47,803 bases of DNA from the NCBI GenBank assembly GCA_021373015.1, contig JAJFTJ010000003.1, forward strand, positions 1-47,803, in the 5' to 3' direction. This document shows, in pieces, positions 1 through 47,803 of the stretch (position 1 is its first letter; the number at the start of each line of letters is the position of its first letter). A program made the translations under genes and the position numbers. Under the pieces are notes generated by a model, which was not told the origin of the DNA, searched no databases, and saw nothing but the letters and a program-made list of their open reading frames with translations. This DNA comes from Nitrospiraceae bacterium (GTDB lineage: Bacteria; Nitrospirota; Thermodesulfovibrionia; Thermodesulfovibrionales; UBA1546).

Positions 1-879
1 AGATTCTCCCAGATATGTCATTGCTTTTCGCCATTGTCTTTTTTTCATCTGTTTCTCTGCCTCAGCATTCCACATAGAAGCAGTTAGCATTTCAGGTTTA
101 AGGATGGAGGGCGCCTTTTTAGTCTCCAAAGCCTTCTTGAATTCTTCGGCAGTCTGAAAACGAAGGTCAGGCTGTTTTGCAATCGCCTTGAGAATAATAT
201 TACACATCCAGTCCGGGACAGAAGCAGGGAAAGAGGGTTGCTCATATATATGGGCATTCATAATTTGCGCATCATCGCCCTTATAAGGCATTTCGCCTGT
301 CAGCATTTCGTATAAAGTAATTCCCAAAGCATAAATATCGGTTCGCGGGTCTTTAGGATTAGCTCCGCTTTTAAATTGATCAGGCGCAAGATATTGGATT
401 GTTCCAAGACGGGTATTAGCCACCCCGAAATCGCTGATTTTAATATGCCCGTCGTTTCCGAGAAGAATATTTGACGGTTTTATGTCATGATGCACGATTT
501 TATTTTTGTGGATAATTGAAAGGCCTGTGCATATTTCGATCGCATATTCTACAGCTTTTTCTATCGGCAACTTCCCTTCCGCTTTAAGAAGATTCCATAA
601 GCTGCCTAAAGGACAATATTCCATTACAAGAAAAAAATTGTTTTCTGAAGGGATAGCCTGATTAATCTTTATTACTTTCTCACAATCAAGCTTTGCAAGA
701 GTTTGCATTTCCTTGATAAAACTTTCAATCTGCTCTTGCTTAACCTCAATCAACTCCTTAATTGCAACTTCACGTTCAAGAATAGTGTCGTATGCCTTCC
801 AAACACGACCAAAACCGCCCCTGCTTAGCGCTTGGTCTATGCGGTACTTATTTTCTAAAATATCGCCGGGGTTAAGCAT
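1..879 (-). CDS. Ser/Thr protein kinase, C-terminus beyond window edge
   Basis: I translated this by hand because the frame runs off the left edge; 293 codons are visible from an ATG at 879. It is a Hanks-type kinase domain. It has a glycine-rich loop (LSRGGFGRVW, residues 18-27), the ATP-binding lysine in VAIKEL (K41), a catalytic loop HHDIKPSN (130-137) with D132 and N137, the DFG metal-binding motif (150-152), and a DIYALG segment near 181. Two departures from the family norm are visible: the usual HRD is HHD, and APE is APD, after a very short activation segment. The domain ends near residue 255 and further sequence continues out of the window. The gene starts 7 bases after the radical SAM stop codon, so it is probably the sixth gene of the leftward island operon. 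A regulatory or defence-signalling role is inferred from the company it keeps. Confidence 0.88.
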   Translation of the reverse strand, partial: MLNPGDILENKYRIDQALSRGGFGRVWKAYDTILEREVAIKELIEVKQEQIESFIKEMQTLAKLDCEKVIKINQAIPSENNFFLVMEYCPLGSLWNLLKAEGKLPIEKAVEYAIEICTGLSIIHKNKIVHHDIKPSNILLGNDGHIKISDFGVANTRLGTIQYLAPDQFKSGANPKDPRTDIYALGITLYEMLTGEMPYKGDDAQIMNAHIYEQPSFPASVPDWMCNIILKAIAKQPDLRFQTAEEFKKALETKKAPSILKPEMLTASMWNAEAEKQMKKRQWRKAMTYLGES

Positions 880-886
880 TTAAAGT

Positions 887-2038
887 TTATCCTAAACAAT
901 TGCACTGCAAGCCATTTATCGTCATGTCAAGGCTTTTCCAAATTTTAATGTCCTCTTTGCAGAGAGCAACTTTTACTTTCCTGTCATGTTTCTTTATGGT
1001 GTCGACAATTACTTTAAACATCGCCAAGCGGTGTTCGTCAGGGTATCTGAGCTTAGTTCCTTCGCTAATCAGTCCGGAGTTAATCTTTAAAAGTGGAGAC
1101 TCTGGAAAACGGGAACTGATATGAGAGGCAAGTCCTTTCGATGGACGATATTCCCCTATAGTAATTCGTTCGGGTTTGACATAAGAGAATATCTTTTCTA
1201 CAAGATTAATGTAATCCTTTTTCCATGTTGAATAAAGAATAACCGGGTCTATTCTTAAGCGTATCTCGTATCCTGCCTGCTGCAACTTCCCTGCCGCTTT
1301 TAACCTTTCTTCAGGGGAAGCGGTTCTATGTTCAAGCTGCTGGTAAACCATATTTGTATTGACGCTAAATGACATAATTGACTTGTTTTTGTGGTCCAAG
1401 TCAAGAAGAGAATCTATACGGTCGCTCTTTGTCAGGAAAAGCAGCCTTGTTTTTTGAGTTTCTTCTGCAACAAAGGAGATAAGCTCTTCAGCAAAGCCCG
1501 TGACATTTTCAACTGCCAGTGGATCGCACAATTCACCAAGGTTCAAGACCCGCAAGACATCAGGGATCTTCGATTTGTCAAAGCTTACTATTTCTTTAAA
1601 CATCTTGTCATAGTTTACAAAGTGAGTTGAAATCGGCATATTGCGGAAAGTGAGATAAAGATAGCAGTACTCACACCAGAAATTGCAGTTGTTATAAGTT
1701 GTTAATTTGTAAAATTTCGAGCACCTGCCGATTGGATGCTGAAATTGTTCGATGAATGAGCTTGTGCGGTTTCTCAAAAGCAGCACTCCCCTCTCAGCCT
1801 GTAGCTTCTTCAACCCTTTATCCCCGTTTAAAGAAGGAGCGGTATCAAACCATTTCAATGATAAGCCTGATCGTTTAGCAATCTTCTTGGCACGCAATTC
1901 ATCACAGTGTCCGCGAACTGCCCATAGTTCAGAAACAAGAGATTGCTTTAGGAAATCGTGTCCATAGCTCACCGCTTTTTCTTTTATTTCCATCTTAATG
2001 CTTTGATTATCTGTTTTATAAGAGACATGCTTTGACAT
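887..2038 (-). CDS. SPL-like radical SAM protein
   Basis: This 383-residue protein carries the radical SAM cluster motif C-x3-C-x2-C (C118, C122, C125, in CNFWCEYCYL) that binds the [4Fe-4S] cluster and SAM. The cluster environment, the later LGELCDPLAVENVTGF segment and FLTKSDRID resemble the spore photoproduct lyase family, whose founding member repairs a thymine dimer by radical chemistry. Cysteines near the C-terminus (ALCKED and CNCLG) could be extra ligands or hydrogen donors, but their role is not known. Its ATG overlaps the TcmP stop codon by one base (TAATG), so the two are translationally coupled. TcmP proteins, as I recall, are typically paired with three-cysteine radical-SAM-like partners, which matches this pair. 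The substrate is unknown; a nucleic acid is a reasonable guess given the neighbours. Confidence 0.85.
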   Translation of the reverse strand: MSKHVSYKTDNQSIKMEIKEKAVSYGHDFLKQSLVSELWAVRGHCDELRAKKIAKRSGLSLKWFDTAPSLNGDKGLKKLQAERGVLLLRNRTSSFIEQFQHPIGRCSKFYKLTTYNNCNFWCEYCYLYLTFRNMPISTHFVNYDKMFKEIVSFDKSKIPDVLRVLNLGELCDPLAVENVTGFAEELISFVAEETQKTRLLFLTKSDRIDSLLDLDHKNKSIMSFSVNTNMVYQQLEHRTASPEERLKAAGKLQQAGYEIRLRIDPVILYSTWKKDYINLVEKIFSYVKPERITIGEYRPSKGLASHISSRFPESPLLKINSGLISEGTKLRYPDEHRLAMFKVIVDTIKKHDRKVKVALCKEDIKIWKSLDMTINGLQCNCLG

Positions 2039-2859
2039 TACTTCATTCCTTTATATTTTTTGAAAATATCCCTTGCTATGTCGTTTGCAGCATTTTTTTG
2101 TGACGCAAAACAAAGATAATAGAGAGGGCCATTTTTCCCATTTGTCATTAAAATAGGTTCAGGGACATATTGGAAACCGACTTTTTTGAGTCGTCTGCAA
2201 AACTCTTTTGCCAGTGCCTGATAATCCTCAACTCTTACATGTTGGGTTTCCCCGAAAAGAGTCTTTTGCTCTCTATAAAGAAGTTGTCTCCAGCTTTCAT
2301 CGCCCCAGAAGGCATTCATCCTTTCAATATTTTCTGGTTTTGCCTTTGCAGGATCCTCAAACAAAACATTTCGATTAATATCCATAATCGGAAAATTTAT
2401 AAATATATCGACTGTTTTCAGTTCGGCGGCAGCCTTAATCGTTTCCCACCTTAATTGAAGACCATATGGATCAAGAATGCACAATGCCCTCCTGAAAGAC
2501 TCATATAAAAATATTGGGAAAATGTCTTTTATAAGAATGTCGTTGCAATCTCCATGGTAGGAATGTACGCTCGGATTTTCTTTTGCAATCTCATTAAACA
2601 CATCAGCACGCTCCTCATCGAGATCAATGAAATGGTACTCTGTAAACGGCGGCTTCACATTTAAAGCATTAAGAGGAGACCCTGGGACAAGCTTTCTAGT
2701 TTTCCTGCTGATATGCTTTCCCGCCCCCGCAAATGCATCTATGTAAATATATCCTTTGCACCATGACTGTTTGCTCATGATACTGGTATAAGCACTGGCG
2801 TACTTCTTGATAATTTCCAATTTTATCTCAGACCAGGAACCGATTTTATCGATTTTCAT
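2038..2859 (-). CDS. tcmP: three-Cys-motif partner protein, TcmP-like
   Basis: The 273-residue protein looks like the TcmP family, named for occurring beside three-cysteine-motif proteins. It shows the fold signatures of a class I SAM methyltransferase: DAFAGAG (41-47) as the SAM-binding loop, an acidic strand end in HFIDLDEER (76-84), GDCND (103-107), and LDPYGL (129-134) in the place where DNA amino-methyltransferases have a DPPY-type catalytic motif. The motif is not exactly DPPY/NPPY, so activity cannot be assumed. The start codon overlaps the stop of the UvrD-like gene (ATGA, 4 bases) and the stop overlaps the radical SAM start. This is the tightest packing in the operon. It is likely a partner or co-enzyme of the radical SAM protein; the reaction is unknown. 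Confidence 0.8.
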   Translation of the reverse strand: MKIDKIGSWSEIKLEIIKKYASAYTSIMSKQSWCKGYIYIDAFAGAGKHISRKTRKLVPGSPLNALNVKPPFTEYHFIDLDEERADVFNEIAKENPSVHSYHGDCNDILIKDIFPIFLYESFRRALCILDPYGLQLRWETIKAAAELKTVDIFINFPIMDINRNVLFEDPAKAKPENIERMNAFWGDESWRQLLYREQKTLFGETQHVRVEDYQALAKEFCRRLKKVGFQYVPEPILMTNGKNGPLYYLCFASQKNAANDIARDIFKKYKGMK

Positions 2860-4718
2860 AAGCTGATATCCTGCAAAAATTCCGATAGACCAACTCTACT
2901 ATAGGTTTTCCCGTCTCTTTTAACTGTCCCTATACTTGCAGTGTGATGGCCTTTTGATTGCCTGAAAGGAAGATCCCGGCTCCAACTTATGGCTAAAGTT
3001 TTTTTAGCTCTCGTAATACCGACATAAAGTAAACGACGTTGTTCTTGCTTGTGTTCATGGTCTGTTAAATGAGCTGACCGATTTTTGCCAGGAATGTTAC
3101 CATCATTACAGCCTAAAATAAAAACGTGATCAGCCTCCAATCCTTTAGAAGCCATTAGCGTCATTACTTTGATTACGTTATTGTCAAAATGTATTGTTCT
3201 TGTGTAGTCAATAAACTTTGAATAAAGACTTTTGATCGTATCATCGACTTCTTTAAGAGAAAATAATACTTGCCTAATATCTAAGAGTTCTTCAACAGAA
3301 TCCGGGAATAAATCATTTATCACCTTTTCGATAGGAACTTCATTTTTGTATAAAGCAATGATTTCTTTGAGTCTGATTATTTTCTCGCATACATGACGAA
3401 CTCTTTTACTCTTTTTATCAAAGTCATTTGGATTTACAGATTGAATTGCATTTTTAAGACTGCCATATTTCTTTTTTATCACCTTAATCTCATTTGCAAA
3501 ATGATTCTCGTCTCCCACTCCTAAATAAGATCTAATATGCAGTAAACCCTCCGGGTTCGCAATGATGCCTAAAAGCGATACGCTTTCTGCTTCTCTATCT
3601 GTGAACGCGCCTTTAACTGCAAAGCGAAAGACAATATCCACAAGCATATGGTGGTTTTCTTTCTTAGCAGTGGCGAATTTTACAAAATCTATGCCCAATT
3701 TTTTCCGAGGGACCAGAATAAAAATATCTTTTGGCGAGGCATCTGAGTTCAATCTCGTATCAATTAGCGTCAGTATTTCTTCGAACTCCTCATCTTGATA
3801 TTGTTTCTGAATGAGTTGAACTTCACCAGTTATAGCATTAGGAAGAGTTTTTAACTTTTTTCTTGTCGGATCAAATTGTATAAGTAATTTATTTGCCAGA
3901 TCGAGTATTTTTGTGGAGCATCTTCCAGAAAAAGGTAGTGTATGATTTTCTGTATTTTCCTTGTCAGCAAATTTAGTGATCCCGACAGGATATGCGAACT
4001 TAAAACTGTAGATAGATTGATCTGGATCACCAACTACTATCAGAAGCTGCGATGATTTTGCCAGAATTTCAATAAACCTCTGCTCTAACTCATTCAAATC
4101 TTGAAACTCATCAACAAAAATATATTGAGGTTCAGCAATAAATTCAGAATCTATCTTAGTTGCTAAATCGACAGCATGATAAGCGATTTCCTCCATCATG
4201 GCTGCTTCGTGTTCACTAAGCCAATTTAGAATTGCTGCCTTAAATTGTCTTTTTTCATCATCCTCATTAAATACTTCATCATGCGGTTTAATAGCCCAAC
4301 CTGCGCTAAATTCATCAAGCATGGCTCGCAGTTTCTTCTTGTCATTTTTTAATATTAATTTGAGATCGGAAATCATTACCTTTTTTTCGAAATCCATTAT
4401 TATTGAATTAACCCGTTTTCTAATCTCGTGATTGTCTTCAGTCAATAAAAAAGATAAACAGAAAGAATGTAATGTTGAGGCTTTTGGCACTTTTTCTATA
4501 CTCTTAACCTTATTCTGGAGGTCAATCGCTGATAGTCTCGAAAATGTCAGAAGAAGAACATTTTTTTGTGCTATGCTTGAATCTGCAATAATTTGTTTGG
4601 CTTTAGGAATTAAGATGCCAGTCGTCTTGCCGCTTCCGGGACCAGCAATAACACAAATTTGTTTTGCGGTTGAATTTAAGATTTCATCAAATTTTCTGTT
4701 ATTATTGGTATCTTCCAT
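2856..4718 (-). CDS. UvrD/Rep-like superfamily 1 DNA helicase
   Basis: A 620-residue SF1A helicase. The Walker A motif is GPGSGKTT (26-33), Walker B is DEFQD (203-207), motif III follows as GDPDQSIYSFK (230-240), and the C-terminal half carries LMASKGLEADHVF (motif V) and RRLLYVGITRAKK (motif VI). These are the ATPase and translocation motifs of UvrD, PcrA and Rep. The protein is shorter than UvrD or PcrA (about 720 residues) and I see no nuclease motif. It is probably a 3'-5' single-stranded DNA translocase by family. It starts only a few bases after the stop of the methyltransferase gene and overlaps tcmP by 4 bases, so it sits in the middle of the operon and is not a housekeeping uvrD. UvrD-like helicases are also found in Gabija, but no GajA-type gene is present here. 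Confidence 0.9.
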   Translation of the reverse strand: MEDTNNNRKFDEILNSTAKQICVIAGPGSGKTTGILIPKAKQIIADSSIAQKNVLLLTFSRLSAIDLQNKVKSIEKVPKASTLHSFCLSFLLTEDNHEIRKRVNSIIMDFEKKVMISDLKLILKNDKKKLRAMLDEFSAGWAIKPHDEVFNEDDEKRQFKAAILNWLSEHEAAMMEEIAYHAVDLATKIDSEFIAEPQYIFVDEFQDLNELEQRFIEILAKSSQLLIVVGDPDQSIYSFKFAYPVGITKFADKENTENHTLPFSGRCSTKILDLANKLLIQFDPTRKKLKTLPNAITGEVQLIQKQYQDEEFEEILTLIDTRLNSDASPKDIFILVPRKKLGIDFVKFATAKKENHHMLVDIVFRFAVKGAFTDREAESVSLLGIIANPEGLLHIRSYLGVGDENHFANEIKVIKKKYGSLKNAIQSVNPNDFDKKSKRVRHVCEKIIRLKEIIALYKNEVPIEKVINDLFPDSVEELLDIRQVLFSLKEVDDTIKSLYSKFIDYTRTIHFDNNVIKVMTLMASKGLEADHVFILGCNDGNIPGKNRSAHLTDHEHKQEQRRLLYVGITRAKKTLAISWSRDLPFRQSKGHHTASIGTVKRDGKTYSRVGLSEFLQDISL

Positions 4719-4723
4719 ATTAA

Positions 4724-7700
4724 CTAATGCCCTTCCACAATCTCAATCTCCTCATCCGTCAATCCATACAACTTATAAACAATTTCGTCTATCAACTCAT
4801 CAGTAGCCTTAATCTTTTCTTTCAAAGGCTCAAGCACTGCCATGCTTTTTGTGAAATGTTTTTCAAGAAGTTCCTGAGTCTTTCGGCTTGATGGGTCTAT
4901 AGAGAGTTTGTTTTTGTTCTTTTTGAGGACTTCAAGGAAGTGGTCAAAATCATGCTCATGATATTCTTTGATTGCGGTCTTATTGCTCAAGTCTTCGATT
5001 CCGGCTCCGATTTCACGTTCAAGCCATTTTAAAAATCCCTTACTCTCCTCGTTCTTGGCCTTGTTCATCTCGATCATCTGCTCTGCGAGATAGGCTATAA
5101 AGTTATGGACTGTATCGTTCCTGCCCATGGCAAATTCATAATCTGTCCATTTTGCAATGTCATCATATTTGGAACGTTCATGCAGCTTAACAGCCTCTTT
5201 AAAAAACTCCTTCCGCTCTTTTTCAGGGGTAGTGAAGGAGATGGGAGGAATAGGGAACCTGTCAAGATCCATTTTTTTTATTTGAGCAGTTGACTCCTTA
5301 TTAGTTATAAGTTTTTCTTGGAAATAAAAGGTTAATAACTTTGAATTGAGCAAGGCCAGCAGAAAATAGAAATTAAAATCAGTATTATTGTCGTACAAAA
5401 AATAGAGAGACTGTTCCACGATTGTTCCGCTATTATCAACGGTAGCAATTAATTGCAAACCTGTTTTTCGTAATAATAATTTAGGTTTTTTCTTCAAAAT
5501 ATTCATATCACATGTTCTGCCTGTAATTGGATTATCTTGAAAATCATTATAATAGCAACCATCTATTTGATATCGGTCAATATTATCTCCCTTAAGAACC
5601 GGAACTTGTTTTTTATTTACAAATTCAGTCGTAATTTTGTCTGAAGATGCACCAAAACCAGATGTAGTCATAATTTCAGTGCCAAGCGGGTATATTCCAT
5701 TTTTTTCGCATTTGATTAATATCGGCAGCGCCGTTAGGCTATAACTTCTTGGAAAAACATATTCATCGGGTTGAACTTCTGATATATTTGCCAAGCGTTG
5801 AAAATTAAAGTTAGATGTAATTGCAACATCATAATTATGACCTGTTTGTTTGTCACGGGTGAATACGTAGATAAGGCAATCAGCTATAACGCCAGGGAAT
5901 TTAACCGAGTAATTCAATGACCTAACTATACACCTATTTAAAATAGTTTTACGTGTAAGAGAATAATACATATTTGTTGCAAGTCTATCTGGGATAATGA
6001 ATGATGCATTACCTTTATCTTTTAGCAATAGTGTCGACAAAAGCACAAAATTTTCATAATAATTTGGCATATAAGTATTAGAACCATATGTGCAGTGAAG
6101 ATAATCTATTTCATTTGTATCCTTTTCATTGCTTTTACGGAAACGTCCTTTTAGTGATACCCATGGCGGATTGCCTACCACGCAATCAAAACCCGGATTG
6201 TTTTTCATTTGAACCTTCTGCTCATAACCTGACATCTGCTCGTAAAATACCTCTGAAAACTCAATCTCCCAGTGAAAGAACCGTTTTTCTTCAGTAATCG
6301 TCTCAACTTTCTCTATCAGCTTCCTGTCTTTATCAGGCAGTTTTGCAATCGAGGCATGAAGGTTATTAAGGTCAATCTTGTCGAAGTCCGACACAAGCAT
6401 CTTTTTCGCATCAGGAATTCCAAAGTAGTCTGCAACGAGCATATCGAGTAGAATTCTGTAACCTTCAAGTCCTTTGTTTGCATCGCCGTATTTTTTATGT
6501 GACTCCTTCACCTGCGCTACAGTCGCATCCGGCAAGTCGGAAACGAAAATCATATCTCTCATTGCCCTTTTTAGCGGTTCAAGGTTTATCGCAAAGAGCC
6601 GTCCGGTTAGAGCTTTTCCCAATGCGTCAATATTGGTCCCGATCAAACTATTGCCGCATTTCAGATGATGATCGAGGAATGACAGCGGCGCGCCAAGCGT
6701 GAAGGAGTCAAGCCACAACGAAAGTTTCGCAAGTTCTACCGCCATTTCATTGAGGTCAACGCCGTAGATGCAGCGTTTCATTACCATGCGCTTAATGAGA
6801 TTGACCTCTGTCAGTTTGCTCTCATCAATCTTTACTCCCTGCTTACTGATTTCTTCAAGTATTTCATTCCGCAATTCTGCAATTTTTTTAATAACAGGAT
6901 TATCAGGATAACCGGCAAGGAATGCGACTATCCTGTCAGAAATATAATCTACTGTGTGCACAAGAAAGTGTCCGCTCCCCATTGCAGGGTCAAGGACTTT
7001 GATACCGAAGACAGTCTTGAATATCTCATCTTCAAGATCTCTGATCTTCGCTTTGTAACCCCGAATACTATCCGCCGACAATTGGTTATTCAATGACTTT
7101 TTTTGCATACCGACAAATAGTGACAGCAACCCATCGGCGATTTTCAGTTTTTCGTCAAGCACAGGCCCGACTGTATTGCCCACGATATATTCGACACTGA
7201 AATGAGGCGTGTAAAAGGAACCTGTTGCCTTCCGTTCATGCCTGGAGTTTTCTATGTAAACCTCGCCTTTTGTCCTTTTGCCGTAAATCCTAAACCCCTC
7301 TTTAATTGCTGATGCCTTCTCCCATAAAGACTTCCCGTCTTTCCTGATTTCAACCACGTCTTCCTCTGCAACCTGAATATGGAATTCCAGTATGCCTTCA
7401 TATATATCGCCGAGATGACGGACGCTGAGGGATGAATAGTCAATAAAGGCAGGCGCATCAGGCGTGTGTATGCTTTCATGGTCAACAGTAAGAAGTTCTA
7501 TTGCATCTGCAAGAAAAGGGTCGGGCAGTTTATGAATTGAAAGAAAACCATCCTTCGGGGTTTCAAACAAACCGCCGTTATACACAGGGACATTCAGCGC
7601 AGGATCGCCTTTTGCAATAATGTCAAAAAGTCCTTGAAGCCTCGCCCAGTAGGTATAAGACCTCTTACTCATTTTATCAAGCCCTGTGCCAGAAATATCT

Positions 7701-8674
7701 TTATTAATGTCCCTCCTGAGCTTTGAAAGGCTTACCCTGTAGTAAGGGTCTTCATTAACAGGCAGGAGATTTCTGCTTTCGGCATAAAGCACAAAAAGCA
7801 GGCGATAAAGAAGGGTGAGACATCCTCTGAAAATAGCTTTTTTGCTTTCATCAGTTTCTTTTGTTGCTGAAAGTTCAGACATCCTGTAATGAACAAAACC
7901 TTCTGCGAGACCTTCAAACACCTTGTCGAAAATAAGGTCTTTCAGTTTTGTGCTTATTCTTGAGGCATAATCCTCAGTCCCTTTTAGATGCTGGTCAAGC
8001 CATGTCTTTCCGGAAATTGAATCAGGGATAAAGGCATCTTTTGAAAAGAAAAGATAAAAATAGAGAAACTTTTCTTTGTCGTTTCTTGTGATTATTTCCT
8101 CAAGATCAATCTCAAAAAAATTGCCGGAGCGGGATGCCGCCTTGTAATAGAATAGGCGCCAGTGTTTTCCATTGGTGAGGATTGCCCATTGAATACGGCT
8201 TTCAGAGGCATGGTACACATCATCGAGATATTTTACTGTTTGCGCTGTAGGGTCTCGCTTGTCGAGAGTGTCCTTCGGCTCTGTATCATTGAGTCTTCTG
8301 CGCCAGTACTTTGCTTCTAAAATAGTTACAGGATGTTTGAAGAATCTAACTAAATTATCTTTCTCATTCCGCGCATCTGTAAGGGAAGCTTTATCCTTGA
8401 ATAAGGCGTAATCCGGTCTTTTCTTTTTCAGCCCTCTTTTGGTAGTTGGCTGTACGTCCCATTCGTAACCGAGAACCTGAAGAACCGGCCTTATGAATTT
8501 ATCCTCAAGCCCTGCTTCTTCTCCCGGGCCAAGCTTTAAAGTCTTAGTCTCGTTATACGCCTTTTTTATAACATCAAAAACATCTGAGACCTTTTCTTTT
8601 TGTTCCTTCCATAAATCAGTATTCGGCAGGCGATGTTCAAGGTAGTTCTTTGAGAAAAGGTTCTGATTGTTCAA
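4724..8674 (-). CDS. PD-(D/E)XK nuclease fused to N6-adenine DNA methyltransferase
   Basis: The 1316-residue protein combines restriction and modification signatures in one chain, like a type IIG enzyme. The N-terminal part has RPDYALF and, about 30 residues on, ILEAKYW: D88, E120 and K122 form a plausible PD-(D/E)XK nuclease site, with an upstream glutamate in LEDKF (E57). The methyltransferase core has motif X TGSFYTP (484-490), SAM loop LDPAMGSGHF (561-570), the GVDLNEMAVELAKLSLW helix region, and catalytic motif IV NPPW (835-838), expected for N6-adenine methylation. The region after about residue 840 is probably target recognition, ending with a helical tail. It begins 27 bases after the SNF2 gene. 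Size and partner resemble DrmMI of class 1 DISARM; PglX of BREX is a more distant alternative. The recognition sequence cannot be read from the protein. Confidence 0.9.
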   Translation of the reverse strand: MNNQNLFSKNYLEHRLPNTDLWKEQKEKVSDVFDVIKKAYNETKTLKLGPGEEAGLEDKFIRPVLQVLGYEWDVQPTTKRGLKKKRPDYALFKDKASLTDARNEKDNLVRFFKHPVTILEAKYWRRRLNDTEPKDTLDKRDPTAQTVKYLDDVYHASESRIQWAILTNGKHWRLFYYKAASRSGNFFEIDLEEIITRNDKEKFLYFYLFFSKDAFIPDSISGKTWLDQHLKGTEDYASRISTKLKDLIFDKVFEGLAEGFVHYRMSELSATKETDESKKAIFRGCLTLLYRLLFVLYAESRNLLPVNEDPYYRVSLSKLRRDINKDISGTGLDKMSKRSYTYWARLQGLFDIIAKGDPALNVPVYNGGLFETPKDGFLSIHKLPDPFLADAIELLTVDHESIHTPDAPAFIDYSSLSVRHLGDIYEGILEFHIQVAEEDVVEIRKDGKSLWEKASAIKEGFRIYGKRTKGEVYIENSRHERKATGSFYTPHFSVEYIVGNTVGPVLDEKLKIADGLLSLFVGMQKKSLNNQLSADSIRGYKAKIRDLEDEIFKTVFGIKVLDPAMGSGHFLVHTVDYISDRIVAFLAGYPDNPVIKKIAELRNEILEEISKQGVKIDESKLTEVNLIKRMVMKRCIYGVDLNEMAVELAKLSLWLDSFTLGAPLSFLDHHLKCGNSLIGTNIDALGKALTGRLFAINLEPLKRAMRDMIFVSDLPDATVAQVKESHKKYGDANKGLEGYRILLDMLVADYFGIPDAKKMLVSDFDKIDLNNLHASIAKLPDKDRKLIEKVETITEEKRFFHWEIEFSEVFYEQMSGYEQKVQMKNNPGFDCVVGNPPWVSLKGRFRKSNEKDTNEIDYLHCTYGSNTYMPNYYENFVLLSTLLLKDKGNASFIIPDRLATNMYYSLTRKTILNRCIVRSLNYSVKFPGVIADCLIYVFTRDKQTGHNYDVAITSNFNFQRLANISEVQPDEYVFPRSYSLTALPILIKCEKNGIYPLGTEIMTTSGFGASSDKITTEFVNKKQVPVLKGDNIDRYQIDGCYYNDFQDNPITGRTCDMNILKKKPKLLLRKTGLQLIATVDNSGTIVEQSLYFLYDNNTDFNFYFLLALLNSKLLTFYFQEKLITNKESTAQIKKMDLDRFPIPPISFTTPEKERKEFFKEAVKLHERSKYDDIAKWTDYEFAMGRNDTVHNFIAYLAEQMIEMNKAKNEESKGFLKWLEREIGAGIEDLSNKTAIKEYHEHDFDHFLEVLKKNKNKLSIDPSSRKTQELLEKHFTKSMAVLEPLKEKIKATDELIDEIVYKLYGLTDEEIEIVEGH

Positions 8675-8701
8675 AAAAAAAGAGATTGGCCTGTTCTGGC
8701 A

Positions 8702-11665
8702 TTACTCCATCCTCCATATTGCCTGAGCTATTAACTCCCGCTCAACCTTTATCTTCAATTTCTTCTCCAAGCTCTTTAACTCCTGATTCTTTTCCTCAAA
8801 CAGCTTCTTCTTTTCAACTGCTATTTTATCAACCATTTTACTATATTCCTGTTCAAGCCGCTGAACTTCTTTTCTTGCAGACATGCGCTCTTCAAACGAC
8901 AGAGATTTCTGTCTCTTCTTCTTTGCCTCTTTCCATGCATCCTCAAGCTTCTTTAAATCATCCTGCATTTTTAGAACTGCTTCTTCAGAATAGGTCTCCA
9001 GTTTATCCATTTCCCTTTCAAAGTAATCTTCATTACGGAGGCCGATTTCCTTCAATAGCTCATCAGTAAAAGTCTTTAAGGCGCTATCCACTAATTCAGA
9101 TGGGGGTACTTCATGCTTTATGTCTTTGCACTCAAAAGCTGTTACTGTCATCATTTTTTCACAGAGATCATTGGAAAGAGCTTCCCATCGCTCATCTTCC
9201 CTGATAAAAAACAGATGACTTAAATGGTCTTCTTCCTCCAGTCCCTTGAATGAGAGCTTATAGGACATGCAATAACCTGACTTGCCAAGAAGATGCTCTA
9301 AGGGCGAAATCTTGTGACCTGCTGCTGAATAAGCAAGCGTTACAGAACATGTCTTTTCAGTAGGGAGTTCTTTAGCTGCCCTGATCGCAGTCCTTACAAG
9401 AGGATGTCCGAGATGAAGTCTTGCAGCTGATTCCTTTTCGCCCTTTCCCTTTCCAATATAAAAGGTTCCGGGCATAACATCCCCGGGCATATTCATGATA
9501 ATCCACGGCGGGAAAGAGGGAATATCGAAATAATATGTGCTGTCTTCATATTTGTAATCATTTACGTTAAGACTGCTGCATATGAACTTTAAAAGCATCA
9601 CGTCAAATGCTGTAAGCTCCTTCTTTATCTCCTCGTTTCTTGTTCTGAGCCTTGCCCTTACCTCATCATCAAAATTTTCAAGAAGTTTTGACCTTGCATG
9701 AAGCATGGTCTCTTTAATCTGCTCTGCCAACTCAGACTGCAAAGCATCAAAAGCCTTATTTATTTCTTCCGCTGTACGGCACGATTGATATATATCGAGA
9801 ATGCGTTTCTCAAAATCCACACCTGAGCCTATAACTCCCAAAACTTCATCCGAAACTCCGAATACACCGTCAAAGAGCCTGAGTTTTTTATCAAGCAATT
9901 CAAATACGCGATTATCTGCGGCATTTTTTCTATTTAGGAAGTTCAGGACAACAACATCATGCTTCTGTCCGTATCTATGGCAGCGGCCTATCCTTTGTTC
10001 TATCCTCTGCGGATTCCATGGAAGGTCGTAGTTGACTACAACATTACAGAACTGAAGATTGATGCCTTCTGCCCCTGCTTCTGTAGCGATAAGTATGTTG
10101 GTGTGATTTCTGAATTCATGAATGAGGGCTTCCCGGATAGAAGCATCTTTAGAGAGTCTGAGTTCTTTATCATGCCGGACCCTTTCTTTCAGCCATCGCT
10201 CATACGCGCGCCTGCCAATCGGACCCTCATTGGTTCCGCTGAAAAGGGTTATTCTGTCTTTATAGCCGGCATCCAAGAGCAAATGAAAAATATACTGCTG
10301 CGTCCTTCTTGATTCTGTAAAGATAACCGCCTTTTCAGGCCACCCCATCTTCTTATTATGTTCAAATGCTTTTCTGAGGGCAATAATCAGCGCTTCGCCT
10401 TTTGAGTTCTTATTGATGCATTTCGCAAGATTTTTAAAACCGACTAATTCCTGTTTTTCAGCTTCGATCTCTTCAGGCGTAAAATCTGCTTCTTTTTCTT
10501 CAGGCACTTCGCTGTCATTTTCTATGGCTTCGCCGTTTTCCTGCTTTGCAATCTCTTCTAATTCTTCTTCATAGCCGTCAACGTCTTTAATAAAACTCTC
10601 TACCGATTCAGGCTGAAGCCCCTTTATTTGCCTGTCAAGATTGCCTATAAGACTTTCGAGGGTCTGTGCAATAGCAAAGCTTGAGCTTGCAAGAATTTTC
10701 CTATATATCAGAACCATGAGAGCACGCTGACTGTGTTTTATCGCGGCCACTTCAGGCCTTTGCAGATATTCTGATACCATTTCGTAAAGCCTGTATTCCT
10801 CATCTGAAGGGGTAAAGTCTTCCACCATGCTAATTCGGTTTGTATATGGAATATACTCCTGTACCTGCTTTCTGAGTGTTCTTATATAGAGGGCAGACAG
10901 CCTGGACTTGAGTTCATCGAGATTGTCCACCTCAAGCCCCCGCCTATCGCTCATGAATTTACTTTTAAAAGAATAATCTGTGCCAAGGAGTTTATCATCA
11001 ACGAAACTTGTCAGTCCGTAGAGTTCCATAAGGGAGTTCTGGAGAGGAGTTGCAGTAAGAAGTACCTTTGGCTGGTTCTCAAATAGTTCTTTCAAGCCTT
11101 GTGCTGTTTTATTTCCTTTCTTATAGACATTTCTCAGCCTGTGGGCCTCATCTATTACGATCAAGTCCCATTTGGCAATAGCTTTTATTTCAAATCTTTT
11201 AGAAAAGGCAAAAGGAAGTGAAACAATAACAATAAGGTTCTCCCTGTCAAAAGGATTGTAGTTGCCTTCCTTCTTTATTATCTTATATTCAAGACCGTCT
11301 ACAATTACACTCTGGATATCGAACTTTTCTATAAGCTCATTCTGCCATTGCTTCCGAAGGGATGCAGGCACAACAATGATGATCTTTCTTCTCCCCTCTG
11401 CCCATAGCTGACTTATAATCAACCCTGCCTCGATTGTTTTGCCCAACCCCACTTCATCACAAAGTATTGCGCCTCTTGAAAGGGGACTGTTAAAAGCGAA
11501 TAGAGCTGCTTCTATCTGATGAGGGTTAAGATCAACTGCGGAAGACGCAAGGCTTTGACTAAGTTTTTTTAATTCATGAGACGGGCGCTTTAGTGTAAGT
11601 TCGTGGGCAAGGACTTTTTGATGGAATGGGGGGACGAAGATATTACGTAATTGAGGGCCATTCAT
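8702..11665 (-). CDS. SNF2-family DNA translocase, DrmD-like
   Basis: The 987-residue SF2 ATPase has the full SNF2 motif set: DEVGLGKT (70-77, Walker A), DEAH in LIVIDEAHRLRN (172-175), TATPLQN (204-210), VIFTESRRT (about 448), ATEAGAEGINLQ (about 527) and the arginine-finger block QRIEQRIGRCHRYGQ (553-567). An acidic low-complexity insert (about 366-406) separates the two RecA lobes. The C-terminal ~110 residues are highly charged and probably coiled coil. SNF2 proteins move on double-stranded DNA. Together with the next gene this resembles the DrmD/DrmMI pair of class 1 DISARM, or a type ISP restriction enzyme split into two proteins. It is the first gene of the leftward operon, so the operon promoter should lie in the gap to its right, where I see no convincing sites. 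Confidence 0.9.
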   Translation of the reverse strand: MNGPQLRNIFVPPFHQKVLAHELTLKRPSHELKKLSQSLASSAVDLNPHQIEAALFAFNSPLSRGAILCDEVGLGKTIEAGLIISQLWAEGRRKIIIVVPASLRKQWQNELIEKFDIQSVIVDGLEYKIIKKEGNYNPFDRENLIVIVSLPFAFSKRFEIKAIAKWDLIVIDEAHRLRNVYKKGNKTAQGLKELFENQPKVLLTATPLQNSLMELYGLTSFVDDKLLGTDYSFKSKFMSDRRGLEVDNLDELKSRLSALYIRTLRKQVQEYIPYTNRISMVEDFTPSDEEYRLYEMVSEYLQRPEVAAIKHSQRALMVLIYRKILASSSFAIAQTLESLIGNLDRQIKGLQPESVESFIKDVDGYEEELEEIAKQENGEAIENDSEVPEEKEADFTPEEIEAEKQELVGFKNLAKCINKNSKGEALIIALRKAFEHNKKMGWPEKAVIFTESRRTQQYIFHLLLDAGYKDRITLFSGTNEGPIGRRAYERWLKERVRHDKELRLSKDASIREALIHEFRNHTNILIATEAGAEGINLQFCNVVVNYDLPWNPQRIEQRIGRCHRYGQKHDVVVLNFLNRKNAADNRVFELLDKKLRLFDGVFGVSDEVLGVIGSGVDFEKRILDIYQSCRTAEEINKAFDALQSELAEQIKETMLHARSKLLENFDDEVRARLRTRNEEIKKELTAFDVMLLKFICSSLNVNDYKYEDSTYYFDIPSFPPWIIMNMPGDVMPGTFYIGKGKGEKESAARLHLGHPLVRTAIRAAKELPTEKTCSVTLAYSAAGHKISPLEHLLGKSGYCMSYKLSFKGLEEEDHLSHLFFIREDERWEALSNDLCEKMMTVTAFECKDIKHEVPPSELVDSALKTFTDELLKEIGLRNEDYFEREMDKLETYSEEAVLKMQDDLKKLEDAWKEAKKKRQKSLSFEERMSARKEVQRLEQEYSKMVDKIAVEKKKLFEEKNQELKSLEKKLKIKVERELIAQAIWRME

Positions 11666-12179
11666 AAATTTTCAGGTTTTTTTGAATCTATAAAGGGAAA
11701 TTGCATTTAGCTCGTTTGTAAAAAAGGTAAGGTCTGTGATTGGTTTATGTCTTCCTGCCTCTTTTTCAGACATGGATTAAAGTATCAGGTTCATAGCATT
11801 TTTTCAAGGATTAAACTGTCGCTTCAAGGAGATTGTCCGTGAGTTGCTGAAGCTCGCATTCGTTGCAAAGCGAGAAACAAGAACATCGGAGGCGCGAAGA
11901 TTTAGATGTGATTATGTATCGATTTCCGCTTGTACTCCGCAGAATGCTCGGTATGCTCTTGGCTGTTGACTTCTGTGAGAAATAAATAACCGTTCCGAGT
12001 GCTCAAATCTATTTACTCGGAGAGGTACTTCGCAGTTATTGAGCCTCTAAATCGTTGCAGACTTCGGGAGGCCTTCACGGGTCGTAATTTCAATTGAAAT
12101 AAAGATTCACAAACCAGTGCATAGCCTTGACAAATATCTAAAGTATCGCTTATCTTCTTTTGAGCGTGAGGATGAGAAG
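11666..12179. other. 514-base intergenic region between divergent operon and integrase
   Basis: This gap separates the leftward SNF2-led operon from the rightward integrase gene and should carry both promoters and possibly the recombinase arm sites. I see no convincing promoter, terminator, RNA gene or excisionase-like ORF. One plus-strand frame (from about 11777, after a TAA) stays open for about 65 codons and reads arginine- and lysine-rich protein, but it lacks an ATG and I cannot assign it. A small regulatory or excisionase remnant is possible. Confidence 0.4.
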
Positions 12180-13478
12180 ATGAATGGAACCATACGTCCA
12201 ACTTCAAGAGAAAGTAAGTGCCCCAAGTGTTTTAAGGCTTTCCATCACATTATAAAAATCGGCTATATTTGTCCTGACTGTCAGACTGTTCCTAGGAAGT
12301 TTGTCATAGATATGCACTGGAAAGGGCAGCGTACCCGTATATGCTCTGACAAGCAAAGTCAGCCTTTAGATACTTATCGGAGAGCCACTGATTTGCTCTC
12401 AAATATCAGACATGAAGTTGACCAGCACATTTTTGACCCAACGAAGTATGTAGCCGCTGAAGGAAGAAAATTTTATGCATCAACCCTACTTAAGGAATTC
12501 CTACAGGACAAGTTGAAATCGATAGCACCTTCATATCACTCGGGATATAAGAAACAGGTAGAAAGAGCCAAGCAGCATTTCGGCAATTCAGATGTCAGAG
12601 AAATGAGAAAGGACGATGTTGTCAAATACCTTGAGTTTCTAAAGAATGAGAAAAATGTGCGAGCTGTACCGCTTAAGTCTAAGACCGTCCTTAATAACTT
12701 TGCAAACTTCAAGACATTCATGATGTATTTGAAAGAAGAACGGCAACTAATCAACGCTGTGCCTGACTTCCCGACAGAAAAAGAGGTAGAAAGAAGGATG
12801 GAAGAGATTATATTGAATGAGAAACCCTTTCATTATGTTTGGTTTAAGCCTGAAGATCAGATGAGTATTCTGGATGCAATTGAAGGCAAAGAGGATAGGG
12901 AGATCGTAAGGTTTCTCATGCTTCACGGATGTAGACCTGGGGAAGCCAGGGCGCTCCGAGTAGCAGATGTAAATATTGAAACCCTGAGCATAACTATCAA
13001 GTCTACATATTCAAGAAATACTCTTAGGTTGCGTCGAAAAGGGAAAAAATCTAAACCCTACTCAATCGCTATACATCCTGAGATGGTCGATTTTTTCAAA
13101 AAAAGAGTTAAGAACCATCCCGAAGCTTTCATCTTTGTTAAACCGAAGACTGGCGGACCTTACATGATAGACGCTTTCCAAAATATTTTTGTGAGCGTTC
13201 GTTCAAAGCTGAATATACCTCAGGAAGTCAGGTTATATGATGTGTCTCGTCATTCATTCGTTACTCAGTTGAGAAAAGCTGGTCTTCCTGTCAGCGAGAT
13301 CAGCAAACTCGTAGGGCACAGCTCAGAAAAGATAACCGAGAATGTATACAATCATGCCGACGATATAGAGATAGAAAATAAGAGGTTAGCCATTTCAAAG
13401 CTGTCATTGAGAAAACCTGCGGAGGTGGTTAATATAAAGGCAGCCAAGAGAAAATCGTCAACAGACCGTCAACAATGA
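12180..13478 (+). CDS. tyrosine recombinase (integrase) with N-terminal zinc ribbon
   Basis: I chose the ATG at 12180 because a GAGG-type ribosome site lies about 8 bases upstream; an in-frame ATG at 12117 lacks one. The 432-residue product has a zinc ribbon first (C14, C17, C31, C34), then an arm/core-binding helical region (about 95-195), then the catalytic domain: R252 in HGCRPGEARAL, a lysine-rich beta-hairpin (about 287-292), R357 in DVSRHSF, H380 in LVGH and the nucleophile Y390 in TENVYNH. The usual HxxR histidine appears to be replaced (D354), a change some active integrases tolerate. The gene ends 55 bases before a tRNA 3' fragment, so it is the likely integrase of the island. It should catalyse site-specific integration and excision at that tRNA. 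Confidence 0.92.
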   Translation: MNGTIRPTSRESKCPKCFKAFHHIIKIGYICPDCQTVPRKFVIDMHWKGQRTRICSDKQSQPLDTYRRATDLLSNIRHEVDQHIFDPTKYVAAEGRKFYASTLLKEFLQDKLKSIAPSYHSGYKKQVERAKQHFGNSDVREMRKDDVVKYLEFLKNEKNVRAVPLKSKTVLNNFANFKTFMMYLKEERQLINAVPDFPTEKEVERRMEEIILNEKPFHYVWFKPEDQMSILDAIEGKEDREIVRFLMLHGCRPGEARALRVADVNIETLSITIKSTYSRNTLRLRRKGKKSKPYSIAIHPEMVDFFKKRVKNHPEAFIFVKPKTGGPYMIDAFQNIFVSVRSKLNIPQEVRLYDVSRHSFVTQLRKAGLPVSEISKLVGHSSEKITENVYNHADDIEIENKRLAISKLSLRKPAEVVNIKAAKRKSSTDRQQ

Positions 13479-13533
13479 TTTCTAAGTGGTAATATTATCT
13501 ATATATATCAATGAGTTGCAAGTAGCGTGTGCG

Positions 13534-13559
13534 GGTTCGATTCCCACGCGCTCCCGCCA
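13534..13559 (+). other. right attachment site: orphan 3' end of a tRNA-Sec-like gene
   Basis: The 26 bases from GGTTCGATTC to CCA read as the T loop, 3' acceptor strand, G73 and encoded CCA of a tRNA, but no 5' half lies upstream: no matching GGGAGCG appears in the 90 bases before it. Between the T loop and CCA there are 14 bases, not the standard 13. This is what the 8-bp acceptor plus 5-bp T stem of bacterial tRNA-Sec requires. The T stem also mismatches on its 5' side (GCGGG against CCCAC), as expected if recombination joined foreign sequence there. It is best read as the attR of an element integrated in selC, with intact selC off-window to the left. The selC assignment is inference from geometry. 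Confidence 0.7.
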
Positions 13560-13569
13560 AAAATTGAAG

Positions 13570-13851
13570 ATGCCTGACAGCCACGGACATAAGAAAAAAG
13601 ATGCAAGCCAGATAAAAGAGATACGCGCTCTTGCAAAGGAATTCACGCCAGAGCAGATTGAAAGCTGCATAACACAGCAGATTGCTGAAGGCAAGAATGT
13701 CTGTCTCATACATGACTCACATGATCATGTGGTAAATATTTTATCCAAGGCGTCATTCGTAAAAAGCCAGATGCATAAAGGCGTGTCCATGATTGATGCA
13801 ATAAGACAACTTGCAGACAGGATTCGCAAAGTACAGAAGGGATTTAAGTAG
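13570..13851 (+). CDS. small protein of unknown function
   Basis: The 93-residue product starts at the ATG at 13570. An upstream in-frame ATG at 13486 would force translation through the tRNA fragment, so it is unlikely to be the natural start. The protein is charged, with a histidine- and lysine-rich N-terminus (SHGHKKKD) and a second histidine cluster (HDSHDH) in the middle. It is probably helical, with no signal peptide or membrane segment. I do not recognise the family. It is the first chromosomal gene past the island boundary, and before insertion it would have followed the tRNA directly. The ribosome site is weak (GAAG). Confidence 0.6.
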   Translation: MPDSHGHKKKDASQIKEIRALAKEFTPEQIESCITQQIAEGKNVCLIHDSHDHVVNILSKASFVKSQMHKGVSMIDAIRQLADRIRKVQKGFK

Positions 13852-13948
13852 AATTATTCTTCAGTTTTCAAATTAACAGTTGAAAGTTTTAAGATAAAAT
13901 CTTAAACTTAATGACTTTAAATTTTTGCAATTAAAAAACGGAGGATTG

Positions 13949-14587
13949 ATGAAATTTTTTAAAATAGCTCTGTTGACAGTATTAATAATAACGGCTGGTG
14001 TTTATGTTTATTTTGGAATAAAAAATAAGACAGTTGATTCTACTAAAGACAAGGCAGTTGTTTCTTCAGAAAACAAGACAGTTACTTCAAAGGAGAAAAA
14101 AATGATTGAGACAAAGGCAATTATCGAGACAAAATTAGGAAAAATAGAACTCAGATTCTTCCCTGATGCAGCTCCAAATCACGTGAGTAATTTTATCACG
14201 CTTGCAAAAAAAGGATTTTACGACGGCACAACATTTCATAGAGTCATCCCAGGATTTATGATCCAGGGTGGAGATCCTAATTCTAAAAATCCTGACAAAT
14301 CAACTCACGGAATGGGAGGACCGGGATATACTGTGAAGGCAGAGTTTAACGACAAGCAGCATAAAAAAGGTGTTCTTTCTATGGCAAGGTCTGGACATCC
14401 TGACAGCGCCGGCTCACAGTTTTTTATCTGCGCTGCTGATGCGTTTTTCCTTGATAGACAATATACTGCATTCGGTGAAGTTGTATCAGGAATGGATGTT
14501 GTCGATAAAATCGTGAATCAGCCAAGAGATGCAAGAGATAATCCGCTGGATAGAATAGATATAAAGGTAAGCATTGTAGAGAAATAA
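13949..14587 (+). CDS. membrane-anchored cyclophilin-type peptidyl-prolyl isomerase
   Basis: The ATG at 13949 follows GGAGG (13940-13944) at good spacing, giving 212 residues; an in-frame ATG at 13925 has no such site. Residues about 5-22 form one hydrophobic segment, either a signal anchor or an uncleaved signal peptide; I see no lipobox cysteine. A lysine- and valine-rich linker follows, then a cyclophilin domain: FHRVIPGFMIQGGDP, the glycine-rich MGGPGYTVKAEF, SMARSGHPDSAGSQFFI and the final DxIxI strand. It interconverts proline peptide bonds and would help fold exported proteins. It stands alone, with its own leader and about 200 bases before typA. Confidence 0.9.
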   Translation: MKFFKIALLTVLIITAGVYVYFGIKNKTVDSTKDKAVVSSENKTVTSKEKKMIETKAIIETKLGKIELRFFPDAAPNHVSNFITLAKKGFYDGTTFHRVIPGFMIQGGDPNSKNPDKSTHGMGGPGYTVKAEFNDKQHKKGVLSMARSGHPDSAGSQFFICAADAFFLDRQYTAFGEVVSGMDVVDKIVNQPRDARDNPLDRIDIKVSIVEK

Positions 14588-14783
14588 TTGCAAGACTGGT
14601 TTTTTTGCATAGATCGAGATTTTGTCTCTGTTCTGGATGATTTTTTTCTTATTTAAAAATGGTCAGCTGGCTTTTATTGCCTTAGATGGATTATTATATA
14701 CACATCAGCATTGTCCCACCATGTGGCATTGCCTAATATGACCGGATTCGCATCAAAGCAGAATCAGAAAGAGGAGTTTTATA

Positions 14784-16592
14784 ATGAAACGTGAAAATAT
14801 CCGCAACATTGCGATAATCGCACATGTTGACCACGGAAAAACTACGCTTGTTGACGGAATGTTAAGACAGGCAGGGATATTCCGTGCAAATGAGAAAATT
14901 GAAGAACGCGTCATGGACAGCAATGACCTTGAAAAAGAAAGAGGCATTACTATCATGGCAAAAAATACAGCGGTTGAATACAATGGCGTAAAGATAAATA
15001 TTGTTGACACACCGGGACACGCTGATTTCGGAGGCGAGGTAGAAAGAACCCTGAAGATGGTGGATGGAGTTCTTCTGCTCGTTGATGCATCAGAAGGCCC
15101 TCTGCCCCAGACAAGATTTGTTCTTAAAAAAGCCCTTGAGTTAAAGCTGGTTCCAATTCTAGTTGTAAACAAGATAGACAGACCGGATGCGAGAATACAG
15201 GAAGTGCTTAATGAAGTGTATGATCTTTTCATAGACCTTGATGCTGTTGAAGACCAGCTTGAATTCCCTATAATCTACACAAATGCCAAAACAGGCATGG
15301 CAAAGCGCGAGCTTGACGATCCATCAGAAGACCTCAAGCCTTTGTTCGAGACAATACTAAGCACAATCCCAGCGCCAGAGGAGAAAGGCGATGAAGTGCT
15401 CCAGATACTCGTAACAAACATTGACTATGACGATTATGTAGGAAGACTCGCAATCGGCAGGATATTCTCAGGCAGAGTCAAGACAGCTGATCAGGTAGCA
15501 ATGATAAAGTCTGATGAAACAATAGAGCGCACTAAGATTACAGGGCTCTATGCTTTTAAGGGGCTTAATCGCGCTGATGTCAAAGAAGCATACGCCGGTG
15601 ACATTGTTGCTCTTTCAGGATTGCCGGGCGTTACGATCGGGGATACGATCACAAGCGCTGAAACTCCAATGCCTTTGCCAAGAATAAAAATTGACGAGCC
15701 AACAATTGCAATAGTCTTTATGGTAAACACATCTCCATTTGCAGGCAAGGAAGGCAAATACGTTACATCAAGAAATCTGAGAGAGAGACTCGAAAAAGAG
15801 CTTCTTTATAATGTTGCGATAAAAGTTGATTTTTCTGATACAGATGCATTCACAGTAATGGGCAGGGGAGAACTTCAGCTTGCGATCATTATAGAGATGA
15901 TGCGGCGTGAAGGATACGAACTTGCAGTCTCGATGCCTGAGATTATAACCAAGAAAATAAACGGCGTTATGCATGAGCCGATGGAACTTCTGGTTATAGA
16001 TATTCCTGAAGAATTTGTCGGGGTTGTTACACAGCAGATCGGTATGAGACGCGGGAAAATGCAGAAGATGCAGAACAACGGTTTTGGCAGGGTGAGGCTC
16101 GAATTCAGAATCCCTTCTCGCGGTCTAATTGGATTTCGCTCGCAGTTTTTGACTGACACAAGAGGAACGGGACTTCTTAATCATCTCTTTGACGGATATG
16201 AACCGTGGCAGGGACTGATAACAAAACGCCAGACAGGTGCGCTGGTCTCTGACAGAACAGGCAGATCAACAACATATGCACTTTTTCATCTGCAGCCGAG
16301 AGGCGTGCTGTTTATAAATGACAATACTTCTGTATATGAAGGAATGATCATAGGCGAGAACTCGAGGGACAATGACCTTGATGTGAATGTCACAAAGGAA
16401 AAGAAACTCACTAACATGAGGGCATCTGGTTCTGATGAATCGCTCCAGCTTATTCCGCCCCATCTCATGAGCCTTGAGCAAGCAATCGAGTTCATTCGTG
16501 ATGACGAACTCGTTGAAGTAACACCGGGGTCAATACGTCTGAGGAAAAAAATTCTGGATGTAAACAAAAGACCAAAGGCAAAGAAAGAGTAA
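14784..16592 (+). CDS. typA: ribosome-associated GTPase TypA/BipA
   Basis: The 602-residue translational GTPase is the family's usual length. The G motifs are AHVDHGKTT (13-21), DTPGHADF and NKIDRP, with a switch I region in EKERGITI. After the G domain come the beta-barrel, EF-G-like domains III and V, and the BipA-specific C-terminal part, visible in the stretch [18 protein letters not shown]. BipA binds the 70S ribosome and supports large-subunit assembly and growth under stress. The ATG follows AGGAG at about 7 bases. The gene converges on the 493-residue secreted protein gene with only 14 bases between stops; I see no strong terminator there. Confidence 0.96.
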
Positions 16593-16606
16593 AAAGACTT
16601 TTATTT

Positions 16607-18088
16607 TTATCTGTTCTTATCTATTTTGCTGATAGCCTCTTGGAATTCTGAGAAAAATTCCGGCTTGAATGTACAGTCAACATTCCCGCTTAGCTGTTCC
16701 TGAATAATATCCCTGAGATATTTTGCCTGTTCATTGTAAGCATCATAGTCCATCTTTGCATATGTCTTTGCCAGCAGGCGTTCCCAGAAATTCACATCAG
16801 GAAAGTTTTCAAGCTGATATTGGGTATCGCAGAATAGCTGCCTGATCTTTGGATTATTTTGAATATCGCTGTCATGAATTTGTTCGTGTATCTCAAGTCC
16901 TTTTTTCCGCCACTTACATAAGGGGCTTGGTGCGCATTCTTTGCATGTGTCAGGGATCACTGTCTCGCCTGTGCATATATTATATGAAGCGCTGTATCTT
17001 GCTAGAAATTCCTCATTCTGTATATCCATGCCGGGGTATGCGGTTTTTATCTCAAGACCCACCAGATCCAGAAGATGGGCCACGTCTTTTGCTCCTGGAG
17101 CCATGTCTTTGAATGCATCGCGGATCTTTAATATCACCTTCAGGTCTTCAAGAAGCAGTTCTGTTTGTTTGCATTTATCAATATCAGCAAAGTTTTTCGG
17201 ATCGCATAATTCCATATTCAGTTCGATCTCAGAGCCTATATCACATCTCGGAGTGCCGCCTGAAACAACACCGACTTTTTTTGCCACACTCAGTTTGTGA
17301 GCCTCCATATCTTTTTTAAATTCTTCCATAGTTCTTTCAATCTTAGTTCCAAAACAGCCAAGCGATCTGCCAGCCTGTTTATCAGGAGAATGAAAATAAA
17401 TGCCAGGTGATTCAACTTCAATAGTTATCTTTTTTTCATCAGAGTCAGCCAGTATTGTCCAATCGTGCATAGCAGGATATACATCACCCTTGTCAATATC
17501 ATGTGTTGTGATTTGTTGCCACTCTTTACAAGTTGGAGGAAGAAGATGGTCGGTTTCCACGCATTGTTTTCCTTTTTGAGACATTACTTTAATGTCAGTG
17601 GAGACAGAACCTATCATGTATGTTTTCTTGCCTGTGAAACGCCGAGCCTTGGTATCATAATAATCAGTGATTATCATCCATCCGATAAAGTCTTCTCTTA
17701 TTTTATACTCTAGCTCAAATGGCCTCCAGCCATGTCTTAGAGGATCATAATCTTTTCCGCTGACAATAACATATCCCTTGATTCTTGTAGCCATAAGAAC
17801 AGGGATCACCAAACCTTCTTTAGGTTCAATTCTACTTAACCCTGCCATAAGATCGCGATATGCCCTGTTTGTATTTTCTATCACTATGTCAACTTTTTCC
17901 TGAGGGGTTTTAGGCAAGCCTATTCCCATTTGTTCCATTGCTTTCTTCATCTCCTCAGCCGCTTTTTTTAAATCCTCCATCTGTTGAAGCAATTCCTGAT
18001 TCTTATCTTCTGCGGAGATATTAGGAATAAAAGAAAAAGTCAAAACTAAAATAAAGATAAAAGTTTTTAAAATTAATTTGTTTTTCAT
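16607..18088 (-). CDS. secreted protein with HEQIH motif, unknown function
   Basis: The 493-residue protein has a clear signal peptide (lysine-rich start, hydrophobic run 8-22, likely cleavage near NISA-E at 26/27). Next comes a short coiled coil rich in glutamate and lysine (about 28-55), then a mixed beta domain I cannot assign. Near the C-terminus HEQIH (401-405) matches the HExxH zinc-metalloprotease core, followed about 40 residues later by DYDAYNEQ, where an acidic third ligand could sit (D447 or E453). A cluster of four cysteines (C372, C382, C385, C391) lies just before the motif. It may be a periplasmic or outer-surface metallopeptidase, but the assignment rests on a short motif and the protein could be unrelated. 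It stands alone, facing typA. Confidence 0.75.
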   Translation of the reverse strand: MKNKLILKTFIFILVLTFSFIPNISAEDKNQELLQQMEDLKKAAEEMKKAMEQMGIGLPKTPQEKVDIVIENTNRAYRDLMAGLSRIEPKEGLVIPVLMATRIKGYVIVSGKDYDPLRHGWRPFELEYKIREDFIGWMIITDYYDTKARRFTGKKTYMIGSVSTDIKVMSQKGKQCVETDHLLPPTCKEWQQITTHDIDKGDVYPAMHDWTILADSDEKKITIEVESPGIYFHSPDKQAGRSLGCFGTKIERTMEEFKKDMEAHKLSVAKKVGVVSGGTPRCDIGSEIELNMELCDPKNFADIDKCKQTELLLEDLKVILKIRDAFKDMAPGAKDVAHLLDLVGLEIKTAYPGMDIQNEEFLARYSASYNICTGETVIPDTCKECAPSPLCKWRKKGLEIHEQIHDSDIQNNPKIRQLFCDTQYQLENFPDVNFWERLLAKTYAKMDYDAYNEQAKYLRDIIQEQLSGNVDCTFKPEFFSEFQEAISKIDKNR

Positions 18089-18254
18089 ATTATTTTTTGC
18101 AAAATTTGTTCATTAAAATAAAAGTGATTGAATTAATGAAAAGTATAGAGAATTTTTTCCAGGTTTACAAGGAGAATGTTTGAATAACGAATAGGAGAAT
18201 TGAATTAAAAAGATGAATTGACTGCTAAGATTTCCAGTAATGCTATCGAGATAT

Positions 18255-18331
18255 TGGTGGCGGTGCAGGGATTTGAACCCCGGACACTGCGGATATGAGC
18301 CGCATGCTCTAACCAACTGAGCTACACCGCC
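18255..18331 (-). tRNA. tRNA with CAU anticodon, elongator Met likely
   Basis: The minus strand folds as a complete 77-nt tRNA with encoded CCA. The acceptor is GGCGGTG/CACCGCC, the D arm contains AGCTCAGTTGGTTAGAGC, the anticodon loop is CTCATAT (anticodon CAT at 18295-18297) closed by a GCGG/CCGC stem, and the T arm contains GGGGTTCAAATCCC. The G1-C72 pair excludes initiator tRNA. Elongator Met is more likely than the lysidine-modified Ile tRNA from overall resemblance, but anticodon alone cannot decide. Confidence 0.93.
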
Positions 18332-18468
18332 TGGTTTAAAGCAGAGATGAATTATATCAAAGTGGCGTTTCTAATGACAACTGCTGATGTGAAAGATTTT
18401 TAAAGAAGTATACTCAGCCCGAGCAATGCCTGTACTTCTATGTCGAATATTTTTCTTAACTTTTTCAG

Positions 18469-19587
18469 TTAGTAAAAGAGTTCAAAGCGTCTTGTGCGGA
18501 CATTTATAAGAAGGCCTGCAGCAATAAAGTTTGAAAGAAGCGCTGTGCCGCCGTAACTCATAAATGGAAGGGGGATGCCGACAACAGGCATTAATCCGAG
18601 TGTCATTCCTATATTGATTATTATATAAACCGTGAACATAAATGTTATCCCAACAGCAAGCAGCCTGCCGAATTCATCCTTTGCCTTGATTGCAGTGTCA
18701 ATGCCTCGAAGTATGAAAGCCAGATAAAGCAAAAGCAATAAAAAACATCCGATAAATCCCCATTCCTCTGCAAATGCAGCAAAGATAAAGTCAGTATGTT
18801 TTTCAGGAAGAAATCTGAAAGGCCCTTGAGTTCCCTGCATATAGCCTTTGCCTGCAAATCCACCCGAGCCGATTGCAACCTTTGACTGATTTATATGATA
18901 GCCGATACCTGCGGGATCAATATCAGGGTCAATGAATGCAACAAGCCTGTTTTTCTGATAGTCTTTCAAGCCATCCCATACGATATTCCCAATAAAAGGA
19001 ATTGATACAATGCTTACAATGAGAAGAAACGTTACAACTTTTTTCTGCAACCCCTTTATAAGGCTTAGAGAGAGAAAGATTATAAGGATCATGAGCGCTG
19101 TCCCGAGATCTGGCTGCTTCAATATCATTATGAGAGGGATAAATACGAATATTATAAAAATACTAAACAAAGAATAGAGTCCCATGTTTTCAGATATGCC
19201 AATAAAATACCTTGCGATAAAAATAACGAAGATAATTCTAAAAAATTCAGAAGGCTGGAATGAGAAGAAACCCAGATAAAGCCACCTCTTTGCACCCATG
19301 CCGACCTTGCCTGCAATAAGAACAGAAATAAGAAGCAATATGCCGATAATATATAATGGGTATGCATATCTGCTAAGCCATATGTAATCAAAGGATACGA
19401 TAAGGAAGAGTATTGCAATTCCTATTATCAGCCAGATGATCTGTCTTATGTAGAAGCTGGTTTCTTCGCCTGGAATAACTGCGCGGGTTGTGCTGAATAT
19501 TGTCATGATGCTTATTATTGAAAGCATAAGCACTATGGAAAAACTTACCCAGTCGAAATTTTTAATTAATCTTCTGTCTATCTGCAT
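18469..19587 (-). CDS. rodA: rod-shape glycosyltransferase RodA
   Basis: The 372-residue protein is of the SEDS family, with about ten hydrophobic segments. Late motifs are typical: GSGGFAGKGYMQGTQG, LPEKHTDFIFAAFAEEWGF and PFMSYGGTALLSNF near the C-terminus. RodA polymerises lipid II into glycan strands during cell elongation, paired with PBP2, whose gene lies directly upstream with 12 bases between. It is the last gene of the rod-shape operon; a tRNA follows about 140 bases downstream. Confidence 0.95.
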   Translation of the reverse strand: MQIDRRLIKNFDWVSFSIVLMLSIISIMTIFSTTRAVIPGEETSFYIRQIIWLIIGIAILFLIVSFDYIWLSRYAYPLYIIGILLLISVLIAGKVGMGAKRWLYLGFFSFQPSEFFRIIFVIFIARYFIGISENMGLYSLFSIFIIFVFIPLIMILKQPDLGTALMILIIFLSLSLIKGLQKKVVTFLLIVSIVSIPFIGNIVWDGLKDYQKNRLVAFIDPDIDPAGIGYHINQSKVAIGSGGFAGKGYMQGTQGPFRFLPEKHTDFIFAAFAEEWGFIGCFLLLLLYLAFILRGIDTAIKAKDEFGRLLAVGITFMFTVYIIINIGMTLGLMPVVGIPLPFMSYGGTALLSNFIAAGLLINVRTRRFELFY

Positions 19588-19599
19588 TGAGATATGCCT

Positions 19600-21357
19600 C
19601 TATTTTTTAATCTTATTTTCTTTGTATAGACTCTCTATTGCACGCTTGGCAATTGGAGCTGCTGCTCCGCCTCCGTGACCGCCGTGTTCTACGAATACAC
19701 AAAGGGCAATCTCAGGTTTTTCAACAGGAGCAAATGCAACAAACCATGCATGGTCTCTGTATTTCTCAGGAAGACTGCTTGAGCTTTTTTTAATGCCAAC
19801 CACCTGTGCAGTTCCTGTTTTTCCACCTACACTTATGAGTGATGATTTTGCAGCTCCGCCAGTTCCTCCTCCTTCAGAAACAGCGCCATATAAAGCGCTT
19901 TTTACAAGTTCCAGGATTTTCTGACTTATTCCAATAGATGGTACCTGTTCAGGGGGTTTTTCCATTTTGAGTATGGTTGGTTTATAAATATATCCGCCAT
20001 TGGCAACAATGCTCATTAACTGAGCCATCTGTATCGGAGTTGCAGCTACATATCCCTGGCCGATAGACGAATGGAATGTTTCTCCAAGATACCATGGCTG
20101 TTTTTTATTTTCATATTTCCATTTGGTGTCTGGGATAAGGCCAGGCCTTTCTTTTACTAAAGGCAGACCTGTAGGGCTGCCAAGTCCGAGTTTTTTTGCA
20201 TACTCTGCAATCTTGTCTATGCCGACACGCTTTCCAGCTTCATAAAAATAAACATCGCATGATTCAACAATAGCTCGGTGAAAAGATATGGTTCCGTGTC
20301 CTCCTTTTTTCCAACATCCAAATTCCCAGCTGCCGTATTTAATTCCTCCTGTGCATGTGACTTTTGTTTCTGGAGTTATAACCTTTTCGCTGAGCGCGGC
20401 TATTGCTGTAATTATCTTAAAAGTTGATCCAGGAGGATACTGGCTCTGAAGCGCCCTGTTAAGCATCGGAACTTTTTTATCCTGATTCAAGGCCAGCCAT
20501 TCTTTGAATGAGATCCCTTTTGCAAATATATTCGGGTCAAAAGATGGCCTGCTCACAAGAGCAAGTATCTCTCCTGTGTCAGGTTTCATAGCAACCATTG
20601 CACCTGCCTTGCCTTCAAAAGCGTCCTCAGTTGATTTCTGTACATTAATGTCAATGCTGAGATTTAAGTCTTCGCCTTTTACAGGAGCTTTTTCCTGTAG
20701 AAGCCTTATTTCTCTGCCAAGAGCATCAATCTCAATTATTTTTTCTCCTGCGCTGCCTCTTAGTGTCTTATCAAAAAGATGCTCTGCTCCCCACTGCCCG
20801 ATGAATGCATCCTGGGGAACTTCCTTGTATTCAGGATCATTTGCCTGCTGCTGGTTCAGTTTCCCAAGATAACCTATGACATGCGCTCCGACATTTCCGT
20901 ACAAATACTCTCTGCTCATTTCTGTTGATATGACAAGCCCTGGGAAATCAGAACGTCTTGCTTCTAGTGAAGCTACTTCTTTGAATGTAAGCCTTTCTTT
21001 TATTTTTATTGGTTCAAAAGGACTGAGACTGCTCTTATCAATAATATAATTGATATCGTCACTATCCATGCTAAGGATTTGCGCAAGAGTAGAAATGTCT
21101 ATTTTCTCGAGATGTTCGGGCATAAGCAAAGCGCAAAAATAAGGCGTATTCTTAACAAGGGGGATGCCGTTTCTGTCATAGATTATTCCGCGCGGCGCAG
21201 GTGATCTGATAATGCGGATCATATTTTCTATGGATATTTTTTTGTATTCACTGCCCTGTATTATCTGAAGCTGCCACAGTTTTACAACAGAGAAGAAAAA
21301 AAGACCGCAAATAATAAAAGCAGATATAATGATTCTTTGTCTTGATGTGTTATCCAT
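19600..21357 (-). CDS. mrdA: penicillin-binding protein 2 (elongation transpeptidase)
   Basis: The 585-residue class B PBP has one N-terminal membrane segment (about 8-30), a pedestal domain (RSPAPRGIIYDRNG near 51-64) and a transpeptidase domain with S311-x-x-K314 (in PPGSTFK), the SxD-type second motif S366-C-D368, and K513-T-G515. The SCD variant is usual for PBP2. It cross-links peptidoglycan in the elongasome together with RodA. Its start overlaps the mreD stop by 8 bases, so it belongs to the mre operon. The C-terminus is rich in glycine (HGGHGGGAAAP), also common in PBP2. Confidence 0.96.
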   Translation of the reverse strand: MDNTSRQRIIISAFIICGLFFFSVVKLWQLQIIQGSEYKKISIENMIRIIRSPAPRGIIYDRNGIPLVKNTPYFCALLMPEHLEKIDISTLAQILSMDSDDINYIIDKSSLSPFEPIKIKERLTFKEVASLEARRSDFPGLVISTEMSREYLYGNVGAHVIGYLGKLNQQQANDPEYKEVPQDAFIGQWGAEHLFDKTLRGSAGEKIIEIDALGREIRLLQEKAPVKGEDLNLSIDINVQKSTEDAFEGKAGAMVAMKPDTGEILALVSRPSFDPNIFAKGISFKEWLALNQDKKVPMLNRALQSQYPPGSTFKIITAIAALSEKVITPETKVTCTGGIKYGSWEFGCWKKGGHGTISFHRAIVESCDVYFYEAGKRVGIDKIAEYAKKLGLGSPTGLPLVKERPGLIPDTKWKYENKKQPWYLGETFHSSIGQGYVAATPIQMAQLMSIVANGGYIYKPTILKMEKPPEQVPSIGISQKILELVKSALYGAVSEGGGTGGAAKSSLISVGGKTGTAQVVGIKKSSSSLPEKYRDHAWFVAFAPVEKPEIALCVFVEHGGHGGGAAAPIAKRAIESLYKENKIKK

Positions 21358-21799
21358 GTCTTGGTCGCAGCAGTAACCCTAGTATGGAATTAATTCCTGA
21401 GGATATAAGTATTATTGAACCTGCATTAACAATTGATGTTGGAGTGTATTGAAATGCGGACATTGTTATAAAAACAACAATCCCATCAATTGCTGTGAGG
21501 ACTGAAATGCCTGCTATTCCCAGAACTGGTGTCCACCTGAAAAAACTGCCTGATAGAAATGATGCAAAGAATCCAACCAGCCCTTTACTTAAAATATTCG
21601 GGCCTAGAAAGTTTCCAGTGAGCGTATCGCCCAGAAGTCCCACAAAAGAGCCGAGAAAAATCCCTTTTGTCTCTCCATTTCTCAGCCCAAAGAAGTATGC
21701 TATGGCTGCAGAAAGATTTGGCGATACATCTAGTATTGTTATACGGCTTTCAAAAACATATACAAGGATAATTGCGCAGAGGCTGAAGATTATTCTCAT
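21350..21799 (-). CDS. mreD: rod-shape-determining protein MreD
   Basis: A 149-residue integral membrane protein with about five hydrophobic segments and little soluble sequence, including GLRNGETKGIFLGSFVGLLGD, which resembles the family's glycine-rich loop. The identification rests mainly on position between mreC and PBP2, which is conserved across rod-shaped bacteria. It overlaps mreC by 4 bases and mrdA by 8. MreD is a membrane partner of MreC in the elongasome. Confidence 0.88.
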   Translation of the reverse strand: MRIIFSLCAIILVYVFESRITILDVSPNLSAAIAYFFGLRNGETKGIFLGSFVGLLGDTLTGNFLGPNILSKGLVGFFASFLSGSFFRWTPVLGIAGISVLTAIDGIVVFITMSAFQYTPTSIVNAGSIILISSGINSILGLLLRPRHG

Positions 21800-22577
21800 T
21801 TTTTTACTACCAACACCTCTTCAAGCTTGGAGTTGTCCTGGAACGGAATGACTGTTATATCCTGAAAAAGTCCTGGACTGTTTTTTGAAATTTTTGTGAC
21901 TGTTCCTACAGGTATGCCTGGAGGAAAAATCCCGTCGAGCCCCGAGGTTATAACCGTATCATTTTCAGCTGCCTCAATCTCATGAGAAATGTATTTCAAT
22001 ACGCATGTTTTCGACCCTGTGCCTGAAAGTATCCCTTCAACTCTGCTGTCTTCAAGTCTTACTGATACTGAAAAATTAATATCGTTTAAAAGCAATATGG
22101 ATGAATATGATTCAGTGGAAGAGATTATTTTTCCTGCAAGCCCTTCCGGCGTTATCACTATCATATCTTTTTCTATCCCGTGCGCAGTGCCTTTATTTAT
22201 AACGAGCGTATTAACCCATCTGTTGCTTCCTTTTGCAATAACCTTTGCAACAGCAACAGATCTTTTTTCGGTTTTTTTAAGATTAAGGATCTCTCTCAGT
22301 CTGAAATTTTCAAGCAGTATCTCCTGGTATCCTTGCTCCTCTATGAGGAGCGCGTCAATTTGTTCTTTTAATTTTTTATTTTCCTCGCCAGTCAGCTTCA
22401 GTTTCCTAAAAAAATCTTTTATGTCCAAAGAAACAGAACTGATTATTTCATTTGCATAGTTGACAGGATAACTTATTATTTTAAGCGGATTGATTCCTCC
22501 CATTCTTGTCTGATATGTCATCAGTACGAATGAGAAAAGAATAATGGAAGCAACGAGCGCAATTCTTTTTTTAGACA

Positions 22578-22578
<1 letters not shown>
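21796..22578 (-). CDS. mreC: rod-shape-determining protein MreC
   Basis: The 260-residue protein has a short cytoplasmic N-terminus, one membrane helix (about 6-22), a coiled coil (about 50-95) and a periplasmic double beta-barrel domain. The segment RWVNTLVINKGTAHGI followed by GLAGKI is characteristic of MreC. It links MreB filaments to PBP2 on the periplasmic side. It starts where mreB ends (1-base overlap) and overlaps mreD, so translation is coupled. Confidence 0.94.
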
Positions 22579-23615
<1,037 letters not shown>

Positions 23616-23626
23616 TTATCTGAAAA

Positions 23627-24055
23627 TTAAATTGTTGTTTGTTCTATAACTGTCGTGCCTGCTATTTCATCGCCTATGCGCATTCCTTCTTTGCTTCCCA
23701 GAAGAACTATAAATTCCAGCAGCAAAATAACAGGCATCAATATCCACCCTGCAAAAGGAAGTTTGAAAAGCATTACGCCAATGCCGGGTATGAAATTTCT
23801 TAGTATCGACTCTTTAATAGTACATGGTTTGTTTGAAGAAACTGAAATTGTTCTCAAGCCTGTTAAATATTTGCCAATGCTTCTTCCTTCGAAAAGCCCG
23901 TCGCTTATAAGTATATATACAAGCCCGGCAAAAAAACCTGTATTTGGAATTATCTCAGCAGCAGCGGCTACCACGATTAAGTCAATGGTTTTTGCTATGC
24001 TTCTAAGAAGAAGTCCAGCTTTTTTTATTTCTTCAGACACCCGTGATTTTAACAA
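23627..24055 (-). CDS. RDD family membrane protein
   Basis: The 142-residue protein has about three membrane segments and the RDD-family pattern: the early conserved arginine (RSIAKTIDL, in place of RxxAxxID), LISDGLFEGRSIGKYLTGL, and a C-terminal GDEIAGTTVI. The function of this family is not established, though transport and stress roles have been proposed. The start is uncertain: 24055 is a TTG, and a GTG five codons in is an alternative; neither has a strong ribosome site. It lies 20 bases before mreB and may be the first gene of that operon. Only 34 bases separate it from the divergent PBP gene. Confidence 0.8.
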   Translation of the reverse strand: MLKSRVSEEIKKAGLLLRSIAKTIDLIVVAAAAEIIPNTGFFAGLVYILISDGLFEGRSIGKYLTGLRTISVSSNKPCTIKESILRNFIPGIGVMLFKLPFAGWILMPVILLLEFIVLLGSKEGMRIGDEIAGTTVIEQTTI

Positions 24056-24089
24056 AATGTACCCTATTTTTCAATTATAATAAAGGAGT

Positions 24090-25922
24090 ATGACATATCC
24101 AAAAAACAACTTGGGATTCTTCAAAAAAAGCACGAAAAAACGCTGGGGTTTGACAGCCCTTGCTGTTCTCTCTATCCTAATAGGTATTTTAGTAGGATTT
24201 TTTTTCTGGGTCCTCTCTGATCTGCCAAATATTAAATCTCTCGAGGAATATGCTCCTGCTGAATCCTCCCAGGTATTTTCGTCAGACGGTAAACTAATCG
24301 CAGAATTCTATCTGGAAAGAAGAACTTTTGTTCCTAACCAGAAGATACCTGAGCGTGTTAAAAATGCATTTATAGCGGTTGAGGATATAAGATTTTACAG
24401 TCACCGCGGAATTGATATAATTGGGATCCTCAGGGCTTTATACCAGGACATAAAATCAGGGAGCATTGTTCAGGGTGGAAGCACCATAACACAACAGCTT
24501 GCTAAAATGCTTTTTTTGAAACCTGCAAAGAGTCTTGATAGAAAGATAAAAGAGGCTGCTATATCAATAGAGATAGAACGTTATTACACAAAGGATGAAA
24601 TACTTGGGCTTTATCTAAACCAGATTTATTTTGGAACAAGGGCCTATGGCATTGAAGCAGCAGCCCAGACATATTTTGGAAAATCAACAGAAGCGTTGAA
24701 TGTAGCAGAGGCAGCTCTTCTTGCATCTCTTCCCAAAGCGCCGTCCCTTTATTCTCCTTTTAAGAATCCGCAGAAGGCAAAGGAGAGAAGGTCGGTAGCT
24801 CTAAAGGAAATGTTTAAAAACAACTTCATAACAAAAGCTGAATGCGAAGAGGCAGAAAATACGCCTCTGCCGACAGTTCCTAATTTCAGGAAATACGATG
24901 CGCCGTATTTTATCGAAACTCTCAGGCAGGAGCTGGAGGAAAAATATGGGAATGATCTCTATATAGCAGGATATAAAATATATTCTACAGTCAACATGGA
25001 AATGCAGAAGATCGCAGAAGAGGAAGTTAGAAAAGGCTTGATTGCTATTGAAAAAAGGGCAAAGCCTCCTATAGAGGCAGCGCTTATAGCGATAGATGTG
25101 AGAACAGGTCATGTAAAGGCAATGGTGGGCGGAGCTGATTTCTGGAAGAATCAATTTAACAGGACAGTTCAGGCATTAAGACAGCCGGGTTCTGCATTCA
25201 AGCCGTTTGTTTACATAACTGCAATAGAAAATGGAATGACATCTTCCGATGAGGTGGAAGATTCGCCTATAACATTTAAAGGTTCGACTCCTGACAGTGT
25301 ATGGATCCCCAAAAATTATGACGGCAAATACTATGGGACAGTAACTCTGAAAACTGCGCTGGCACAATCGCTTAATTCAGCGACTATCAGGCTTGCCTCA
25401 GACATTGGAATAAATAATGTAGTCAAGATGGCAAAGAGACTGGGAATAACAAGCGAGCTTAAGCCGTATATCTCGCTTGCAATAGGATCTTTTGATGTTA
25501 CATTAAAAGATATGGTTTCAGCATATTCAGCCTTTATATCCGGGAACAGGGCAAGACCTTTGCTGTATGAAAAGATACTTAATCGTAATGGAATGGTTAT
25601 TGCAGAAACAAAGCCTGTTGTAGAAAATCTCCTTAGCGAAGACGATGTAAAGGAGATAAAAAAGCTTCTCAGAGCAGTTGTTACTGAAGGGACAGCGCAG
25701 AAGGCAAAGGTAATCAAGCGGCAGATTTACGGGAAAACAGGAACCACCAATGCTTATACAGATGCGTGGTTTGTTGGATTTGATGACACGCTTGCAGTAG
25801 GTGTCTGGGTTGGAAGAGACGACCACACGCCAATCGGCAAGGGCGAGGCCGGATCAAGAACAGCCTTGCCAATGTGGATAGAATTTATGAAAAAAGCGCC
25901 TCAACAAATTCTTCAGGATTAA
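24090..25922 (+). CDS. mrcA: class A penicillin-binding protein 1A
   Basis: The 610-residue bifunctional enzyme has an N-terminal membrane anchor (about 20-43) and a GT51 glycosyltransferase domain with AVEDIRFYSHRG (catalytic E98) and QGGSTITQQLAK (128-139). The transpeptidase domain has S368-A-F-K371, S427-L-N429 and a KTGT motif (about 550). It polymerises and cross-links peptidoglycan on the periplasmic face. Family members are often 700-850 residues; this one lacks the inserted OB-like domain seen in proteobacterial PBP1A. AAGGAG sits very close to the ATG (1-2 bases). Its last 38 bases overlap ftsY, read on the other strand. Confidence 0.94.
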   Translation: MTYPKNNLGFFKKSTKKRWGLTALAVLSILIGILVGFFFWVLSDLPNIKSLEEYAPAESSQVFSSDGKLIAEFYLERRTFVPNQKIPERVKNAFIAVEDIRFYSHRGIDIIGILRALYQDIKSGSIVQGGSTITQQLAKMLFLKPAKSLDRKIKEAAISIEIERYYTKDEILGLYLNQIYFGTRAYGIEAAAQTYFGKSTEALNVAEAALLASLPKAPSLYSPFKNPQKAKERRSVALKEMFKNNFITKAECEEAENTPLPTVPNFRKYDAPYFIETLRQELEEKYGNDLYIAGYKIYSTVNMEMQKIAEEEVRKGLIAIEKRAKPPIEAALIAIDVRTGHVKAMVGGADFWKNQFNRTVQALRQPGSAFKPFVYITAIENGMTSSDEVEDSPITFKGSTPDSVWIPKNYDGKYYGTVTLKTALAQSLNSATIRLASDIGINNVVKMAKRLGITSELKPYISLAIGSFDVTLKDMVSAYSAFISGNRARPLLYEKILNRNGMVIAETKPVVENLLSEDDVKEIKKLLRAVVTEGTAQKAKVIKRQIYGKTGTTNAYTDAWFVGFDDTLAVGVWVGRDDHTPIGKGEAGSRTALPMWIEFMKKAPQQILQD

Positions 25923-26790
25923 AGTTATGAAGATCATCCATTCCTTCGCCTATGCCGATCATCTTTACGGGAATTCCTAAATCTTTTTTTATTGCAAAAA
26001 CAATCCCGCCTTTTGCTGTGCCGTCAAGCTTGGTAAGTATCACTCCTGTTATCCCGATTTCCTTATTAAATAACTCTGCCTGTCTTAATGCGTTCTGCCC
26101 TGTTGTTGCATCAACAACAAGAAGCACCTCGTGCGGAGCGCCGGGCATTGCCTTGCCGGATACGCGTTTGATTTTTTTCAGCTCTTCCATAAGAGGACTT
26201 TTTGTATGGAGTCTTCCTGCTGTATCAATAATAACTACATCAATTTTTTTGTGTTTTGCAGATTCTATGGCATCGAAAGCAACAGCAGCGGGATCAGCTC
26301 CGCTTTGATGTTTTACGATTGATGCGCCTGTTCGCTCAGCCCATATCTCCAACTGTTCTATTGCAGCAGCCCTGAATGTGTCAGATGCTGCAAGCATGAC
26401 TGAAATGTTGTTTGAAATAAATCTGTGCGCAAGTTTTCCTATTGTAGTTGTCTTGCCTGTCCCATTTACTCCTGCAACTATAATTACAAAAGGTTTTTCT
26501 CCTGATAATTGTATTGTTGAAGCTGATCCTAACAAAGAAGACATTTTATTTTTAAGGAATTTCATTAATGGCTGTTCTTTTGCATTTTCATCTTTTAAAA
26601 GCGTTTCTCTTAGAGAGGCGGTTATTTCCTGAGCAGCATGAATTCCTACATCTGCTGAGACAAGTATTTCTTCAAGCTCTTCCAATTCTTCCCTGCTGAT
26701 TTTTCCTCTGGTAAATACAGATTCTATTTTTTCAATCAGCCCTTTTTTTGTTCTAGTCAACCCGTTTTTAAGTTTTTCGAAAATAGCCAT
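25885..26790 (-). CDS. ftsY: signal recognition particle receptor FtsY
   Basis: The 301-residue protein is a compact FtsY with a short charged N-terminus instead of the long acidic A domain of E. coli, then the four-helix N domain and the GTPase G domain: GVNGTGKTT (107-115), DTFRAAA (137-143), DTAGR (about 189) and TKLDGTAKGG (about 253). It docks the ribosome-SRP complex at the inner membrane for co-translational insertion. It overlaps the end of the PBP gene in a convergent arrangement. Confidence 0.96.
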   Translation of the reverse strand: MAIFEKLKNGLTRTKKGLIEKIESVFTRGKISREELEELEEILVSADVGIHAAQEITASLRETLLKDENAKEQPLMKFLKNKMSSLLGSASTIQLSGEKPFVIIVAGVNGTGKTTTIGKLAHRFISNNISVMLAASDTFRAAAIEQLEIWAERTGASIVKHQSGADPAAVAFDAIESAKHKKIDVVIIDTAGRLHTKSPLMEELKKIKRVSGKAMPGAPHEVLLVVDATTGQNALRQAELFNKEIGITGVILTKLDGTAKGGIVFAIKKDLGIPVKMIGIGEGMDDLHNFNPEEFVEALFS

Positions 26791-26909
26791 TATCTCTCCT
26801 TTAGAATCCTGATTCTAAATTTTTTGTAAATATTAATCAATTATCAATATTGAACGTCTACAGGATAAATCCGCTCTAAAACTATATAGGCATAACATGG
26901 ACTATGTCT

Positions 26910-26918
26910 TGGTATAAT
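26910..26918 (+). promoter_or_regulatory. extended -10 promoter candidate for the NagZ-like gene
   Basis: TGGTATAAT is a perfect extended -10 element (TGnTATAAT). The annotated ATG begins 6 bases after it, so the transcript would begin at or near the ATG, with no room for a ribosome site. No good -35 is seen, which is tolerable for extended -10 promoters. A second in-frame ATG at 26942 also lacks a ribosome site. Confidence 0.5.
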
Positions 26919-26923
26919 ATCAT

Positions 26924-28321
26924 ATGAATTTTTATAAATTTATGATTGCAAGACTCAACGGCAAAGAGATCGAAAACAATTTTGATTATTATCTGAGGCT
27001 TGTTAAAAAAGGGATTGCCGGTTTCATTATTTTTGGCGGAAGACTTGATAATGTAAGAAAAGGGATTAAAGAACTTCAGGAAAATTCTGCAAAGCCGTTA
27101 ATTATTTCTTCGGACCTGGAACAGGGATTGGGACAGCAGCTTGAGGGCGGCACGTTATTCCCTCCTGCAATGGGTGTTGCATCAGCAATAAAGAAGAATC
27201 AATCAGACATAAGACTGCTCAGAAAAGCATTCAGGGCGATTGCACTAGAGGCAAGATATGCAGGCATTAATACGATTTTTGCGCCTGTGCTCGATATTAA
27301 TACCAATCCAGGAAATCCTATAATTTCAACAAGGGCATTTGGCGAAGACCCAGAGACAGTATCATTTTTTGGCTTGGAAATGATTAACGTATTGCAGGAA
27401 AACGAGATTATTTCATGCGGAAAGCATTTTCCAGGACACGGTGACACAAAGGTCGATTCCCACATAAGTCTTCCGACAATATCAAAAGGTTTATCTGCTC
27501 TTGAACAGCTGGAATTTATTCCATTTGGAGATGCGATAAAACAAAAAGTAAAGATGATAATGCTCGGACATCTCAGAGCGCCTGCGCTTGATTCTTCAGG
27601 TCTGCCTGCTTCTTTATCTGAAAAAACTGTTTTATACCTGAGAGAAAAAATGAAGTTTAATGGAATAATAATAACTGATGCTCTTAATATGGGGGGCATC
27701 GGAGAATATTCCGAAGAAGAGGCATCGCTTATAGCGCTTAAGGCAGGCGTGGATATCCTGCTCCATCCTTCTGATCCTGAAAAAACAGCATATTATCTTG
27801 AGGAGAAAAACTTTTCTGCTAATGCCGAAAGGATTTCACGCTTGAGAAATAAATTAAACACGGTGCCTTTTAGATTTTCGAGGCTGCAATTCAAAAAAAA
27901 CAGAGAGCTTTCAAGGAAACTTGCAAAAATGGCTGTAAAAATATCAGGTGCAATAAAGCCTGTTAAAAACCCTGCATTGATAATCCTGAATGATGATATG
28001 GATGATAAAGGGAATGTATTAACCTCAGGATTAAAAACAAAGTATAAAAACATTATCTGTAAGAGTTATAAAAGAGATGAAGTTTTTTCATTAGATGATC
28101 TGACAGGAAGATATATAATTGCTGCTGTTTTTTCGAGCGTAAAGGCATGGAAAGGCGGCCGGAGCAGGTGGCTTTCTGAGAGCATAAAAAAATTAGAAGG
28201 CAAGGCAGATGCTTTTATATCTTTTGGAAACCCGTATCTGTTCAATGATATTAATTGCACAAAAATATCTGCTTACTGGAGCTCGGATTCTGCGCAGTCT
28301 GCAGTTGCAGAACTCTTATAA
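26924..28321 (+). CDS. nagZ: glycoside hydrolase family 3 beta-N-acetylhexosaminidase, NagZ-like
   Basis: The 465-residue protein has the GH3 barrel with KHFPGHGDT (167-175), the NagZ-type Asp-His dyad on the following loop (D178, H180 in KVDSHISLP), and the nucleophile aspartate in IIITDALNMGG (D252). NagZ removes N-acetylglucosamine from muropeptides in cell-wall recycling. E. coli NagZ ends near 340 residues; here about 120 extra residues follow (from about 325), with no motif I recognise, perhaps a degenerate GH3 C-terminal domain. No signal peptide is evident, consistent with a cytoplasmic enzyme. The start could be the ATG at 26924 or 26942. Confidence 0.88.
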   Translation: MNFYKFMIARLNGKEIENNFDYYLRLVKKGIAGFIIFGGRLDNVRKGIKELQENSAKPLIISSDLEQGLGQQLEGGTLFPPAMGVASAIKKNQSDIRLLRKAFRAIALEARYAGINTIFAPVLDINTNPGNPIISTRAFGEDPETVSFFGLEMINVLQENEIISCGKHFPGHGDTKVDSHISLPTISKGLSALEQLEFIPFGDAIKQKVKMIMLGHLRAPALDSSGLPASLSEKTVLYLREKMKFNGIIITDALNMGGIGEYSEEEASLIALKAGVDILLHPSDPEKTAYYLEEKNFSANAERISRLRNKLNTVPFRFSRLQFKKNRELSRKLAKMAVKISGAIKPVKNPALIILNDDMDDKGNVLTSGLKTKYKNIICKSYKRDEVFSLDDLTGRYIIAAVFSSVKAWKGGRSRWLSESIKKLEGKADAFISFGNPYLFNDINCTKISAYWSSDSAQSAVAELL

Positions 28322-28376
28322 TTATGATATTGTTGAGATTAAGATATATTTTAAATAAACTTTAACTGTAACATTT

Positions 28377-28394
28377 TGGGTAAAATATTACCCA
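28377..28394. promoter_or_regulatory. palindrome, possible enhancer-binding site
   Basis: TGGGTAAAATATTACCCA is a 7-bp perfect inverted repeat around AATA. No T-tract follows on the plus strand, so it is unlikely to be a terminator for nagZ. It is centred about 84 bases upstream of the start expected from the sigma-54 promoter, a typical distance for an activator site. Confidence 0.5.
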
Positions 28395-28442
28395 GAAAAA
28401 GGAACTTTAGAAATAACATGCTGATTTTAAAGCGTTATTTTT

Positions 28443-28458
28443 TGGCATAAACATTGCT
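28443..28458 (+). promoter_or_regulatory. sigma-54 promoter of the prepilin gene
   Basis: TGGCATAAACATTGCT matches the sigma-54 consensus TGGCAYR-N4-TTGCW in every fixed position, with correct -24/-12 spacing. Transcription would start near 28469, leaving a 39-base leader with AAAGGAGG before the ATG at 28508. RpoN control of pilin genes through PilR is known in other bacteria. Confidence 0.8.
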
Positions 28459-28507
28459 ATCATATTAAGACAGCAGTGTTTAAATTTTAAAAAAAGGAGG
28501 AATAAGA

Positions 28508-28849
28508 ATGTTAAAGAACAAAAGCGGATTTACACTTATCGAGCTTGTTATGATCATCGTAATTCTTGGTATCTTGGCTGCAGTTGCAATACCAAAATAT
28601 GCTGATCTGCAGCACGATGCGCAGGTAGCTGTTGTGGACGGGACAATCGGCGGACTTCAGTCATCAGCGACTATACTTTATGCTTCTAAAAAAACAAGTT
28701 CAACCTTTGCGACAATATTAGCTAATTTAGTTTATGATGCTAATAAGGTAAACCTAGGCAGCTCATGTAATGGTTCAGCATTTTATTCAGGTTATGCAGC
28801 AACAACTACAAAATCTTTCACAATTGACAGCGCATTTTGTTCAGGATAA
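28508..28849 (+). CDS. type IV prepilin / pseudopilin
   Basis: The 113-residue protein has a short positive leader MLKNKSG, a prepilin peptidase site G7|F8, and mature Glu5 (E12) in FTLIELV, followed by the N-terminal hydrophobic helix. Two cysteines (C87, C111) near the C-terminus fit the disulfide-bonded loop of type IV pilins. At 113 residues it is on the small side, like geopilin-type or minor pilins. It has an excellent ribosome site, its own sigma-54 promoter and a hairpin terminator, so it is likely a strongly expressed monocistronic gene. Major pilin, minor pilin and pseudopilin cannot be told apart from this alone. Confidence 0.9.
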   Translation: MLKNKSGFTLIELVMIIVILGILAAVAIPKYADLQHDAQVAVVDGTIGGLQSSATILYASKKTSSTFATILANLVYDANKVNLGSSCNGSAFYSGYAATTTKSFTIDSAFCSG

Positions 28850-30663
28850 GAAGATCTTTTGAGTATCTAGTTGTGTTTAGAAAAGAAGGAGGCTTTGGGC
28901 CTCCTTCTTTTCTTTTGCTGGCGCTTTTTTTTATCATTCCTATATCTGTTTTCACTCGGGAGATGCTATTATGGTGGGCTGGGACAGCATGTCTGGTTTT
29001 ATTTTTCTTTAAAAAACCTGATAATCCATTTCCGCTGACATTTTTATCAATAACTTTTTTATCATTTGTTATCTTTTTGGGAATACATTATTATCTCGTA
29101 AGTCTGACTTTCAAAATAGAAGTTATTTTTAATCTTCTTTTTTTTACACTGGCTTTTATTATTTTTTCACGTCTTAACACTCTGACCATAGAAAGATTTT
29201 TTAAGGGCAGTTTATTTGTTTTTTCACTTTTAGTTATATGGGGACTTGTCCAGCATTTCACAGGATTTGGATATATGGTTGAGATGTATAGGAGGGCAAA
29301 TGCGATTTTTTATACGCCAAATACCTTTGCTACTGGAATAAATTTTTTTCTTCTTCCCTTAATAGCGGCGTACTTACTCGGATTTTATTCCAAATATGTT
29401 TATATTTTGGCAATATTATTTTTTGCAGGACTTCTTGCTACTCAAAGCCGAGGCGGATATCTTGGATTTGCAGCTGGACTGTTTTTTCTGGCTTATTTCA
29501 TTAACATCCGAAAATTTAAAATAAAATGGCAGAAAATTATTCTCGGGTTTTTAATAGTTTTTTTAATATTTCAGCTGTCTCCACATTGGAATGTAGACAG
29601 GCTTAAAGCAGAGACTTTTTTATTGGAAAACACTTATAGAACTCAACTGTATTCGATTGCGTGGAAAGTTATAAAAACAAACCCTGTGTTTGGATATGGA
29701 TTTTTAAATTTTGGAATTCTTTTCCAGCGATATAAGGCACCGCCGCTTCATGAGTGGAATACTTTGTTCGTGCATAATGACTATCTTCAGATATGGCTTG
29801 AAGCAGGAATTTTAGGTTTATTATCATTATTAGCATTGATCGCAGTTTTTTATATCACTATTTTCAGGAACAGGAAATTTTTTGACAACTCAAAAAAATC
29901 ATTCTGGATATATGCGTGCTGCGCTGCTGTTTCATCGATGTTTGTTCATGCCCTCGTGGATTTTCCGCTTTATATTCCAGCATTACAGTTTTTACTCGGA
30001 GCATATCTCGGAACTATTAACGGGATTTTTAGGGACAAGGATGCTATGGAGCATCTGAGAATTCCTGTTAAAGAAATATTTCAGCGTATTAATATCAGAT
30101 ATAGTGTATTTAAAACATTAGTCATAGGAATTTTTCTTCTCTGGCTTTTACAGCCAGTAATCGCGCAATATGCTTTTCGCTATAGCAATGACCTGCTTAA
30201 AAAGGGAGAAACAAAATCTGCAATCAAGTATTTGGCTTTTGCTCAAAGACTTGCTCCATATGAAGCATTTTATTGTTTCTCAGAAGGCATAATATTGCGT
30301 GCCCAGGCTGTTGATATGCAAAGAAACGATTTAGCAGAGATGGCTGATAAAATTTTCAGAAAAGGTATGAAAGCAAATCCATATTTTATGGATAATTTTT
30401 TAGATGGCATAAGATTAAACCGAGACCATCGTAATCTTCTGAAGAAACCTGCAGATAACAAGGAAATATCAGACTGGATTAATCATACCTACCTGTGGAG
30501 TCCGCATTCAGGAATTGTAAATATTGAATATGCTCGTACCCTTGTTTTTTTAGGCCAGAAAAAAGAAGCTGCTGTCGCAGCTAAGAAACTACAAGAAAAG
30601 TATCCTGACGAGAAAATGGTTCAAGAGCTAATAAAAGATCTTAAGAGCAAAAAAATTCTTTAA
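28837..30663 (+). CDS. O-antigen ligase / pilin glycosylation-type ligase with TPR-like C-terminus
   Basis: The frame opens with a TTG at 28837 inside the end of the prepilin gene (608 codons). The true start is doubtful because a strong terminator hairpin lies at 28882-28910; TTG at 28915 or ATG at 28963 are possible later starts. The protein has about ten membrane segments, a large periplasmic loop with FVHNDYLQIWLEAGILG (the Wzy_C signature of WaaL, Wzy and PglL proteins), and TQSRGGYLGF earlier. The last ~170 residues are soluble and look like TPR helices. Family members transfer lipid-linked glycans to lipid A core or to pilins. Adjacency to a prepilin favours a PglL/PilO-type O-oligosaccharyltransferase, but this is inference. 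Confidence 0.82.
   Translation: MFRIRRSFEYLVVFRKEGGFGPPSFLLLALFFIIPISVFTREMLLWWAGTACLVLFFFKKPDNPFPLTFLSITFLSFVIFLGIHYYLVSLTFKIEVIFNLLFFTLAFIIFSRLNTLTIERFFKGSLFVFSLLVIWGLVQHFTGFGYMVEMYRRANAIFYTPNTFATGINFFLLPLIAAYLLGFYSKYVYILAILFFAGLLATQSRGGYLGFAAGLFFLAYFINIRKFKIKWQKIILGFLIVFLIFQLSPHWNVDRLKAETFLLENTYRTQLYSIAWKVIKTNPVFGYGFLNFGILFQRYKAPPLHEWNTLFVHNDYLQIWLEAGILGLLSLLALIAVFYITIFRNRKFFDNSKKSFWIYACCAAVSSMFVHALVDFPLYIPALQFLLGAYLGTINGIFRDKDAMEHLRIPVKEIFQRINIRYSVFKTLVIGIFLLWLLQPVIAQYAFRYSNDLLKKGETKSAIKYLAFAQRLAPYEAFYCFSEGIILRAQAVDMQRNDLAEMADKIFRKGMKANPYFMDNFLDGIRLNRDHRNLLKKPADNKEISDWINHTYLWSPHSGIVNIEYARTLVFLGQKKEAAVAAKKLQEKYPDEKMVQELIKDLKSKKIL
28882..28916 (+). terminator. rho-independent terminator after the prepilin gene
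   Basis: A perfect 12-bp stem AAAGAAGGAGGC / GCCTCCTTCTTT encloses the loop TTTGG, followed by TCTTTT. It begins 32 bases after the prepilin stop and lies inside the opening of the ligase frame. Confidence 0.85.
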
Positions 30664-30774
30664 ACTTTTCAGATAATGCAAGTATATATTCTTGCATTCA
30701 TGGCGAGTAAAAATAAAATTATAACCTCATAAAAAAATACAATCACAGTATTCATTGTTTTTCATCTTCTTTTC

Positions 30775-30804
30775 TTGACATAACCTTTAAGTTTGAAGTA
30801 TAAA
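30775..30804 (+). promoter_or_regulatory. sigma-70-type promoter for the nuo operon
   Basis: A perfect -35 TTGACA (30775-30780) and a -10 TATAAA (30799-30804) lie 18 bases apart. The -10 ends 8 bases before the nuoA ATG, which would leave almost no leader, and no ribosome site is seen. Confidence 0.65.
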
Positions 30805-30812
30805 AAGTTCTG

Positions 30813-31184
30813 ATGCCAGGAACATATTTGCCGACAGAATATCTGCCTATCCTTATTTTTCTGATGATCTCAACAGCTTTTGGGTTGGGGACATTGGTAA
30901 TAGGCTTATTATTCAGATTAAGAAGAAGTTATCCTGAAAAACTTATGCCGTATGAATCAGGAAATCCTCCTATCGGCGAGCCAAGACAGCGCTTCTCTGT
31001 AAAATTTTATATTATCGCAATGTTTTTTGTTGTATTTGATGTTGAGGCAGTGTTTTTGTATCCCTGGGCTGTTGTATTTGATAAGATTGGATTATACGCA
31101 TTAATTGAGATGCTCATATTCATAGCGATACTTCTCGTCGGTTATGTGTATGCTTGGAAAAAGGAGGCTTTTGATTGGGATTAA
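30813..31184 (+). CDS. nuoA: NADH-quinone oxidoreductase subunit A
   Basis: The 123-residue membrane subunit has three helices. The conserved middle portion is recognisable: PYESGNPP, then [19 protein letters not shown] and AVFLYPWA. It belongs to the membrane arm of complex I near the quinone site. No Shine-Dalgarno sequence precedes the ATG, and a -10 element ends only 8 bases upstream, so translation may begin on a leaderless message. It overlaps nuoB by 10 bases. Confidence 0.95.
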
Positions 31185-31702
31185 TTGATGAGAAATGTTC
31201 AGGCAAGCTCATTGAGGTTGAGGAAGGGATAAAGATACTTGCTCCGAATATCATTATCACCTCGATGGATAAAATTATTAACTGGGGAAGAAGCTCCTCC
31301 ATGTGGCCGGTTACTTTCGGACTGGCGTGCTGTGCAATAGAAATGATGACAACAGGCTCGAGCCATTATGACCTTGATAGAATGGGAATTATATTCAGAG
31401 GCTCTCCGCGTCAGGCAGATGTGATGATCGTGGCAGGCACAGTGACAAAAAAAATGTCGTCAATTGTCAGAAGGGTTTATGACCAGATGCCTGAACCCAG
31501 ATATGTGATATCAATGGGAAGCTGCGCGTGCAGCGGAGGAATTTTCAATACATACAGTACTGTTCAGGGATGCGACAGTTTTCTGCCTGTTGATGTTTAT
31601 ATCCCCGGCTGTCCGCCAAGACCTGAGGCATTGATGGAAGGAATAATCAAACTTCAGGAGAAAATAAAGAAGGAGCGTTTCAGGTGGAGCCGTTGGAGAT
31701 AG
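31175..31702 (+). CDS. nuoB: NADH-quinone oxidoreductase subunit B
   Basis: The start codon is a TTG at 31175, supported by GGAGG (31163-31167) 7 bases upstream. The 175-residue protein holds cluster N2: the adjacent cysteines in LACCAIEM, a third in MGSCACSGG and the last in [13 protein letters not shown]2 passes electrons to quinone. It overlaps nuoA and nuoC at its two ends. Confidence 0.96.
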
Positions 31703-32217
31703 CAGAAAAGGTAAAAGATAAATTTCCAAATGAAGTCAGTAATATATCTGAATTCAGAGGGCAGGCCACTGTTACTCTTAACAAAGATAAGATAACAGAA
31801 ATATGCAGATATCTGAATGATGCCCCTGATCTTTATTTTAATTATCTTGTTGATCTGTGCGGTGTTGATTATCTTGGAAAAAGAAACACGAGATTTGAGA
31901 TTGTATATCATCTATATTCTCTTAAACACAGACACATGATAAGACTCAAAACTCCGATAGCGCAGAGCGAGCTTTATACTGACAGTGTTGTGTCTGTGTG
32001 GATTGGCGCTGATTGGTACGAGAGGGAGTGTTTTGATATGTACGGCATTTTTTTTAATGGACATAAGGATATGAGGAGAATTCTAATGCCTGATGACTGG
32101 GAAGGTTATCCATTGAGAAAAGATTATCCTGTAAAGGGGCATGAAAAAGACTGGTCAGGTTTCTTGGATGTTCTAAGCAGGGCAAAGAGATTTAAGAATT
32201 TCGAGTGGCATAAATAG
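31684..32217 (+). CDS. nuoC: NADH-quinone oxidoreductase subunit C
   Basis: A GTG at 31684 starts this 177-residue subunit inside the end of nuoB, with AAGGAG about 8 bases upstream. The family segment is clear in [31 protein letters not shown]-like sequence near 115-145, followed by PLRKDYP. It is a peripheral-arm subunit, here separate from nuoD, unlike the fused NuoCD of E. coli. Confidence 0.94.
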
Positions 32218-32328
32218 ATAAAGCACGCTAATATTTTTTGACAAATTTTTTTTATTTTTCTGAATTAATCTGAGTTTTATCTAAGTTATGTCCTGTTAAA
32301 GCATGCTGAATTAAATTTAAAGGCAGAG
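32218..32328. other. only sizeable gap inside the nuo operon
   Basis: This 111-base AT-rich gap contains TTGACA (32238-32243), but the hexamer 17 bases later (TGAATT) is a poor -10. An internal promoter for nuoD onward is possible but weakly supported. No terminator is seen. Confidence 0.35.
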
Positions 32329-33519
32329 ATGAAAGAAAAGAAAAAGACAGTAAAAACAAAAGAATTGACAGTGAGCTTGGGACCACAACATCCAGCGACA
32401 CATGGGGTATTGAAGCTTGTCCTTGACCTTGAAGGAGAAACTATTATCAAATGCACTCCTTATGTCGGATATCTTCACCGCGGCGTTGAAAAACTAGGAG
32501 AAAACAGGACATATTTTTCTGCGCTGCCACTTACTGACCGTATGGATTACATAGCTTCGATGAACAGCAATGTCGGATATGTGAATGCTGTAGAAAAGCT
32601 CTTTGGAATAGAGGCGCCTGAGCGGGCAAAGTTCATAAGGACGATGGTTTGTGAGATGGGGAGAATCTCGAGCCACATTATCTGGATGGGCACGCATGTG
32701 CTTGATATCGGAGCAACAACCCCGTTTCTATATGCATTCAGGCAAAGAGAGCGCATTCTCGATTTATTCGAGATGCTTTGCGGTGCAAGACTCACTGTGA
32801 GTTATCCGAGAATAGGCGGGGTAAGAAATGACGTCACGCAGGAATTTCTTGATACTCTTTATGAATTTGTCCTTGAGTTCCCTTCTAAGATTGATGATTA
32901 TGAGACTCTTATTACTGAAAACAGGATATGGAGAAAAAGAACAGTGGGCATCGGCATTATAACTGCTCAGGAGGCGATAAACTGGGGGCTTACAGGTCCT
33001 ACGTTAAGAGGATCAGGAGTCAACTATGATGTAAGAAAATTTGCTCCTTATGATGCTTATGACAAAATAGAGTTTGATGTGCCCATTGGTGAAAAAGGCG
33101 ACTGTTATGACAGATACCTTGTGAGGATAGGGGAGATGAGGCAGTCAAATGAAATAGTAAAACAGTGCATAGAAAAACTTCCGCTTGGTCCTGTTCTTGC
33201 GGATTCTCCCAAATATATTCTTCCTGATAAAGAAATGATATTAAAAGACATGGAGCATCTTATACACCAGTTTGTCTTAATAATAAAAGGGCCTAGTGTG
33301 CCTGAAGGCGAAGTCTATATGTCAACAGAGACCCCCAGAGGAGAACTGGGTTTTTATTTTGTCAGTGACGGGACAGGAACACCTTACAGAATGCGGGTAA
33401 GAGCCCCTTCTTTTATCCATGCCTCAGTACTGCCGAAACTCTGCGAAGGGCATCTTGTTGCAGATGCAATAGCAAATATCGGCACAATAGACATAATTAT
33501 GGGAGAGTGCGACAGATAA
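32329..33519 (+). CDS. nuoD: NADH-quinone oxidoreductase subunit D
   Basis: The 396-residue 49-kDa-type subunit forms the quinone pocket with NuoB. Recognisable blocks are [14 protein letters not shown] near the start, [27 protein letters not shown] and, near the end, [15 protein letters not shown] and IMGECDR. The histidines of QHPATHG are the quinone-site residues of this family. The 1-base spacing to nuoE suggests coupled translation. Confidence 0.97.
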
Positions 33520-33520
33520 G

Positions 33521-33991
33521 ATGACTGTTTTAAGCGAAGATGTATTAAAGGAAATTGTTTCAGTAAGAAAAAAGTATCCTGAGGCAACGGGCGCTGTTAT
33601 GCCTGCGCTTTACATTGTCCAAAGAGAGTTCGGTTATCTTTCTTTTGATGCTTACGAAGTTGTTTCAAATGCGCTTAACCTGCCTCGGACAATAGTAAAA
33701 GGTGTTGGAACATTCTATGCAATGTACAGGCACGAGCCTGCAGGGAGAAATCTGATTCAGCTCTGCACAAATGTTTCATGCATGATACTAGGCGCTGAAA
33801 GGCTTGTTGATTTTTTAAAAAATAAATATGGCCTTGAACCGGGAGGCACGACTACTGACAAAAGATTTTCACTCATGATAATGGAATGCATCGGTGCATG
33901 CGGAACAGCGCCGGCAATGCTTGTAAATGATGATCTTCACGAAAATCTGTCAGAGAAATCCATAGAGGATATTCTGGAGAAATACAAATAA
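33521..33991 (+). CDS. nuoE: NADH-quinone oxidoreductase subunit E
   Basis: The 156-residue thioredoxin-like subunit binds the [2Fe-2S] cluster N1a. The ligands are visible as CTNVSC in the middle and CIGACG later. It pairs with NuoF in the NADH-oxidising module, whose gene starts 6 bases after its stop. Confidence 0.96.
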   Translation: MTVLSEDVLKEIVSVRKKYPEATGAVMPALYIVQREFGYLSFDAYEVVSNALNLPRTIVKGVGTFYAMYRHEPAGRNLIQLCTNVSCMILGAERLVDFLKNKYGLEPGGTTTDKRFSLMIMECIGACGTAPAMLVNDDLHENLSEKSIEDILEKYK

Positions 33992-33997
33992 AATTAT

Positions 33998-35260
33998 ATG
34001 GGGAAAGTGCTTTTAAAAAATATCGATAATCCGGATTCTGCAGACATTAATGTTTACAAGAACTCTGGAGGATACAGCAGCCTTTTAAAAGCGCTTGAAT
34101 TGCAGCCCAAGGATATTATCGAAGAGGTACAAAAATCAGGTTTAAAAGGAAGAGGCGGGGCAGGTTTTCCGGTTGCAATGAAATGGTCTTTTGCAGCAGC
34201 AGACCCTAAGTTTCCCAAATATCTTCTCTGCAATGCTGATGAAGGCGAACCAGGAACTTTTAAAGACAAAATTATTCTTGAGAAAAACCCTCATTTGTTA
34301 ATAGAGGGAATGATAATTTCCGGATATGCGCTTGGAGCTGAATGCGGATATATATATCTGAGAGGCGAGTATCCAAAATCAAGAGATATTCTTAATAAGG
34401 CAATAGCGCAGGCATATGACGATAAATTTCTCGGAAATAATATTTTAGGCAAAAATAAAAAGTTTCATCTTTCAGTTCATTTTGGCGCTGGCGCTTATAT
34501 ATGCGGAGAAGAAACAGCGCTCATAGAATCAATAGAAGGCGACAGAGGACAACCGAGAATAAAACCGCCTTTTCCTGTCAATGCAGGTGTATGGGCAAAA
34601 CCTACGGTTATAAATAATGTAGAAACGCTTTCAAATCTTCCTTATATATTGGAGATAGGCGGAGAGGCTTATTCTAAAATAGGAACTCCTGAATGCCCGG
34701 GGCCAAAGCTTTATTGTGTAAGCGGGCACGTTCAAAAGCCAGGCGTATACGAACTGCCAATGGGAACGACTCTCCGTGAAATAATATTCACTCACTGCGG
34801 GGGAATTAAAGACAACGGAAAATTAAAGGCAGTTATTCCCGGAGGAATAACAACCCCAATACTTCCTCCTGACAAGATTGATTGTCCGATGGATTTTGCA
34901 AGCATGCCAAAATACGGAAGCATGCTCGGCTCTGGTGCTGTGATTGTCATGGATGAGACAGTATGCCTTGTAAAGGTGTGCTGGAGGGCTTTAAAATTTC
35001 TTGAACATGAATCATGCGGTAAATGCACTCCGTGCCGCGAAGGCACAGGGTGGCTCAGAAAAATACTTGAAAGAATTGAAAATGGCAATGGATCACAGGA
35101 GGATATCGGACTTCTCCTTTCAATCTCATCCAATATGATGGGAAAGACTTTCTGCCCGTTGGGAGAAGGCGCTGCATCCATTATCCAGAATTTTATAAAA
35201 CATTTCAGGCCGGAGTTTGAAGATCACATAAATAAAAAGAAATGTTCGGTAAGGATTTAA
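33998..35260 (+). CDS. nuoF: NADH-quinone oxidoreductase subunit F (FMN and NADH site)
   Basis: The 420-residue subunit has the FMN-binding GRGGAGFPVAMKW, the NADH-site region NADEGEPGTFKD and GAGAYICGEETALIES, and the cluster N3 motif CGKCTPCREG with a fourth cysteine in TFCPLGEG. It oxidises NADH and feeds electrons to FMN. It is the electron-entry subunit, so this operon encodes an NADH-linked enzyme, unlike the 11-subunit versions. Confidence 0.97.
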   Translation: MGKVLLKNIDNPDSADINVYKNSGGYSSLLKALELQPKDIIEEVQKSGLKGRGGAGFPVAMKWSFAAADPKFPKYLLCNADEGEPGTFKDKIILEKNPHLLIEGMIISGYALGAECGYIYLRGEYPKSRDILNKAIAQAYDDKFLGNNILGKNKKFHLSVHFGAGAYICGEETALIESIEGDRGQPRIKPPFPVNAGVWAKPTVINNVETLSNLPYILEIGGEAYSKIGTPECPGPKLYCVSGHVQKPGVYELPMGTTLREIIFTHCGGIKDNGKLKAVIPGGITTPILPPDKIDCPMDFASMPKYGSMLGSGAVIVMDETVCLVKVCWRALKFLEHESCGKCTPCREGTGWLRKILERIENGNGSQEDIGLLLSISSNMMGKTFCPLGEGAASIIQNFIKHFRPEFEDHINKKKCSVRI

Positions 35261-35269
35261 TTCAATAAA

Positions 35270-37846
35270 ATGATAACCATTACTATAAACGGTAAAGAGA
35301 TAAAAATTGAAAAGCCTGTGACAGTGCTGGAGGCTGCAAAGTCTGCCGGCATTAAGATCCCTACGCTATGCAGTCATGAATGGCTGGAAAAATATGGAGG
35401 CTGCAGGATCTGTCTTGTTGAAGTGGAGAAAATGCCAAGGCTTCAAACATCATGCACCCTGATGGCAGCAGACGGAATGGTTATAAATACAGAGACAAAA
35501 AAGATTGCAGAGGCGAGGAAAGGCGTTCTGGAATTTCTGCTCATCAATCATCCGCTTGATTGTCCTGTCTGTGATAAGGCGGGCGAGTGTGAACTGCAGG
35601 ATTTAGTTGTTAAATACGGGGCTTCATCGAGCAGATTCAAAGAAGAAAAAAGAAAAAAAACTGAGAGCCTAGAAGATCCACTCATTGTAAGAAATACTGA
35701 TAGATGCATAATGTGCACCAGATGCGTGAGAATGTGCGCAGGCGTTCAGGGAGCATCAGCTCTTTCTGTGGTGAACAGGGGAGGCCTTTCATGTATTGAA
35801 CCTTTCTCAGGCGGAAAATATGATTGCGAATACTGCGGTCTGTGCATTGCAGTATGCCCTGTAGGCGCAATGATGTCCAGACTTCACAGACATAATTACA
35901 GACCGTGGTTCATATCAGATACTGTGGAGACAATATGCCCTTATTGCGGTGTAGGCTGCACGCTTACGCTACAGGTTCGTTCTAATGTGATCGGACGTGT
36001 TATAGCAAAAGCAGGGAAAGGCGTTAATGACGGATTAATATGTTCTAAGGGCATGTTCGGTTATGAATTTGTCAGGAACCCTGAAAAACTCAGAATGCCT
36101 TTGATAAGAAAAAGAGGCGTGCTTCTTGAAAGCACATGGGAAGAAGCTATAAGTCTAGTTGCTAGAAGGCTTTCAGAGATCAGCGGAAGATACGGCTCCA
36201 AGTCAATAGGCGGTATTGCATCGCCAAGGTGCACAAATGAAGACAACTATGTTTTCCAGAAATTCATGAGAGTGGCACTAAAGACGAATAATATAGACAG
36301 CACTGCAAGATCATGGTACGCAGGGGCTCAGAGATTTATAGAAAATATTCTAGGGCAGGGATCAACGGCAAATATCATATCAGGTCTTTCAAATTCCGAT
36401 GCTGTATTTATTGCCGGCGGAGACCCTTTGTCAGTCAATCCTGTGCTAGGTCTTCAGATAAGGGCATGTTCTAAAAAAGGCGGAAAGATTTTTACGCTGG
36501 GTAATATTAAAGGCTTTCAATATTTTAATCCAATAACACTTAATCCTGCATATTTAACAGATACTTTTGTTCTGGAATTTATTCTCACAGAGCTTAAAAA
36601 GAAAAAAGAGCTTTACAATACAAATTCATCTCTTGAGAAAAAGATTGCTGATATTAATGCATCAATTAATGATGTTGAAAAAACATCTGGTATCTCAAAA
36701 GATGAACTTCGGAAATTTGTTGATTCTCTCTCGCAGTCTTTATCAGCATGTGTAGTAATAGGCAGGGATATTGTCCAGACAAAAAACGGGGCATATAATC
36801 TGCTGCTCTTGGCAGCAATAAGCTATATCTTAAATGCAAGAATATATCTGCTTTCGGAACTTCCGAATGAACAGGGTGTTCTGGATATGGGCTGTATGCC
36901 TGATATGCTTCCGGGATACAGACAGGTTGCAAATTCAGAGCAGAGAAAAAAATATGAACGTGACTGGGGGAGCATGCTCCCAAATGAAAAGGGGCTTACG
37001 ATTTTTGAGATGATAGATGCTGCAAAAAAAGGTTCGTTAAAGGCATTATACGTGATGGGAGAAAATCCAGTATTCAATATCCCTGATTCTAAAAATGTTG
37101 AGGCAGCTATAAGAAATGTCGAGTTCCTTGTTGTGCAGGATATCTTTTTTTCTGAGACAGCAAAGATGGCGGATGTTGTTCTTCCTGCGCTCAGCTGGGG
37201 TGAGAAGGAAGGCACATTCACAAATCTTGAGAGAAGGATACAGCGTCTTAAAAAAGCGGTTCATAGAGACGGGAAGGATGACTGGAAGATTATCTGCGAA
37301 CTTTCGGAAAAACTCGGATATGATTTTATTTATCCTGACACTGAATCTGTATTTGACGAGATAAGCAGAGTCTCCCCGTTATATAAGGGGTTAAAGTACA
37401 AGTATATAGAGAGAGGGAATGTGATGTATCCGTATAACAGTTCCTCTGACATGGCTATTGTGGATGTTAATGCGTCTAAACATGAAATATCCGTAAGGGA
37501 AGGATTATATATTAAAGTTGAACAACCCTTGTTCCATTCACGCACGCTTTCGAGAAAGGCTCCTGCTCTTTTAAAAATTTATCCGAATGCATCGGTAAAG
37601 ATAAATCAGAGAACTGCTGATAGGCTTTCATTGCAAGCAGGCGGCATGATGAGGATCACGACTAAGGTTAATTCTATAGAGCTGCCTTTGAATGTTGATT
37701 CTTCGCTTGATGATAATTGCATTATGCTGTCGAATAATTTTGAGGACAAGGGAGCGTATAGTCTTGTGGAGTATTCAGTTGACTCTGTTACAGGCGCAGC
37801 ATGTATTGATGCCAATGATATAAAGATAGAAAAGGCAGGAAGATGA
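35270..37846 (+). CDS. nuoG: NADH-quinone oxidoreductase subunit G
   Basis: The 858-residue subunit starts with a [2Fe-2S] domain (CSHEWLEKYGGCRIC then C in QTSCT). Next comes HPLDCPVCDKAGECELQD with its His and three Cys ligands, then two ferredoxin-like sets (CIMCTRCVRMC and CEYCGLCIAVCPVG). After these comes CPYCGVGC with a later ICSKG, the extra [4Fe-4S] site seen in formate-dehydrogenase-like molybdopterin proteins, then a molybdopterin-oxidoreductase fold and a C-terminal MopB-like domain. The fold is normally without molybdenum in complex I. It ends in an ATGA overlap with nuoH. Confidence 0.95.
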   Translation: MITITINGKEIKIEKPVTVLEAAKSAGIKIPTLCSHEWLEKYGGCRICLVEVEKMPRLQTSCTLMAADGMVINTETKKIAEARKGVLEFLLINHPLDCPVCDKAGECELQDLVVKYGASSSRFKEEKRKKTESLEDPLIVRNTDRCIMCTRCVRMCAGVQGASALSVVNRGGLSCIEPFSGGKYDCEYCGLCIAVCPVGAMMSRLHRHNYRPWFISDTVETICPYCGVGCTLTLQVRSNVIGRVIAKAGKGVNDGLICSKGMFGYEFVRNPEKLRMPLIRKRGVLLESTWEEAISLVARRLSEISGRYGSKSIGGIASPRCTNEDNYVFQKFMRVALKTNNIDSTARSWYAGAQRFIENILGQGSTANIISGLSNSDAVFIAGGDPLSVNPVLGLQIRACSKKGGKIFTLGNIKGFQYFNPITLNPAYLTDTFVLEFILTELKKKKELYNTNSSLEKKIADINASINDVEKTSGISKDELRKFVDSLSQSLSACVVIGRDIVQTKNGAYNLLLLAAISYILNARIYLLSELPNEQGVLDMGCMPDMLPGYRQVANSEQRKKYERDWGSMLPNEKGLTIFEMIDAAKKGSLKALYVMGENPVFNIPDSKNVEAAIRNVEFLVVQDIFFSETAKMADVVLPALSWGEKEGTFTNLERRIQRLKKAVHRDGKDDWKIICELSEKLGYDFIYPDTESVFDEISRVSPLYKGLKYKYIERGNVMYPYNSSSDMAIVDVNASKHEISVREGLYIKVEQPLFHSRTLSRKAPALLKIYPNASVKINQRTADRLSLQAGGMMRITTKVNSIELPLNVDSSLDDNCIMLSNNFEDKGAYSLVEYSVDSVTGAACIDANDIKIEKAGR

Positions 37847-38889
37847 GCGGATTTTTTGAAGGCCTAATCGGAGTAGAAACCCTGAATTTCATCATAAGTA
37901 TTGGACTGATACTTATTAAGGCTGTTTTTGTTCTTGTTACAGCTTTGATTCATGTTGCATACGCAACATATTTCGAGCGTAAGGTCATAGGACACATGCA
38001 GTTGAGAATCGGCCCTATGGAAGTAGGATATCACGGCCTGCTCCAGCCGATTGCTGACGGAATAAAACTCTTTTTTAAAGAGGACATAATACCGGCTAAT
38101 GCAGACAAACCGCTTTTTTATTTTGCGCCTGTTGTATTTACAGTCTCAGCGCTTACATCCTTATCCGTTATCCCGTTCTTTCAGGATTTTGTTATAGCAG
38201 ATATAAATATAGGACTGCTATTCATTTTTGCAATGTCATCTCTGGGCGCATACGGCATTGTGATATCCGGATGGGCGTCTAATTCAAAATATGCATTTCT
38301 CGGTGGATTAAGATCAGCGTCACAGGTTATAAGCTATGAGATTGCTATGGGACTAAGTCTTGTAGGCGTGATGATAATGGCAGGCTCTCTTAATCTTTCT
38401 GATATTGTGAGGGCTCAGCACAGTTATCCGACTGGTATCTTTGCGATACCTCAGATACTGGGTTTTTGTGTTTTTGTTGTTGCTGCATTTGCTGAGACGA
38501 ACAGGCTTCCCTTTGATCTTCCTGAGGCTGAGAGCGAGCTTGTTGCAGGATATTTTACAGAATACAGCGGCTTCAGATTCTCGCTTTTTTTTCTGGGCGA
38601 ATATACAGCAATGATAATAATGGCTTCCATTTCAGCCATATGTTTTCTGGGAGGCTGGACGATCCCAAGATTTATAACTGATATGTTTCCTTTTCTTCTG
38701 AGCATTCCAGGAATTGTGTGGTTTCTTTTAAAGGTATATGCATTCATGTTCCTTTATTATTGGGTAAGGGCAACACTTCCCAGATACAGATATGACCAGC
38801 TTATGGCTATCGGATGGAAAATGCTTATTCCTTTGGCGCTATTTAATATTTTAATAACAGCAGTGCTGAAGATTAAAGGGCTTATATGA
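37843..38889 (+). CDS. nuoH: NADH-quinone oxidoreductase subunit H
   Basis: The 348-residue membrane subunit has about eight helices and typical loops: FERKVIGHMQLRIGPMEVG, ADGIKLFFKEDIIPANAD, and ETNRLPFDLPEAESELVAGY. These form the quinone entry channel where the two arms meet. It overlaps nuoG and nuoI by 4 bases each (ATGA). Confidence 0.97.
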   Translation: MSGFFEGLIGVETLNFIISIGLILIKAVFVLVTALIHVAYATYFERKVIGHMQLRIGPMEVGYHGLLQPIADGIKLFFKEDIIPANADKPLFYFAPVVFTVSALTSLSVIPFFQDFVIADINIGLLFIFAMSSLGAYGIVISGWASNSKYAFLGGLRSASQVISYEIAMGLSLVGVMIMAGSLNLSDIVRAQHSYPTGIFAIPQILGFCVFVVAAFAETNRLPFDLPEAESELVAGYFTEYSGFRFSLFFLGEYTAMIIMASISAICFLGGWTIPRFITDMFPFLLSIPGIVWFLLKVYAFMFLYYWVRATLPRYRYDQLMAIGWKMLIPLALFNILITAVLKIKGLI

Positions 38890-39449
38890 GAACTGGCTTC
38901 GAAAAAATTTTAAGAAAAGTATTATTCATCGATATAGCCGAGGGAATGCTGCTGACCTTCAGAACAATGTTCAGGCATGCTGTTACAAGAAGATATCCCA
39001 AGGTAAAAAGACCGGTCAAGTTTGGCTACAGGGGTCTGCATGCGCTTGCAAAAGATGAGAATGGAAAAATGAAATGCGTTGGATGCGGTTTATGCAGTTC
39101 ATACTGTCCGTCAAAGTGCATATACATATATACCAGAGACGGGGAAGATCATAATAAGGTTGTTGACAGATATGAGATAGAAGTCCTCAGATGTGTTTAT
39201 TGCGGCTTTTGCGTGGAGGCATGTCCATTTGGAGCTATAGCAATGAGCGAGCATTACGAATATTCAGGTTACTGCAGAGATGATTTCTACATGACAAAAG
39301 AAAAACTCCTTGAAAACTGGAACAAGTATTTTTCAGGCGATAAGGCTGAAAAATATTTTGAAAAAATATGGCGTCCTAAAAAAGATGATTTTTCAGGATA
39401 TGAAGGACAGGCTGTATTCAAAGGAATAAAAAAGGGAGAGGGGAAATAA
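38886..39449 (+). CDS. nuoI: NADH-quinone oxidoreductase subunit I
   Basis: The 187-residue ferredoxin-like subunit carries clusters N6a and N6b: CVGCGLCSSYCPSKC and CVYCGFCVEACPFGA. The N-terminal amphipathic helix precedes the clusters. It conducts electrons toward N2. The start overlaps nuoH by 4 bases and nuoJ follows without a gap. Confidence 0.97.
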   Translation: MRTGFEKILRKVLFIDIAEGMLLTFRTMFRHAVTRRYPKVKRPVKFGYRGLHALAKDENGKMKCVGCGLCSSYCPSKCIYIYTRDGEDHNKVVDRYEIEVLRCVYCGFCVEACPFGAIAMSEHYEYSGYCRDDFYMTKEKLLENWNKYFSGDKAEKYFEKIWRPKKDDFSGYEGQAVFKGIKKGEGK

Positions 39450-39959
39450 ATGTTCAATACAGCTCCTCAGTTATTTTTTGCATATTTTTCAGCAGTGATA
39501 TTGATACTTTCTGTGGTCGTTATTACGAGGAAAAATCCCGTTCACAGTGTTATATGGATGCTGTTTTTGTTTTTCCATATAGCAGGACTTTATCTTTTCC
39601 TTAATGCAGAATTTATTGCTGCAATACAGATAATCATATATGCAGGCGCAATACTTGTTCTTTTCCTCTTTGTTGTTTTTCTTCTCAATCTCAGACAAGA
39701 GATAAGAGGCAAAAGCTATATTAAATTATGGCCGATAACGCTTATTTTTTCATCAAGCATATTCGTAATAATGCTGACGGTCTTGAGGTCATTTGAACTG
39801 GCTCCTTCAGGGCAATATACGATCGAACTTATAAAAAAGGAAACACATACAAAAATTCTCGGACAATTGCTTTATTCAGAATTTTTATTTCCTTTTGAAA
39901 TAGCATCATTGATACTTCTGGTTGCAATAGTGGGAGCGGTTGTTCTTGCTAAGAAATGA
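39450..39959 (+). CDS. nuoJ: NADH-quinone oxidoreductase subunit J
   Basis: A 169-residue membrane subunit with about five helices. NPVHSVIWMLFLF and the QIIIYAGAILVLFLFVVFL helix are the family's best-conserved part, around the pi-bulge helix III. Its ATG follows directly on the nuoI stop. Confidence 0.94.
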   Translation: MFNTAPQLFFAYFSAVILILSVVVITRKNPVHSVIWMLFLFFHIAGLYLFLNAEFIAAIQIIIYAGAILVLFLFVVFLLNLRQEIRGKSYIKLWPITLIFSSSIFVIMLTVLRSFELAPSGQYTIELIKKETHTKILGQLLYSEFLFPFEIASLILLVAIVGAVVLAKK

Positions 39960-39981
39960 CCAAGAATAGATTGGAGGCAGG

Positions 39982-40284
39982 ATGGTGCCGTTAAACTGGT
40001 ATCTGATACTCAGCACAGCAGTATTCATAATAGGAATGATCGGGTTTCTCACAAGAAGAAATCTGATAATAATATTCATGTCAATAGAGCTTATGCTCAA
40101 CGGAGTAAATATCAGCCTTGTAGCTATAAGCCACTATATGCAGGACATGAGAGGGCAGATTTTTGTTTTCTTTATTATTGCTGTTGCAGCTGCAGAGGCA
40201 GCAATTGGTCTTGCAATAATAATGGCGCTGTTCAGAAATAAGCCGACAGTTTATGTTGATGAAATGAATGAGATGAAGGGATGA
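39982..40284 (+). CDS. nuoK: NADH-quinone oxidoreductase subunit K
   Basis: The 100-residue three-helix subunit is the usual size. It contains the two membrane glutamates of proton transfer, in [11 protein letters not shown] and [12 protein letters not shown] good GGAGG lies upstream, and the gene overlaps nuoL by 4 bases. Confidence 0.96.
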
Positions 40285-42209
40285 ACTTTATGCAGAGTTA
40301 TTTGCTTATACCGCTTCTGCCGCTGGCAGCCTTTGCGGTAAATATCATTTTTGGCAGATGGTTTATCAGAGATAAAGCTCACTGGATCTCAATACCTGCG
40401 GTTGTTGGTTCATGGATAGTGTCTGTGATGACACTTATTGATGTCATGTCAGGAAAAACTTTTAACCAGGACTTGTATTCCTGGATAGTCTCAGGTAGTT
40501 TCAAAGTTTCTATTGGATTTTTAATTGACCAGTTAACAGCAGTGATGTTGTTTGTGGTGACAACCTGCAGCGCTGTAATTCATATATATTCAGTGGGCTA
40601 CATGCATGATGACAGAGGCTATTACAGATTTTTCGCGTACATGAGTCTTTTTACATTCTCAATGCTAATGCTCATAATGGCAAATAATTTTCTCCAGCTT
40701 TATCTTGGATGGGAAGCAGTAGGCTTGTGCTCATATTTTCTCATTGGATATTACTTTAATAAAAAATCTGCATCTGATGCCGGTAAAAAAGCTTTCATAG
40801 TAAACAGGTTCGGCGATTTTGGATTTGGGCTGGGCGTGATAATAATTTTTCTGACATTTGGGACTCTTTATTATGAACCTGTATTTGCAAAATCCAGCGG
40901 TCTTGCATTAACGACTATTAGCTTTCTTGGATACGACATTCATCTTATGACATTAATAGCGCTTCTTTTATTCTGCGGCGCAATTGGAAAATCAGCGCAG
41001 ATGCCTCTGCATGTCTGGCTGCCTGATGCAATGGAAGGCCCAACACCTGTAAGCGCTCTTATTCATGCAGCAACGATGGTCACAGCAGGAGTGTTTCTTG
41101 TTGCAAGATGCAGTCCGATATTTAATCTCTCTGAGACAGCGATGATAATAGTTGCTTTAACAGGCGCGATAACCTCGCTCTTTGCTGCAACAATCGGCCT
41201 TGTGCAGAATGACATAAAAAGGATTATTGCCTACTCAACGATAAGCCAGCTTGGTTACATGTTTTTTGCATGCGGTGTCGGAGCTTTTTCAGCGGGAGTT
41301 TTCCATCTGTACACCCATGCATTTTTTAAGGCGCTACTATTCCTCTGCGCAGGCAGTGTGATGCATGCAATGTCAGGTGAACTTAATATACAGAAAATGG
41401 GCGGTTTAAAAAAACACATGCCTATTACGTACATTACTATGCTGATAGCATCACTGAGCATTGCAGGTGTTCCGGGGTTTGCGGGATTTTTCAGTAAGGA
41501 TGAGATACTCTGGCTTGCATATTCAGGCACAAGCCCTGTTGGAAAATTTGTCTGGATTACAGGAACTGCAGTTGCATTTCTGACTGCCTTTTATTCATTC
41601 AGACTTATATTTCTCACATTTCACGGGAAATTCAGGGGAACGAACGAACAGGAGCATCATCTTCATGAGTCGCCAAAGACAATGACAATCCCTCTTATAT
41701 TGCTCTGCATCGGTGCAGTTGCAGCAGGTTGGTTCGGGATACCGCATCTGCTCGGAGGAGGCGATCGATTTGCCGAGTTTCTAAAGCCGGTGCTGGGACA
41801 TTCAGCATCAAATGGAACGCATTTGGAAGAATGGTTCGTTATGAGTGCATCCGTCATAGCAGGGCTTGCAGGTATTGGGCTGGCATTTTTATTTTATCTT
41901 GTCAAGACAGATATGCCTCAAAGAATTGCCGTGAAATTCAGATTTACATACAGAGTTTTTTTCAATAAATATTATATTGATGAATTCTATGATTTGATAA
42001 TTGTAAGACCCTGCATATGGTTTGCAAAAAATATCCTTGTCAATATTACTGATGCAAGGATTATAGAGGCAGTAGTCAACGGTCTGCCGAATGCAATCGG
42101 CGCATTCAGCCAAAGATTGAGAAAAATACAAACAGGATTCATACAGCATTATGCAGTCATGATGGTCCTGGGAATGCTCATTATTACCGCATTCATGTTC
42201 TTAAAGTAG
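40281..42209 (+). CDS. nuoL: NADH-quinone oxidoreductase subunit L
   Basis: The 642-residue antiporter-like subunit has about sixteen helices. [18 protein letters not shown] carries the key glutamate, [21 protein letters not shown] the central lysine, and [16 protein letters not shown] a further lysine. The C-terminus includes the long lateral helix that spans NuoM and NuoN. It is the distal proton pump of the membrane arm. Confidence 0.96.
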
Positions 42210-42239
42210 ATCATGCAAGAAATTTTTACAGGAGAGATG

Positions 42240-43763
42240 ATGAATAAACTGGGTTATCCAATACTCAGCGTGCTTATATTCCTGCCTGTTGCAGGAGCGC
42301 TGTTGCTGCTTCTCATCAACAGGTCGAGAGAGAATTTGATTAAATGGCTGAGTCTTGTAACCAGCATCGCAACATTTATTATCTCGATCCCGCTTTTTAC
42401 TAATTTTGACAAAGGCACTTATCTTATGCAGTTTGTTGAAAATACTGAATGGATCAAGTCTCTGAATATAAATTATCATCTTGGTATTGACGGGATCAGC
42501 ATACTTTTCGTTCTTCTTTCTGCTTTAATCACAATCCTATGTATTCTAATATCATGGAATTCTATTACATTGAAAGTAAAAGAGTTCTATATATCTCTGC
42601 TGGTAATCGAGGGCGCAATAATAGGCGTCTTCTGCTCTCTTGATCTAGTTCTCTTTTATCTTTTCTGGGAAGCGATGCTTATTCCCATGTATCTGCTGAT
42701 TGGCGTGTGGGGAGGAGAGAAAAGAATTTATGCTGCGATCAAATTTTTTCTCTACACATTGGCAGGAAGCGTTCTGATGCTTGTCGGGATAATAGTCCTC
42801 TATTTCCATTCAGGCAGCACATTCAACCTTCTTGAACTTATCGAAAAAACTTATCCTTATAAACTTCAGCTCTGGCTTTTCTGGGCATTCTTTGCAGCAT
42901 TCGCAGTCAAGGTGCCGATGATCCCAGTTCATACATGGCTTCCTGATGCACACACAGAAGCTCCTACGGCAGGAAGCGTTATACTTGCTGCTGTGCTGAT
43001 AAAAATGGGGGCATACGGTTTTTTGAGATTTTCTCTTCCGCTTTTTCCAGAGGCATCAAAGGCAATGGCTCCTGCAATGATGATACTTTCTGTGATAGCG
43101 ATAATATACGGAGGGATTATATGCCTTGCACAGACAGACCTGAAAAGACTGATAGCGTACAGCTCTGTAAGTCATATGGGATTTGTAACATTAGGAATTT
43201 TTGCATTGAACTTCCAGGGGATGGAAGGCGGAATACTTCAGATGATTAATCACGGAATAATTACAGGAGGACTGTTTCTCAGCGTAGGAATTATTTATGA
43301 CAGGACGCATACAAGACAGATATCTGAATATGGAGGCGTTGCATCAGTGATGCCTGTATATTCAGGAGTATTCATGGTATTAACTCTTGCAGCCATAGCT
43401 CTTCCAGGAACAAACGGATTTATAGGAGAATTTCTGATAATTCTGGGAGGTTTCAAGGCAAAACAATTGATTGGCATATTAGCAGCATCAGGAGTAGTAA
43501 TTGGCGCAGCATATATGCTCTGGTTTTATCAGAGAATATTTTTCATGGAGACCAATAGGAAGGTTAAAGGATTAAACGATATAAATCTCAGAGAAGCGGT
43601 TGCATTGCTGCCTATGATAATTTTGATATTCTGGATCGGGATTTATCCCGAAGCATTTCTCTCTGTAATGCATGAGTCTGTAAGAAATCTTATCAGTCAC
43701 ATAAATTCCCATACAGGAAATTCTGCCATGATTGAAAAAAATATTCTGGAGATTATTAGATGA
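42240..43763 (+). CDS. nuoM: NADH-quinone oxidoreductase subunit M
   Basis: I prefer the ATG at 42240, which has AGGAGA (42230-42235) at a workable distance; an in-frame ATG at 42213 would add 9 residues with no ribosome site. The 507-residue antiporter-like subunit contains YLFWEAMLIPMYLLIG, AFAVKVPMIPVHTWLPDAHTEAPTAGS and LIAYSSVSHMGF, the glutamate and lysine positions of the proton channel. It overlaps nuoN by 4 bases. Confidence 0.95.
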   Translation: MNKLGYPILSVLIFLPVAGALLLLLINRSRENLIKWLSLVTSIATFIISIPLFTNFDKGTYLMQFVENTEWIKSLNINYHLGIDGISILFVLLSALITILCILISWNSITLKVKEFYISLLVIEGAIIGVFCSLDLVLFYLFWEAMLIPMYLLIGVWGGEKRIYAAIKFFLYTLAGSVLMLVGIIVLYFHSGSTFNLLELIEKTYPYKLQLWLFWAFFAAFAVKVPMIPVHTWLPDAHTEAPTAGSVILAAVLIKMGAYGFLRFSLPLFPEASKAMAPAMMILSVIAIIYGGIICLAQTDLKRLIAYSSVSHMGFVTLGIFALNFQGMEGGILQMINHGIITGGLFLSVGIIYDRTHTRQISEYGGVASVMPVYSGVFMVLTLAAIALPGTNGFIGEFLIILGGFKAKQLIGILAASGVVIGAAYMLWFYQRIFFMETNRKVKGLNDINLREAVALLPMIILIFWIGIYPEAFLSVMHESVRNLISHINSHTGNSAMIEKNILEIIR

Positions 43764-45190
43764 CATTGAATTTTATTGCTGAACTAAGACCGATTTTGTC
43801 TGAAATGCTGATGACATGTCTTGCTCTGGTTGTTCTTCTTCTGGAGGTTTTTGTTAAGAGAAAAGAGACGATTGGATTCATAGGCATAATAGGCGCTGTC
43901 TTTGCCGCTTATTTTCTCGCAGGCTCTGGAGGGAAATTATTCAACGGGATGTTTATCTCAGACGGCTACAGCATATTTTTTAAAGTGATTTTTATTCTGA
44001 ATGTAATAGTCTCAATTCTCATGTCAGTCAGATATGTAAAGATAGAGAATATAAATCACGGCGAATATTATGGTCTTATGCTTTTTTCCACAATAGGAAT
44101 GATGCTCATGGCATCGGCAGGAGACCTTATGGTTCTCTATCTTGGTGTCGAACTCATGGCTTTAAGCGTATATGTGCTTACAGGTTTTATTAAACACGAT
44201 ATAAAGTCAAATGAGGCTTCGATAAAGTATTTTCTCCTTGGAGTTTTTGCATCGGCATTTCTTCTTTACGGAATTGCGATGATATACGGCACTGCGGGAA
44301 CGACTGATATTAATGGGATAGCAAATTACATAGAGAAAAACAACATCGCAGGTAATCCTGTGCTTATCCTCGCGATGATTTTTTTTGTAATTGCCTTTTC
44401 ATTCAAAATAGCAGCTGTGCCTTTTCATATGTGGGCTCCTGATGCTTACGAAGGAGCGCCCACCTCTGTAACGGCATTTATGTCAGTTGGTCCAAAGGCA
44501 GCAGGATTTGCTGTGATAGGAAGAGTATTTTTTATTGCATTCAGCAGCTTAAAGGTTGAATGGACTGCTGTTTTAATTCCCATAGCAATACTCACGATGG
44601 CAGCAGGAAACATACTTGCCCTGTCGCAGACGAACATAAAAAGAATGCTTGCATATTCTTCAATAGCACATGCAGGCTATATCCTCTTAGGAATAGTCTC
44701 CGGCACTGCTGACGGGATATCAAGCGTACTCTTTTATTTGCTTGTGTATGCGTTCATGAATCTTGGAGCATTCGCTGTAGTCGTAATGCTAAGGTCTGAA
44801 GGATTCAAAGGCGATAATATAAGAGACTACGAAGGACTTGCAAAGACTCATCCTGTGGCAGCAGCTCTGATGCTTGTGTTTATGTTTTCCCTGACAGGAA
44901 TTCCTCCTGCCGCCGGATTCATGGCAAAATTTTATATTTTCATATCTGCTGTTAATGCAGGCTACACATGGCTTGTTATAATCGCAGTTATCTTCAGTGT
45001 TGTGTCGGCATATTTTTATCTGAGAATTGTCATGCTGATGTATATGAGAGATCCTATAGAAATTCAGAAAATATCTTTGTCGCCTGCACTGGGTTTTGCT
45101 TTGATGATAACAGCTGCTGCAGTTATAATCATCGGAATTTTTCCATCCTATTTTATCAATCTTGCGCAAGCAGCACTGCTGATTATTTAA
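43760..45190 (+). CDS. nuoN: NADH-quinone oxidoreductase subunit N
   Basis: The 476-residue antiporter-like subunit shows YLGVELMALSVYVLTGF, FKIAAVPFHMWAPDAYEGAPT and MLAYSSIAHAGYILLG, the matching proton-channel motifs. It ends the 14-gene operon. About 50 bases later a separate promoter starts the next gene; no hairpin terminator is obvious between. Confidence 0.96.
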   Translation: MTLNFIAELRPILSEMLMTCLALVVLLLEVFVKRKETIGFIGIIGAVFAAYFLAGSGGKLFNGMFISDGYSIFFKVIFILNVIVSILMSVRYVKIENINHGEYYGLMLFSTIGMMLMASAGDLMVLYLGVELMALSVYVLTGFIKHDIKSNEASIKYFLLGVFASAFLLYGIAMIYGTAGTTDINGIANYIEKNNIAGNPVLILAMIFFVIAFSFKIAAVPFHMWAPDAYEGAPTSVTAFMSVGPKAAGFAVIGRVFFIAFSSLKVEWTAVLIPIAILTMAAGNILALSQTNIKRMLAYSSIAHAGYILLGIVSGTADGISSVLFYLLVYAFMNLGAFAVVVMLRSEGFKGDNIRDYEGLAKTHPVAAALMLVFMFSLTGIPPAAGFMAKFYIFISAVNAGYTWLVIIAVIFSVVSAYFYLRIVMLMYMRDPIEIQKISLSPALGFALMITAAAVIIIGIFPSYFINLAQAALLII

Positions 45191-45240
45191 AATCAACAAA
45201 AATCACTCTTAAAAAATCTTTAAAAAGTGCAGAAAAATTA

Positions 45241-45269
45241 TTGACAATATCATTCTCCTCTGGTAGGAT
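45241..45269 (+). promoter_or_regulatory. sigma-70-type promoter for the SWIB protein gene
   Basis: A perfect -35 TTGACA (45241-45246) and -10 TAGGAT (45264-45269) lie 17 bases apart. The start would be near 45276, leaving a leader of about 65 bases with GGAGGGG before the ATG. This suggests strong independent expression. Confidence 0.75.
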
Positions 45270-45340
45270 TTCACTAGAATAGAATTTTGATAATTTCAAA
45301 AGCATCATGATGATGCTGCAGAAAAATAGAGGAGGGGAAT

Positions 45341-45715
45341 ATGGCAAAGAAAAAAGCAGCGAAGAAGAAAGTAGCAAAGAAAAAAGTTGTAAAGAAGAAA
45401 ACCGCAAAAAAAGCAGCAAAGAAAAAAGTCGCGAAAAAGAAACCTGCAAAAGCAAAAACCAAGAGAAAACCAAATGCAGCATTCATGAAGCCTATGCATA
45501 TTAGTACTGCCCTTTCAAGGGTAGTTGGTTCTGCTCCAATTCCAAGAACAGAAGTAACAAAGAAACTCTGGGCATATATCAAGAAGAATAAACTCCAGGA
45601 TTCAGTAAACAGAAGACAGATCAATGCTGATGCTAACCTGAGAGAAGTATTCGGAGGAAAAGGTTCAGTATCAATGTTCGAGATGACCAAGCTGGTCAAC
45701 AAACACCTGAGCTAA
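45341..45715 (+). CDS. SWIB-domain protein with lysine-rich histone-H1-like tail
   Basis: The 124-residue protein begins with about 45 residues made almost wholly of lysine, alanine and valine in KKVAKKK-type repeats, like the tail of histone H1 or of bacterial HU-type DNA-compacting proteins. Residues about 50-124 form a SWIB/MDM2 domain, seen in the pattern ALSRVVGSAPIPRTEVTKKLWAYIKKNKLQD and INADANLREVFGG. SWIB domains are mainly eukaryotic chromatin modules but occur in some bacteria such as Chlamydia. It probably binds DNA non-specifically; its bacterial role is not settled. It has its own promoter and terminator. Confidence 0.9.
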   Translation: MAKKKAAKKKVAKKKVVKKKTAKKAAKKKVAKKKPAKAKTKRKPNAAFMKPMHISTALSRVVGSAPIPRTEVTKKLWAYIKKNKLQDSVNRRQINADANLREVFGGKGSVSMFEMTKLVNKHLS

Positions 45716-45742
45716 AAAGTTTTATTAATTTGTTTTTAGCAG

Positions 45743-45776
45743 GGCAGGCAGACTAAATGGTTTGCCTGCCTTTTTT
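45743..45776 (+). terminator. rho-independent terminator after the SWIB gene
   Basis: GGCAGGCA (45743-45750) and TGCCTGCC (45763-45770) pair as a GC-rich stem with a 12-base loop, followed by six T. It lies 28 bases after the stop codon. Confidence 0.85.
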
Positions 45777-45787
45777 ATTCTATTGAT

Positions 45788-45817
45788 TTGCCTTGTCTTA
45801 TAAATAAATGCTAAAAT
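45788..45817 (+). promoter_or_regulatory. promoter candidate for guaB
   Basis: TTGCCT (45788-45793) and TAAAAT (45812-45817), 18 bases apart, lie just after the preceding terminator. A ribosome site AAGGTGA precedes the ATG at 45850 by about 9 bases. Confidence 0.5.
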
Positions 45818-45846
45818 GTTTAAAATTTTCATAAGGTGAAAGATAA

Positions 45847-47319
<1,473 letters not shown>

Positions 47320-47344
47320 ATGAGTTATTTGTTTCTGTAATTAA

Positions 47345-47803
47345 AGTTATTCCAGAGGCAATCGCTTAACAGAGACAAAAGGCACAGACACACAAATAAA
47401 CTACACCCACAATGCAAATAACGAACTGACTGCAACAGACGCCATAACATATTTATACGATGCAAATGGAAACACAATTCAGGAAACCAATGGCAGCCAG
47501 ATAACAAAATACACATACAACTCATCAGACAGACTTGAAAAAGTAGAACTCCCTGACGGCAGAATCGCAGCCTACACCTACGACCCATTTGGAAGAAGAA
47601 TAAAGCAAGATATAAACGGACAAGTCACTTATTATCTCTATGCTGATGAAGGATTAATCGGTGAATATGACTCAACAGGAAACATCAAAAAAGCATATGG
47701 CTGGATGCCAAACAGCATCTGGGGAACAAACCCAGTCTTTATGCTTGAAAATGGAAATTATTATTTCTATCACAATGACCATCTTGGCACACCGCAGAAG
47801 ATG
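47345..47803 (+). pseudogene. 5'-truncated RHS/YD-repeat protein fragment, continues past window edge
   Basis: This frame is open for 153 codons to the window edge and reads YD/RHS repeats: YSRGNRLTETKG, TYLYDANGNTI, KYTYNSSDRLEKVELPDG, YTYDPFGRRIKQ, and NDHLGTPQ, the sequence at the end of the RHS core. A TAA lies directly before it (47342-47344), and no ATG, GTG or TTG occurs in frame until ATG at 47705, so the large N-terminal part is missing. RHS proteins are normally very large polymorphic toxins or cell-surface proteins. It looks like a displaced core/tip fragment inserted or recombined just after guaB. Whether the C-terminal tip is intact cannot be seen. Confidence 0.7.

Follow-up and report, generated by a model that had tools for sequence, protein, structure and literature searches.

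The DNA analysed here (the window, a stretch of 47,803 nucleotides from contig JAJFTJ010000003.1 of Nitrospiraceae bacterium assembly GCA_021373015.1) opens with a run of minus-strand genes that encode a protein kinase, a radical SAM protein, a three-Cys-motif partner protein, two helicases and a methyltransferase, followed on the plus strand by a tyrosine recombinase (integrase) gene, a fragment of a tRNA gene and a DUF6952-like gene (Table 1). The integrase gene points toward the tRNA fragment and ends, at 13478, 54 bases away from it. The fragment itself, GGGTTCGATTCCCACGCGCTCCCGCCA at 13533-13559 on the plus strand, is an orphan tRNA 3′ part made up of the end of the T-stem 5′ strand, the T loop (TTCGATT, 13536-13542), the T-stem 3′ half, an 8-nt acceptor 3′ strand, G at position 73 and CCA, with 5+8+1 = 14 bases between the T loop and CCA, and ARAGORN reported no complete tRNA at this position. 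An earlier note, made from the letters alone, had described an orphan tRNA 3′ half after the integrase gene with the 14-nt distance and 8+5 geometry of tRNA-Sec and with G73, and all of this was borne out by the sequence. The coordinates given there, 13480-13559, contain the real fragment but also include 53 island bases that are not tRNA, and identity with the complete gene described below begins at 13533, not at 13534.

Table 1 Features of the window around the displaced tRNA end
Feature	Positions	Strand	Matches and remarks
Ser/Thr protein kinase, truncated at the left contig end	1-879	-	NCBIfam PknB-type kinase, 9.4e-71
Spore-photoproduct-lyase-like radical SAM protein	887-2038	-	Pfam PF20903, 3.1e-34
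Three-Cys-motif partner protein TcmP	2038-2859	-	NCBIfam TIGR04474, 218.8 bits, above cut-off; PADLOC PDC-M41A
UvrD-family helicase, GajB-like	2856-4718	-	Pfam UvrD-helicase, 1.1e-34; PADLOC GajB, 3.5e-49
Eco57I-type methyltransferase, type IIG- or DrmMI-like	4724-8674	-	Pfam Eco57I, 2.1e-26, and TaqI_C, 6.7e-24; PADLOC DrmMI, 2.6e-83
SNF2-family helicase, DrmD-like	8702-11665	-	PADLOC DrmD, 1.6e-199; NCBIfam DISARM_DrmD_b, 662 bits, under the cut-off of 950
Tyrosine recombinase (integrase)	12117-13478	+	Pfam PF00589, 1.7e-17
Putative arm-type integrase site, direct repeat CGTCAAC-AGAC-CGTCAAC	13456-13473	+	Sole copy in the genome (up to 3 mismatches)
Motif ATCAATGAGTT	13507-13517	+	29 bases ahead of the T loop; same offset in the attR of G017 and G160
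attR core	13533-13559	+	Displaced tRNA-Sec 3′ end; 27/27 identity with complete selC, G000:C12:114-140(-)
Chromosomal right flank, common to the empty site	13560-13672	+	With the core, 140/140 against C12
DUF6952-like host gene, natural right neighbour of selC	13570-13851	+	Starts 10 bases past CCA (C12 and window)

A search of the genome (22 contigs, 1,685,579 bases, or 1.69 Mb) with the 27-mer, allowing up to 3 mismatches, returned exactly two copies, both perfect, one in the window and one at positions 114-140 of a second contig, C12. The latter is the 3′ end of a complete tRNA-Sec gene, selC (C12:114-211, minus strand, anticodon TCA, called tRNA-SeC by ARAGORN), which is the only complete one in the genome and, at 69 bits, the only match to Rfam RF01852 above the family cut-off. 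A chance match is excluded because the reversed 27-mer, used as a control, matched nowhere in the genome and a 24-base version of it, again with up to 3 mismatches, matched nowhere in 0.96 Mb of related loci. SelA (610.7 bits) and SelB (382.8 bits) are both encoded by the host, as the earlier note had proposed to check, and the tRNA-Sec therefore has a use in this organism. The 8+5 acceptor/T geometry, G73, the UCA anticodon and the two host proteins all agree with selC as the target, the identity that the note had put forward. Another tRNA gene as carrier of the repeat, which would have counted against the note, was rejected as only selC holds the 27-mer, and a tRNA-His-like extra base was rejected since G stands at position 73 and the full-length gene encodes tRNA-Sec.

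Read in the direction of selC, C12 carries uvrB, a short hypothetical gene on the opposite strand, selC, 113 bases and the end of the contig. From the end of selC to the end of the contig, C12 is identical to the window at all 140 bases when the core is counted, and the two alleles diverge immediately to the left of the core, with T in selC and C in the window. Because selC runs directly into the right flank of the window on C12, the empty site, attB, is the one on C12, and the right junction, attR, is the one in the window, and because selC joins that flank with nothing between them in the same assembly, the DNA to the left of 13533 is foreign, as had been supposed from the fragment. The same right neighbour is found in G037, which belongs to a different family of the order: there, selC is followed after 265 bases by a DUF6952-like homologue on the same strand (66% identical over 79 residues), a gene order that supports the uninterrupted arrangement as the native state. 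A random or pseudogene duplication of a tRNA end, without integration, would suit the short length of the fragment and nothing else; it is refuted because the empty site exists, the adjoining integrase gene and the recurrence at the same tRNA end in many relatives, described below, also speak against it, and we give it a negligible probability.

The orientation of the fragment relative to the shared flank is correct, and the occupied left junction (attL) is absent from the assembly, in which the core has only its two copies and the right-arm repeat only one, and in which a comparison of contig-end overlaps joined the left end of the window contig to no other contig. The window starts inside the element, whose left end lies beyond it. 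The intact selC that the earlier note had placed at the far left of the element does exist, but it was found in the empty-site allele on C12. The signature of Islander tDNA islands (PMC4383910), a complete tRNA gene (here C12:114-211), a displaced 3′ fragment (13533-13559) and a tyrosine integrase gene in the candidate interval (12117-13478), is common to this case, which differs in that its left end is absent from the assembly and an uninterrupted-site allele is present; the latter, on C12 and with the same neighbour in G037, is supporting evidence outside the formal Islander definition.

The first base of the acceptor 3′ strand (window 13548, C12:125) is G here (GCGCTCCC), in both attB and attR, and A in nearly all other listed selC genes of the order, mostly ACGCTCCC, also ACACTCCC, with few other variants. 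A second tRNA-Sec-like gene with a GCA anticodon and U73 was seen in relatives (L057-L061, from G006, G007, G002, G015 and G001) and would fit a selC*-type tRNA-Cys, a class previously known from Nitrospirae (PMC7609411); in G006 and G015, a short TusA-like reading frame (MLIDARGLGCPKP) follows this gene.

The integrase frame is open and keeps the invariant residues R273, R378, H401 and Y411, and its N-terminus contains a CPxC/CPxC zinc-ribbon-like segment that is conserved in its family. The true start is probably ATG 12180, which aligns with the start of a 70%-identical protein from G017. On contig C38 of G017, the direct repeat CCGTCAACAGACCGTCAAC lies ~50 bp past selC, and it recurs in the window at 13455-13473, before the core, with the first base differing; the two repeats look like integrase arm sites that would flank attP on its two sides. 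Motifs like ATCAATAAGTT occur 14-15 bases past CCA at the selC of many relatives, compared with 1% in control windows, and lie within 45 bases in 14 of 60 complete selC sites labelled by script, a few of these labels being wrong. After selC on C12, neither the arm repeat nor a motif of the ATCAATGAGTT or ATCAATAAGTT type is present, as expected of an empty site.

We considered whether the C12 junction might be an assembly artefact made through the 27-bp repeat, the occupied allele alone being real. C12 stops exactly where the stretch it shares with the window reaches 140 bases, in what is apparently a k=141 graph, which suits such an explanation; exact overlaps among the other contig ends are all 141 bases (a tally that leaves aside two short contigs whose ends appear masked), and we infer that this length reflects a k=141 de Bruijn graph. 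At this k, a 27-bp repeat should produce no false join, which is made unlikely because the C12 and window junctions each need read support over ~140 bases, with reads that span selC and the flank. The same gene order in G037 and the lack of attL motifs after the C12 selC also argue against an artefact, and we regard it as very improbable. The simplest reading is that the sampled population holds two alleles, occupied and empty, with the element probably carried by only some members of that population and C12 probably ending at a branch that was pruned from the graph. Allele abundance is not readable from the assembly because a 140- rather than 141-base overlap has more than one possible origin. 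At the other end of the window, the last 141 bases (47663-47803) recur at the right-hand end of contig C16, in a repeat at which the assembly forks, and the final bases read YFYHNDHLGTPQKM, which is RHS-repeat-like.

Relatives of the integrase (E ≤ 1e-15) were found in 42 of 176 genomes of the order Thermodesulfovibrionales. In a scan of named genomes, their hosts were Nitrospirota (Thermodesulfovibrionales, Candidatus Magnetominusculus and others), anammox planctomycetes and a few deltaproteobacteria-type organisms, and no relative turned up when viral contigs were searched with the integrase. Integrases ~38-43% identical occur in the anammox planctomycetes Brocadia, Scalindua and Kuenenia (L147, L150, L152, L153, L156, L164, L166), which suggests that anammox planctomycetes and Nitrospirota have related mobile elements. 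Related integrases are followed at a distance of 60-133 bp by selC 3′ fragments in G017, which belongs to another family and whose integrase, like the one here, adjoins the fragment, in G121 and G110, and in G004 (27% identical), while the 3′ ends of other tRNAs stand behind related integrases at L085, L088, L097, L098, L099, L101, L103 and L106. For many other relatives, a simple pattern search found no tRNA 3′ end within 700 bases, and in the 700 bases that follow the close homologue in G133 (75%), a tRNA fragment is likewise absent.

The interval to the left of the core, 1-13532, would form a single element. Its tetranucleotide distance from the host is 0.170, compared with 0.085-0.140 for 21 overlapping host segments of equal length, and marks the island moderately, whereas its G+C equals that of the host and does not mark it. 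From the names of their families, the cargo genes may serve an antiphage role. A DrmD-like helicase beside a DrmMI-like methyltransferase is common to this cluster and class 1 DISARM; unlike DISARM, the cluster includes UvrD-like, TcmP, spore-photoproduct-lyase-like and kinase genes, and no drmA, drmB or drmC was recognised in 1-13559, the element continuing to the left of the window. With DrmD-like and DrmMI-like proteins only and none of these three genes in the window, the DISARM label was withheld. The TcmP and radical SAM genes (887-2859) have ends that touch at 2038, an arrangement suggestive of a functional pair. At the same site in another family, after selC in G017 (L111:6886-17001), there are genes for an HKD/SNF2 helicase, a type IIG restriction-modification enzyme, a prokaryotic Argonaute and a SIR2 protein, a cluster that, again going by family names, appears defence-like.

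A complete selC together with a separate selC 3′ fragment was found in at least 14 of 176 genomes from five families (G000, G004, G005, G011, G017, G040, G047, G056, G074, G081, G105, G110, G118 and G121), as judged by counting copies and reading most of the extra ones; the counts are approximate, as the genomes are mostly metagenome bins. In five of these, gene and fragment are on one contig, separated by 16.8 kb (G004), 8.0 kb (G056), 5.7 kb (G105), 2.1 kb (G011) and 1.3 kb (G081). The G004 contig holds both ends in the order complete selC, 16.8 kb, related integrase and selC fragment, and the 16.8 kb appear prophage-like, as its translations read as terminase-like and tape-measure-like proteins. 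G017 carries three fragments besides selC, of which two share a contig and are separated by 1 kb. In this order selC is thus a hotspot, and the integrases that use it are only distant relatives of one another.

With the sequence identity of the core, the integrase gene, the empty site and the conserved neighbour all directly observed, we hold with high confidence that 13533-13559 is the attR of an integrative element, a genomic island, whose attachment site is the selC 3′ end. An integrase, presumably the one encoded at 12117-13478, would have recombined the chromosomal selC with an attP bearing its own copy of the final 27 bases of that gene; integration would leave the element with an intact tRNA gene restored at its left end and displace the original selC 3′ end rightward, beside the DUF6952-like gene. 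The population would hold both forms, the window contig representing the occupied junction attR and C12 the empty junction attB.

The element may still be mobile. It could instead be a dead remnant with its left end lost or rearranged, C12 coming from a related strain that never carried it, a reading that agrees on insertion at selC and differs on present mobility only. The absence of attL from the assembly would fit a remnant, as would the short intervals in G011 (2.1 kb) and G081 (1.3 kb), remnants with a selC fragment that are without this integrase family. However, the open integrase frame with its catalytic residues and the perfect 27-bp core, with a flank 100% identical over 113 bp in both alleles, fit a recent insertion, and we think a dead remnant unlikely. 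More tentatively, and with somewhat less than even confidence, selC in Thermodesulfovibrionales might be a recurrent landing site for zinc-ribbon tyrosine recombinases with exchangeable antiphage cargo, the element here coming and going within one population.

Elements that integrate at selC with a 27-bp core have been described before. Prophages of the Pf-tRNA-Sec type in Pseudomonas aeruginosa have tRNA-Sec as attB and a core formed by its last 27 bases, which run from GGGTTCG in the T arm to CCA (PMC7549136). The present element shares with them the tRNA-Sec attB, the displaced core of the last 27 bases and a tyrosine integrase, that of Pf being specific for this tRNA; unlike Pf, a filamentous phage, it shows no phage genes in the 13.5 kb available, carries defence-like cargo and resides in a Nitrospirota host. 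The Burkholderia myovirus PhiE067 also integrates in the selC 3′ end beside its integrase, with a 19-bp core (PMC7266877) compared with 27 bp here. Islands of Escherichia coli at selC have long been known (e.g., PMC6174562), in line with the hotspot status named in the earlier note; the site is common to both, while host phylum and cargo differ. A literature search for Thermodesulfovibrio with integrase, tRNA and genomic island returned nothing relevant by title and abstract. What is new is a well-resolved case in the little-studied Nitrospirota, in which one boundary of an integrative element is fixed almost to the base and the empty allele shows that the defence-like genes to the left of this boundary are an insertion. 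This extends selC as an integration hotspot to Nitrospirota and, for a family of recombinases that differ in the tRNA 3′ ends they use, supplies attB, attR and the integrase.
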